Shown piece by piece: positions 1 to 40,464 of a stretch of DNA of 40,464 nucleotides. The stretch's first letter is position 1. Every line of letters begins with the position of its first letter. The translations under genes were made by a program, and so were the position numbers. Below the pieces are notes generated by a model. The model was not told the origin of the DNA. It ran no database searches and saw only the letters and a program-made list of their open reading frames with translations. Source of the stretch: Bacillota bacterium (GTDB lineage Bacteria; Bacillota; Sulfobacillia; JAJYWN01); contig JAJYWN010000031.1 in NCBI GenBank assembly GCA_021791495.1, positions 1 to 40,464 on the forward strand. The letters are read 5' to 3'.

Positions 1-1309
1 TGTGCCCGTACGTGCCCGCAAACTTCTGTCCACGATGGATGGTCAATAATGGTACTGTAAGCCCGTGATCCCAGACTCCCAAGGCTATCAGGACTTCGAG
101 GACAATGGTCTAGAGGGTCCGAGCTACTCCCCAAGCCGAACACCAACTATCGGTACTGGCTCAGCGATGGGACTTTCTCCGACGAGTTCTTCATCCTGGA
201 CGGCGACCGCCTTGTCGGCTCCTTCAATGGGGTGACCTACGTCACCTGGTTCATCACCGACCAGGGGGTCTACCGTCGCGACCCGAAGGGGACGGCCTAT
301 CTCCGTTATCTGCCACCCGAGGCCAAGGAGGGCGCCTGGAAGCAGATCAGTGGCTCCGACGAAGTCTGGTTCCGGCTGAGTATCCTGGCCGAAACACAGC
401 AGCCCTACGTCTGGCCCCGCTTCACGGCCTGGCAGCTGACGGTTCTAAACCGGGACGAGCGGACCACCTTCTGGTTTGTACCTGGGGAGGGGATCCGGGC
501 CGTTGCCTCGGACAACCTAAAAGACCCTTCGACCTCTTTCACCAAGGAAAAGACCCAGGGGACACCGCCTAAACCGGTGCCACCACCACCGCGCGACACA
601 ATGGTGAAAGACGCGGTCCCGCTGCCGGCGACCCATTGGTCCGCGATCACTCCGGTCACGGCGGCCGAGTTCGACGAGGCCGAACGGAAGCTTCTAGCCA
701 GAAATGGCACTCCAGTTATGGATGTTGACCTGGGGTTTCCGTTCGAAGAGCGACCGTGTCTGGGGTACCGAGCTGCGGGTGCAGGGAGACGGCGTTCTGC
801 TGGCGGTGGACGATTCCCCGGACTTGGCTGGGTATGTTCTGAGCACAGAATACACCGTGGGGCTCAAGCAGAATCCGGGCGGCCGTTATGGAGCAACCAT
901 GGTTGAAGAGAAGATGACCCTGAAGACCAGGCCCACTGAACCTTGGGCCGTCTTGACCGGCGCCTTCATCGCCAAATGGTTTGGCCTAGACGAAGACATG
1001 GCACGTTACGTGCCCGACGAGCGGGTCCGTCAGTCTTGGCCCATGGCGTCCCATAGACCGCAGTACGTTCTACCCCCTGCCCAGTTGGGAAAGGTCGTTT
1101 TCGACTCTCCCCAATCCCCGGGTCAGCCGGCCCACCCCCGAGTTGAGCCGGCGGAATTGGGCGCCGACGGGTCTACGGAGTTCCTTCTGTTGATCCAGGA
1201 ATATGAGGGCCGGACCTACCTGACTGGGAAGGTGGCTTTCTCGAAGGACGCCGTCGGCCGGTGGGTGGTGCTTCGAATAGACGTCACCAAAGAAGGGGGG
1301 CTCTACTGA
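1..1309 (+). pseudogene. Unrecognised gene, 5'-truncated and broken by frameshifts
   Basis: Protein-like sequence runs along the plus strand but changes frame at least three times: frame 3 up to about 57 (residues such as VPANFCPRWMVNNG), frame 2 from about 60 to 125 (KPVIPDSQGYQDFEDNG), frame 1 from about 125 to 750 (NYRYWLSDGTFSDEFFILDG onward), then frame 2 from about 750 to a TGA at 1307-1309 (ending RIDVTKEGGLY). Pieced together it gives more than 420 residues with a proline-rich stretch near 570-595 and a mixed alpha/beta character. I see no known motif and do not recognise the family. It is the only plus-strand gene-like region and converges on the histidine kinase gene. Either it is a decaying gene or the assembly carries several indel errors here; the intactness of all other genes favours decay. 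Confidence 0.6.
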
Positions 1310-1358
1310 TGGGCCTTGAGGCAGGAAGAGCGGTATCAGCGGCCTGAGCCTCGGCCTT

Positions 1359-4256
1359 CTATGGCCTGGGCAGAGTTCGCAGGAGCGCCCCCAATAGCTG
1401 GAGGGCATTCCGCCGAACTCCGGAAACCTTGGTTGGGGAGGCCTCATCAGGACGAGCTCCCGCCGCCGCTAGGCAAGCCGCGGAGTCCAGGAAGACCAGA
1501 GTTCTGGCTATCTCCAGGGTGTCGGCGGCCCCAACATCAATAGATGCCGTCAAGGTCTGACCGCCGGCGCGATAGTCCCGCGCGAAGAACCCGAGGACCA
1601 TGGCCGCTCCCAAGTTATCCCCCATGGCCTTGGCCACCTGCTCATCGGCCATGTGCTTTAGTACGGTCTCGGCTTTGCGGACAAGCCCCGGACCTGTTTC
1701 CATACCCGTCACCCGCGCTAACTGGGTCAAGGCCTCGCTTCCCGCCGGCGTCAGCTTGCCGCGCCGGTGGTCGAAAAGCTGGAGAAGGCTGGGCAGTACG
1801 GCGTGGGGGCGTATGACCGGCCGGACCAGTTCCGCCAGGGCCGTCTCCACGGATTTGAGGTAAAGAAAGGCCGCAGCGGACAGTTGTGCCGCAGCGTCAG
1901 GCCTGGTCGGGGCTTTCCCGGCTCCGCCTGCCCCCTCTAGTAGAGCCTCGGCGGTACGCAACGCCTGACGCGCCGGGCCCGGGAGCCAGTCGAAGCCTTC
2001 GACCGTCAAGTGAAGCTCCCGCTCGGGGTCGTGGGCCGGCAGGTAGAACCGGAAGACAGCGCCACTCTTTCCCTTGGTCCCGCCGTCCTCTGTCTCGGCG
2101 TTCTCCGCCGTAAGCTTACCGCCGTGCTCCTCCGCGACCCGGCGGGCGGAGATGAGCCCCAAGCCCATGCCGGGGGCGGCGAAGAGGGTCTCGTCGGCGG
2201 GCTTCTCCACCCCTCTCCCGCCCTTTTCCTCGCCCGTGTCTTTCGACAACCCCGGCCCCGAGTCGGTCACGCGGAAACAGACCAGTCCCGTCCCCCGATC
2301 ATACGAAGCGTCCAGCCCCACCGAACCGCCGTCGCTTCCTACCACTTCGCCCGCGTTCTTGATCAGATTGGCCAGGGCGGACAGAACACGGTCGCGGTCG
2401 GCCATGACCGGCGGGATGCCCGTGGCCGGCTCGACCCGGAGAAGGGCGCCCCTGGCAGCCAGGATGGGTTCGAAGGTGCGTTTCACTTCATCCAGGAGCT
2501 CGCCGGGAGGCATGGGGACCAGATGGGGCGGCCCAGACAAGGCGAGGTAACCGTCGACCGACTCCGTCCAACGCTGCAACCGGCCAATGTGTTCGGCCAG
2601 ACGGCGGTGGACGCGGGTGCGCGGCGCCTTGCCCGCCGCCAGTTCCTCGGCCCAGTCCCGCAGGAACACGAAGTTATTCTTGATGTCATGCAGGGCGTAG
2701 GCCAGCACCCGCGCCAAGTCGCCCAGGGTCTGGTCGAAGGCTTGGACCGCTCCTTCCTCGACTCTCGTCAACCAAGCCTTTCCAGACGGCCCGGGACTGG
2801 CCGCACTGGTCTCTTCGGCTGCGTCCAGGCCACGGCCCACGCCGGCCGGATGGAAGGAGACTTGCACCAAAGGGGCTCCCGCGCGCTCCACGTGGCCGCC
2901 GGCGCCAGCCAGCATCCGTAGGACGGCGCGCCATAGAAGCGGGTCTCTCAATTCATCCGGCGGGGAGGTATGAGGGAGGTAGACCACCAGGCTCAAACCG
3001 TTTCGGCTTACCGCCGCCCGGACTTCCACCGTCCCCCGTGGCCCTTCGTCCGGGCCCACTTGGGGTACCGGCACCGTATGCTCACCCGCGCCCCAGCGTA
3101 GGAGCAACTCTATGCCAGCTACGGCTCGCTCCGCATCCCCCCACACGGTTGGCCCGGCAGGACTGGAATTCGAGTCTTTGGCCGCGGAGTCTTCCCGGCC
3201 TGACGTGACAAGGGCATCGCCGGCGGTGACCTCGGTGAAAGCGGCCTGCGGTCCACGGGCGGCCGCCAGCGCTGCGAGAAGAGCCAGTCGGACTTGGAAC
3301 GGCGCGTAAGCCCCGGGCGCCTCGTAACTGCGAAGGGCTTTCGCCAAGAGCAACAGTGCGCGGTGGCTGGCCTCGGCCGGCTCCGCCAGCGACTGCGCCA
3401 GTGACTCCTCCGGCACCAGATCATCCAGCACTTGAGCGTTGGCCTCGGCCAAGAAATCGGCCGCCTGACGGTAGGGGGTCAAGGCCGCCGCCAAGTCGTG
3501 GATCTCAGCTTCCGCCGCCCGGCGTGCCGCCGTGACCGTGGCCCCGGCGACCGCCTCCGGCCACGCCTTCCCGGCCGCAACCACCGCCTCGGCCGCTCCC
3601 CAGCTTGCCGGGCCGGCCCCACGGGCCAGAGCGCCGTAGAGCATTTCCCCTAGAAGGGCGGCTAGGCGCTCGTTCTCTTCCGCCGTCTCCGACTGGAGCA
3701 GGCGCGTCACGGCCGCCCCGGCATCAAGCTCGGACCCGCCGGCACCCAGCTCCAGCGCTGTCCAGAAGAGGTGATCCTCTGATGAGTTGGCGCCGCCTGC
3801 CCGCGCCGCCTCCCGCGCCGCGGTCAGTGCCGCGCCCTGGTCTCCTTGCGCTTCGGCCAGCCGCGCCTCTAGCCAGACTACCGGGGGGAATTCGGGAAAT
3901 AGGGTCCGGGCTCGTCCCACCAGGTATGACGCGCTGTCCTTCTTCCCGGCCGCCAAATGGGCCCCGGCCCTCTCGGCCAGCGCCTCCGCTCCGCAGGTAG
4001 CGAGGACGAGATCGGCCTCCGGTGCCTTCTGGATCTTCTCTGGTAGACTGGCGATGGTTTCCACTACCCGGGCGGCCTGCCGCCGCACCGAAGCCCCTAC
4101 TCGCTCGCCCGCCGCGCCCGGTTCCGCTAGACGATCGGCCAGAGCTGAAAGACCGTTCTTGCTGCGGCGTAAGGCTTCGATAATCAGTTCATCCAGGGCC
4201 GGGCCATCCACCCGCCCCAGGTCTTCCACCAGCTCCGATAGCTTAGTGCGGAACAA
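1359..4256 (-). CDS. Large soluble sensor histidine kinase
   Basis: A 965-residue kinase of a two-component pair; it probably phosphorylates the NtrC-type regulator encoded just upstream. The H-box LHDIKN (His near residue 522) is followed by an N-box LIKNAGEVV (about 630), a G1 box TDSGPGLS (about 665) and a G2 box GMGLGLISA (about 695), so the HATPase domain is complete. Residues 1-450 are very alanine-rich, helical and possibly TPR-like. About 230 helical residues of unknown type follow the ATPase domain. No transmembrane segment or signal peptide is visible, so it should be cytosolic. It starts with TTG, with AGGGGA about 9 nt upstream. A sigma-54 promoter lies about 80 bp before the start. 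The kinase call is firm; the signal sensed is unknown. Confidence 0.88.
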   Translation of the reverse strand: MFRTKLSELVEDLGRVDGPALDELIIEALRRSKNGLSALADRLAEPGAAGERVGASVRRQAARVVETIASLPEKIQKAPEADLVLATCGAEALAERAGAHLAAGKKDSASYLVGRARTLFPEFPPVVWLEARLAEAQGDQGAALTAAREAARAGGANSSEDHLFWTALELGAGGSELDAGAAVTRLLQSETAEENERLAALLGEMLYGALARGAGPASWGAAEAVVAAGKAWPEAVAGATVTAARRAAEAEIHDLAAALTPYRQAADFLAEANAQVLDDLVPEESLAQSLAEPAEASHRALLLLAKALRSYEAPGAYAPFQVRLALLAALAAARGPQAAFTEVTAGDALVTSGREDSAAKDSNSSPAGPTVWGDAERAVAGIELLLRWGAGEHTVPVPQVGPDEGPRGTVEVRAAVSRNGLSLVVYLPHTSPPDELRDPLLWRAVLRMLAGAGGHVERAGAPLVQVSFHPAGVGRGLDAAEETSAASPGPSGKAWLTRVEEGAVQAFDQTLGDLARVLAYALHDIKNNFVFLRDWAEELAAGKAPRTRVHRRLAEHIGRLQRWTESVDGYLALSGPPHLVPMPPGELLDEVKRTFEPILAARGALLRVEPATGIPPVMADRDRVLSALANLIKNAGEVVGSDGGSVGLDASYDRGTGLVCFRVTDSGPGLSKDTGEEKGGRGVEKPADETLFAAPGMGLGLISARRVAEEHGGKLTAENAETEDGGTKGKSGAVFRFYLPAHDPERELHLTVEGFDWLPGPARQALRTAEALLEGAGGAGKAPTRPDAAAQLSAAAFLYLKSVETALAELVRPVIRPHAVLPSLLQLFDHRRGKLTPAGSEALTQLARVTGMETGPGLVRKAETVLKHMADEQVAKAMGDNLGAAMVLGFFARDYRAGGQTLTASIDVGAADTLEIARTLVFLDSAACLAAAGARPDEASPTKVSGVRRNALQLLGALLRTLPRP

Positions 4257-4337
4257 ACGGCCAGTCCCCTTTCCGAAGGTCAGGCGAAGGCGGAACCAGT
4301 CGAGGTTCCGTTGCCAGTCTCTCCGGTGTCAGCTAAT

Positions 4338-4354
4338 AGCAATCTCCGTGCCAA
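4338..4354 (-). promoter_or_regulatory. Sigma-54 (-24/-12) promoter
   Basis: Read on the minus strand, the site is TTGGCACGGAGATTGCT. It fits the sigma-54 consensus YTGGCACGRNNNTTGCW at every defined position, with the invariant GG and GC ten bases apart. It lies in the 152-bp gap between the sigma-54 activator gene (ends 4409) and the kinase gene (starts 4256), pointing into the kinase gene. Transcription should start near 4327, giving a leader of about 70 nt. A small dyad (CTCCG-GCT-CGGAG, 4377-4389) lies about 23 bp upstream of the site. Confidence 0.8.
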
Positions 4355-4408
4355 CTCCAACTCGACCCGGTTGCGACTCCGGCTCGGAGCGCCGGCCGCC
4401 GCGCCCAC

Positions 4409-5869
4409 TCATCTGAACCCGTGCCGGCGCGCTACTTCCAGAAGGCTGGAGATGCTGACCCCAAGGTCACGGGCCATTTCACCCAAGTCGTCCCCCATCG
4501 TGTCCAGCGCCCGGCGGACCAAGGCCGACTCGACGGCGGACAGATCGTCTCCCGCCTCGCCACCACGTGCCTGGGAAGACCCGGCCGCGGCAAGGACTTC
4601 CGGCGGAAGTCCAGTCACTCTTACCACCTCGCCGGTAGCCAGAATACAGGCCTTGCGGATGACCCCTTTCAGTTCGCGGACATTACCCGGCCAATCGTAA
4701 GCTCCCAGCGCTTCCACGAACTCTGGCGACAGGACCTTCCCCCGATAGGCATCGCCGAACTCCTTCATGACGGCCTCCGCCAAGAGCGGGATGTCCTCCT
4801 TGCGCTGGCGTAACGGCGGCAGAACCAGGACGATATCGTTCAACCGGTAGTAGAGGTCCGCTCTGAACCTACCCTCGTTCATCCGCGCGGCCAGGTCCTG
4901 GTTGGTGGCCGCCACCAGGCGCACGTCCACGCGGATGGTGCGCGTCCCGCCCACCCGTTCGAACTCCCGCTCCTGAATGGCCCGCAGGACCTTGGCTTGT
5001 GTGGCCAGGCTCATGTCGCCGATCTCATCGAGGAAAAGGGTGCCGCCGTGGGCCAGTTCGAACCGGCCGGGACGTTTGGCATCGGCGCCGGTGAAGGCAC
5101 CCTTCTCGTGGCCGAAAAGCTCGTCCTCCAAGAGAGTCTCCGGCAGTGAAGCGCAGTTGACCTTGATGAAGGGGCCGTCTTTCTTCAGGCTGTTGTAGTG
5201 GATAGCGGCGGCCGCCAGTTCCTTGCCAGTCCCTGTCTCGCCCAGGATCAGCACCGAGGCGTCGGTCGGCGCCGCCCTCTGGATCAGCTCATAGACCGCC
5301 TGCATGGCCGGGCTGGCCCCGGTCAACCCGCCGAAGGCGCTGAGGTTACGACGCTCCTGTTCCTCACGGAACAGCCGGTTTTCGGCCTCCAGGGCTTCCG
5401 TGCGCTCCTGGAGCCGGAGGAACCGCACGGCGTTGCCCACGGCGATGGCCAGCTTGCTCCTAGCCTCCTGCTTGTCCACGAAGTCGAAGGCGCCCAGCCG
5501 GATGGCTTCCACGGCGTGCCGCAAGTCGGCTTTGTCCGAGGCGATAACAACCGGCAGGTCGGGGTGACGCTGCCGCAGGTCTTCGAGAACCTTCAACCCA
5601 CCCCAAGGGTCGGGAGGCATTTTCAGATCGAGTACCACCGCGTCGGGTTGCCGGCCGGCGGCCGCGGCCAGCCCTTCCCCTGCCCCCGCGGCGGTGCGTA
5701 CGGCGAAGCCGGCTTCTATCAGCCAGGCCGAGAACAGCTCTCGGGCGCTTTCCTCGTCATCAATGATGAGGACGGCACCACGCGCGGTCTCCCCTTGCGC
5801 TGAGCCTGCCCGTGCCCCTTCGCCCTGGCCCGCCCCTCCTGGTCCTTCTCCGTCAGCCGCCCGAATCAT
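4409..5869 (-). CDS. NtrC-family sigma-54-dependent response regulator
   Basis: A 486-residue transcription activator with three domains. The receiver (about 32-150) has the acidic pair D37/D38, phospho-acceptor D81 (VVLDLKMP), S111 and K133. The AAA+ domain (about 180-410) has Walker A GETGTGK (209-215), the GAFTGA loop (256-261) that contacts sigma-54, and Walker B GGTLFLDEIGD (274-284). A Fis-type helix-turn-helix ends the protein (about 445-485). The full GAFTGA motif means it needs an rpoN product elsewhere in the genome. The first 30 residues are a Gly/Ala/Glu-rich lead; ATG at 5869 is the only start in this frame, and its Shine-Dalgarno sequence is weak. The cognate kinase is downstream behind a sigma-54 promoter, so the regulator probably controls its own partner. 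Confidence 0.93.
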   Translation of the reverse strand: MIRAADGEGPGGAGQGEGARAGSAQGETARGAVLIIDDEESARELFSAWLIEAGFAVRTAAGAGEGLAAAAGRQPDAVVLDLKMPPDPWGGLKVLEDLRQRHPDLPVVIASDKADLRHAVEAIRLGAFDFVDKQEARSKLAIAVGNAVRFLRLQERTEALEAENRLFREEQERRNLSAFGGLTGASPAMQAVYELIQRAAPTDASVLILGETGTGKELAAAAIHYNSLKKDGPFIKVNCASLPETLLEDELFGHEKGAFTGADAKRPGRFELAHGGTLFLDEIGDMSLATQAKVLRAIQEREFERVGGTRTIRVDVRLVAATNQDLAARMNEGRFRADLYYRLNDIVLVLPPLRQRKEDIPLLAEAVMKEFGDAYRGKVLSPEFVEALGAYDWPGNVRELKGVIRKACILATGEVVRVTGLPPEVLAAAGSSQARGGEAGDDLSAVESALVRRALDTMGDDLGEMARDLGVSISSLLEVARRHGFR

Positions 5870-5891
5870 GTGCGGTCCACCCCCGCCTGAT

Positions 5892-6298
5892 TATGGTGGG
5901 GGCCGCTCCCTCCGCCGCCCGAACGCTCCGCCGGGCTTAGCCCGGCTGCGCTGGCGGCTGCGGGACCCCGGCCCCCACACCCTCTCCGGCCTTTCGACAC
6001 CGCCCACCGGCGCCCCTCCTTATCGTGAGGGCCGCTCCCTCCGCCGCCCGAACGCTCCGCCGGGCAAAGCCCGGCTCCGCTGCCGGCTGCGGGGCCCCGG
6101 CCCCCACACCTGAACTTGGTGGTGGCCGCACCCTTCGCCGCCCGAACGCTCCGCCGGGCTCAGCCCGGCTCCGCTGGCGGCTGCGGGACCCCGGCCCCCA
6201 CACCTGAACTTGGTGGTGGCCGCACCCTTCGCCGCCCGAACGCTCCGCCAGGCGAAGCCTGGCTACGCTGGTGGCTACGGGGCCCCGGCCCCCACACC
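5892..6298 (+). repeat. Tandem array of four ~90-bp palindromic elements
   Basis: This array fills almost the whole 456-bp gap between dacF and the response regulator gene. Copies lie at 5892-5981, about 6017-6110, 6111-6204 and 6205-6298; the last two are an exact 94-bp tandem period. Each copy folds on itself. In copy 1 the outer arms GTGGGGGCCG (5896-5905) and CGGCCCCCAC (5969-5978) pair perfectly, a middle stem pairs GCCGCC with GGCGGC, and the apical stem GCCGGGC/GCCCGGC (5930-5936/5940-5946) closes a 3-nt loop. The loop varies (TTA, AAA, TCA, GAA). In copy 4 the apical stem is GCCAGGC/GCCTGGC, a compensatory change. The period is not a multiple of three and no plausible protein is encoded. 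No promoter for the downstream regulator gene is apparent inside the array. Confidence 0.9.
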
Positions 6299-6325
6299 CC
6301 CTCGTGACACTGGGTGACACTGGAC

Positions 6326-7705
6326 CTAACGGTGCCCGAACAGGGCCTCGAAGATGCGGAGGACGAAGGGACGCAGTGGACGGGGCGCCGGGGAGACCAA
6401 GGGGAACGCTTTCAAGAGAGTGGTGTCGCCCCCGTCTTCACCGATGCTGGCTTCGACCCATCCCACCAGTTCACCCTTGGCTAAAGGAGCTTCCAAGCCC
6501 GGCGCGGCGACGGCGCGCCACCGTACCCGCCCGACATCCTCCTTCCGGGTCAGGACAGCCGCCTGCGTGCCGAGCACAGCCTCCACGGGGTCACCGTAGG
6601 TGACACGGAAAACCGCGGCCGGGTCTCCCAGGCCGCCGTAGCTGGAAACTCCATAGGTGGCGAAACCGTAGTCCAGCAAGGCCACGGCATCACGGTAGCG
6701 GTCGTCGGAATGGAGGACCACGGCGATTAACTCGGTGTCCCCGCGCTTGGCCGACGAAACCAGGCACTTGCCGGCGGCGCTGGTGGTGCCCGTCTTGACT
6801 CCCGAAGCCCCAGGGTAGTAGCTGAGCAGGCGGTTGGTATTATAGAAGACCACCGGTCCCGTGTCGTCGTCGGGTAGGTCGTGGGTCACCTGGGCGCTGC
6901 CCACGATCTCGGCGAACTGCCAGTTGGCCAGAGCGTGCGCCGCCAGCCGCGCCAGGTCGTAGGCGGAGGTATAGTGGTTTGTCGCAGTGTGGCCATGGGG
7001 GTTCACATAATGCGTGTCCTTCAGCCCCAGTGCTTCAGCCCGCTGGTTCATCCAGTCCGCGAAAGCCGCCTGGCTCCCGGCCAGGTAGATAGCGGCGGCG
7101 AGAGCTCCGTCGTTGGCCGATTTCATGAGGATACCGTAGAGGATCTCCGCCAGCAGGTGTTTGGAACCCACCCTGAGGTTCATCATGGACCCGAAGGTCT
7201 GGACCATTTCGCGGGTGATGGTAACTTCCTCGGACAGGTCGCCGCGCTCCAGGACCAGCAGCGCCGTCATGATCTTCGTCGTACTGGCCCCAGGTCGGCG
7301 CACGTGTGAGTTCTTCTCGTACAAGATAGTGCCGGTGCGGGCCTCGACCAGAATGGCGGCGTCGGCCGACACGCGTGGCAGCGGCTTGCTGGAGGCGACT
7401 CCAGGGTCCACCGGGAGGAAGGGGCGGGTGAGGGAACCTCCCAGGACTGGGGTCGGCCCAGACTCCGCGGGGTCATCCTCGGGCTCACTGATCACCGACT
7501 GGACCTGCAAGGCTGCGGCTTCGGCGACAGCTCCGCTCAAGGTGGCGCGGTCCCATCCGGTGCCTCCACTGGAAGAGGCCAGCAGAATGGCCGCCAAGGC
7601 CAAAGCCGCGGGACCGACCCACCACGGTCTATGCCGGCGTACCCTCCCGCCGCAGCCGATGTTCAGGCACCTCTGGACAATGCGGACCACGCCATGGTCT
7701 CCCAT
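6326..7705 (-). CDS. dacF: D-alanyl-D-alanine carboxypeptidase (DacF/PBP5 type)
   Basis: A serine peptidase of family S11 that trims the terminal D-Ala from peptidoglycan stem peptides outside the membrane. The three penicillin-binding motifs are present, numbered from the ATG at 7705: STTK (S141-K144), SAN (196-198) and KTG (304-306). An N-terminal hydrophobic segment (about 29-44) acts as signal or anchor, followed by a 60-residue linker. The C-terminal part (about 370-460) matches the PBP5-associated beta domain. A longer open frame reaches 7765, but that start lies inside the terminator of the upstream gene, so it is rejected. ATG at 7705 is used here; GTG at 7690, with GGGAG 8 nt upstream, is at least as likely. 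DacF or DacB naming is by similarity only. Confidence 0.88.
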   Translation of the reverse strand: MGDHGVVRIVQRCLNIGCGGRVRRHRPWWVGPAALALAAILLASSSGGTGWDRATLSGAVAEAAALQVQSVISEPEDDPAESGPTPVLGGSLTRPFLPVDPGVASSKPLPRVSADAAILVEARTGTILYEKNSHVRRPGASTTKIMTALLVLERGDLSEEVTITREMVQTFGSMMNLRVGSKHLLAEILYGILMKSANDGALAAAIYLAGSQAAFADWMNQRAEALGLKDTHYVNPHGHTATNHYTSAYDLARLAAHALANWQFAEIVGSAQVTHDLPDDDTGPVVFYNTNRLLSYYPGASGVKTGTTSAAGKCLVSSAKRGDTELIAVVLHSDDRYRDAVALLDYGFATYGVSSYGGLGDPAAVFRVTYGDPVEAVLGTQAAVLTRKEDVGRVRWRAVAAPGLEAPLAKGELVGWVEASIGEDGGDTTLLKAFPLVSPAPRPLRPFVLRIFEALFGHR

Positions 7706-7724
7706 CGTTGCCCGCGAATATGGG

Positions 7725-7763
7725 CAAAAAAGAATAAGGCCGGGGGGGCAATCACCCCCGGCC
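7725..7763 (-). terminator. Rho-independent terminator after rodZ
   Basis: On the minus strand GGCCGGGGG pairs with CCCCCGGCC (arms 7755-7763 and 7738-7746, 8-nt loop), followed by TTATTCTTTTTT. It ends the rodZ transcript and rules out the longest reading of dacF. Confidence 0.9.
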
Positions 7764-7807
7764 ATTATTATGCTGTCGCTTGGTGACGCAAAAACCTACC
7801 CCGAAAG

Positions 7808-8773
7808 CTACGGTGCCTTTTCGATGGTGATATTCCTCGGAATCCTCAAGCTGCCCATCGACCCCTGGTCCTTACCGTTCACGGTGAACGTGGCGCCGTC
7901 CGGGTTCCCCACCCGCATTCCCAGCTTTTTGCTGGCGGTCCAAGTCCGGCTATCGCCCGGATCAAGAGTCTCCTCGGCGATCACGGTCCCGTCCTGGGTG
8001 ACCCCGAACCAGCACCGCTCCGTGACCTTCACCGTAACGGAAATCTTGTCGGCTCCTTTGACCGAGACAACCGTGTTCTCCGCATCGACATCTTTCCTGG
8101 TCACTGTGACGGCCGGCGGCTCAGGCGGCTTGGTCGTGTTGTCCGGGGGGCTGGTGGTGCCGCCCCCGGTCCCGCCGCTGGCACCGCCTCCAGTGCCACC
8201 GGCCGTCGCGCCGCCCGTGTTACCTGGGCTACTAACCACAGGCGTCTCTCCACCGCCGGCTTTGGACCCGCCGGCTGTGGTATCCTGGTGGAAGTACCAC
8301 CAGGTACCTCCGGCCGCGGCCAGTACCAGAACCAGGATAGCGACCGCGGCCCAAGCGCGTCGGCCGGTATTCCCGGAGGCTCTGGCCCCGCTCGGGTGCG
8401 AGGGTTCGGGACTGCGGATCTGCGCGCCCCTCAGACTGCGATCATGTTGTTGGCGGGGGACGGGAGCCTCCGCCGGGGCCGCCACCGGGGCCGCGGCTCT
8501 GACACCCTGGGCCCCGCCGTCTTCGACCTCCGCCGGCCAGTAGTGCTCGTCGTAGAGCTTCAGTACCTCTTCTGGCGAGAGGCCCACGGCCCGCGCGTAA
8601 GTCTTCATGAAACCGCGATGGTACGGATCGCCCGGGAAAGCATTGTGGCCCGCCCCGGCCTCCAAGGCCTGCAGATAGGCAAGGCGGATGTTGGTCTCCA
8701 TCTGGATGTCGGTCAGGGACAGCCCCTTAGCCTCGCGGGCCTCGCGAAGCATCCGACCGATGCGCTCTAACAA
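7808..8773 (-). CDS. rodZ: RodZ-like cell-shape protein
   Basis: A membrane protein of about 321 residues that, in the RodZ family, links MreB filaments to wall synthesis. It has an N-terminal helix-turn-helix (1-75, beginning MLERIGRMLREAREAKGLSL), a charged and proline-rich cytoplasmic stretch, one transmembrane helix (139-161), a Gly/Thr/Pro-rich linker, and a C-terminal beta domain of the DUF4115 type (from about 240). The start is set by a perfect AAGGAGG (8781-8787) seven nt before a TTG at 8773; an open frame continues to 8866 but lacks such a site. A sigma-A promoter lies upstream and a strong terminator follows, so it is probably monocistronic. Confidence 0.87.
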   Translation of the reverse strand: MLERIGRMLREAREAKGLSLTDIQMETNIRLAYLQALEAGAGHNAFPGDPYHRGFMKTYARAVGLSPEEVLKLYDEHYWPAEVEDGGAQGVRAAAPVAAPAEAPVPRQQHDRSLRGAQIRSPEPSHPSGARASGNTGRRAWAAVAILVLVLAAAGGTWWYFHQDTTAGGSKAGGGETPVVSSPGNTGGATAGGTGGGASGGTGGGTTSPPDNTTKPPEPPAVTVTRKDVDAENTVVSVKGADKISVTVKVTERCWFGVTQDGTVIAEETLDPGDSRTWTASKKLGMRVGNPDGATFTVNGKDQGSMGSLRIPRNITIEKAP

Positions 8774-8845
8774 CAGGCTGCCTCCTTCACATGGTGAAGT
8801 TGACGAGTCGTCATACTCTTCGCCGCCTGCCGACCCAAACCTGTC

Positions 8846-8874
8846 TTTAGACATCCAGTGACACAATGTGCCAA
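8846..8874 (-). promoter_or_regulatory. Sigma-A promoter of rodZ
   Basis: On the minus strand TTGGCA (8869-8874) is followed after 17 bp by TCTAAA (8846-8851). The -35 box matches 5 of 6 positions and the -10 box 4 of 6. It lies between asnS and the rodZ ribosome binding site, about 70 bp before the TTG start. Confidence 0.55.
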
Positions 8875-8903
8875 GACAAAAGAAATGACGAGAAAGATTG
8901 GTT

Positions 8904-10250
8904 TTATGGGTAGATTCGGTTCAGGAGCCGCGGAAACGGGATTGCCTCGCGCAAGTGTTCGAGTTTACAGATCCAGGACACAAACCGTTCGATGCCCAAC
9001 CCAAAGCCGGAATGCGGAACGCTACCGTATTTCCGGAGGTCGATGTACCATTCATAGTCGGCCCGTGGCAGGTTATGTTCCTTGATGCGCTGTTCGATGA
9101 GGTCCAAGTCGTGGATACGCTGGCTCCCGCCGATGATCTCCCCGTACCCCTCGGGCGCGAGGAGGTCCGCCGCCAGCACGATTTCCGGCCGCTCCGGGAA
9201 GGGCTGCATGTAGAAAGCCTTGATGGCCGTCGGAAAACCCACCACAAAGACGGGCTTCTCGAACTCCTCGGTAATGGCCAGTTCGTGAGGGGTGCCGAAA
9301 TCGTCGCCCCAGTTGAACTCGTGGCCCTTGCGTTTCAGGAGTTCCACGGCGTCGTCGTACATGATCTTCGGGAAAGGCGGCGTCACCTTCTGCAGAGGCG
9401 CCGTGTCCCGTTCCAAGACCGCCAGTTCGGCCGCCCGGTTGGCCAGGACGCGCTGCACCACGTAGGAGATCATCTCTTCCTGGATGACCATGTTCTCGGC
9501 CTGGTCGCAGAAGGCGATCTCGGGTTCGAGCATCCAGAACTCGATCAGGTGGCGCCGGGTCTTCGATTTCTCCGCGCGGAAAGTGGGGCCCAGCGTGAAG
9601 ACCTTCCCTAGGGCCATCGCGGCCGCCTCGGCGTAGAGCTGGCCGCTCTGCGACAAATAGGCCTTCCTCTCGAAATAGGTCGTCTCGAAGAGAGTGCTGG
9701 TCCCCTCGCAGGACGAAGGCGTGAGGATGGGAGACGGCATTTCGATGAAGCCACGGTCGGCCAGCCACTGGCGTAGCCCCAGAGTGACCTCCTGGCGGAT
9801 GCGCATGATGGCCTCCTGGCGCGGCGTGCGCAGCCAGAGGTGGCGGTTATCCATGAGGAACTCGGTGCCGTGTTCCTTGGGTGTGATCGGGTATTCCCCG
9901 GCCAGGGAGACCAGTCTCAAGGAGGTGCCCGTGAGTTCGAAGCCCCCGGGGGCGCGGCTGTCGGCGCGGACGACGCCGGTGACGATGACCGACGACTCCT
10001 GGGTCAGCCGGTTGCCCGCGGCGAAGTCGTCCGGCGACACGGAGTTCGCCGCCAGGACCACCTGGATCAGCCCGCTGCCGTCGCGCAGGATCAGGAACTG
10101 CAGCTTGCCGCTGGACCGGCGGTTATAGAGCCAGCCCCTGATCTCCACTTCCTGCCCCACGTGGTCCTTGACGTCCATTATGTCAACCACCGGCGCCTTG
10201 GCCGGCGGGAGGCCGCCCGAAGCGGCGACCTTTTCCTCGACACTCCCCAC
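8904..10250 (-). CDS. asnS: Asparaginyl-tRNA synthetase
   Basis: A class IIb aminoacyl-tRNA synthetase of about 448 residues that charges tRNA-Asn. An OB-fold anticodon domain (VEIRGWLYNRRSSGKLQFL...) precedes the catalytic core. Motif 2 is FRAEKSKTRRHLIEFWMLEP, and the C-terminal motif 3 reads SGFGLGIERFVSW. The EFWMxEPE and IKAFYM segments point to AsnRS rather than AspRS, and the length agrees. The start chosen is GTG at 10250, ten nt after AGGAGGGG (10261-10268); an open frame extends to 10406 over the end of the upstream gene and looks spurious. Confidence 0.93.
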   Translation of the reverse strand: MGSVEEKVAASGGLPPAKAPVVDIMDVKDHVGQEVEIRGWLYNRRSSGKLQFLILRDGSGLIQVVLAANSVSPDDFAAGNRLTQESSVIVTGVVRADSRAPGGFELTGTSLRLVSLAGEYPITPKEHGTEFLMDNRHLWLRTPRQEAIMRIRQEVTLGLRQWLADRGFIEMPSPILTPSSCEGTSTLFETTYFERKAYLSQSGQLYAEAAAMALGKVFTLGPTFRAEKSKTRRHLIEFWMLEPEIAFCDQAENMVIQEEMISYVVQRVLANRAAELAVLERDTAPLQKVTPPFPKIMYDDAVELLKRKGHEFNWGDDFGTPHELAITEEFEKPVFVVGFPTAIKAFYMQPFPERPEIVLAADLLAPEGYGEIIGGSQRIHDLDLIEQRIKEHNLPRADYEWYIDLRKYGSVPHSGFGLGIERFVSWICKLEHLREAIPFPRLLNRIYP

Positions 10251-10327
10251 GCCTGCTAGTCCCCTCCTATAATCAACTCGACTGGCCGTTCCGGGCCCAC
10301 ACCGTATGACTGGTCGGCCCTTACTGC

Positions 10328-13180
10328 CTACTGACCCCCGGACCTCGCAGCCAATTCGTCGAGGACCTGGCCCAATTCCTTCAAAGTCTGACCGTAGCCT
10401 GCCCAATCGCCCTGCTGTGACTGGCGTTGCGCCTGAGCGAAGAGGTCGCGCGCGCGCGTCGCCAGTTCAGTTACGGACTGCCCGGAAGGTCCTGTTCCGA
10501 TGGTCCCTCCGGCCCCGGTCTCCGGCGGCCCGGCGGTCCCTGGACCCACTCCCGTTCCCGGCCCCGTGGGCGTGACGTAGCCGAAGATCTGCTGCAAACC
10601 TTGATCCAAAGTATCCGCCATGACAACGCGGTCACCGTAGGCCACGATGACCCGCTTCAGTTCCGGGAACTTGTTCCCGGTGGCCTGCAAGTACAACGGC
10701 TCCACGTACAGAATGGAGTCCTTGATGGGGATGACCATCAGCTGCCCGCGGATGGTGCGGGCGTCTTTCTGGCCCCACAAGGTCAGGTTCTGGGCGATGG
10801 TCGGGTCCTGGTCGATGCGGGCGTCCACCTGCCGCGGCCCGTAGATCAGCTGCTGTTTGGGGAATTTGAAGACCACCAGCTGCCCATAGCGGTCCGTATC
10901 GGAACGCGCCGCCAGCCAGGAAATCATGTTGGTCTTGTTCACCGGCACGTACGGCAGCATCTGGATGAACTCGGCGTCCTTTTCCCCTGGCAGGCGGATG
11001 ATGATGTACTGCGGCTCCACGAGGGGCGAGGCGCTTCCCGCCTGGGAGACGGCCGAAGTGTTGTTGGTGGCGCTGGCTGGGTTGGACGTCGTCTGTTTGG
11101 GGATATCCCAGACGTCCTCCTTGTTATAGAACACCACCGGGTCCGTCATGTGGTAAGTCTGGTACATGTAGGCCTGGACCTCGAACATCAGCGCCGGATA
11201 GCGGACATGGCGTTTGAGGTCGGCCCGCATCTCGCTGTAGGGCTTGAACAACGTCGGGAAGACCTTCTGGTAAGACTGCACCAGTGGGTCCTTCGTGTCG
11301 AACAGGTAGAAGGTGACGTCGCCGTTGTAGGCGTCAATGACCACCTTGGCCGCGTTCCGGATATAGTTTAGGTCCAGCTTGCCGTAGAGTGGCTGTGAGT
11401 ACGGATAGCGGTTCGTGGTCGTGTAGGCGTCCTGGATCCAGAAGAGACGGCCGTCATCGCCCACCACGATGTATGGGTCCGGGTCCAGCTCCAGGAAGGG
11501 TGCCAGCTTCTGTACGCGCTCTGCGATGTTCCGATAGATCATCACCCGGCTGTCGGTGGTGATGGCGTCGGTGAGGAGCATCTGATAGCTCTCCAAGCGC
11601 AGGGCGAAGGCCAGCTTTTTCAAGGCGTTCGACAGGTGCACCCCACCGGTCCCCTGATAGAAGGTGGTGGCGTTGGAGTCGCCCACCGGGTAGTCGAACT
11701 CCGGGGTCTTGGTCTTCACAATGACGTATTGGTTGGTCATCTCCCCGTAGTAGATCTCCGGGCGGGTAACCTTGACCTCAGGCACGCTGGACTGGGGCGG
11801 GATGTCCTTGATCCATAGCTGCGGCAGGCCTTCGGCGGTGAACTCGGTGCTGGGGCTCATGACCACGCCGTAACCGTGGGTGTACTTCAGGTGCAGGTTC
11901 TGCCAGGTGCGGGCCGAGGCGGTCAGGGCATCCACGTTCATCTCGCGGGCCGAGACCACCACCTGGCGGAAGCGCCCGCCCACCGTATAGCGGTCGATGT
12001 CCACATCGTTGAAGTTGTAGTACAGTCGGATTTCCTGCAACTGGCCGTAGGTGTCCTTGACCGGGCGGTAGTCCCAGAGGCGGATATTCTCCACCGTGGC
12101 CTCATCATCAGCCAGATCAGCGGCCGTAAGGTCGGTCTGCACGTTGAAGTCCCGCTCCTGGACGTTGACGAGGTCGTGGGCCAGCCGGGTGAACTTGATG
12201 CCGTTCTCGATGTAGGGCGTCTCGCGGGCGATCTCGTTCGGCGTCACGGTGAATTGCTGGACGAAATAGGGGTAGGCCGTTCCCAGCAGGAAGGATGAGG
12301 CCACGAGAACCGCGACGCTGATGAAAACCAGGTTCAGCCGGCGCAGCCGGCCGTTGACGATGAGGAGCAGGCCCAGGGCCGCCGCCAGCACCGTCAGAAT
12401 CTTGTAGGCCGGGATGTGGGCGTGAACGTCGGCGTAACCGGCCCCGAAGACCACACCCACCGGCGAGTAGAGCAGCTTGTACATGGCCAGGCGGTACCCG
12501 GCGGCTTTGAGGAGGAAGATCAGCCCCGCCAGGATGGACAGATGGGTCTTGGCCGGCGGCATAATCTCCAGCGAGCCATCCGCTATCCCCACGGCGCGGT
12601 TAAGGAAATAGAGTAGTGCCGTGCCCACCAGGGCCAGGACCAAAGCGGTCATCAAGAGGCTGTATCCGAATTCCAGCACCGGTACGGAGAAGACGTAGAA
12701 GCCCACGTCCTTCCCGAAGATGGGATCGACTGTACCGAATGGAGTCCTGGCCAGGAAGCGCTCGAACACCAGCCACTGACCGCTCAAGTTGATGCCGAGG
12801 AGCGCGGCCAGGGCGTATCCGCCTACGACGAAGTAGAGCTTCAGGCGCCGCGGCGAGAAGGCCTCCGCCAGAGGTCCCAGAATCGCGCGCAGCAGCGACG
12901 CGCCGTCGGTGGTCTCCCCTTCCAGGTACACCCCCGGAGGCGGCCACAGACGGGCCCGGACCAGGGCGAAGTTGATGCCTAAGACAGTGCCGACCGAGAT
13001 GAAAATCAGGGCCCCGAGGCGGATACGGGCCACCAAGGTCTTGATGAACACAGCCGAGAATCCGAGTGACTGGAACCAGAGAAAGTCGGTGTAGTACCCA
13101 GTCAGGCTGAGCAGCACGATGATGATGAGCGCCAAGGCGCCGAAAGTCACCCACAGCCACATATTGCGTCTTGCGGGCAC
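10328..13180 (-). CDS. UPF0182 family large membrane protein
   Basis: A 950-residue protein of the UPF0182 (COG1615) family, found in Actinobacteria, Clostridia and cyanobacteria, with no established function. About seven hydrophobic helices occupy the first 300 residues (for example ALIIIVLLSLTGYYTDFLWF near the N terminus). A long, presumably extracellular domain follows (about 320-870; typical segments NATTFYQGTGGVHLSN and YGPRQVDARIDQDP). A Pro/Gly/Thr-rich linker and a short charged helix end it. The start is GTG at 13180 after AAGGGGGG; an ATG seven codons later (before WLWV) is an alternative. It overlaps nothing and lies 77 bp before asnS. Confidence 0.88.
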   Translation of the reverse strand: MPARRNMWLWVTFGALALIIIVLLSLTGYYTDFLWFQSLGFSAVFIKTLVARIRLGALIFISVGTVLGINFALVRARLWPPPGVYLEGETTDGASLLRAILGPLAEAFSPRRLKLYFVVGGYALAALLGINLSGQWLVFERFLARTPFGTVDPIFGKDVGFYVFSVPVLEFGYSLLMTALVLALVGTALLYFLNRAVGIADGSLEIMPPAKTHLSILAGLIFLLKAAGYRLAMYKLLYSPVGVVFGAGYADVHAHIPAYKILTVLAAALGLLLIVNGRLRRLNLVFISVAVLVASSFLLGTAYPYFVQQFTVTPNEIARETPYIENGIKFTRLAHDLVNVQERDFNVQTDLTAADLADDEATVENIRLWDYRPVKDTYGQLQEIRLYYNFNDVDIDRYTVGGRFRQVVVSAREMNVDALTASARTWQNLHLKYTHGYGVVMSPSTEFTAEGLPQLWIKDIPPQSSVPEVKVTRPEIYYGEMTNQYVIVKTKTPEFDYPVGDSNATTFYQGTGGVHLSNALKKLAFALRLESYQMLLTDAITTDSRVMIYRNIAERVQKLAPFLELDPDPYIVVGDDGRLFWIQDAYTTTNRYPYSQPLYGKLDLNYIRNAAKVVIDAYNGDVTFYLFDTKDPLVQSYQKVFPTLFKPYSEMRADLKRHVRYPALMFEVQAYMYQTYHMTDPVVFYNKEDVWDIPKQTTSNPASATNNTSAVSQAGSASPLVEPQYIIIRLPGEKDAEFIQMLPYVPVNKTNMISWLAARSDTDRYGQLVVFKFPKQQLIYGPRQVDARIDQDPTIAQNLTLWGQKDARTIRGQLMVIPIKDSILYVEPLYLQATGNKFPELKRVIVAYGDRVVMADTLDQGLQQIFGYVTPTGPGTGVGPGTAGPPETGAGGTIGTGPSGQSVTELATRARDLFAQAQRQSQQGDWAGYGQTLKELGQVLDELAARSGGQ

Positions 13181-13250
13181 GGTCGGTAGCCCCCCTTCCC
13201 TATATAGTCTTTACTACGGGCCGAGATCAGTTTCCGGTTCAACCGGACCC

Positions 13251-14849
13251 CTAGCGGGAGCGGCGCAAGACTTTCCCGGGCTTGGTCCCCGTGTTCGCGT
13301 TCCCTTCCACGATTACCTGTCCGTTGACGATGACCATTTCGATCCCTTGGGGGAACCGGTGCGGGTCGGCATAGGTGGCCTTGTCGGCCACCGTGGCGGG
13401 GTCGAAGACGACGATGTCCGCCGCCAGACCGGCCGCCAAGCGGCCACGGTCAGCCAACCCCAGCCGCTCCGCTGGGAAGCCGGTCATCTTCCAGACCGCC
13501 GTCTCCAGGGGCATCAGCCCTTTGTCCCGCGCGAAGTAGCCCAGAACCCTTGGGAAAGTGCCATAGGCGCGCGGGTGGGGTTTGGCCCGGGCCATGGGGC
13601 CATAGGGGGCCACGCCGCTGGCGTCTGACCCCACCATCATCTTGGGGTGGGCCAGCACCCGGACCACGTCGGCTTCGTCCATCATGAAGACTACCATGCC
13701 CGGCGTGGCCTCCTCTTCGACCAGGATGTCGAACAGCGCCTCGTAGGGGTCCTGCCCGCGGCGGGCGGCGGCCTGGGCGACGGTCAGTCCCGGCAGCCCG
13801 GCGTTCTTCTCGGTCTTGACCGAGGTAATGAGAACGTTGTCGAAACCGGCCTGCTTGGCGAAGTTTTCCCAGCCCGGAAGCCCCTCTTCCATCTCCCGGC
13901 GGAAACGCGCCCGCGTCTCCGGACTCTTCAAGCGTTCCACCAGGGCGCCGGTGCCGCCGGCATGGGCCCAGGCCGGGATCAGGGTGGCCAGGGAAGTGCT
14001 GCCGGCCGTGTACGGGTACACGTCGCCCGTCACGTCCAGACCGCCGGCGTTGGCCCGGTCGATGGCGGCCAGGGAGTCCCTGATCTTGCCCCAGTTATCG
14101 CGGCCGGCGGCCTTGTGGTGCGAAATCTGCACCGGGAGGCCGGCGCGGCGCCCTACCTGAATGGCTTCGTCCACCGCGTCCAGCAGACGGTCGCTCTCGT
14201 TCCGCAGGTGGCTCATGTAGATGCCGCCGGCGGCGGCCGCCGGCCGGGCCACGGCGACGACCTCCTCCAGGCTGCTGTAGCACCCCGGCGGGTAGATCAG
14301 GCCGGTGGTGAGGCCGAAGGCCCCATCGTCCATGGCCTGCGTTACTAACTCCTGCATCCGGGCCAGTTCATCCGCGGTCGGAGCCCGGTCGTCCATGCCC
14401 ATGGCCGCGGCGCGCACCGTGCCGTGGCCGATGAAAGGAGCCAGGTTCACCGCCACCCCGCGCCGCTCCACCTCGGTCCGGTACTCGCCCAGGGTGGTCC
14501 AGGAAGTGTCGATGCCCATGGCCTTCATCATGCTGGACGCCCGGTCGCGGGCCTGACCGAGCAGTGGGAAAGCGGAATTGCCACAGTTGCCGATGGCCTC
14601 CGTGGTCACCCCTTGCCGCGTCTTGCTCTCGGCCAGCGGGTAGATGAGGGCTACAGAATCCGAGTGGGAGTGGATGTCGAGGAAGCCGGGGCTGACGGCC
14701 TTCCCGCGGGCGTCGATCTCCCGGCGACCGCGGGCGGCCTTCCCGCCCACGGTGGTGAGCCGGACGCCATCCACCGCCACATCTCCTTCCCGCCCGGGCC
14801 GGCCGGTGCCATCGAAGATCGTCCCGCCCCGGATGACAAGATCGTGCAT
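13251..14849 (-). CDS. N-acyl-D-amino-acid deacylase (D-aminoacylase family)
   Basis: A metal-dependent amidohydrolase of about 532 residues that probably removes acyl groups from D-amino acids or D-residue peptides, perhaps in cell-wall recycling. The metal motif HSHSD (H60, H62, D64) follows GFLDI. C89 in the GNCGNSAFP motif matches the metal-binding cysteine of D-aminoacylases. SHHKAAG supplies further catalytic histidines. The C-terminal part has the usual composite beta sandwich (AADIVVFDPATVADKATY). ATG at 14849 is chosen because the family begins with HDLVIRGGTIFDGTG; AGGAGG lies 12 nt upstream, between this gene and the preceding stop. It follows the PQQ protein gene by 16 bp, so the two are probably co-transcribed. 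The exact substrate is inferred. Confidence 0.85.
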   Translation of the reverse strand: MHDLVIRGGTIFDGTGRPGREGDVAVDGVRLTTVGGKAARGRREIDARGKAVSPGFLDIHSHSDSVALIYPLAESKTRQGVTTEAIGNCGNSAFPLLGQARDRASSMMKAMGIDTSWTTLGEYRTEVERRGVAVNLAPFIGHGTVRAAAMGMDDRAPTADELARMQELVTQAMDDGAFGLTTGLIYPPGCYSSLEEVVAVARPAAAAGGIYMSHLRNESDRLLDAVDEAIQVGRRAGLPVQISHHKAAGRDNWGKIRDSLAAIDRANAGGLDVTGDVYPYTAGSTSLATLIPAWAHAGGTGALVERLKSPETRARFRREMEEGLPGWENFAKQAGFDNVLITSVKTEKNAGLPGLTVAQAAARRGQDPYEALFDILVEEEATPGMVVFMMDEADVVRVLAHPKMMVGSDASGVAPYGPMARAKPHPRAYGTFPRVLGYFARDKGLMPLETAVWKMTGFPAERLGLADRGRLAAGLAADIVVFDPATVADKATYADPHRFPQGIEMVIVNGQVIVEGNANTGTKPGKVLRRSR

Positions 14850-14865
14850 GATGGGTATCTGCCTC

Positions 14866-16440
14866 CTACTTCGTAATGCGGATGGTCTCGGTGGGCCGGT
14901 CGAAAGCCACCGTGGCACCCAGGTTCTCGCTGACGAACCGTAGGGGCACCACCGTCCGCCCGTTAAGGACCTGCGCCGGAACGTCCAGGGTCACGTCCTT
15001 CCCGTTGACCTTGGCCGTTTTCGAATCGATGGTGATCGTCAGGACCGTGCTCCCCACGGTGCCTGTGGCCGTCCGCGTCACGGGGTCCCACAACGTGGTG
15101 CCGCCGAAGACATCGAACAGGGCCCGCACCGGCACCAGCGTCCGGCCATCACGGATGAAAGGTTCCTGATCCGGAAAGACCACGGGAGCGCCGTTATAGA
15201 GCACAGTGATACCCGACAAGGCGTGGAGATAGCCGCCATAGGCGCCGACGTACACCACTCCGCCCGCCACCGCCGGCGGGGTGCCCGGAGTCCAATCGGT
15301 CAGGGGCGTCTCCCATAGCAGCGTTCCGTCGGCCGCGCCCAGCACCAGGAAACGGGCGGGCTGCGGAATGGCGTAAGTGGCGGCGACGAGGACCCGCCCG
15401 TCGCTGGCCACGGGGGCCTGCATCGTAGGGTAATAGTACCGAGTCTCGTACCACACCGGGTTCGGGTAGACGTACTTCCAGAGCCGGTCACCGGTGGCCA
15501 GGTCCAGGCCGTACTCCGCGCCGATGTTGCCCACGAAAACTTTGCCGCCGGCGACCGCCGCGCCCGACCACTGGTTATTCCCTTGAATGGAGAACCGCCA
15601 GATCTGCGAACCGTCCGCCAGGCTTAGGGCGTAGACGCCGCCGCCGTAGTAAGCCTGAGACCCGACGATGACCCGGTCACCGGCTATGGCCGGTATCAAA
15701 TTCAGGCTGACGCCCAAGTCCTTGTCCCAGGCCACTTTGCCGTCGGCCAGGTTCAGGGCGACCACCCGGCCGCCGATAGTCTCCACGACGATCCGGCCGC
15801 CCCCCACCGCTGGGGTCGAAGGGATATCGGACAGGGAGACTTCCCAGATCTTCGTCCCCTTTCCGGCGTCAAGGGCGAAGACCCGTCCGTCGCTGGCCGT
15901 GCCGATGACCAGATTGCCCTCCACCGCCGGCGAGGTCCGGATCCAGCCCGAACCATCCACCTTCCAGACCACCTTTCCGGTGTTCCGGTCCACCGCGTGG
16001 AGGATCCCGTTATTGTCGCCGAAGTAGAGCATACTCGGGCCCAGAGCCGCCGTGGAAGCGATCTTCGCCCCGGCGTCGTAATCCCACAGGGCCCCCCCCG
16101 AAGGGGCGTCCACCGCGTAGTAGTGGCCGCTGTCGCTGGCGCAATAGATGACCGGCCCGTCTACTACGGGTTGGGTATGGATGTCCCCGCCGAGGTGAAG
16201 CGCCCACCGGTCATAGAGGGCCGCCGCCATACCGCCGGGGGTGGAGCCGGTCCGCGCGGAGGAGCCCCCGAAAGAGGGCCAGAGCGTTGCGGCAGACATT
16301 CCCGCCGGCGCGGCCGCGGTGGCGAGGACCACCGCGAGTGCCGCACCGAAAGCGACTGCCCGCCAGGCGCGGCGCCGGGCAACTCCCGGCGCGGTCTTCT
16401 CCGAAGCCCCTCCCGCGGTCGTCCCCACGGTCCGGTTCAT
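14866..16440 (-). CDS. Secreted PQQ-like beta-propeller protein with stalk domain
   Basis: About 524 residues. A positively charged N terminus with one hydrophobic stretch (ARRRAWRAVAFGAALAVVLA) is a signal peptide. Then come at least six PQQ/WD-like propeller blades with repeats such as GKVVWKVDGSG and GRVFALDAGKGTKIWE (about 60-400). A C-terminal copper-amine-oxidase-N-like stalk domain follows, with two units RDGRTLVPVRALFDVFGG and NGRTVVPLRFVSENLGA. This mix is common in secreted proteins of Clostridia; the function is not known. No haem or PQQ-dehydrogenase active-site residues are visible, so an enzyme role is unlikely. ATG at 16440 is preceded by AAGGGG; TTG one codon earlier is possible. 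It lies 16 bp after ftsK. Confidence 0.8.
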   Translation of the reverse strand: MNRTVGTTAGGASEKTAPGVARRRAWRAVAFGAALAVVLATAAAPAGMSAATLWPSFGGSSARTGSTPGGMAAALYDRWALHLGGDIHTQPVVDGPVIYCASDSGHYYAVDAPSGGALWDYDAGAKIASTAALGPSMLYFGDNNGILHAVDRNTGKVVWKVDGSGWIRTSPAVEGNLVIGTASDGRVFALDAGKGTKIWEVSLSDIPSTPAVGGGRIVVETIGGRVVALNLADGKVAWDKDLGVSLNLIPAIAGDRVIVGSQAYYGGGVYALSLADGSQIWRFSIQGNNQWSGAAVAGGKVFVGNIGAEYGLDLATGDRLWKYVYPNPVWYETRYYYPTMQAPVASDGRVLVAATYAIPQPARFLVLGAADGTLLWETPLTDWTPGTPPAVAGGVVYVGAYGGYLHALSGITVLYNGAPVVFPDQEPFIRDGRTLVPVRALFDVFGGTTLWDPVTRTATGTVGSTVLTITIDSKTAKVNGKDVTLDVPAQVLNGRTVVPLRFVSENLGATVAFDRPTETIRITK

Positions 16441-16456
16441 CAAATGGGCACCCCTT

Positions 16457-19018
16457 TCAACCCTGGTCACCAGGGCCGAACAACCTCGAATACTGGTCAA
16501 GGGTAATCAGGATATCCCGCGGCCGGCTGCCATCGGGCTTGCCGACGATGCCCCGCTCCTCCATCATGTCCATGAGGCGGGCGGCGCGGGTATAGCCGAT
16601 GCGCAGGCGGCGCTGGAGCATAGAGGTAGAGGCCTGCCCGGTCTCGATGATGGTCTTGACCGCGTCACGTAGGAGAGGGTCGTCGGCGGACTGGGTCTCG
16701 CCACCGCCGGTCGGCTCGTAGGCGAAGACGTCCGAGGCGTAGCTGGGCTCACCCTGGACGCGGGCGAAGTCCACCAGGGCCTCCACCTCTTCGTCGGAGA
16801 CGTAAGAGCCCTGGGCGCGAGTGGGCTTACCTTCACCCACCGGCCAATAGAGCATGTCCCCACGCCCCAGGAGCTTCTCCGCCCCGGCGATATCTAATAT
16901 GGTGCGCGAGTCGACCTGGGAAGCCACCTTGAACGCGATGCGTGACGGAATGTTAGCCTTTATGACGCCGGTGATGACGTCCACCGAAGGCCGCTGAGTG
17001 GCCACGATCAAGTGGATTCCGGCCGCGCGCGCCATCTGGGCCAGCCGCTGGATGGCATCCTCTACGTCGGCGCGGGCCACCAGCATCAGGTCGCCCAACT
17101 CGTCAATGACCACCACGATGAAAGGCAAGGGTTCGGCGGCACCGGGCCGCTCCCGGGCCCAGGCGTTGAAACGGCTGATGTCCTTGACCCCGGCGGAGGC
17201 GAAGGCCTCGTAGCGCTTGGTCATCTCGTTGACAACCCATTTCAGACTGCTGGCCGCCTTCTTGGGGTCGGTCACCACGGGCGCCACCAGATGGGGGATC
17301 TCGCTGTAGTTGGTGAACTCCACCACCTTGGGGTCGATCATCAGGAACTTGACTTCGTCGGGCCGCGCTTTGAAGAGGATGGAGCAAACGATGGAGTTGA
17401 TGCACACACTCTTGCCGGTGCCGGTGGAGCCGGCGATGAGCAGGTGGGTCATCTTTCGTAAGTCACCCACCAGCGGGCGGCCGGCGATGTCCTTTCCCAA
17501 GGCGACGGTGAGTCTGGATGTCCCGGTTTTGAACTCCGGAGTCTCCACCACGTCGCGCAGCGTCACCGGAGATATCTCGCGGTTCGGGACCTCGATTCCG
17601 ATAACCGCTTTCCCCGGGACGGGCGCCTCGATCCGCACGTACTGGGCGGCCAGCTTCAGCGCCAGGTCGTCTTCCAGGGCGGTGATCTTGGCCACCTTCA
17701 CGCCCGGTCCGGGCTCCAGTTCGAAACGGGTGACGGCCGGTCCGCGGCTGATGTTGACCACTTTCGCTTCCACATCGAAGCTGGCCAGGGTCTCCTCAAG
17801 TAGGGCCGCCTTGTCGGAGGCGTCCCGCTGCTCGCGCCGGGCCGGCTTGCTCGAAGTCCCGTTCTTCAGCAGGTTGATGGACGGCAGGCGATACATGAGC
17901 AGTGCCGGCATGGATAGCTGCTGGTATCTCTTGCTGGGGTCCTTCAGCCCGGTGGCCGTACCCGCCACGCTCCCGGCGCCGCCCGGCGCCCCCCCGGCCC
18001 CGCCTGTCGCGTCGGTGGAGCCCGTCGTTTCGGGCGTCCCGGTTGTTCGCCCCGGACTTGCGCCCTGAGCGCCGATCGCCCGGGCCGCGTCGACGGTGGG
18101 TAGCAGCTCCGCTCCGCCCCTGATCACCGTGAACCGCTGCGACTGAACCGGGGACTCCCCCGGTTTACCAGGGGCAAGACCAAGGGGTCCGGAGGTAGCC
18201 GAAACAGTCGGCTCATCCTCATCGTCATCGGGCGCGGCCGGCCCCGCCGCCGCCGGTTTGCCGTCGAAGGTCCAAAGCAACGCCGGGCCGCCCGCCGCTA
18301 GGCGAGTGGTAGGCACCGGGGCGGCGGTCTCCGCCCCTGGCGCCCCTGGCGCCCCTGGCCCCCCCTGCGCCACCGGACCGTGGGCCGCGCCGGCCCACCC
18401 GCCTTCCATGACCGCCGGTTCGGAGTTCTCAGCTTCCCCGGACCGGTCCACGCCAAGCAGGTCGGATAGTTCCTCCCACAGGTTCGCGGCCCCGCGGGCG
18501 AAGAGTTTCACGCCTTCGATCAGGAGCCGGACCAGGCCCCCGAAAGTCCATTCACCCATAAGCAGGAAGCCCACCAGACCGACGAGCCCCAGGACGAAAC
18601 GGCGGCCGACGATCCCGAAAAGCTTCACCAAGACGACGGCCACCATGGCGCCCACTATGCCGCCGCCCATGCCGCGCCGCCCGTACTCCATCTCCAGGCC
18701 CAGCGGATACCGGAGGTGCCACGCCGCCGCCAGGGTTACTATGACCAGCACCGCCCCGGCCAGGCGCGCCCGGGGAAGGTCCTCGCGCGTCCAGACTACC
18801 ACGACACAGCCCCAAACCAGTGCCAGGGCGGGAAGGAAGACGGCGATGGAGCCGGCCATCCAATGCAGGAGCCAGGCAATGCCGCGCCCCACCGGTCCCA
18901 TGGATTGGCTGAAGAGCGAAAGGAGTCCCAAGACCCCGAACCCGGCCAGGGCCAAACCTTTGATGTCGCGGCGGAAACCGCCGCCAGGCGTTTTCGTTGG
19001 CTCGGCCTGGGCTTTCAT
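16457..19018 (-). CDS. ftsK: FtsK/SpoIIIE DNA translocase
   Basis: A membrane-anchored ATP-driven DNA pump of about 853 residues, acting at the division or sporulation septum. Four to five transmembrane helices lie in the first 180 residues. A long Gly/Ala/Pro/Thr linker (about 215-370) follows. The motor domain has Walker A GSTGTGKSVCINS (about 529-540) and Walker B FIVVVIDELGDLM. The C-terminal winged-helix gamma domain (about 785-853: LQRRLRIGYTRAARLMDMMEERG) reads orientation signals on DNA. ATG at 19018 with GGAGG 11 nt upstream is preferred; the open frame extends to 19087. Its place downstream of tepA-ylzJ-uppP resembles spoIIIE/sftA in Bacillota. Which of FtsK and SpoIIIE it serves as cannot be told from sequence. 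Confidence 0.92.
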   Translation of the reverse strand: MKAQAEPTKTPGGGFRRDIKGLALAGFGVLGLLSLFSQSMGPVGRGIAWLLHWMAGSIAVFLPALALVWGCVVVVWTREDLPRARLAGAVLVIVTLAAAWHLRYPLGLEMEYGRRGMGGGIVGAMVAVVLVKLFGIVGRRFVLGLVGLVGFLLMGEWTFGGLVRLLIEGVKLFARGAANLWEELSDLLGVDRSGEAENSEPAVMEGGWAGAAHGPVAQGGPGAPGAPGAETAAPVPTTRLAAGGPALLWTFDGKPAAAGPAAPDDDEDEPTVSATSGPLGLAPGKPGESPVQSQRFTVIRGGAELLPTVDAARAIGAQGASPGRTTGTPETTGSTDATGGAGGAPGGAGSVAGTATGLKDPSKRYQQLSMPALLMYRLPSINLLKNGTSSKPARREQRDASDKAALLEETLASFDVEAKVVNISRGPAVTRFELEPGPGVKVAKITALEDDLALKLAAQYVRIEAPVPGKAVIGIEVPNREISPVTLRDVVETPEFKTGTSRLTVALGKDIAGRPLVGDLRKMTHLLIAGSTGTGKSVCINSIVCSILFKARPDEVKFLMIDPKVVEFTNYSEIPHLVAPVVTDPKKAASSLKWVVNEMTKRYEAFASAGVKDISRFNAWARERPGAAEPLPFIVVVIDELGDLMLVARADVEDAIQRLAQMARAAGIHLIVATQRPSVDVITGVIKANIPSRIAFKVASQVDSRTILDIAGAEKLLGRGDMLYWPVGEGKPTRAQGSYVSDEEVEALVDFARVQGEPSYASDVFAYEPTGGGETQSADDPLLRDAVKTIIETGQASTSMLQRRLRIGYTRAARLMDMMEERGIVGKPDGSRPRDILITLDQYSRLFGPGDQG

Positions 19019-19167
19019 CTGGGAGGGCACCTCCAGCCGAGGTACTTCTTTTCTCGCGGCACCAAATCCTGCCCGCCCCGGAGGCACCCACCGATCGCCC
19101 AGAAGCTTTTCCCCAGCTAAGCGACGGGTCTTTGCCTAGCGCGAATGTCCGGCGGGGAACTTTCGAA

Positions 19168-20040
19168 TCACCCCCGGACCGCGGAGAAGACCAACAGGAG
19201 GACGCCCACCACCCAGCAGTAAGGGATGAAAACTGCCAGCCGGCGGGCCCTGACGGTATTGAGGACGACTTGGATGGCGACCAGACCGGACAGGGCGGCC
19301 ACCACGGTGGCCACACCCAGCTGCGAATTGAACTGAACCGCACCGCCCAAGTGCAGGAGGTCCACGGCGGCCGCGCCCAGGATGGTGGGGACGGAGAGAA
19401 GGAACGAGAAGTCGGCCGCCGCCGCCGGGGCCAGCCCGGTCAGAAGTCCCGAGGAGATGGTGGTCCCAGAGCGCGACAGCCCCGGAAAAATGGCCAAGGC
19501 CTGGAAGAGACCAACGATGATGGCTTGCCACCAGCGGATCTGAAGCAAACCCACGCCCTCCTGGCCTCCGCCCGACCCGCCGAGGGCCCGACCGCTGCGA
19601 GTCACGCGGATCCGCCGCCGACTGCTCCCGGCCCGGGAACCGACCAGAAGGAAGAATCCCGTCAGAATCAACATTCCGCCCACCAGGGGCAGGGAAGAGA
19701 AGGCGGCTTCGAACACGTCGGCGAGGGTCAGGCCGGCGATGGCCGCGGGGATAGACCCCAAGATTAGCATCAAGATCAGCCGCCGGTTCAGCATCCGTTC
19801 CTGGTCTCGCCCCGGCAACAGGGACTGCAACATCCCCCATAAGCGCCGCCAGTAGACCAGCAGGACGGCCGCCAGAGTCCCCAAGTGAACAAAAACCGCC
19901 ACGGTGACCGGCGGCGCGGAAAGAGACACTATCTTCTCGGCGATGACCAGATGGCCCGAACTGCTAACAGGGATGAACTCCGTCAACCCCTGGACCAACC
20001 CGATGATGATCCCGTTGGTCAAGTTCAAAGGCAGACCCAC
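19168..20040 (-). CDS. uppP: Undecaprenyl-diphosphatase
   Basis: A 290-residue polytopic membrane enzyme that dephosphorylates undecaprenyl diphosphate to recycle the wall lipid carrier; over-expression of the family gives bacitracin resistance. The signature GLVQGLTEFIPVSSSGHL sits at residues 14-31 and the second motif PGLSRSGTTISSGL in the last third; about eight hydrophobic helices are visible. A basic insert (about 130-160, GSSRRRIRVTRSGRALGG) is longer than usual. The GTG at 20040 overlaps its own Shine-Dalgarno sequence (GGGAGG), so a TTG at 20028, eleven nt after it, may be the true start. It follows ylzJ by 21 bp. Confidence 0.92.
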   Translation of the reverse strand: MGLPLNLTNGIIIGLVQGLTEFIPVSSSGHLVIAEKIVSLSAPPVTVAVFVHLGTLAAVLLVYWRRLWGMLQSLLPGRDQERMLNRRLILMLILGSIPAAIAGLTLADVFEAAFSSLPLVGGMLILTGFFLLVGSRAGSSRRRIRVTRSGRALGGSGGGQEGVGLLQIRWWQAIIVGLFQALAIFPGLSRSGTTISSGLLTGLAPAAAADFSFLLSVPTILGAAAVDLLHLGGAVQFNSQLGVATVVAALSGLVAIQVVLNTVRARRLAVFIPYCWVVGVLLLVFSAVRG

Positions 20041-20061
20041 CTCCCGGTTGTGACACCGCCA

Positions 20062-20346
20062 TTATACCACTGGTGTCCCACCCCTAGAAGCGGGCCAGGC
20101 TGCGCCGGGCTGGTTTTCAGGGGCCAGATAGGCCAAGGGATTGGTGGAGTGCAACCGCACCAGCCGGGCCTGGGGAGTGCCAAGAGAGCTGACTTCGGCT
20201 AAAGACCCGTCGGGCAGGCGCACCACCGCCGTTCCGCCACCCAGGCCGGCGCCCGCTCCTCCCGAAAGGCCGCCCGGTCCCGCGGCACCGGTACCATCCG
20301 GGCCGCCGAAGATCAATTCCATGGGCATGACCGTGTAGAGAATCAA
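20062..20346 (-). CDS. ylzJ: YlzJ-like protein
   Basis: A small protein of 94 residues beginning [14 protein letters not shown], the hallmark of the YlzJ-like family found next to tepA in spore-forming Bacillota. A glycine-rich middle (about 18-40) and the ending [14 protein letters not shown] also fit. No function is known. The ATG overlaps the tepA stop as ATGA (20343-20346), so translation is probably coupled. Confidence 0.82.
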
Positions 20347-21404
20347 TGGATACCACCGCCGCCTAGACCGTTATTCCCCGTGACGCCCCCGCTCTTCTGG
20401 CGCGGGCCACGGTCGGGAGGTACCCGCCCGCGGGGGGACCGATCGTGTCGCATGTGGCCTTCGTCCACCGGTTCATCGGGGTCGTCTTCCACCATGGGAG
20501 CCAGCGGCATATCTGGTGCGTCCGGAGTGACGGCCGGGAGTCTGGTGAGTTCGGCTTGAGGCACCAATCCTTCATCCAGCTTATCCCGCCCGTGCCGGAC
20601 CTTGCCACCCGTCTTCTTGCTCTCCGCGATCAGTTCATTCAGCTTGGCCACGGCCTCGTTCAGGCCGCCCACCGCATCGATGAGGCCCACGTTCACCGCG
20701 TCCTTACCCACCAAGACCGTGCCAATATCCCGTGCCAGTTCGCCGGTGCGGAACATCAGTTCGCGGTACTTCTCCTCCGTGATGCGGCTGTTGGCCACAA
20801 CGAAGTGGACCACGCGGTCCTGCATCTTATCCAGGTATTCATAGGTCTGGGGGACACCGATGACCAGTCCGGACAGGCGGATGGGGTGGATGGTCATGGT
20901 GGCTGTGGGGGCGATGAAGGAGTAATCGCAGGAAACCGCGATGGGTACACCGATGCTGTGTCCGCCGCCGAGGACCAGAGAGACCGAAGGCTTGGACAAG
21001 GAATTCAGCATCTCGGCCAGGGCCAGGCCGGCTTCTACGTCGCCGCCCACCGTGTTCAGGAGTACGATGACCCCTTCGATGTCGTTGGCCAACTCCAGCC
21101 CGACCACCTGGGGGATGACATGCTCGTACTTCGTGGTCTTGTTCTGTGGAGGCAGGATGAGGTGTCCTTCCACCTGACCGATGATCGTCAGCACATGGAT
21201 ATTGCTCTTGGGCGGCCGGATTTCGGGCGTGCCCAGTTCGGTGATGGCTTCCACTGTGCTGCTGCCTTTTCTCCGGCGCGGCTCCCGGGCCGGCTTTTCG
21301 CCTTCGTCGTCGGGCGCCAGGTAAGGAACGGGGCCGGGGAAAACGTGATACGGCATTCCAAAACCGGGTGTCCCATTACGCCCGCCATCGGTCTCGTCGG
21401 TCAA
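20343..21404 (-). CDS. tepA: TepA-like ClpP-family serine protease
   Basis: A 353-residue protein of the ClpP/crotonase fold, similar to Bacillus TepA, once called translocation-enhancing protein. The nucleophile is S150 in [11 protein letters not shown] and the likely catalytic base is H173 in MTIHPIR. An oxyanion-type segment [12 protein letters not shown] lies at 115-126. The N-terminal 60 residues are acidic and basic low-complexity sequence, and a C-terminal tail of about 80 residues ([17 protein letters not shown]...) is probably disordered. TTG at 21404 is used; the Shine-Dalgarno sequence is weak, and the ATG at 21356 is an alternative. It lies 134 bp after rnj and overlaps ylzJ by 4 bp. 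Confidence 0.87.
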
Positions 21405-21538
21405 GTCGCGTCACCGCCGGTTCTGCCCGCAAAGGGGCCATTAAGTAGTAGCCGGGCCAGCCTGACGGCGCGCCCGGCAGCACCCTGCAAGTTATTATGG
21501 GGTTGGCGGTGATGGGACTATACGGAAACTGGGCGCTT

Positions 21539-23344
21539 CTAGACTTCGAGTATCACCGGGACGATGATGGGGCGACGACCGGTCTTCTCGTAAAGATGCT
21601 TGGCCAGGACGTCGCGGACCTGGTTCTTCACGGCTCCCCAATCGGCGGCCACCCGTGCGCCCGCCTCGCCGGAACCTTCTTCACCCTCCGCGGCGCCACC
21701 CGAAGACGCGGAGGCGGATGAGGACACCGACGCCAGTGCGGGCACCTCGGCCCCCTCCAGGCATCTCTCCACGGTCTCCCGCGCCTTGGCGCGCGCCTCT
21801 TCCAGGAGCTCCTCCGAGCTGCGGACATAGACGAAGCCGCGCGAGATCACTTCCGGCCCGGAAACGATGTGACCATCCTCCTTGGCCACAGAGAGCACCA
21901 CCACCATAATCCCGTCCGCTCCAAGTTGCCGGCGGTCGCGCAGCACGATATTGCCCACGTCTCCCACTCCCAGGCCATCCACCATGACGGACCCGGCCGG
22001 GACGTGACGGTCCACGTAGGCCCGCACCTCGCCGTCCTGGTCATAGAACTCGACGGTGGCGCCGTTCTCGAGGACCAAGGCGTTCTCCGGCTGGACCCCC
22101 ACTCCCACGGCCAAGTCCCGGTGGTGCACCAGGTGGCGGTACTCACCGTGAATGGGGATGAAGAACCTCGGGCGGATCAGGCTGATCATCATCTTCAGTT
22201 CTTCCTGGCTGGCATGCCCCGACACGTGCACTCCAGTGGACTCCTGGTAGATGACCCGCGCTCCGCGCCGGAACAGATGGTTCACCGTGCGGCCGACCAG
22301 CTTCTCGTTCCCGGGGATGGCGCTGGCGGCGATGACCACCAGATCGTCGGGGATGATCTCCACGCGCTTGTGATCGTCGGTGGCGATACGCGTCAGGGCC
22401 GACAGGGGCTCGCCCTGGCTGCCGGTGGTAAGCAGCACACATTCGCTGGCCGGGTACTTGCCCAGTTCGTCCAGGCGGATACGGGTGTCGCCCGGCACAT
22501 TCAGGTATCCAAGGCCGGCCGCCACATCCACCACTCTCTCAATGCTGCGGCCCGTGACCGCCACTTTCTTCCCAAGGGCGGCGGCGGCGGTGAACACCTG
22601 TTGGATGCGATGGACGTTCGAGGCGAAGGTGGCCACCAGCACGCGGCCGGGGGCGTTGCGGAAGATGTCTTCCAAGACTTGGCCGACCACGCGCTCAGAG
22701 CGGGTGTACCCCGCTTCTTCAGCGTTAGTGCTGTCGGATAAGAGGGCCAGCACGCCGTGCTGCCCGGCCTCGGCCAGCCGCTGGAAATCGGTGACCTCGC
22801 CGTCCACCGGTGTATAGTCGAACTTGAAGTCCCCGGTGTGGACGATGGGGCCCTGGGGGGTCTCGATAATGATCCCGACCGCCCCTGGGATGCTGTGGTT
22901 CACGCGGAAGAACTCCACGGTAAGAGACCCGGCCGCCACCCGGTCGCCGGGGCGGATGGACCGTGACTCCTCCGGAAGGCTGAGACCGTGCTCTTTCAGC
23001 TTCTCTTCGATGAGCCCCATGGTGAGGCGCGTCCCATACACCGGGCAGCTCACACGCCCCAAGAGGTAGGGCAAGGCCCCGGTGTGGTCCTCGTGGCCGT
23101 GCGTGATGAAGATACCGCGCAGGAGGTCCTTGTTCTCCACGACATAGGAGAAGTCCGGGATGACGATGTCGATCCCCAGCATCTCCTCTTCCGGGAAGGT
23201 CAGGCCGGCGTCGACCACGATCATGTCGTCGCCCGAGCGTACCGCCAACATGTTCTTCCCAATCTCCCCCAAGCCTCCGAGGAAGGTCACCTGGACCTTG
23301 GAAGCGCCTCCCTGGGAGGCATCCTTCGCCGTTTGCGCCGTCAA
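21539..23344 (-). CDS. rnj: Ribonuclease J
   Basis: A 601-residue metallo-beta-lactamase/beta-CASP ribonuclease, with 5'-to-3' exonuclease and endonuclease activity in RNA turnover. The zinc motif HGHEDH is at H82-H87 and the beta-CASP end motif HVSGHASQEEL is intact. The C-terminal domain is interrupted by about 25 Ser/Ala/Gly/Glu residues (SSSASASSGGAAEGEEGSG, 545-570), which explains the extra length over the usual ~555. TTG start at 23344 with GAGAGGTG 7-8 nt upstream. The gene has its own promoter and a hairpin leader and sits between dapA and tepA, as ymfA/rnjB does in Bacillus. Confidence 0.95.
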   Translation of the reverse strand: MTAQTAKDASQGGASKVQVTFLGGLGEIGKNMLAVRSGDDMIVVDAGLTFPEEEMLGIDIVIPDFSYVVENKDLLRGIFITHGHEDHTGALPYLLGRVSCPVYGTRLTMGLIEEKLKEHGLSLPEESRSIRPGDRVAAGSLTVEFFRVNHSIPGAVGIIIETPQGPIVHTGDFKFDYTPVDGEVTDFQRLAEAGQHGVLALLSDSTNAEEAGYTRSERVVGQVLEDIFRNAPGRVLVATFASNVHRIQQVFTAAAALGKKVAVTGRSIERVVDVAAGLGYLNVPGDTRIRLDELGKYPASECVLLTTGSQGEPLSALTRIATDDHKRVEIIPDDLVVIAASAIPGNEKLVGRTVNHLFRRGARVIYQESTGVHVSGHASQEELKMMISLIRPRFFIPIHGEYRHLVHHRDLAVGVGVQPENALVLENGATVEFYDQDGEVRAYVDRHVPAGSVMVDGLGVGDVGNIVLRDRRQLGADGIMVVVLSVAKEDGHIVSGPEVISRGFVYVRSSEELLEEARAKARETVERCLEGAEVPALASVSSSASASSGGAAEGEEGSGEAGARVAADWGAVKNQVRDVLAKHLYEKTGRRPIIVPVILEV

Positions 23345-23361
23345 TAATCACACCTCTCAAA

Positions 23362-23390
23362 AGGAGCCCTGCCGCGCGGGCAGGGCTCCT
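23362..23390 (-). promoter_or_regulatory. Leader hairpin (terminator-like) of rnj
   Basis: A perfect 12-bp stem (AGGAGCCCTGCC pairing with GGCAGGGCTCCT) with a 5-nt loop, followed on the minus strand by TTTTGAG and then the rnj ribosome binding site. It lies downstream of a near-consensus promoter and only 17 bp before the start codon, so it belongs to the rnj 5' leader. It could attenuate transcription, block read-through from dapA, or protect or mark the mRNA 5' end. Confidence 0.75.
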
Positions 23391-23415
23391 CGGTCATATG
23401 CCATCGCTCTGCTAG

Positions 23416-23444
23416 ATTATACCTGCCGGAGGGCACGCTCACAA
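23416..23444 (-). promoter_or_regulatory. Sigma-A promoter of rnj
   Basis: On the minus strand TTGTGA (23439-23444) is followed after exactly 17 bp by TATAAT (23416-23421). Transcription should start near 23409, giving a leader of about 65 nt that contains the 12-bp hairpin. Confidence 0.82.
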
Positions 23445-23571
23445 GCCGGGGTGGAGATACTAGGTGAGCGCCGCAGAAGCGGTCTCTGAGGGTCAATGCC
23501 CTGTGTCAGAGCTTCTCAAAACATGAATGGTCGGAAAAGCGGATGTATAGGGCTGGGTGGCAGGAGAGGGG

Positions 23572-23660
23572 CATGGGGGCCGGGGTTCTGCAGCCGCCAG
23601 CGCGGCCAGGCTTCGCCTGGCGGAGCATTAGAGGCGGCGAAGAGCGCGGCCCCCACCATA
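23572..23660 (-). repeat. Palindromic element, inverted dispersed copy
   Basis: This is the same element as in the 5.9-6.3 kb array but in the opposite orientation. The conserved ends TTATGGTGGGGGCCG and CCCCGGCCCCCA are present, with the apical stem GCCAGGC-GAA-GCCTGGC, which carries the compensatory A-T pair also seen in array copy 4. It is the most diverged copy (CTCTAATG replaces CCGAACG, and it is one base longer there). It begins 8 bp after the dapA stop codon, between dapA and the rnj promoter. Confidence 0.87.
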
Positions 23661-23667
23661 ATGAACA

Positions 23668-24627
23668 TCAGCCCTGCACTGGAGCGCCGGACGAGCCGAC
23701 CGCCTCCGCGGCCACGAGGCCCGTACGCAAGCCGCCGGTACGCCCCACCGGGAAACCGACACCCACCTTCTCCATGGCCACACGCACCGTCTCTAGTTCC
23801 TTCCCGTTGGCCTCGATGAGCGGGAGCCGCAACCCGCCGCCGGGCAGCCCGGCCAGAGCCAGTGCGGCTTTCAGAGGGATGGGATTGCTCGTTACGAAGC
23901 ACGCCTTAAAGAAGGAGAAGAGTTCTCCGTGGATGCGGGCCGCCCCACGCACGTCCCCCGCTTCGTAGGCCAGGATCATTTCCTTGATCTGCTCGCCGAC
24001 TATGTGTGAGGCCACGCTGACGATACCGCGCCCTCCCACCGACATGATCGGCAGGGTCAGGCTATCGTCACCGCTGTAAACCGCCAGGTCAGGGCAACGC
24101 CGGCAGATCTCCGAAGCCTGGTCCAGGTTGCCGCTGGCCTCTTTAATGGCGACGATGTTCGGGATCTCGGCCAGCCGCGCCACGGTGTCCGGCAAGAGGT
24201 TGGCGCCCGTCCGCCCCGGTACGTTATAGACCATGACGGGCAGGTCCACGGCTTCCGCGATGGCCGCGAAGTGCCGATACATGGCCTCCTGGGGCGGCTT
24301 GTTGTAGTAAGGCACCACCGCCATCAGGCCGTCCACCCCGATCCGCGCCGCTTCGCGCGCCAGTTCGACGGAAGCCGCCGTGGAGTTCGTCCCGCAGCCG
24401 GCCACCACGCCGATGCCTTCCGGTACGGCGTCCCTGACTAGACGGAAGAGTTCCAACTTCTCCTCATGGGTGAGGGTCGGTGACTCGCCGGTGGTCCCGG
24501 CGACCACGATCGCATCGGTCCCCGTGGCCGCTAGGTGCCGGGCCAGAACGCCCACGCCCTCGCGGTCCAGGGACAAATCAGACCTGAACGGCGTAGCCAT
24601 AGCCGTTAGAAGCCGCCAGTTATTCAC
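23668..24627 (-). CDS. dapA: 4-hydroxy-tetrahydrodipicolinate synthase
   Basis: A 319-residue class I aldolase that condenses pyruvate with aspartate semialdehyde, the first committed step to diaminopimelate, lysine and dipicolinate. The Schiff-base lysine is K162 (IVAIKEASG), with Y134 and R139 in VYNVPGRTG, and the substrate motif GTTGESPTL is at 44-52. The C terminus runs about 25 residues past the usual end (GGLRTGLVAAEAVG...), reaching almost to the palindromic element. GTG start at 24627 with GGGAGGAG seven nt upstream. Last gene of the dapB-dpaA-dpaB-asd-dapG-dapA operon. Confidence 0.96.
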   Translation of the reverse strand: MNNWRLLTAMATPFRSDLSLDREGVGVLARHLAATGTDAIVVAGTTGESPTLTHEEKLELFRLVRDAVPEGIGVVAGCGTNSTAASVELAREAARIGVDGLMAVVPYYNKPPQEAMYRHFAAIAEAVDLPVMVYNVPGRTGANLLPDTVARLAEIPNIVAIKEASGNLDQASEICRRCPDLAVYSGDDSLTLPIMSVGGRGIVSVASHIVGEQIKEMILAYEAGDVRGAARIHGELFSFFKACFVTSNPIPLKAALALAGLPGGGLRLPLIEANGKELETVRVAMEKVGVGFPVGRTGGLRTGLVAAEAVGSSGAPVQG

Positions 24628-24645
24628 GTTTGATCTCCTCCCGAT

Positions 24646-25950
24646 CTAGTCTTTTCTCGGGCCGTCTTCGCCCGCCAGGCCGAACTGCTCGTGGAGGGCG
24701 CGGACCGCGCGCTCCAGCCCTTCCATGGGGATGAGGCACGAAATGGTCACATGGGAGTCAGAGGTCTGAAGGATGGGCACGCCGGCCCGCTTTAGGGCTT
24801 TGACCACGTTCGCCATGACGCCCGGGACGCCGCGCATCCCGCTTCCCACCACCGAAACTTTGGCGCAATTGTCGCGGGTTACGGGCGCGTAGCCGGCCTG
24901 CCCGATCGCCGCCCGCGCCTGGGGCAACTCTTCGGTTTTCACGATGAAGGACTTGACCCCGGGAGACACGTTAATGAGGTCCACGCTCACTCCGGCACGG
25001 GCCAGGAGGTCGAAGATCCGCAGTTCAGCCTCGCCGCCGTCATCTTCCCCCACTTCTACGCGAACCAGGGAAACCGCGGGAATGTGCGTTACCGCCGTCA
25101 CCGGCGGGCCCAGCCCCGTGGAGGTCCAGGGCTTCCCCGCCCCCGCCGAGCCGACGATGAGCGTCCCGGGCGAGTCGGAGAAAGTGGACCTTACACGGAT
25201 GGGCACCCCCTTGGACATGGCGATCTCCACCGCCGCCGGATGGATGACCTTGGCCCCGAGGTGGGCCATCTGGGCCACCTCGTCGTAGCCGACCACCGAC
25301 AGTGTCCGGGCGTCCGGCACCAGCCGGGGATCGGCCGTGAGAACGCCCTCCACATCGGTGAAGATCTCTATCAGTTCAGCATCCAAAGCGGCTCCCAGAG
25401 CGGCGGCGGTGGTGTCGCTCCCGCCCCGGCCCAGGGTCGTTATGTCACCTGAGTCGGTGCGCCCCTGGAACCCTGCCACCACCACGACCTTCCCTTCGCG
25501 AAGGTGCCGTAGGAGGTGGTCCGTGTCCATACGGACGATGTTCGCCTGCGTGAAGGCCAGATCGGTCACGATTCCGGCTTGGCCCCCCGTCATCGCCATG
25601 GCTTCCAGCCCGTGCTCCCGGAGCGTGTTCACCATGATTACGGCGGAGATGATCTCCCCGCAGGACATCAAGAGGTCCAGTTCACGCGGGGCGGTCTCGG
25701 CATGCACGCCCCTGGCCAGTGAAACCAGGGTATCGGTGGCGTACGGGTCGCCGCCGCGCCCCATGGCGGAGACCACCACCACCGGTGTAAGCCCCTGCTT
25801 GGCGGCCCCGGACACCAGGTCCGCCACGCGGGCACGGCGCTCCGCTGTGGAGACGGAGGTCCCCCCGAATTTCTGGACGATGATGCGCATCCGGCCGCCC
25901 ACGCCGCCCAGACCGCCGACGCTACCCAAGCCGACCGCCCTGTCTGGCAT
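24646..25950 (-). CDS. dapG: Aspartokinase (DapG type)
   Basis: Phosphorylates aspartate, the entry to the lysine/diaminopimelate branch. The kinase domain begins IIVQKFGGTSVST and includes GRGGSDTTAAALG and FTDVEGVLTADPR. Two ACT domains follow (about 270-414 from the inner start; MRGVPGVMANVVKALKRAGV), as in diaminopimelate-regulated DapG. Two starts are possible. ATG at 25950 lies two bases after the asd stop, with GGGGGA in the end of asd, and adds a Gly-rich 20-residue lead. ATG at 25890 gives the standard family N terminus but has a poor Shine-Dalgarno sequence. The first is listed. Confidence 0.94.
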   Translation of the reverse strand: MPDRAVGLGSVGGLGGVGGRMRIIVQKFGGTSVSTAERRARVADLVSGAAKQGLTPVVVVSAMGRGGDPYATDTLVSLARGVHAETAPRELDLLMSCGEIISAVIMVNTLREHGLEAMAMTGGQAGIVTDLAFTQANIVRMDTDHLLRHLREGKVVVVAGFQGRTDSGDITTLGRGGSDTTAAALGAALDAELIEIFTDVEGVLTADPRLVPDARTLSVVGYDEVAQMAHLGAKVIHPAAVEIAMSKGVPIRVRSTFSDSPGTLIVGSAGAGKPWTSTGLGPPVTAVTHIPAVSLVRVEVGEDDGGEAELRIFDLLARAGVSVDLINVSPGVKSFIVKTEELPQARAAIGQAGYAPVTRDNCAKVSVVGSGMRGVPGVMANVVKALKRAGVPILQTSDSHVTISCLIPMEGLERAVRALHEQFGLAGEDGPRKD

Positions 25951-25952
25951 TC

Positions 25953-27080
25953 CTATCTCTCGTCCCCCGTCAGTCCGCTACCGGCGTTGGCGGCCCCGCC
26001 CAGGTCGTCGGCGGCCGCCGCGGCGGCCGCCTCCGCCCTCCCCAGCGACCATTCGCTCCACTGGCCCAGAGCAAGGAGGGTTTCGGCGATCTGCACGGCA
26101 TTGGTGGCCGCACCCTTGCGCAGGTTGTCGGCGACAATCCACATGTCCAGCCCGTAAGGCACCGACTGGTCACGGCGAATCCGCCCCACCAGCACTTCGT
26201 CCCGGCCGGCCGCGCCGCCGGGGCCGGCGGCCAGCGGGTACTCCAAGTGGGACGGATCATCGCGCACTTCCACCCCGGGAAAAGCGGCCAGGGCCGCGCG
26301 GGCCTGTTCCGGCGTGACCGGCGCCCCGAACTCCACGTTCACCGATTCGGAGTGGCCGATGAAGACCGGTATCCGCACCGTGGTGGCGGTAATGGCCAGG
26401 CCGGGCTGTCCCAGGATCTTCCGGGTCTCATGGATCATCTTCAGTTCTTCGCCCGTGTAGCCGGACACATCGAAGGAATCGATGTGTGGCAGGGCGTTAA
26501 ACGCGATTTGGTAAGGATACACGGAAATGGTCGGTTTCTCTTCCTCCAGGACCTGGGCCGTCTGATTCTCCAACTCGGTCATGGCGTCACGGCCGGTGCC
26601 GGACACCGCCTGGTAGGTGGACACCACCACTCGTTTCAAGGGGGCCAGCTGCGAAAGGGGCTTGAGGGCCATAACCATTTGGATGGTGGAGCAATTGGGA
26701 CTGGCGACGATACCCTTGTGGAAATTCAAGTCGTACCCGTTGACTTCGGGAACCACCAGCGGCACCGCGGGGTTCATGCGGTAGTGGCTGGACTTATCGA
26801 TCACCACGCCGCCGGCTTTCGCCACCACCGGAGCGTAACGCGCACTGGCTTCCCCGCTGGCGGCGAAGAATGCCAGATCGACACGGGCCAGGGCTTCGTC
26901 GGACACCGGTTGGACCGCCAGCCCTTTCCCGCGGAAGCTCACCACCTGGCCGGCCGAGCGGGCGGAGGCCAGTGGACGGAGTTCCGCCACGGGGAACGCC
27001 CTTTCTTCAAGAATCCGCATGATCTGTTGCCCGACCGCTCCTGTGGCGCCGAGCACCGCTACATTCAAGCCCCTTGTCAC
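25953..27080 (-). CDS. asd: Aspartate-semialdehyde dehydrogenase
   Basis: About 375 residues. Reduces aspartyl phosphate to aspartate semialdehyde with NADPH. The nucleotide loop GATGAVG is at 11-17, the catalytic Cys is C130 in SPNCSTIQMV, and the later catalytic His is in FIGHSESVNVEF. The C terminus carries an extra Ala/Gly-rich tail of about 30 residues. GTG at 27080 is preferred because AAAGGTGG lies ten nt upstream and the family starts with LNVAVLGATG; the open frame runs on to 27329 but there it overlaps dpaB. Confidence 0.95.
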   Translation of the reverse strand: MTRGLNVAVLGATGAVGQQIMRILEERAFPVAELRPLASARSAGQVVSFRGKGLAVQPVSDEALARVDLAFFAASGEASARYAPVVAKAGGVVIDKSSHYRMNPAVPLVVPEVNGYDLNFHKGIVASPNCSTIQMVMALKPLSQLAPLKRVVVSTYQAVSGTGRDAMTELENQTAQVLEEEKPTISVYPYQIAFNALPHIDSFDVSGYTGEELKMIHETRKILGQPGLAITATTVRIPVFIGHSESVNVEFGAPVTPEQARAALAAFPGVEVRDDPSHLEYPLAAGPGGAAGRDEVLVGRIRRDQSVPYGLDMWIVADNLRKGAATNAVQIAETLLALGQWSEWSLGRAEAAAAAAADDLGGAANAGSGLTGDER

Positions 27081-27156
27081 TGCCAAAAGGCCACCTTTCT
27101 CTCTATCGTCCGGCTCCGACAGTCCTCGGCCGGTCGTTCCGCCCTGGTCCCAGCCG

Positions 27157-27750
27157 TCAGCCCACGGCCGGCCCCAGCAAGACCGGTTGGATCTGCTTGC
27201 CGGCCAGCGCCGCTTCGGCTGCCGCCGGCAGGTACTCCAGGCGAGCGACCAGGGAGGTCGGCTTCCCGTGCGGGTCGTCCTGACCGAAAGGCACGAAGAA
27301 GATGTTCCGGGTCGCCAGCAAGAGTCCAATGTTCTTGGCGCTCAGCCCCAAACCATCGTTGGTGGATACCGCCAGGAGGACCGGCCGGCCGTTGCGCATG
27401 TGCGCCTTGGCAGCCATGGTCACCGGCCCGTCGGTGATACCCAGAGCCAGCTTGGCCAGGGTGTTTCCAGTGCAGGGCGCTATGATCACCAGATCCAGCA
27501 GTTTCTTCGGGCCGATGGGCTCGACCTCGGGAACGGTCGAAAGCGCCCTCTTGCCGGTTAGCTTCTCCAGTCTTTCCAGGTGCTCGGAGGCCTTGCCGAA
27601 GCGGGTATCCGTGGCGGCCACAGCCACCGAAACTATTGGAGTCACATCACATCCCGATTTCACCAGTTCCTCGATGCACGGGAACACCGCTGCGAAAGTA
27701 CAATGGCTCCCCGTCAGAGCGAAGCCGATTCTTTTTCCCGTCAGACTCAT
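27157..27750 (-). CDS. dpaB: Dipicolinate synthase subunit B
   Basis: A 197-residue flavoprotein-fold subunit (SpoVFB) which, with DpaA, oxidises the dapA product to dipicolinic acid, the calcium-chelating solute of the spore core. The start GKRIGFALTGSHCTF and the segments IIAPCTGNTLAKLALGITD and STNDGLGLSAKNIG are typical. It is made in the mother cell in Bacillus. It follows dpaA by 74 bp and precedes asd, the same order as in Bacillus. Confidence 0.94.
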   Translation of the reverse strand: MSLTGKRIGFALTGSHCTFAAVFPCIEELVKSGCDVTPIVSVAVAATDTRFGKASEHLERLEKLTGKRALSTVPEVEPIGPKKLLDLVIIAPCTGNTLAKLALGITDGPVTMAAKAHMRNGRPVLLAVSTNDGLGLSAKNIGLLLATRNIFFVPFGQDDPHGKPTSLVARLEYLPAAAEAALAGKQIQPVLLGPAVG

Positions 27751-27824
27751 TTCCCGGTCCCCTTTCCGTGGAGGTCAGGGGTGCCGCGCTCATCACCACA
27801 ACCACCGCCGCGCCGAGGCGCGGC

Positions 27825-28697
27825 TCAGCCGGTGAACCCGGGAGTCTCCAGTACAGTGGTCCGGACTACTTCCGCCACAATGCGGCCCGCCGTCTTCGGC
27901 GCCACCTTCCCCGGCAGCCCCGGGAGCAGCACGGCCCGGAGTTTCAAGGAGGAGGCGGAGGCGAAATCGGTCCCTCCCGGCGCGGTGGCCAGGTCGATGA
28001 CCACGGCCGCCGCCGGCAGGCGGGCCAACCGGTCCTGGGTGAGGACCATGGCCGGAACAGTGTTGAAAACGACATCGGCGGTGACCAGCCGGTCTCCGGC
28101 GTCTCTCAGGTCTACGGGCTCCAAACCGAAAGCCGCGGCTTGCGCCAGTGCTTCCGGACGCCTGGCGATCAAGAAAACTCGGGCGGACAGCGCTTTCAGT
28201 TTGAGCGCCAGCGGCCACGCAATGCGGCCCGACCCGAAGACGGCCACGTCGGCGCCGTGGAGGGTGATGTCGGTCATCTCCATGGCTGCCGCGATGGCCC
28301 CTTCCGCCGTAGGCACCGCGTTGGCCAAGGCGAAGTCATCGCGCTCGCGAAAATCGCGGACGATAGCCCCCGCCGCCGACGCCTGTCGGGCCCAGTTTCC
28401 GTCCGTCAGTCCCGATACGATCAGAAAACCAGGTCGAAAGCCCGCCGGTGAGAGAACCAGAGGATCGGGTCCTCCGCCTTTCGTCAATCCACCCGAGCCG
28501 ATCCCGGATACCGGGCACAGCAGGACGTCGGCCCAAGAGAGGCCTTCCTTCAAGTCCCGGATCTCCTGGAGTCCCGTCCCGGACTGGACGCGGTACGTCC
28601 GGACTTCCGGTCCCATGCGGGACAGGAAGGCCGCCGCTTCGGCCTCTCTCCGGTCACCACCGACCACTATGAACTTTAACTCCGACCACCGTGACAA
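27825..28697 (-). CDS. dpaA: Dipicolinate synthase subunit A
   Basis: About 290 residues; the dehydrogenase-like subunit (SpoVFA) of dipicolinate synthase. It starts LKFIVVGGDRREAEAAAFL, a nucleotide-binding fold, and contains a second Rossmann motif VAVFGSGRIAWPLALKL and a FNTVPAMVL segment typical of the family. TTG at 28697 with GGGGGAG seven nt upstream fixes the start; the frame stays open to 28793. A sigma-K-like promoter lies about 60-90 bp upstream. It follows dapB in the lysine-riboswitch operon. Confidence 0.94.
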   Translation of the reverse strand: MSRWSELKFIVVGGDRREAEAAAFLSRMGPEVRTYRVQSGTGLQEIRDLKEGLSWADVLLCPVSGIGSGGLTKGGGPDPLVLSPAGFRPGFLIVSGLTDGNWARQASAAGAIVRDFRERDDFALANAVPTAEGAIAAAMEMTDITLHGADVAVFGSGRIAWPLALKLKALSARVFLIARRPEALAQAAAFGLEPVDLRDAGDRLVTADVVFNTVPAMVLTQDRLARLPAAAVVIDLATAPGGTDFASASSLKLRAVLLPGLPGKVAPKTAGRIVAEVVRTTVLETPGFTG

Positions 28698-28758
28698 GTC
28701 TTTTCTCCCCCGACAGCCAAAATGAAGTCCCCCAGGTGCGAGGCGCCCTTTGTGGGCC

Positions 28759-28787
28759 AGTATATGACCCCCGTCCCTAGGAGGTTC
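28759..28787 (-). promoter_or_regulatory. Possible sigma-K (or sigma-E) promoter before dpaA
   Basis: On the minus strand GAACC (28783-28787) stands 16 bp before CATATACTG. Measured from AC, the spacing to CATA is 17 bp. This fits the Bacillus sigma-K consensus AC-N17-CATANNNTA except for the last base. The -10 also fits sigma-E (CATACANT) at 7 of 8 positions. It lies in the dapB-dpaA gap, and dpaAB is sigma-K dependent in Bacillus. Confidence 0.45.
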
Positions 28788-28810
28788 AGGCATCTGGGCT
28801 CTAGTCCCAG

Positions 28811-29695
28811 CTAGGGTCGGGTTTGCCCCAGGACTTCCAGGACCTCCTCCAGCGAGCCGATCATGTGGTCCAACTGCATGACCGCCCTCACTGCCATGAG
28901 TACTCCCGGCACGAATGACGCTCGGGAAATGGTGTCGTGCCGGAGAGTGAGGATCTCGCCGGCTGAGCCAAAGATGATCTCGTGGTGCGCCACCAGGCCG
29001 GGCAGCCGGACGCTGTGCACGGGAACACCCAAGCCGGTACGCGATTGCAGGTCCTCCGCCATCCTCCGGGCCGTACCGGACGGGCGGTCTTTCTTCGTAT
29101 CGTGATGCAGCTCGATGATCTCACAGGACGGGAAGAAGCGGACCGCCTCCCTGGCCAGCCTGGCCAGGAGCAGCGCCCCGAGGGAGAAGTTGGGGATCAC
29201 GGCGCCGCCGATACCCTTGTCCACCGCCAACCGGAAGGCTGCCTGCAGAGTGTCCTTCGCAATGGAAGTCGTCCCGAAAACCGGCCGGACCCCGGCGTCC
29301 AGGGCCGCCAGGAGGTGACGCGCGCCGGCCTCGGGATGGGTGAAGTCGATGAGTACGTCGGGGTCCTTTCGGAGTACCTCTTCTATGGTGCGGTCGATGG
29401 TGGTGCCCGAGGCGGGCAGGCCTACCACTTCGCCGACATCGCGCCCCGCTTCCAGGGCAAGGGCGCCCACTAGCTGGAACTCTCCTGGTGTACTCAGGAT
29501 GGTCTGCACGATTTCCCGGCCGACTTTCCCCGTGGCCCCGGCCACGGCTACTCTGGTCGCCCGCGTCGCCGAGCGGAGGCGCCGCCCACGCCCGGCCTCG
29601 GCTGCAGTACGTTCCCGAGCCACCCGGAAGGTGGTGGGAATTACCTCGGCCGCCGCCGGCTGTCCTTGCGGTGCTGCCTGTTCCTCTCCCTGCAC
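28811..29695 (-). CDS. dapB: 4-hydroxy-tetrahydrodipicolinate reductase
   Basis: About 294 residues. Reduces the dapA product with NAD(P)H. The nucleotide loop VAVAGATGKVGREI begins near residue 49 and the catalytic motif ELHHDTKKDRPSGTA is complete. GTG at 29695, ten nt after AGAGGAG, is chosen as the first start downstream of the riboswitch terminator; the open frame extends to 29857 through the terminator and cannot be real. This leaves about 45 residues of Gln/Ala/Arg-rich sequence before the usual N terminus, which is odd for DapB; a later unmarked start is possible. First gene of the riboswitch-controlled operon. Confidence 0.93.
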   Translation of the reverse strand: MQGEEQAAPQGQPAAAEVIPTTFRVARERTAAEAGRGRRLRSATRATRVAVAGATGKVGREIVQTILSTPGEFQLVGALALEAGRDVGEVVGLPASGTTIDRTIEEVLRKDPDVLIDFTHPEAGARHLLAALDAGVRPVFGTTSIAKDTLQAAFRLAVDKGIGGAVIPNFSLGALLLARLAREAVRFFPSCEIIELHHDTKKDRPSGTARRMAEDLQSRTGLGVPVHSVRLPGLVAHHEIIFGSAGEILTLRHDTISRASFVPGVLMAVRAVMQLDHMIGSLEEVLEVLGQTRP

Positions 29696-29746
29696 TTGGC
29701 GTCCACTCCTCTTTCCGGTATTCTGCTCAGGGCTGGTGGAGGACGC

Positions 29747-29771
29747 AAAAAAACCCGGCTTGAACGCCGGG
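29747..29771 (-). terminator. Intrinsic terminator of the lysine riboswitch
   Basis: On the minus strand CCCGGC-GTTCAA-GCCGGG (29754-29771) is followed by seven T residues (29747-29753). It stands between the lysine aptamer and dapB and is the likely expression platform. Confidence 0.9.
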
Positions 29772-29832
29772 CGCAGCACCTCAAGAATGCGCGGAGGCTG
29801 CCGAAGCCACGGCCTCAAACCATCCCTTGAGC

Positions 29833-30008
29833 GAAGTAGCTCTCCACCGGGACCCAAGGGTGATGCCCCGGTGACAGTCCGTCACCTGTTAGGCGCCGGA
29901 CCAGCTCTCGTGGCCTTAGCAACCACGCGCTTCGGCGGTGTCCCCTTTCCGGCCGTTCTTCGATGCCCTTCTCCAGGCCGTACTCTTGGATCACCGCGCC
30001 TCTACCCC
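29833..30008 (-). ncRNA. Lysine riboswitch (L-box) aptamer
   Basis: Read on the minus strand, the RNA has the conserved L-box blocks in order: GAGGCGCGG, CCAAGAGTACGG, GAAAGGGG, CGCCGAAG, GAGAGCTGGT, GGACTGTCACC and GGTGGAGAGCTA. P1 can form between GGGGTAG (30002-30008) and CTACTTC (29833-29839), two of its seven pairs being G-U. The length (176 nt) agrees with the family. A terminator follows and dapB is the first gene, so lysine binding should stop transcription of the operon. Confidence 0.93.
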
Positions 30009-30106
30009 ACTCCACGGAGGAATGAGGCATCGTGCTCTATGCCTTTTAAACCGCTATTTTCTGGCTTGGCCCCGGCTTTAGGCCCTCCGCGCTGTCTACC
30101 AGGCTG

Positions 30107-30191
30107 GCCCGCTACTCATCTATATGCGGGCTGGGCCGCCGCTGCTCATCAACACCAGTTGTTGGACTGAATATAGCACCGCTGCTCATCA
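30107..30191 (-). repeat. Direct repeats TGATGAGCAGCG around the dap promoter
   Basis: On the minus strand TGATGAGCAGCGG occurs at about 30179-30191 (in the promoter spacer) and 30139-30151, with a weaker form GATGAGTAGCGGG at 30108-30120. A further copy, TTGATGAGCAGCGACG, overlaps the stop codon of the stress-type gene at 30335-30350. They may be operators; the binding protein is unknown. Confidence 0.4.
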
Positions 30192-30198
30192 CCGTCAA
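30170..30198 (-). promoter_or_regulatory. Sigma-A promoter of the dapB operon
   Basis: On the minus strand TTGACG (30193-30198) is followed after 17 bp by TATATT (30170-30175). Transcription should start near 30163, about 155 nt before the aptamer. One copy of the TGATGAGCAGCG repeat sits in the spacer. Confidence 0.78.
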
Positions 30199-30267
30199 TA
30201 CAATATTTGAAGTTCACGCAGGATGCGGCAAAAGCGGTTTTATCTGGCCCGCGTCTGCTCTTCAACC

Positions 30268-30307
30268 AAAAAAGAGAGGCACGGCCGTCGGGGCCGCGCC
30301 TCTCTTT
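30268..30307 (-). terminator. Rho-independent terminator after the stress-type gene
   Basis: On the minus strand AAAGAGAGGC pairs with GCCTCTCTTT (arms 30298-30307 and 30271-30280), with an inner CGGCC/GGCCG stem, followed by a run of T residues (30268-30273). It ends the upstream gene and isolates the dap operon. Confidence 0.88.
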
Positions 30308-30346
30308 CGGGCTTCAGTTTGGGTCTCTAAGGACCGTCGCTGCTCA

Positions 30347-30937
30347 TCAATGGGTTTCGACGTCGGTGGCACCGTTGCGCCGGAAGATTTCGGCCGCCTC
30401 ATCCACCTTGTCGCTGCTGCTCTTCACCAGGCAGACGATCTCCCCTTCCCGGACCTTCTCCTCGTACTTCCTGCCGCTCTCCGGGGGAATGCCGAAGTCG
30501 ATGAGCCCGCCGGCCACCCCACCGGTGACCGCGCCGGTCAAGGCGCCGGCGATGGGGCCCGCCGCCAGAAGGGGGCCGATTCCGGGGATGGCCAGGGCGC
30601 CGGCTCCGGCCAAAAGTCCCGCCAAACCGCCGATGGCTCCACCGGTGGTCACGCCGTCGCCAATGTTCTGGTGAGTGTAGCTTGAGCCCGTGGTCATAGT
30701 CATCCCGCCACGGCCGCCTTGGCCGCCCTCACCACCGCGGCCCCCCTGCCCCTGGTCCTTCGTGATGATGGAGATCTCGTTCTTCGAAAAACCCTTCTTC
30801 TCCAGATCGTTGACGGCCTTTTCGGCGTCATTCCGGGACTTGAACACTCCCACGACGGTGGTCTTGTTGCCCCCGCCCTGCCCGGCCCCGCGGCCGAAGG
30901 AACCGCCAAACTGGTTGTTGTTGCCCCGATCGGTCAT
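30347..30937 (-). CDS. Glycine-rich stress-type protein (YflT-like domain)
   Basis: A 196-residue protein. After a Gly/Asn-rich start comes a small alpha/beta domain TTVVGVFKSRNDAEKAVNDL...GFSKNEISIITKD (about 26-62), as in the YflT/general stress protein 17M family. Then a Gly-rich linker, a Gly/Ala-rich glycine-zipper-like hydrophobic segment (about 97-150: GGLAGLLAGAGALAIPGIGP) and a second alpha/beta half (EGEIVCLVKSSSDKVDEAAEIFRRNGA). The zipper could insert in or associate with membranes. The function is unproven; the stress link is by family only. ATG at 30937 follows a perfect AAAGGAGG. That ribosome binding site is complementary to 31017-31026 upstream (see separate entry). Confidence 0.8.
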   Translation of the reverse strand: MTDRGNNNQFGGSFGRGAGQGGGNKTTVVGVFKSRNDAEKAVNDLEKKGFSKNEISIITKDQGQGGRGGEGGQGGRGGMTMTTGSSYTHQNIGDGVTTGGAIGGLAGLLAGAGALAIPGIGPLLAAGPIAGALTGAVTGGVAGGLIDFGIPPESGRKYEEKVREGEIVCLVKSSSDKVDEAAEIFRRNGATDVETH

Positions 30938-30940
30938 TCG

Positions 30941-31026
30941 TTGAACCTCCTTTGCCCTTTTAAAACTCGCCGACGATTAGTCTGGCACCGCCGGCAGGCC
31001 GTCATCCATTGGGCGCGGAGGTTCAA
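30941..31026 (-). promoter_or_regulatory. Candidate Shine-Dalgarno-sequestering leader
   Basis: On the minus strand TTGAACCTCC (31017-31026) is a perfect 10-base complement of GGAGGTTCAA (30941-30950), which contains the ribosome binding site of the stress-type gene. The 66-nt loop holds further small stems. If transcribed together, the pairing would hide the ribosome binding site. Confidence 0.5.
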
Positions 31027-31084
31027 ACTGGAAATCTCAGGTTATTTCTGGTTTTCCTCGAGTCGGGCCGGTCCCACGCTAATG

Positions 31085-31408
31085 CTAGGTCCCTTTGTGT
31101 TTCAGCACATAGGGCTGGACCAGAGCGATGAGCAGCGAGATGGCGGCGACTGGCTCGAAGCTAACCCCCCACAGGGTTACGGTGGACGGAACGGCGATTT
31201 TCAGGAAATTGACCAGCGCGATCAGGGCAAGGTAGACGCCGCCGGCGGTGGCGACCAGTTCTACGACGGCCTGGGAGAAGGGCGATGTGACTGGCTGCGG
31301 TTGGCCGTCGCCGGCGGTAGCGGATAGACGGACCTTCTTCTGGCGGGTGCGCTCGTGAAGGGACAGTCCGGTCAGGAGAATCAGGATGATGGCGAATGCC
31401 AGAGCCAC
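31085..31408 (-). CDS. Small membrane protein, unknown function
   Basis: A 107-residue protein I do not recognise. It has an N-terminal hydrophobic helix (about 1-16, MALAFAIILILLTGLSL), a basic/polar stretch (18-38) and two more hydrophobic helices (about 47-72 and 80-100). GTG start at 31408 is well supported by GGAGGTG seven nt upstream. A 14-bp imperfect hairpin sits immediately before that ribosome binding site. It lies between dut and the stress-type gene, in the same direction, and may be co-transcribed with either. Confidence 0.65.
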   Translation of the reverse strand: MALAFAIILILLTGLSLHERTRQKKVRLSATAGDGQPQPVTSPFSQAVVELVATAGGVYLALIALVNFLKIAVPSTVTLWGVSFEPVAAISLLIALVQPYVLKHKGT

Positions 31409-31421
31409 GCGTCAACACCTC

Positions 31422-31453
31422 CACACAGGATTTGGGTCGCCAAATCCTATGTG
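31422..31453 (-). repeat. 14-bp inverted repeat before the small membrane protein
   Basis: Arms CACACAGGATTTGG (31422-31435) and CCAAATCCTATGTG (31440-31453) pair at 13 of 14 positions, with a 4-nt loop. It lies between the dut stop and the next ribosome binding site, whose first G it touches. No T run follows, so it is not an ordinary terminator. It could be an operator or an mRNA hairpin. Confidence 0.7.
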
Positions 31454-31472
31454 CGGAGGATGTCGGATATTG

Positions 31473-31934
31473 CTACGTCCGCCCGGTGTGGCCGAAACCG
31501 CCTTCGCCCCGGGAAGTGCCCGGCAAGATCGCGACCCGCACCAACGTCGCGCGGGCCACGGGGGCGATGAGCAGTTGAGCTGTACGGTCCCCACGCCGCA
31601 CCACGAAAGGTTCCCGACCGTGGTTTATCAGGATGACTTTGACCTCACCGCGGTAGTCGCTGTCCACCGTGCCCGGCGAGTTTAGGCAGGTGACGCCGTG
31701 TCTGGCCGCCAGTCCGGACCGTGGGCGGACTTGCCCCTCGTATCCCGCGGGGATGGCCAGCGCCAGTCCGGTGGGGACCAGACGCCACTCACCTGGGGGT
31801 ATCTCCAACTCTCCCTGAACGGCGGCCCGTAGGTCCATCCCGGCCGACCCACCGGTCATGTAAGCAGGCAGGTCCAGGTCCTCGTTGCCGGGCAAGACTT
31901 GGACCAAGACCTGAATTTCCCTCTGATCTTCCAT
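31473..31934 (-). CDS. dut: dUTP diphosphatase
   Basis: A 153-residue trimeric dUTPase that hydrolyses dUTP to dUMP and keeps uracil out of DNA. All five motifs are present: GMDLRAA (32-38), RSGLA (72-76), [11 protein letters not shown] (88-98), [10 protein letters not shown] (114-123) and [10 protein letters not shown] (143-152). ATG at 31934 overlaps the end of the M16 protease gene by 17 bp, with only a weak Shine-Dalgarno sequence, suggesting translational coupling; an open frame to 31994 adds an unlikely Ser/Arg-rich lead. Confidence 0.95.
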
Positions 31935-31950
31935 GTCAGGTCCGTCCACT

Positions 31951-33231
31951 CTAGACCTTACTGATGACGGGTTTCCGCCACTGGCCGATGACACCGGCCA
32001 GGCCGGTCCGGTCCACGGGCCCCAGCCCCACGAAGGTGAAGGCTGAGGGGCGGAAGAAGTGCGCCGCGAGGCGGTTGATGTCCTGCAGGGTGACGGCGTT
32101 GACCTTGTCGATGATCTCGTCGGGGGTGATGTGGCGACCCAGGGTGATCTCGTTCTTGCCGATGCGCGTCATACGGTTGCTGGTGCTTTCCAGGCCGAGC
32201 ATGAGCCCGCCCTTCAGCTGCTCGCGGGCCCGCTCCAGTTCCTCTTTCGTGGGGCCTTCGTCGGCCAGCCTGGACAAGACCTTCATCATCAACTCGGTGA
32301 CCGCGGCCGCCTGGTCCGGACTCATTCCGGCGTAGGCGGTGAAGAGACCGGCGTCTTTATAGGCCGAGATGTAGGAGTACACCGAATAGGCCAGCCCCCG
32401 CTCCTCCCGGATCTCCTGGAAGAGCCGGGAGCTGGAGCCGCCGCCGGTGATGGTGTTCAGGACCTGAGTGGCGTAGTAATCGTCGTCGTCCAGCGGCACC
32501 GCTTTCGACCCCATGCACAGATGGACTTGTTCGGTGGCCTTGGCGCGCAGGAGGATGTCCGAGTGGGCTTCGGGGGACATGGATGGCAGTCTCATGGAAC
32601 ACCCCTCCATGGTGCCGAACGCCTCCGCCACCATGTCGATGATTTCCTTGGCAGTGACGTGGCCGGCGGCCGCCACGACCACATTATTGGGGCAATACAT
32701 GCCCTGGTAGTAAGAGACGATCCGATCGCGGTCCAGAGAGCCTACGGACTCCTCGGTGCCCAGGATGGCCCGGCCCAGCGGGTGCCCCTCCCAGACCGTT
32801 TGTAGGAACAGATCGTGGACCAGTTCGTCGGGGGTGTCCTCATACATGCGGATCTCTTCCAGGATGACCCCGCGCTCCTTCTCGATATCGGCCTGGGCGA
32901 ACTTCGAGTGGCGGATCATGTCCGACAGGACGTCCATGGCCAGAGGGAGATGCTCATCCAACACCTTCGCGTAGTAGCAGGCGTATTCTTTCGCCGTGAA
33001 CGCGTTCAGCTGGCCCCCAACGCCCTCGATGGATTCGGCGATGTCCTTGGCGGTCCGCCGTTCGGTTCCCTTGAAGAACAGGTGTTCAAGGAAATGTGAG
33101 ATCCCGGCGTTCTCGTCGCTCTCGTAACGGGAGCCGGCGGCCACCCAGACGCCGACGGAGACGGACCGCACGTACGGGATTTCCTCCACCACCACGGTCA
33201 AGCCGTTGGGCAGTACCTGTTTGGTAAACAA
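31951..33231 (-). CDS. M16 (pitrilysin) family zinc protease
   Basis: About 426 residues. The inverted zinc motif HFLEH is at H46-H50, with the further acidic ligand in EEIRMYED (about 125-130). The second half ([14 protein letters not shown], about 260-275) is the inactive M16C domain. It is the counterpart of Bacillus mlpA/ymxG, which also sits between pnp and the dipicolinate genes. TTG at 33231 is preferred: GGAGG lies seven nt upstream, while it almost abuts the earlier GTG at 33237. Confidence 0.92.
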
Positions 33232-33268
33232 AAGCACACCTCCGGGCTATGACGTTTCTTGTCGCCGT

Positions 33269-33397
33269 TCACCGGTTCGCGTTCACTAATTTGAATCCGT
33301 GGTAGAGATTCTTCAGGGTACTGACGTAATCATACCCAAGGACGGCCATTTCGCGCGCTCCCCACTGGCTCATCCCGACACCGTGATCATAGCCACC
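33269..33397 (-). pseudogene. C-terminal remnant of a SpoIID/LytB-domain gene
   Basis: A 42-residue stretch ending in TGA reads GGYDHGVGMSQWGAREMAVL and continues GYDYVSTLKNLYHGF. This is the C-terminal signature of SpoIID/LytB proteins (peptidoglycan lytic or amidase-activating factors of sporulation). No start or upstream domain is left: within about 11 bp the sequence becomes the 3' end of nfo. The best reading is a deletion remnant joined to nfo; a tiny expressed peptide starting at the inner ATG (34 residues) is unlikely. Confidence 0.75.
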
Positions 33398-33407
33398 CGG
33401 GTACGGT

Positions 33408-34259
33408 CTAACCCTGGGGCTCTTCCTGTAAAGCCCGGAGCGCCGCTAGGTCCCGTTCGCGGGCCGCCGGATCCTTGTCCGGAGTCTCTAAAATGCCCGG
33501 CACATCCCCGAACATAGGGTTCAGGAGAAGGGCGCGGAAAGTCTCGATAGAGATAAGGCCCTGGCCGATGTTGGCGTGCCGGTCGGTACCGGAACCGAGG
33601 GGTTTGGCAGCGTCATTCAAGTGCATGGCCTTGATGCGGTCCAGCCCCACCAACTGGTCGAACTGGCCCAACACCCGTTCTAAGCCCCGTGGAGTCGCAA
33701 GGTCGTAACCCGAGGCGAAGACGTGGCAGGTGTCGAAGCAGACGCCCATCCGCTCCCCCAGCCCCTCGGCCACCAGGGCGGCCAGGAGGGCCGCCAAGTC
33801 TTCGAACTGCCCCCCGACTTCACCACCGGCCGTGGTCTCCAAAAGGAGCTGGGTCGGCGCCGTGGTCCGGGAAAAGGCCGCCACGATGGCGCGGACGGCG
33901 TTGGTCCGCGCCTCACGGGGGTCGCCTTTGGTCTGACCGGCGTGGGTCACGACATAGGGCGCCCCCAACTGGTCTGCCCGCTCCAGATCAAGGGCCAGGA
34001 CCTCCACACTGTACACCCGGACCTGGTCCTCCGCCGCCGCCAGGTTCACGAAGTAGGGCATGTGCACAACGACGGGGCCGATGCCGGCCCCGCCAAGTAT
34101 GCGCCGCATCTCCGCGGCGTCCTTCGGATCTATGGGTTTGGGCGCGTTGCCGCGGGGGCTCCGGGAGAAGACCTGGAAAGCCTGGCATCCCAGGCGCTCG
34201 GCTTCCCGGGCCACCTTGGGCCATCCCGCCGCGATCGAGAGATGCGCTCCGATTCTCAT
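33408..34259 (-). CDS. nfo: Endonuclease IV (AP endonuclease)
   Basis: A 283-residue TIM-barrel enzyme that cuts DNA at abasic sites. All nine metal ligands of the family can be placed: H66, H106, E141, D176 and H179 (CFDTCHVFASGYD), H213 (MHLND), D226 and H228 (DRHANIGQG), and E258 (ETP). The ATG lies 6 bp after the pnp stop with little Shine-Dalgarno sequence. In Bacillus this slot, between pnp and the M16 protease, holds a polysaccharide deacetylase gene. Here nfo ends against a SpoIID remnant, so it may have moved in. Confidence 0.96.
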   Translation of the reverse strand: MRIGAHLSIAAGWPKVAREAERLGCQAFQVFSRSPRGNAPKPIDPKDAAEMRRILGGAGIGPVVVHMPYFVNLAAAEDQVRVYSVEVLALDLERADQLGAPYVVTHAGQTKGDPREARTNAVRAIVAAFSRTTAPTQLLLETTAGGEVGGQFEDLAALLAALVAEGLGERMGVCFDTCHVFASGYDLATPRGLERVLGQFDQLVGLDRIKAMHLNDAAKPLGSGTDRHANIGQGLISIETFRALLLNPMFGDVPGILETPDKDPAARERDLAALRALQEEPQG

Positions 34260-34265
34260 CCGAGC

Positions 34266-36512
34266 TTAAGGCCGCCCGCGGTCTCCCCTGTCTCCGCCGC
34301 GGTCCCCACGGTCGCCCCTGGGCCCGCCGTCCCGGCGCGGGCCGCCGCCGAATCCCCGGCCGCCGCCACCGCCGTAACCGCCCCGGCCACCGCGGTCGCC
34401 GCGATCGTGCCGGTCGTCATGGTCCTCGGAGAAATTGGGGTCGATGACCGCCCGGTGCGATAGGTTGATGCGACCGAGCCGGTCGATCTCAATGACCTTG
34501 ACCGTCAGCGCATCGCCGATGTTCACGGCGTCCTCGACCTTTTCGATGTGATGGTCGGCCAGGTGACCGATGCGGACCAGGCCTTCCTTTCCGGGGAGGA
34601 TCTCGACGAAGGCGCCGAAATCGGTGACCCGGGTGACCTTGCCATCGTAGATGGTTCCGACCTCCACGTCCTTGGTCAAGTTCTCGATCATCCGCATGGC
34701 CTTCTTGCCGCCCTCGGGATCGATAGCGGCGATGAAGACGCGGCCGTCGTCCTCGATGTCGATCTCCACATCGCACTCGGCGATGATCTTGTTGATCATC
34801 TTGCCGCCCGGGCCGATGACGTCGCGGATGCGGTCGGGGTTGATCTGCATGACGATGATGCGCGGAGCGTACTTGGACAGCTCGGCGCGTGGTCCGGGCA
34901 ATACGGCCAGCATCTTCCCAAGGATGAACATCCGGCCGGCCCGCGCCTGTTCCAGCGCCTTGGCCAGGACAGCCTCAGTGACGCCCTTGATCTTGATGTC
35001 CATCTGCACCGCAGTGACGCCTGCGGCGCTGCCGGCCACCTTGAAGTCCATCTCGCCGAAGTGGTCCTCGACGCCCTGGATGTCGGTGAGGACCACCATC
35101 TCGTCCCCGTCATGCAGAAGGCCCATGGCCACGCCGGCCACCGGGGCCTTGATGGGCACCCCGCCGTCCATCAGGGCCAGGCAGGACGCGCAGACGCTGC
35201 CCATGGAGCTGGACCCGTTGGACTCGAGAACCTCGGATACCAGGCGGATGGTGTACGGGAACTGGTCATCCTTCGGGATGATGGGCTCCAGCGCCCGTTC
35301 CGCCAAGGCGCCGTGGCCGATCTCACGACGGCCGGGACCGCGCAGCGGGCGGGTCTCACCCACCGAATAAGGCGGGAAGTTGTAGTGATGCATGAACCGC
35401 TTGGTCTCCTCGAGGCCAAGGTCGATGAGCTTTTGCACGTCGCTGACGGTGCCCAGGCTTAGTGCGGACAGGACCTGCGTCTGGCCACGCTGGAACAGGC
35501 CGGTCCCGTGGGTCCGCGGCAGCACACCCGCGTCCACGCTGATGGGACGAATCTCATCCATGGCGCGGCCGTCGGGACGGGTCTTATCGCGGACAATCAG
35601 GTGGCGGACTTCCTCTTTATATAACTCCTCGAGGCCCGCCTTGATCTCTTTTTCCCGCTCCGGGAACTCGGCCAGCACTTCCGCGGCCACCGTGGTCAGA
35701 ACCTCGTCGGTCTTGGCTTCCCGTTCCAGCTTATCGCTGTTCCGGATGGCGCTGCGCAAGGGTTCGACGGTGCGGGCGCGCAGGGCGGCGTCGACCTCGG
35801 GGGCCACCGCGAACACCGCAAACTCTTGTTTGGGCCGGCCGATCTCGGCGCGGATCTTCTCGTTCATCGCGATCACGGCCTGCAACTGCCGGTGGCCCCA
35901 CATCATGGCGCCCAGGATCTTGTCCTCGGGCACTTCCTTGGCCCCGGCCTCCACCATGTTGATGGCGTCCTTGGTGCCGGCCACCACCAGGTGCATTTCA
36001 CTCTTGGCGGACTGCTCGGTGGTGGGGTTCAGGACATACTCGCCGTCGATGAGTCCGACGATGGCGGCTCCGATGGGGCCGTCGAAGGGAATGTCGGACA
36101 CGTGCAGCGCCACCGAAGCACCCATCAAGGCGCACAGCTCCGGCGGGTTGTCGTGGTCCACCGACATGACGGTGGCCACGACTTGCACGTCGTTCCGGAA
36201 GCCTTCCGGGAACAGCGGCCGGATGGCGCGGTCGGTCAGGCGCCCGGAAAGAATGGCCTTCTCGGTGGGACGCCCCTCCCGGCGGAAGATTCCGCCCGGG
36301 ATGCGGCCGATGGCGTAGGTCCTCTCTTCAAAATCCACCGTCAGGGGGAAGAAGTCCACTCCTTCCCGCGGCTTGGTCGAGGCCGTGGCCGTGACCAGCA
36401 CGGCGGTGTCGCCGTAACGGACCATGACAGCTCCGTTGGCCTGCTTGGCGTAGCGCCCGATCTCGAAGGTCAGGGGCCGCCCAGCGTAATCCATGGTGTA
36501 ACTCTCAGCCAT
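34266..36512 (-). CDS. pnp: Polyribonucleotide nucleotidyltransferase
   Basis: A 748-residue phosphorolytic 3'-to-5' exoribonuclease. Two RNase PH domains (about 12-145 and 310-530) flank the all-alpha linker. A KH domain ([17 protein letters not shown], about 555-615) and an S1 domain ([20 protein letters not shown], about 622-690) follow. The last 50 residues are an unusual Arg/Gly/Asp-rich tail ([15 protein letters not shown]...), which probably adds RNA binding. ATG at 36512 follows AAGGAGGACAAG. The gene lies 74 bp after rpsO, with a hairpin between. Confidence 0.97.
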
Positions 36513-36542
36513 TCAAACTTGTCCTCCTTGGACTCACGTAAA

Positions 36543-36561
36543 GGGCCCCGTGACGGGGCCC
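36543..36561 (-). terminator. Hairpin between rpsO and pnp
   Basis: GGGCCCCG and CGGGGCCC pair around a 3-nt loop; on the minus strand only TTTACG follows. It is probably a leaky rpsO terminator or processing site that lets part of the transcript reach pnp, as at this junction in other bacteria. Confidence 0.65.
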
Positions 36562-36586
36562 GGTCAGACTTGCCGCTGCCCCGCCG

Positions 36587-36856
36587 TTAGCGGCGCAGGC
36601 CAAGTTTCTCGACGATAGCGCGGTACCTGGTGACGTCGGTCTTCGCCAGATAGTTCAAGAGACCGCGGCGCTGACCGACCATCTTCAAGAGACCCCGCCG
36701 CGAATGGTGGTCCTTCTTATGGGTGCGCAGGTGGTCGGTGAGGTAATTGATGCGCTCAGTCAGGATAGCGATCTGGACTTCGGGCGAGCCGGTATCCTTA
36801 TCGTGCACCTGGTGCTGCTGGATGATGGTCTGTTTCTTCTCCGTCGTCAAAGCCAT
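36587..36856 (-). CDS. rpsO: 30S ribosomal protein S15
   Basis: An 89-residue ribosomal protein that binds the central domain of 16S rRNA. The family core [22 protein letters not shown] and [22 protein letters not shown] is intact. ATG at 36856 follows AAGGAGG with a 9-nt spacer; the frame is open further upstream only by chance. It has its own promoter and a probable autoregulatory leader. Confidence 0.97.
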
Positions 36857-36945
36857 TTGAAACTTCCTCCTTTTAAGGTATCCCCGCAAGCCAAGAGAAA
36901 CGTCGGAGTCTTCGTTGGTCCTAGCCTGCGGTTCATGAGTGTACG
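36857..36945 (-). ncRNA. Probable S15 (rpsO) leader
   Basis: The rpsO transcript should begin near 36945. In the leader CCGCAGGC (36924-36931) can pair with GCTTGCGG (36884-36891), enclosing about 32 nt that can form further pairs (CCAA with TTGG). This resembles S15-binding multi-stem leaders of Bacillota, in which S15 represses its own translation. The fold was drawn by eye only. Confidence 0.45.
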
Positions 36946-36951
36946 TGGTTC

Positions 36952-36980
36952 ATTGTACACACTTTTTCCTGGGTTGTAAA
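36952..36980 (-). promoter_or_regulatory. Sigma-A promoter of rpsO-pnp
   Basis: On the minus strand TTTACA (36975-36980) is followed after 17 bp by TACAAT (36952-36957). It lies at the very end of ribF and about 95 bp before the rpsO start. Confidence 0.8.
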
Positions 36981-36984
36981 ACCA

Positions 36985-38010
36985 CTAACACCATTGTGGC
37001 CCGTCGTGTGACTGGCTAAACCATTCCGTCGCCACCGCCACGTCCGACTTGATCTGCTGGACCAAAGCCTCTACGGACGGGAAAGCTCGTTCCGGACGCA
37101 GGAAACGGCGAAAGCTCACTTCCATCTCCGAGCCATAGACGTCCCCCGAGAAGTTCAGGAGGTGGACCTCTAGGAGGTGCGGCGCCCGCGCCGGGTCCTC
37201 GTAGAAAGTAGGACGGCGCCCCACGTTTGCCACACCCGCGATCACCACGGGACCCGGGCTCGATCCGGCCCCGTCCGCCGGCGCAAAAACGCAGTCCACC
37301 GCATAGACGCCGGCGGCCGGAGCGACGATGCCCTCCGGGAACGTGACGTTCGCCGTCGGGAACCCAATGGTGTGCCCGCGTCCATCACCGTGCCGGACCG
37401 TGCCGCGCACGTGGAAAGGGTAGCCCAGGAGCGCCGCCGCCCGCTCGACGCGGCCTTCGCGGATATGGTCCCGGATGGTGGAGCTGGAGACGACTTCATC
37501 ATCGATAGCCACCGGGGGCACCACCACGGCCCGCAGACCGCGCCGGCGCGCCTCTCCGGCCAGCCAGTTCGCGTTCCCGCTGCCGCCCGCCCCGAAGGAG
37601 AAGTTGAAGCCGACGACGATGGTTTCCGCCGCCATGGCGTCCACGAGGACGTCTTCCAGGAACGCGCGCGGCGAGAGCCGGGCAAAGTCGGGAGTGAAGG
37701 GCTGGACCAGCAGGAAGTCCAGACCCTGGTGGGCGATGGCCCGTTCCTTCTCCTCCAAAGTCATGAGGAGAGGCGGTGCCTCGGCCGGCCGGAGCACGTT
37801 CATGGGGTGGGGCCAAAAGGTCAGCGCGCCCGCCGGCATCCGGTCCGGACCGCGTCCGCCACCTTCCCCGCCCCCAACCCGGGCGGCTTCCACCGCCAAT
37901 TGCAGGAGCCGCTGGTGCCCCAGGTGAACGCCGTCGAAGAAACCGACCGCCACCACCCGCCCGCGGCCGCCGGACGGCCCCATTCCACTGTACTCACGAT
38001 AAACGTCCAA
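36985..38010 (-). CDS. ribF: Bifunctional riboflavin kinase/FAD synthetase
   Basis: A 341-residue enzyme that converts riboflavin to FMN and then FAD. The N-terminal adenylyltransferase half has GFFDGVHLGHQ (23-33), FNFSFGAGGSGN and SSSTIRDHIREG. The C-terminal kinase half has RGHTIGFPTANV and LLEVHLLNFSGDVYG. TTG start at 38010 with AAGGTG seven nt upstream; it overlaps the truB end by 17 bp, indicating coupled translation. The order truB-ribF-rpsO-pnp is classic for Bacillota. Confidence 0.95.
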   Translation of the reverse strand: MDVYREYSGMGPSGGRGRVVAVGFFDGVHLGHQRLLQLAVEAARVGGGEGGGRGPDRMPAGALTFWPHPMNVLRPAEAPPLLMTLEEKERAIAHQGLDFLLVQPFTPDFARLSPRAFLEDVLVDAMAAETIVVGFNFSFGAGGSGNANWLAGEARRRGLRAVVVPPVAIDDEVVSSSTIRDHIREGRVERAAALLGYPFHVRGTVRHGDGRGHTIGFPTANVTFPEGIVAPAAGVYAVDCVFAPADGAGSSPGPVVIAGVANVGRRPTFYEDPARAPHLLEVHLLNFSGDVYGSEMEVSFRRFLRPERAFPSVEALVQQIKSDVAVATEWFSQSHDGPQWC

Positions 38011-39007
38011 GCGCCATCACCTTAGTGGGCTTCAGCAGCCCGGCATCCGCGTCCCATCTTCCCACTGCCGCCAAGTCGCCCCCCGGGTCCAGCAAGGCCA
38101 CCAGAGCGCCATCTGGGGCTGCGCGCCCCGTACCGCCGCCCGCTTCCCAAGCCGCCTGGCCTCCCTCGCCGCGGTCCATGCTCACGGGCCGCCCGTGCCA
38201 AACATACTCCATGCCGGCGGAAGTCAGCCGGGCCCGCGCCCATCCGGGTATAGCCGCGACCAGAGGCTGAAGTAGCGCCTCCGCCTCTCCCACGGCGGCG
38301 GCAGCCTCCACTTCCTCCAGGGCCAACGCTTGCTCCAGCTTGAAAGGCCCCACGCTCACCCGAAGCAGGAAACCCAAGTGAGCCGGAACACCCACCGCCC
38401 GCCCCAGGTCGGTCGCCAGGGCCCGCACATAGGTCCCTTTCCCGCAGCTTACCCGGAAACGAGCCCGCGGCGTGGCGGCCGCCGGCCGTCCGGGGGTGCC
38501 CTCAAACCAATCCAGAAGCTCGAACCGATCGATCCTCACCGTCCGCGCGGGTAGCACCACCGCCTCGCCGCGCCGGGCCTTCTCGTAGACCGGACGGCCC
38601 GCTACCTTGATGGCGGAAAACGACGGTGGGACCTGCTGGATGGACCCGACCATCCCCTCCATGGCCCGGCGCACCTCCGGGGCCGGCAGCCCCGACGCGT
38701 CGCCTTCATCGGTGGTGTCTCCCTCCGCGTCCCCGGTGCTGGTTGACCGGCCGAATAGGACCTCACCGTAGTACTCCTTGCCGGCGTCGCCCAGGAACTC
38801 CAGGAGTTTCAGGGCGCGCCCGACCGCCACCACCAGGACCCCGGCCGCCGCCGGGTCAAGTGTCCCGGCATGGCCTACATCCCTGGTCCGGAAAACTCTC
38901 CGCACGAACTGGACCGCATCGTGGGAAGTCATGCCGGGAGGTTTCAAGAGCACCAGGAAGCCACCGCGGGCGGGGCTGCCGCCCCGGCCGGCACCAGAGG
39001 CCTTCAT
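37994..39007 (-). CDS. truB: tRNA pseudouridine-55 synthase
   Basis: A 337-residue enzyme that makes pseudouridine 55 in the T-loop of tRNAs. The catalytic motif GHAGTLDP places the nucleophile at D51; KPPGMTSHDAV and the later CGKGTYVRALATDLGRAVG also fit. The C-terminal 110 residues form the PUA-like part and contain a Gly/Ala-rich insert. The ATG overlaps the nrnA stop (ATGA, 39004-39007). Confidence 0.95.
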   Translation of the reverse strand: MKASGAGRGGSPARGGFLVLLKPPGMTSHDAVQFVRRVFRTRDVGHAGTLDPAAAGVLVVAVGRALKLLEFLGDAGKEYYGEVLFGRSTSTGDAEGDTTDEGDASGLPAPEVRRAMEGMVGSIQQVPPSFSAIKVAGRPVYEKARRGEAVVLPARTVRIDRFELLDWFEGTPGRPAAATPRARFRVSCGKGTYVRALATDLGRAVGVPAHLGFLLRVSVGPFKLEQALALEEVEAAAAVGEAEALLQPLVAAIPGWARARLTSAGMEYVWHGRPVSMDRGEGGQAAWEAGGGTGRAAPDGALVALLDPGGDLAAVGRWDADAGLLKPTKVMALGRLS

Positions 39008-39981
39008 CGCCGGTCACCGGCCGACGCCAGGACATTAGACAATACCCTCTCCACCGCCTCGGCCAGGGTGCCTTCATAGGTGCACCCGGCCGCCCGCGCG
39101 TGGCCGCCGCCGCCGAAGGTCAAAGCGATGCGGCTCACGTCTACCGTGCGTCGCGAGCGGAAGGCTACCTTCACCTTACCCTCCGGAGTCTCCCGGAAAA
39201 GCAACCCCACTTCCACTCCATCGATGGTGCGGGGGTAGTTGACGATGCCCTCCGCCTCGGCCTCAGTGGCCCCCGTGTCGGCGAAATCCTGGGACCGCAC
39301 CACCGACCAGGCCACTTTCCCGCCGGCGCTGAGTTCCAGCCGGCTCAGGGCCACGTCCAGCAGGCGCAGTGAGGACAGGGTCCGGGTGTCGTAGACGTAT
39401 TCGGCTACCAAAGCCGGGCTCCCCCCCGCGGCTACCAGGCGCGACGCCAGGGCCAGGGTATCGGGAGAGGTGTTCGGGTAGCGGTAGCAGCCCGTGTCGG
39501 TCATCAGGGCCGTCAGAAGGCAGACCGCCATTTCCTTGTCCAGATCCACTCCCAACCGGTCGAGGATGGCGGTCACCTGTTCACCGGCGGCCGCCGCGTG
39601 GCTATCAACATAATTCACATGCCCGAAACGCGAATTAGTCAGATGATGGTCCACATTGAGAATGACCGGCGCTTTCTCTACCAGCGACTTACCGGCCGGG
39701 CCGAAGCGGTTGATATCCCCACAGTCGATGATCAAGGCGACGGAATACTCCCCTACCACCTGCTCCCAGGGGATGACCCCGTCGACGCCGGGGAGGAAGC
39801 GGAAGGTCTTGGGGACGGGCCCGGGTGAGGCAACTGTGGCCCGCTTGCCCATGCGCCGCAAAGCCCGCGCCATGGCCAAGGTGGAGCCGACACTGTCACC
39901 ATCCGGATTCTCGTGGAAGGTCAGAACAAAGTCAGAGCCCTGGCGGATCGCCTGGGCCACGGCTTCCGCCGCATCAGCCAT
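39004..39981 (-). CDS. nrnA: NrnA-type oligoribonuclease/pAp phosphatase (DHH family)
   Basis: A 325-residue DHH-DHHA1 phosphoesterase that degrades short RNAs and 3'-phosphoadenosine 5'-phosphate. The metal motifs are FHENPDGDS (H23, D27, D29), IIDCGD (D86) and NVDHHLTN (D111-H113); the DHHA1 end motif FGGGGHARAAGC is near 290. It overlaps rbfA by 8 bp and truB by 4 bp. The rbfA-nrnA-truB order is standard in Clostridia. Confidence 0.93.
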   Translation of the reverse strand: MADAAEAVAQAIRQGSDFVLTFHENPDGDSVGSTLAMARALRRMGKRATVASPGPVPKTFRFLPGVDGVIPWEQVVGEYSVALIIDCGDINRFGPAGKSLVEKAPVILNVDHHLTNSRFGHVNYVDSHAAAAGEQVTAILDRLGVDLDKEMAVCLLTALMTDTGCYRYPNTSPDTLALASRLVAAGGSPALVAEYVYDTRTLSSLRLLDVALSRLELSAGGKVAWSVVRSQDFADTGATEAEAEGIVNYPRTIDGVEVGLLFRETPEGKVKVAFRSRRTVDVSRIALTFGGGGHARAAGCTYEGTLAEAVERVLSNVLASAGDRR

Positions 39982-40342
39982 TATTACCCTCGCCCTTGTC
40001 GTTCTTCTCCACTTTCTGTAACAGCTCGAAGATACGGGCCCCGCGCTCGATAGAATTGTCCAGCTTGAAGATGATCTCCGGGGTGTACCGCAGACGGATG
40101 CGGCGGCCCACCTCCGTCCGGATAAAACCGACGGCGCTGTTCAGCCCCGCCAGAGTACTTTCCTTCTTTCCCTCATCGCCCAGAACGCTGACGAACACCT
40201 TAGCCTGCCGGTAGTCCGGCGAAAGCTCGACTTCGGTGATGCTGGCGAAGCCGACCCGCGGGTCCTTCATCTCGTTATGGATTATGTTGCTGATCTCTTC
40301 CAACAGAGCCGCCTGGAGGCGAGCGGAACGTTGCTCGTTCAT
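39974..40342 (-). CDS. rbfA: Ribosome-binding factor A
   Basis: A 122-residue KH-like protein needed for 16S rRNA 5'-end maturation and cold adaptation. The start RSARLQAALLEEISNIIHNE, the middle KDPRVGFASITEVELSPDYRQAKVFVSVLG and the end RYTPEIIFKLDNSIERGARI fit the family throughout. ATG at 40342 has AGAGGGA upstream. The next upstream gene (infB in most relatives) lies outside the window; a palindromic element sits 15 bp before the start. Confidence 0.96.
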   Translation of the reverse strand: MNEQRSARLQAALLEEISNIIHNEMKDPRVGFASITEVELSPDYRQAKVFVSVLGDEGKKESTLAGLNSAVGFIRTEVGRRIRLRYTPEIIFKLDNSIERGARIFELLQKVEKNDKGEGNNG

Positions 40343-40356
40343 AATCCGTCCCTCTT

Positions 40357-40446
40357 TATGGTGGGGGCCGCTCCCTCCGCCGCCCGAACGCTCCGCCGGG
40401 CGAAGCCCGGCTCCTCTGGCGGCTGCGGGACCCCGGCCCCCACACC
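40357..40446 (+). repeat. Palindromic element, single copy before rbfA
   Basis: Nearly identical to array copy 1 (5892-5981) and in the same orientation, with outer arms GTGGGGGCCG/CGGCCCCCAC, apical stem GCCGGGC/GCCCGGC and loop GAA. Immediately before the window end the bases CCTTATCGT (40456-40464) repeat the lead-in to array copy 2 (6018-6026), so another copy may begin at the edge. Confidence 0.9.
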
Positions 40447-40464
40447 CCCTTCGAACCTTATCGT

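Follow-up and report, generated by a model that had tools for sequence, protein, structure and literature searches.

Which kind of sequence occupies the gap between a dacF-type carboxypeptidase gene and a regulator gene in this Bacillota genome, and how did it come to be there? Within the window (the whole 40,464-nucleotide stretch of DNA that was analyzed), the original prediction placed four tandem self-folding copies in this gap. We confirm these copies at 5889-6303, where they fill most of the gap, and we find that all six copies proposed for the window are real: the four clustered ones and two at further sites. Most probably they belong to a lineage-specific, non-autonomous mobile palindromic repeat, of the MITE/REP class broadly defined, whose behavior resembles that of the Rickettsia palindromic elements (RPE). 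We infer movement from the dispersal of the repeat and from its lineage-specific inserts.

Copies in the window and across the genome

The clustered units are 94-98 bp long, are spaced at 129/94/94 and share 84-90% identity with copy 1 (Table 1), while ~30 bp of non-repeat DNA separate copies 1 and 2. Read in mRNA sense, the unit is 5'-(A)AGGGGGTGTGGGGGCC ... apical stem-loop ... GGCCCCCACCAAGTT-3', spans ~95 bp and has a G+C content of 72-79%. In this orientation (the - strand), copy 1 ends ~25 nt upstream of the ATG of the regulator gene, and copy 5 is oriented oppositely relative to transcription. The array with which the window's contig (C25) terminates, upstream of rbfA, resembles the start of contig C17, beside infB; the two contigs probably adjoin. 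Elsewhere in the window, a full-length lysine riboswitch aptamer was detected (29829-30012, - strand, 93.5 bits). For the LysRS encoded in the window, the best matches come from Bacillota, with Thermaerobacter and Symbiobacterium MAGs among the top three.

Table 1. Repeat copies in the window and the genes that border the cluster
Feature	Position	Strand	Remarks
Copy 1, first of the cluster of four	5889..5986	+	In mRNA sense, ends ~25 nt before the regulator's ATG
Copy 2	6018..6115	+	Outer stem most degenerate among the cluster's four
Copy 3	6112..6209	+	In tandem with copies 2 and 4, 94-bp period
Copy 4	6206..6303	+	Compensatory apical stem GCCAGGC/GCCTGGC; G-U in middle stem
Copy 5	23565..23663	-	Between dapA gene and RNase J gene
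Copy 6	40354..40451	+	Upstream of rbfA-like gene; contig end in tandem array
Response regulator / sigma-54 activator gene, downstream of cluster	4409..5869	-	Start at 5869
dacF-type D-alanyl-D-alanine carboxypeptidase gene (Peptidase_S11), upstream of cluster	6326..7765	-	Stop at 6326

The genome is a 4.2 Mb draft in 81 contigs, and genome-wide statistics were built on individually fetched loci. A BLAST search with one unit gave 55 matches, and a covariance model made from 45 distinct copies gave 48 full-length matches. One copy was counted twice, since the same flank occurs at the end of C41 and the start of C31, which leaves ~47 full-length copies. Together with partial ones, these occupy ~31 loci after merging. 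So many distinct full-length copies across the genome exclude chance. Each locus holds 1 to 4 units arranged head-to-tail. Copies at one locus often share a stem variant and are often near-identical; thus, local duplication adds to dispersal.

Some further features of the distribution were noted. Three of the longest contigs, C50 (237 kb), C62 (213 kb), and C6 (150 kb), carry no copy, where ~4-5 loci would be expected from the mean density. In most partial copies (C44:94962, C54:111980, C54:127436, C59:21397, and C35:97900), the 5' part as read in the transcript is missing and the 3' end beside the downstream gene is retained (5/6, p 0.22, numbers too small). An extra AAGCGGCCCCCACC-type 3' arm follows the unit at C28:101550, C35:46131, C35:97886, C54:112038, C59:31004, and C75:57986. 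We dropped a reading of these short AAGCGGCCCCCACC remnants as 5'-truncated insertions; because the same junction is common to all six sites, a subfamily whose 3' arm has been duplicated is the better interpretation.

Base pairing in the hairpin

Each of the four clustered copies folds into a long hairpin whichever strand is read (RNA z -2.4 to -5.8), copy 1 folds as DNA too, and folding beats dinucleotide shuffles on both strands. The original prediction correctly read the switch of the apical stem from GCCGGGC/GCCCGGC to GCCAGGC/GCCTGGC in copy 4, with both sides changed, and the G-U pairing of GCCGCC with GGTGGC in the middle stem of the same copy. Its 10-bp outer arm is perfect in copy 1 but carries a T-C mismatch in copies 3 and 4 and is also mismatched in copy 2.

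Across the alignment, both sides have changed at 10 of 27 pairs, giving 29 such cells versus 4.5 in shuffles, and the signal is lost when the pairing partner is slid. Since related copies inflate cell counts, we placed the changes on a tree. A home-made test, limited to the ten pairs in which both columns vary, counted 13 co-substitutions from one Watson-Crick pair to another on 10 pairs, where the tree-based null gave 1.4 +/- 1.1 and at most 8 in 2000. Covariation therefore exceeds phylogenetic noise, as had been anticipated. Paired bases are kept by compensatory change, which is a real base-pair constraint.

RNA selection was tested as strand-specific wobble via the one-sided changes and was unsupported: these produce 16 G-U pairs when the written strand is read but only 7 in the transcribed strand, where the other 16 are A-C. 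Thus, they do not single out the transcript as the selected form.

Insertion sites within and between genes

Two insertions lie within conserved protein genes. The aspS gene is a 706-codon open frame made up of AspRS and a ~62-residue insert matching two tandem units; TIGR00459 matches (2-360 and 363-584) flank exactly this two-copy element. The gpmI gene contains one in-frame unit between TIGR01307 matches at 2-238 and 240-504, and its insert exceeds the unit by ~ten residues. Each gene is the sole match to its model over the cut-off in the genome, and alignments of AspRS and GpmI to PDB sequences break at the element. Among 12 relatives, the aspS match is uninterrupted in all 12 and the gpmI match in 11, the twelfth being split between contigs. 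Alignment with relatives places the empty site of aspS, at codon level, between GAAGAT and GTCCGC, and it indicates that AAGTT belongs to the element as its end. In an AlphaFold model, the aspS insert is predicted to form a long loop joining two strands (pLDDT ~30); we use this local statement alone, because the model has a mean pLDDT of 72 and rests on a shallow alignment of ten rows. Three of the six reading frames of the consensus are free of stops, and at the 3' end the open frames of dnaE and infB read on into the units next to them. Thus, the elements are intergenic at most loci, as originally described, but lie in-frame within genes at these two.

Genes flanking the remaining loci include nusA/rnpM, prfB, tuf, clpC, glyQ, atpG, smc, rpsB/tsf, rplL, ruvB, ftsH, gpr, dapA, and that for RNase J, as well as rpsG (where the upstream gene reads like rpsL) and rpsE (with rpmD read by eye). 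Units lie between gene pairs of the rpsL-rpsG, atpA-atpG, rpsB-tsf, and infB-rbfA type. Essential genes are touched by 14/31 loci versus 3/20 control junctions (one-sided p 0.025), with essentiality taken as in B. subtilis, and translation genes by 10/31 versus 1/20 (p 0.020), both categories having been set after the neighbors were seen. The controls were round coordinates on longer contigs, 11/20 of them on three long copy-free contigs, which may be poorer in core genes; they were also scanned more strictly (E-value 1e-40, against 1e-8 or 1e-30 for the elements), which may hide small core genes. With a control this small and imperfect, a bias toward core and translation gene neighborhoods is only suggestive.

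Of the 28 loci that could be scored, 23 carry the repeat in a single orientation with respect to transcription (two-sided p 0.0009; hand tally), and the other five are antisense; gene-strand and replication-strand bias are inseparable on these contigs. Seventeen sense loci have a close downstream gene (at others, such as those of tuf and hutU, it lies further off), and in 16 of these 17 the start codon, measured by hand, is 17-28 nt past the hairpin foot, so that the unit abuts the Shine-Dalgarno sequence. The exception is atpG, with its start codon 5 nt past the foot. A terminator role, one of those originally proposed, is unlikely: no locus flank has the T-run of an intrinsic terminator after the hairpin in transcript sense, and units sit within gene pairs of the rpsL-rpsG, atpA-atpG, and rpsB-tsf type. 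The other proposed roles, mRNA stabilizer or protein-binding site, are possible as secondary effects.

Mobility, rival readings and known systems

The original prediction pointed to target-site duplications and a RAYT-type transposase as signs of movement, and neither was seen. No target-site duplication was found at 24 loci (mean match 2.33 versus 2.44 shuffled, with element ends uncertain by 2-3 nt) or at the aspS empty site. No RAYT gene was found among the Y1_Tnp matches that could be read; these are IS200/IS605 TnpA genes, and RAYT mobilization was rejected on this ground. One weak Y1_Tnp fragment, on C56, has a TnpB-like neighbor. The IS200/IS605 family typically has palindromic ends and makes no target-site duplication, properties shared by the repeat, but the left end of the elements in this genome (AGGTACCGGGGGAGCCC...) is unlike it. 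These elements, a TnpA followed by a TnpB-like frame, occur at C44:97581-98129 and on C51, C60, C61, and C73, with five left-end copies, several of them at contig ends. A search for a parent transposon with the pattern GGTGGGGGCCGCNCCCT returned the repeat copies and scattered weak matches, some of which were inspected. No mobilizing gene for the repeat was found in the genome.

How the repeat could spread can be outlined. An enzyme supplied in trans would copy or insert it in the form of a folded single strand, and a single-strand route through a Y1-type enzyme would fit both the absent duplication and the palindromic ends. Surviving copies would be those whose transcribed hairpin sits between an upstream stop and a downstream Shine-Dalgarno sequence, and those that, through a frame without stops, extend a protein by a flexible loop. 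The transcribed hairpin may shield or separate mRNA cistrons, which would be a by-product and not the reason for its existence.

It is improbable that the repeat is instead an intercistronic mRNA element of benefit to the host, such as an RNase III-type processing site, a 5' stabilizer, or a protein-binding site that tunes operon expression from 5' of the Shine-Dalgarno sequence. Strong folding, the 23:5 sense bias, and the 17-28 nt spacing to the start codon in 16/17 sense loci all fit such an element, as do neighbors such as rpsG, tsf, tuf, prfB, glyQ, atpG, clpC, smc, ftsH, and rnpM. However, five loci are antisense and two lie within coding sequence, units vary from 1 to 4 per locus, no copy was seen in relatives, and one-sided changes show no preference for G-U in sense (7 G-U versus 16 A-C); placement before the Shine-Dalgarno sequence may reflect tolerance of inserts alone. 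A different proposal concerns the covariation only and leaves room for a mobile repeat: the two-sided stem changes could be mainly mutational, produced by within-strand template switching that perfects palindromes. In its favor, pairing in the apical stem reaches 99.4% and one-sided intermediates are few. Pairing percentages are inflated, since the structure was derived from the consensus of the very alignment on which they were measured; the tree test is unaffected. Mismatches nevertheless persist, with T at column 12 opposite C89 in many copies and pair 22-76 unpaired in 19/45, which is unexpected if correction is frequent. These uncorrected mismatches favor selection on the fold, or a mixture of selection and template-switch correction, and template switching as the main cause seems rather unlikely to us.

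The remaining alternatives carry far less weight. A REP/BIME family proper, moved by RAYT, would be palindromic and mostly intergenic in a genome with Y1 transposases, as is the case here. We consider it very unlikely, given that the Y1 genes examined are of IS200/IS605 type with dissimilar left ends, that the consensus has no GTAG/CGTC tag, and that ~95-bp units run head-to-tail, as opposed to REP units of 20-40 bp that are often opposite (PMC3733652). Slighter still is the chance that the repeat spreads via its transcript, with RNA copies inserting into the mRNA strand of genes that are well expressed, to be copied back to DNA afterwards. If true, such a route would explain the sense bias, the nearness to translation genes, the absent target-site duplication, and the partial copies lacking 5' parts, but no reverse transcriptase domain (RVT_1) was found in the genome, and a reverse transcriptase acting in trans was rejected accordingly. 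An artefact of assembly or contamination has a negligible chance of accounting for the repeat: the genome is a draft with a contamination estimate of 4.24%, and several contigs end in the repeat, but copies lie on long contigs beside single-copy core genes, their sequences differ between loci, and contig breaks at repeats are expected.

We turn to the relation of the repeat to described families. No match to the repeat was found in 40 relatives (BLAST; none of the same genus or family), in 150 genomes of the class (covariance model, stricter filters), in GTDB r220 (one exact pattern; the collection may omit the source genome), or in phage, plasmid, and viral collections including IMG/VR. The repeat matches no Rfam covariance model; the original prediction, too, knew of no named family with this sequence. 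Its view of the repeat as a tiny, apparently non-autonomous mobile element is supported as regards dispersal, structural constraint, and imperfect terminal inverted repeats; the repeat is short, multi-copy, and without a transposase gene of its own, as MITEs are, but no target-site duplication was found.

Palindromic elements of Rickettsia were reportedly described by Ogata et al. in 2000. RPEs are ~100-150 bp long, form a long hairpin with terminal inverted repeats, and are dispersed both between genes and in-frame in conserved protein genes; their mobilizer is not established and target-site duplication is uncertain (PMC10969869, PMC2229807). The repeat shares the long hairpin, terminal inverted repeats, dispersal, and in-frame gene inserts, being slightly short at ~95 bp. 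It differs in phylum, in its G+C content, in its head-to-tail arrays, and in being mostly intercistronic and sense-oriented, with two clear intragenic loci only. We liken it to RPE by how it appears to behave, not by sequence, and claim no membership.

ERIC and the related RU-1, RU-2, and RU-3 are imperfect intergenic palindromes of ~100-170 bp, some of them in-frame in genes (PMC2759123, PMC2229807). They too are imperfect palindromes, but they are known from enterobacteria, and ERIC has a target-site duplication and 5'-TA ends (PMC2229807), whereas no such duplication was seen for the repeat. REPs carry an unpaired GTAG or CGTC tag, often form inverted dimers, and lie mostly between co-directional genes, with some within genes including those for tRNA synthetases (PMC3733652). 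The palindromic structure and this distribution are shared, but REPs keep close to the 3' end of the ORF that precedes them, while the repeat often abuts the downstream Shine-Dalgarno sequence. Palindromic repeats that code for protein segments are most familiar from Rickettsiales, and REP and ERIC copies within genes occur in other groups; a compact Bacillota family, inserted into the single-copy genes aspS and gpmI and also situated between core genes, offers another clear system in which to ask how structured repeats spread without disabling essential genes and how segments are added to proteins. The repeat is a new family within an established type of small mobile palindromic repeat, notable for its placement directly before the Shine-Dalgarno sequence.

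Follow-up and report, generated by a model that had tools for sequence, protein, structure and literature searches.

A lysine riboswitch and a sigma-K-type promoter site stand in the same operon of a Sulfobacillia genome, the riboswitch in front of dapB and the sigma-K-type site between dapB and the dipicolinate synthase genes. The operon lies in the window, that is, the whole 40,464-nt stretch of DNA analyzed (contig JAJYWN010000031.1, Bacillota bacterium), where the gene order behind the leader is dapB-dpaA-dpaB-asd-dapG-dapA, all on the minus strand and followed by an RNase J gene. We think it fairly likely that this is a nested two-promoter operon, transcribed in growth from a sigma-A promoter through the riboswitch and in the mother cell by sigma-K from dpaA onward.

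The riboswitch leader and the genes behind it

The features of the operon are as follows.

30170-30198, minus strand: sigma-A-like promoter of the riboswitch leader, TTGACG-N17-TATATT (10/12, TG ahead of the -10 element)
29829-30012, minus strand: lysine riboswitch aptamer (RF00168; covariance-model match, 93.5 bits)
29743-29772, minus strand: intrinsic terminator of the riboswitch (7-bp stem and T-run)
28811-29695, minus strand: dapB, 4-hydroxy-tetrahydrodipicolinate reductase (TIGR00036, 207 bits, cut-off 122)
28759-28786, minus strand: sigma-K-type promoter, AACC-N16-CATATACT (strict motif match in the 113-nt dapB-dpaA gap)
27825-28697, minus strand: dpaA, dipicolinate synthase subunit A (PF16924 DpaA_N, 38.8 bits, cut-off 29.2)
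27157-27750, minus strand: dpaB, dipicolinate synthase subunit B (TIGR02852, 291.4 bits, cut-off 229)
25953-27086, minus strand: asd, aspartate-semialdehyde dehydrogenase, start judged to be TTG 27086 (TIGR01296, 419.8 bits, cut-off 324.2)
24646-25890, minus strand: dapG-type aspartate kinase, start at 25890 or 25950 (NF006068, 547.2 bits, cut-off 474)
23668-24627, minus strand: dapA, 4-hydroxy-tetrahydrodipicolinate synthase (TIGR00674, 332.2 bits, cut-off 206.15)
21539-23344, minus strand: RNase J, the next gene (TIGR00649, 598.4 bits, cut-off 400)

The aptamer is the sole Rfam match at gathering level within the window and covers the model at full length (positions 1-182; gathering score 30, E 1.3e-23). 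A hairpin, GCCCGGC-GTTCAA-GCCGGGT at 29772-29753 of the minus strand, follows 56 nt past the aptamer and leads into a T-run. Because the terminator scan as a whole does not exceed shuffled sequence (five sites found, shuffle mean 5.5, i.e. chance level), we base the terminator call on its place and on the lysA riboswitch of the same genome, which has a like hairpin at an equal offset (55-56 nt). Ahead of biosynthetic genes, lysine riboswitches usually respond to lysine by turning the genes off. Folding of the leader, meant to reveal a terminator and an antiterminator that exclude each other under the control of P1, gave energies that are nearly equal (-123.7 free, -123.1 with P1 forced) and showed neither a clear switch nor a sign for the lysine response; ON-type lysine riboswitches are on record (PMC2258182). 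The leader is confirmed, at the level of sequence and predicted structure, as a genuine lysine riboswitch with promoter and expression platform, and lysine binding is predicted.

We placed the dapB start at GTG 29695, judging from AGGAG at 29710-29706. The likely start of dpaA is TTG 28697, preceded by GGGGGAG, at the coordinate that an earlier, sequence-only reading of this DNA had given. In its longest frame the protein falls under both NCBIfam cut-offs for dipicolinate synthase A (251.2 against 261 and 233.4 against 319.65); from the likely start it passes Pfam DpaA_N, dipicolinate synthase A is its best family by far, and the gene adjoins dpaB. We call it DpaA, as a presumably divergent homologue. 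Both dapB and dapA are present in one copy above cut-off in the genome, with a second DapA-like protein falling below, and there are two aspartate kinases. Gene spacing is tight as far as dapA, and the RNase J gene has its own sigma-A-like site at 23444-23416. The promoter scan of the window found no sigma-A-like site of at least 9/12 between dapB and dapA; sites of 8/12 occur inside the operon, one of them overlapping the sigma-K-type site, and a sigma-A promoter under 9/12 is possible there. Nor did the terminator scan find a strong terminator inside the operon, only weak sites at chance level, among them a hairpin at 28743-28730 whose tail is rich in T. The sequence-only reading had described promoter, L-box aptamer, terminator and dapB followed by dpaA-dpaB-asd-dapG-dapA in one direction with no strong terminator between the genes; the RF00168 score and the family matches bear out the order, and the scan agrees on the terminators. 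The upstream flank encodes an M16 peptidase, a dUTPase and PNPase; downstream lie RNase J, a Clp-type protease, a BacA-type protein and an FtsK/SpoIIIE translocase.

A conserved sigma-K-type site ahead of dpaA

Sigma-K is the mother-cell sigma factor. The site at 28786-28759, AACC-N16-CATATACT, agrees with what we take to be the sigma-K consensus, and the strict motif used for scanning, [AC]AC[AC]-N15-17-CATANNNT, is a pattern built from that consensus. With both strands scanned, this is its single match in the 40-kb window, against a first-order expectation of 0.53 per whole window and 0.00074 in the dapB-dpaA gap. Eichenberger et al. present the sigma-K consensus as logos (PMC517825). A sigma-K gene is present in the genome (343.1 bits, cut-off 298.65); the arrangement of further matches at C35 in this search suggests sigma-E and sigma-G. 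In passages of PMC3789822, dpaAB is described as sigma-K-dependent in C. difficile and, according to the same paper, in B. subtilis. Sigma-E was considered as the reader of the site and rejected: judged by eye, the -10 element only partly fits and no A+T-rich -35 element is seen.

The motif survey covered the window and 99 loci (L033-L132, with L053 left out as a repeat of L033), using a loose motif in the 200 nt upstream of each protein match and dinucleotide shuffles as control. Of the 93 places ahead of dpaA, 69 have the motif, compared with a shuffle mean of 3.5, although a good number of the loci come from closely related organisms, chiefly Paenibacillus, so that the counts are not independent. 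The other genes give 1/29 for dapB (shuffles 1.0), 1/46 for asd (0.9), 2/64 for dapG (1.6), 0/67 for dapA (2.8) and 2/59 for rnj (2.1), while dpaB, at 4/98 (1.4), is slightly above chance. Loci with dapB among the listed places carry the motif ahead of dpaA in 25 of 28 cases. Some of the 24 dpaA misses come from protein matches that started within dpaA; with a wider stretch and slightly wider spacing the site appears in L107 and L046 and is absent in L048 and L040. Among riboswitch-bearing dpa operons the motif is found in 13 of 14 (the window, L033, L034, L035 and nine heliobacteria), the one miss being G015 (L040), a relative of the window in which AATATACT replaces CATATACT. The riboswitch, the gene order, the motif with its conservation and the sigma-K gene are all read directly from the sequence. 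The sequence-only reading had set this operon apart from the developmentally controlled spoVF operon; the conserved site between dapB and dpaA, present in nearly all of the riboswitch-bearing operons surveyed, speaks against that distinction, and dpaA most likely remains under developmental control through a promoter beyond the reach of the riboswitch.

Distribution and origin of the layout

We sampled 136 genomes of the window's class, each at least 85% complete; dpaB is present in 101 of them and a lysine riboswitch in 35. The riboswitch stands directly before dapB-dpaA-dpaB in four of the 101 dpaB-bearing genomes (the window's own, G031, G005 and G037). G015 is a probable fifth, to judge from its contig ends: the riboswitch and dapB lie at the end of one contig, and dpaA near the end of another. 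The G031 contig matches a contig of Candidatus Acetocimmeria pyornia in content (L033 and L053). Three order-mates of the window have the dapB-dpaA operon, and no lysine riboswitch was detected in their genomes.

Outside the class sample, a scan of 80 loci from named genomes gave a riboswitch in two, Candidatus Acetocimmeria pyornia and Heliobacterium mobile DSM 6151 (Rfam, 105.7 bits in the latter). Aptamers in loci were found with a loose regular expression and a sequence HMM; a stricter first expression had missed four of seven known sites (the duplicate L001 was found in addition). Lysine riboswitches are present in all nine genomes of the heliobacterial order, 20 in total, and we read all 20 places (17 fetched regions and L116). 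In every one of the nine, one riboswitch leads into dapB-dpaA-dpaB-asd-dapA-rnj; dapG was found there as well in eight (not in L156). A terminator follows the aptamer in eight (L162 is the exception), and the dapB-dpaA gap holds a sigma-K-type site in all nine, in two of them only on reading past a truncated protein match.

In G028 the two controls are found on separate operons. One, dpaA-dpaB-dapG-dapA, carries a sigma-K-type site, and the stretch that was read contains no riboswitch for it; the other consists of a riboswitch followed by dpaB2-dapG-dapA, without a sigma-K-type site. In the dpaB2 protein, residues invariant or near-invariant across a 24-sequence alignment, A1, have been lost (SHC, TRFG). 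The two dapG copies are 54% identical and the two dapA copies 55%, which argues against a recent duplication. As an arrangement, G028 shows separate gene sets in one cell served by the two predicted controls.

The second lysine riboswitch of the window's genome stands before lysA, and in a tree of 27 aptamers the window aptamer is its sister (100/95, 80% identity). A single origin of the dpa-operon riboswitches was rejected, with the dpa-operon aptamers as one group giving p-AU 0.0067 (six rows) and 0.0021 (five), in a test whose groups were named after the tree had been viewed, where most forks are weak and from which L152, cut by a contig end, was left out. The simplest reading of the aptamer tree is that the window leader was copied within the genome from the lysA leader; gene conversion within the genome is a possible alternative and would give the same picture.

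A proposed pair of nested promoters and the alternatives

DapB competes with the dipicolinate route for the same intermediate, the DapA product, and growing cells need dapA for the cell wall and lysine. In growth, the sigma-A promoter and the transcription-terminating lysine riboswitch would drive dapB-dpaA-dpaB-asd-dapG-dapA as one lysine-controlled unit, since the only dapA sits at its far end. Given this need for dapA, and with the riboswitch promoter the only one found for it, read-through over dpaAB is likely, and the riboswitch-controlled transcript probably runs through both genes. In the sporulating mother cell, the sigma-K promoter would drive dpaA-dpaB-asd-dapG-dapA, a transcript encoding the enzymes from aspartate to dipicolinate without DapB, except kinase-independent ones encoded outside. 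As this transcript would start past the riboswitch, without the aptamer, lysine could not shut it. Promoter activity, read-through, the lysine response and its sign, and the consequence for flux are what we infer from the sequence. Of the earlier proposal that dpaA and dpaB are under lysine control, the part resting on their position downstream of the riboswitch stands, with read-through probable, but the sigma-K-type site would let sporulation bypass the riboswitch. The suggested tie of dipicolinate output to lysine status fares similarly: it may hold through possible read-through in growth, but synthesis during sporulation should escape it.

We extend this more tentatively, at slightly less than even odds, to a picture of two overlapping pathways. 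One, with dapB, would be lysine-controlled and serve lysine and the cell wall; the other, without dapB, would be lysine-blind and serve dipicolinate, the transcription start picking the branch at the DapA product. In heliobacteria the layout would be fixed; overall it seems to have arisen repeatedly as riboswitch leaders were added, in at least one case a copy of the lysA leader.

Among the alternatives, the one that survives best, though we regard it as unlikely, is that the riboswitch governs dapB alone in practice, the long transcript stopping or decaying before dpaA and asd-dapG-dapA being served by an undetected vegetative promoter. B. subtilis asd has a vegetative promoter, weak sigma-A-like sites exist in the window operon, and the hairpin at 28743-28730 could mark the stop. 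However, terminators of this class are at chance level (5 found, 5.5 expected), no sigma-A-like site reaches 9/12 from dapB to dapA, and the genes are tightly spaced through dapA. There is a lesser chance, which we consider small, of a true tie between lysine and dipicolinate, in which read-through makes DpaAB in lysine-poor growing cells and leads to vegetative dipicolinate or a priming of sporulation. The position of dpaAB between dapB and the only dapA, and the retention of the layout in all nine heliobacterial genomes, speak for such a tie; yet we know of no vegetative role of dipicolinate, the sigma-K site would be enough for spores, and the dpaB copy under the riboswitch in G028 has lost conserved residues. 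Still more doubtful is the arrangement put forward in the sequence-only reading, with dpaA and dpaB on the riboswitch promoter alone and dipicolinate lysine-repressed with no developmental promoter: the single direction, the short gaps and the absence of a strong terminator accord with it, but the conserved sigma-K-type site in the dapB-dpaA gap and the sigma-K gene oppose it. Least credible of all is a sigma-K-type match that arose by chance or is left over as a relic, with dpaAB silent in sporulation, for although the motif is short and degenerate, 0.00074 matches are expected in the gap and distantly related spore formers keep the site in this position.

A translational lock, in which the long transcript would mask the dpaA ribosome-binding site and the sigma-K transcript would expose it, was also considered and rejected. 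In a first comparison the short transcript was more open in 19 of 25 cases and less open in 1; the effect was gone once starts were fixed and the upstream sequence shuffled. The control values were 0.23 for the long transcript, 0.29 for shuffled and 0.24 for shuffled with the motif kept across 22 dapB-bearing loci, and 0.18 for both the long and the short transcript in the window.

Relation to known operons

The corresponding region of B. subtilis is spoVF (dpaA-dpaB)-asd-dapG-dapA-rnjB, and the window's flanking genes presumably match the neighborhood of spoVF there; what is new would therefore be the riboswitch and dapB rather than the spore genes. Between dpaA and RNase J the gene order is that of the spoVF region, as in Bacillus changyiensis (L063), and the sigma-K-type site before dpaA is common to L063 and the window. 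Compared with spoVF of B. subtilis and dpaAB of C. difficile, the window adds dapB and a lysine riboswitch in front, so that the spore genes come to lie inside a putatively lysine-controlled unit. The riboswitch-free dapB-dpaA-dpaB-asd-dapG-dapA-rnj operons of Desulfosporosinus, Desulfotruncus, Thermincola and the window's order-mates likewise begin with dapB, keep this gene order and carry a sigma-K-type site in the gap, but lack the RF00168 aptamer that the window has in front. The lysA-asd-dapA-dapB operon of Clostridioides difficile and other L box operons resemble the window operon in having RF00168 before lysine biosynthesis genes, whereas no operon in the part of Table 1 of PMC5584792 that was covered contains dpaAB. 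The main text of that survey, of 468 lysine riboswitches, makes no mention of dipicolin-, spoVF, dapG or heliobac-. In titles and abstracts of the literature we found no description of a layout joining a lysine riboswitch and dipicolinate genes; an earlier mention in Rodionov et al. 2003 or in a regulon database is possible.

Judged by gene order and motif, the layout, which is conserved and recurrent, fuses two known kinds of operon, one under a lysine riboswitch and one for dipicolinate under sigma-K, with the second predicted promoter nested in the first. It suggests that when dipicolinate synthesis for the spore and the making of an essential amino acid have enzymes in common, a single operon can serve the two and the amino-acid switch need not block spore formation, since the developmental promoter lies past the riboswitch as well as the competing gene. 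It also cautions that the regulation of an operon is not readable from its first promoter alone. Heliobacteria offer cultured test organisms in which the riboswitch may prove to limit the developmental program, to leak into it or to be bypassed by it.

Repeats, a sigma-A-like site and riboswitches in the window and at other loci

The sequence TGATGAGCAGCG occurs four times at 30110-30349 of the window (minus strand), upstream of and inside the riboswitch leader, with three copies exact and one carrying two mismatches. When up to two mismatches are allowed, the whole window contains 8 matches against 3.4 expected, a count reached in 6 of 100 shuffles. The grouping of the copies is nevertheless notable. 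Other features lie at the following positions:

Window 23416-23444, minus strand: sigma-A-like TTGTGA-N17-TATAAT, 5' of the RNase J gene
L044 3112-4944, minus strand: second lysine riboswitch of the window's own genome (C64), 5' of lysA
L036 4717-8130, oriented on dpaB: lysine riboswitch, then a dpaB paralogue, dapG and dapA (genome G028)

The sigma-A-like site may make RNase J expression independent of the dapB-dapA operon. The lysA riboswitch is the sister of the window's riboswitch.

Unusual arrangements of dpa genes

At locus L049 of genome G006, dpaB-asd-dapG-dapA directly follows dapB, and the stretch examined contains no dpaA match; either the dipicolinate synthase there therefore works without the subunit it normally pairs with, or the dpaA gene is located at another place. 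Genome G030 carries a lone DpaB paralogue (224 bits; L043 6116-6883, minus strand), whose gene is divergent from a membrane-protein gene and apart from all dap and dpa matches. In the riboswitch-associated dpaB paralogue of G028, the SHC and TRFG residues, which are otherwise conserved, are missing; this paralogue may be decaying or may serve a new role.
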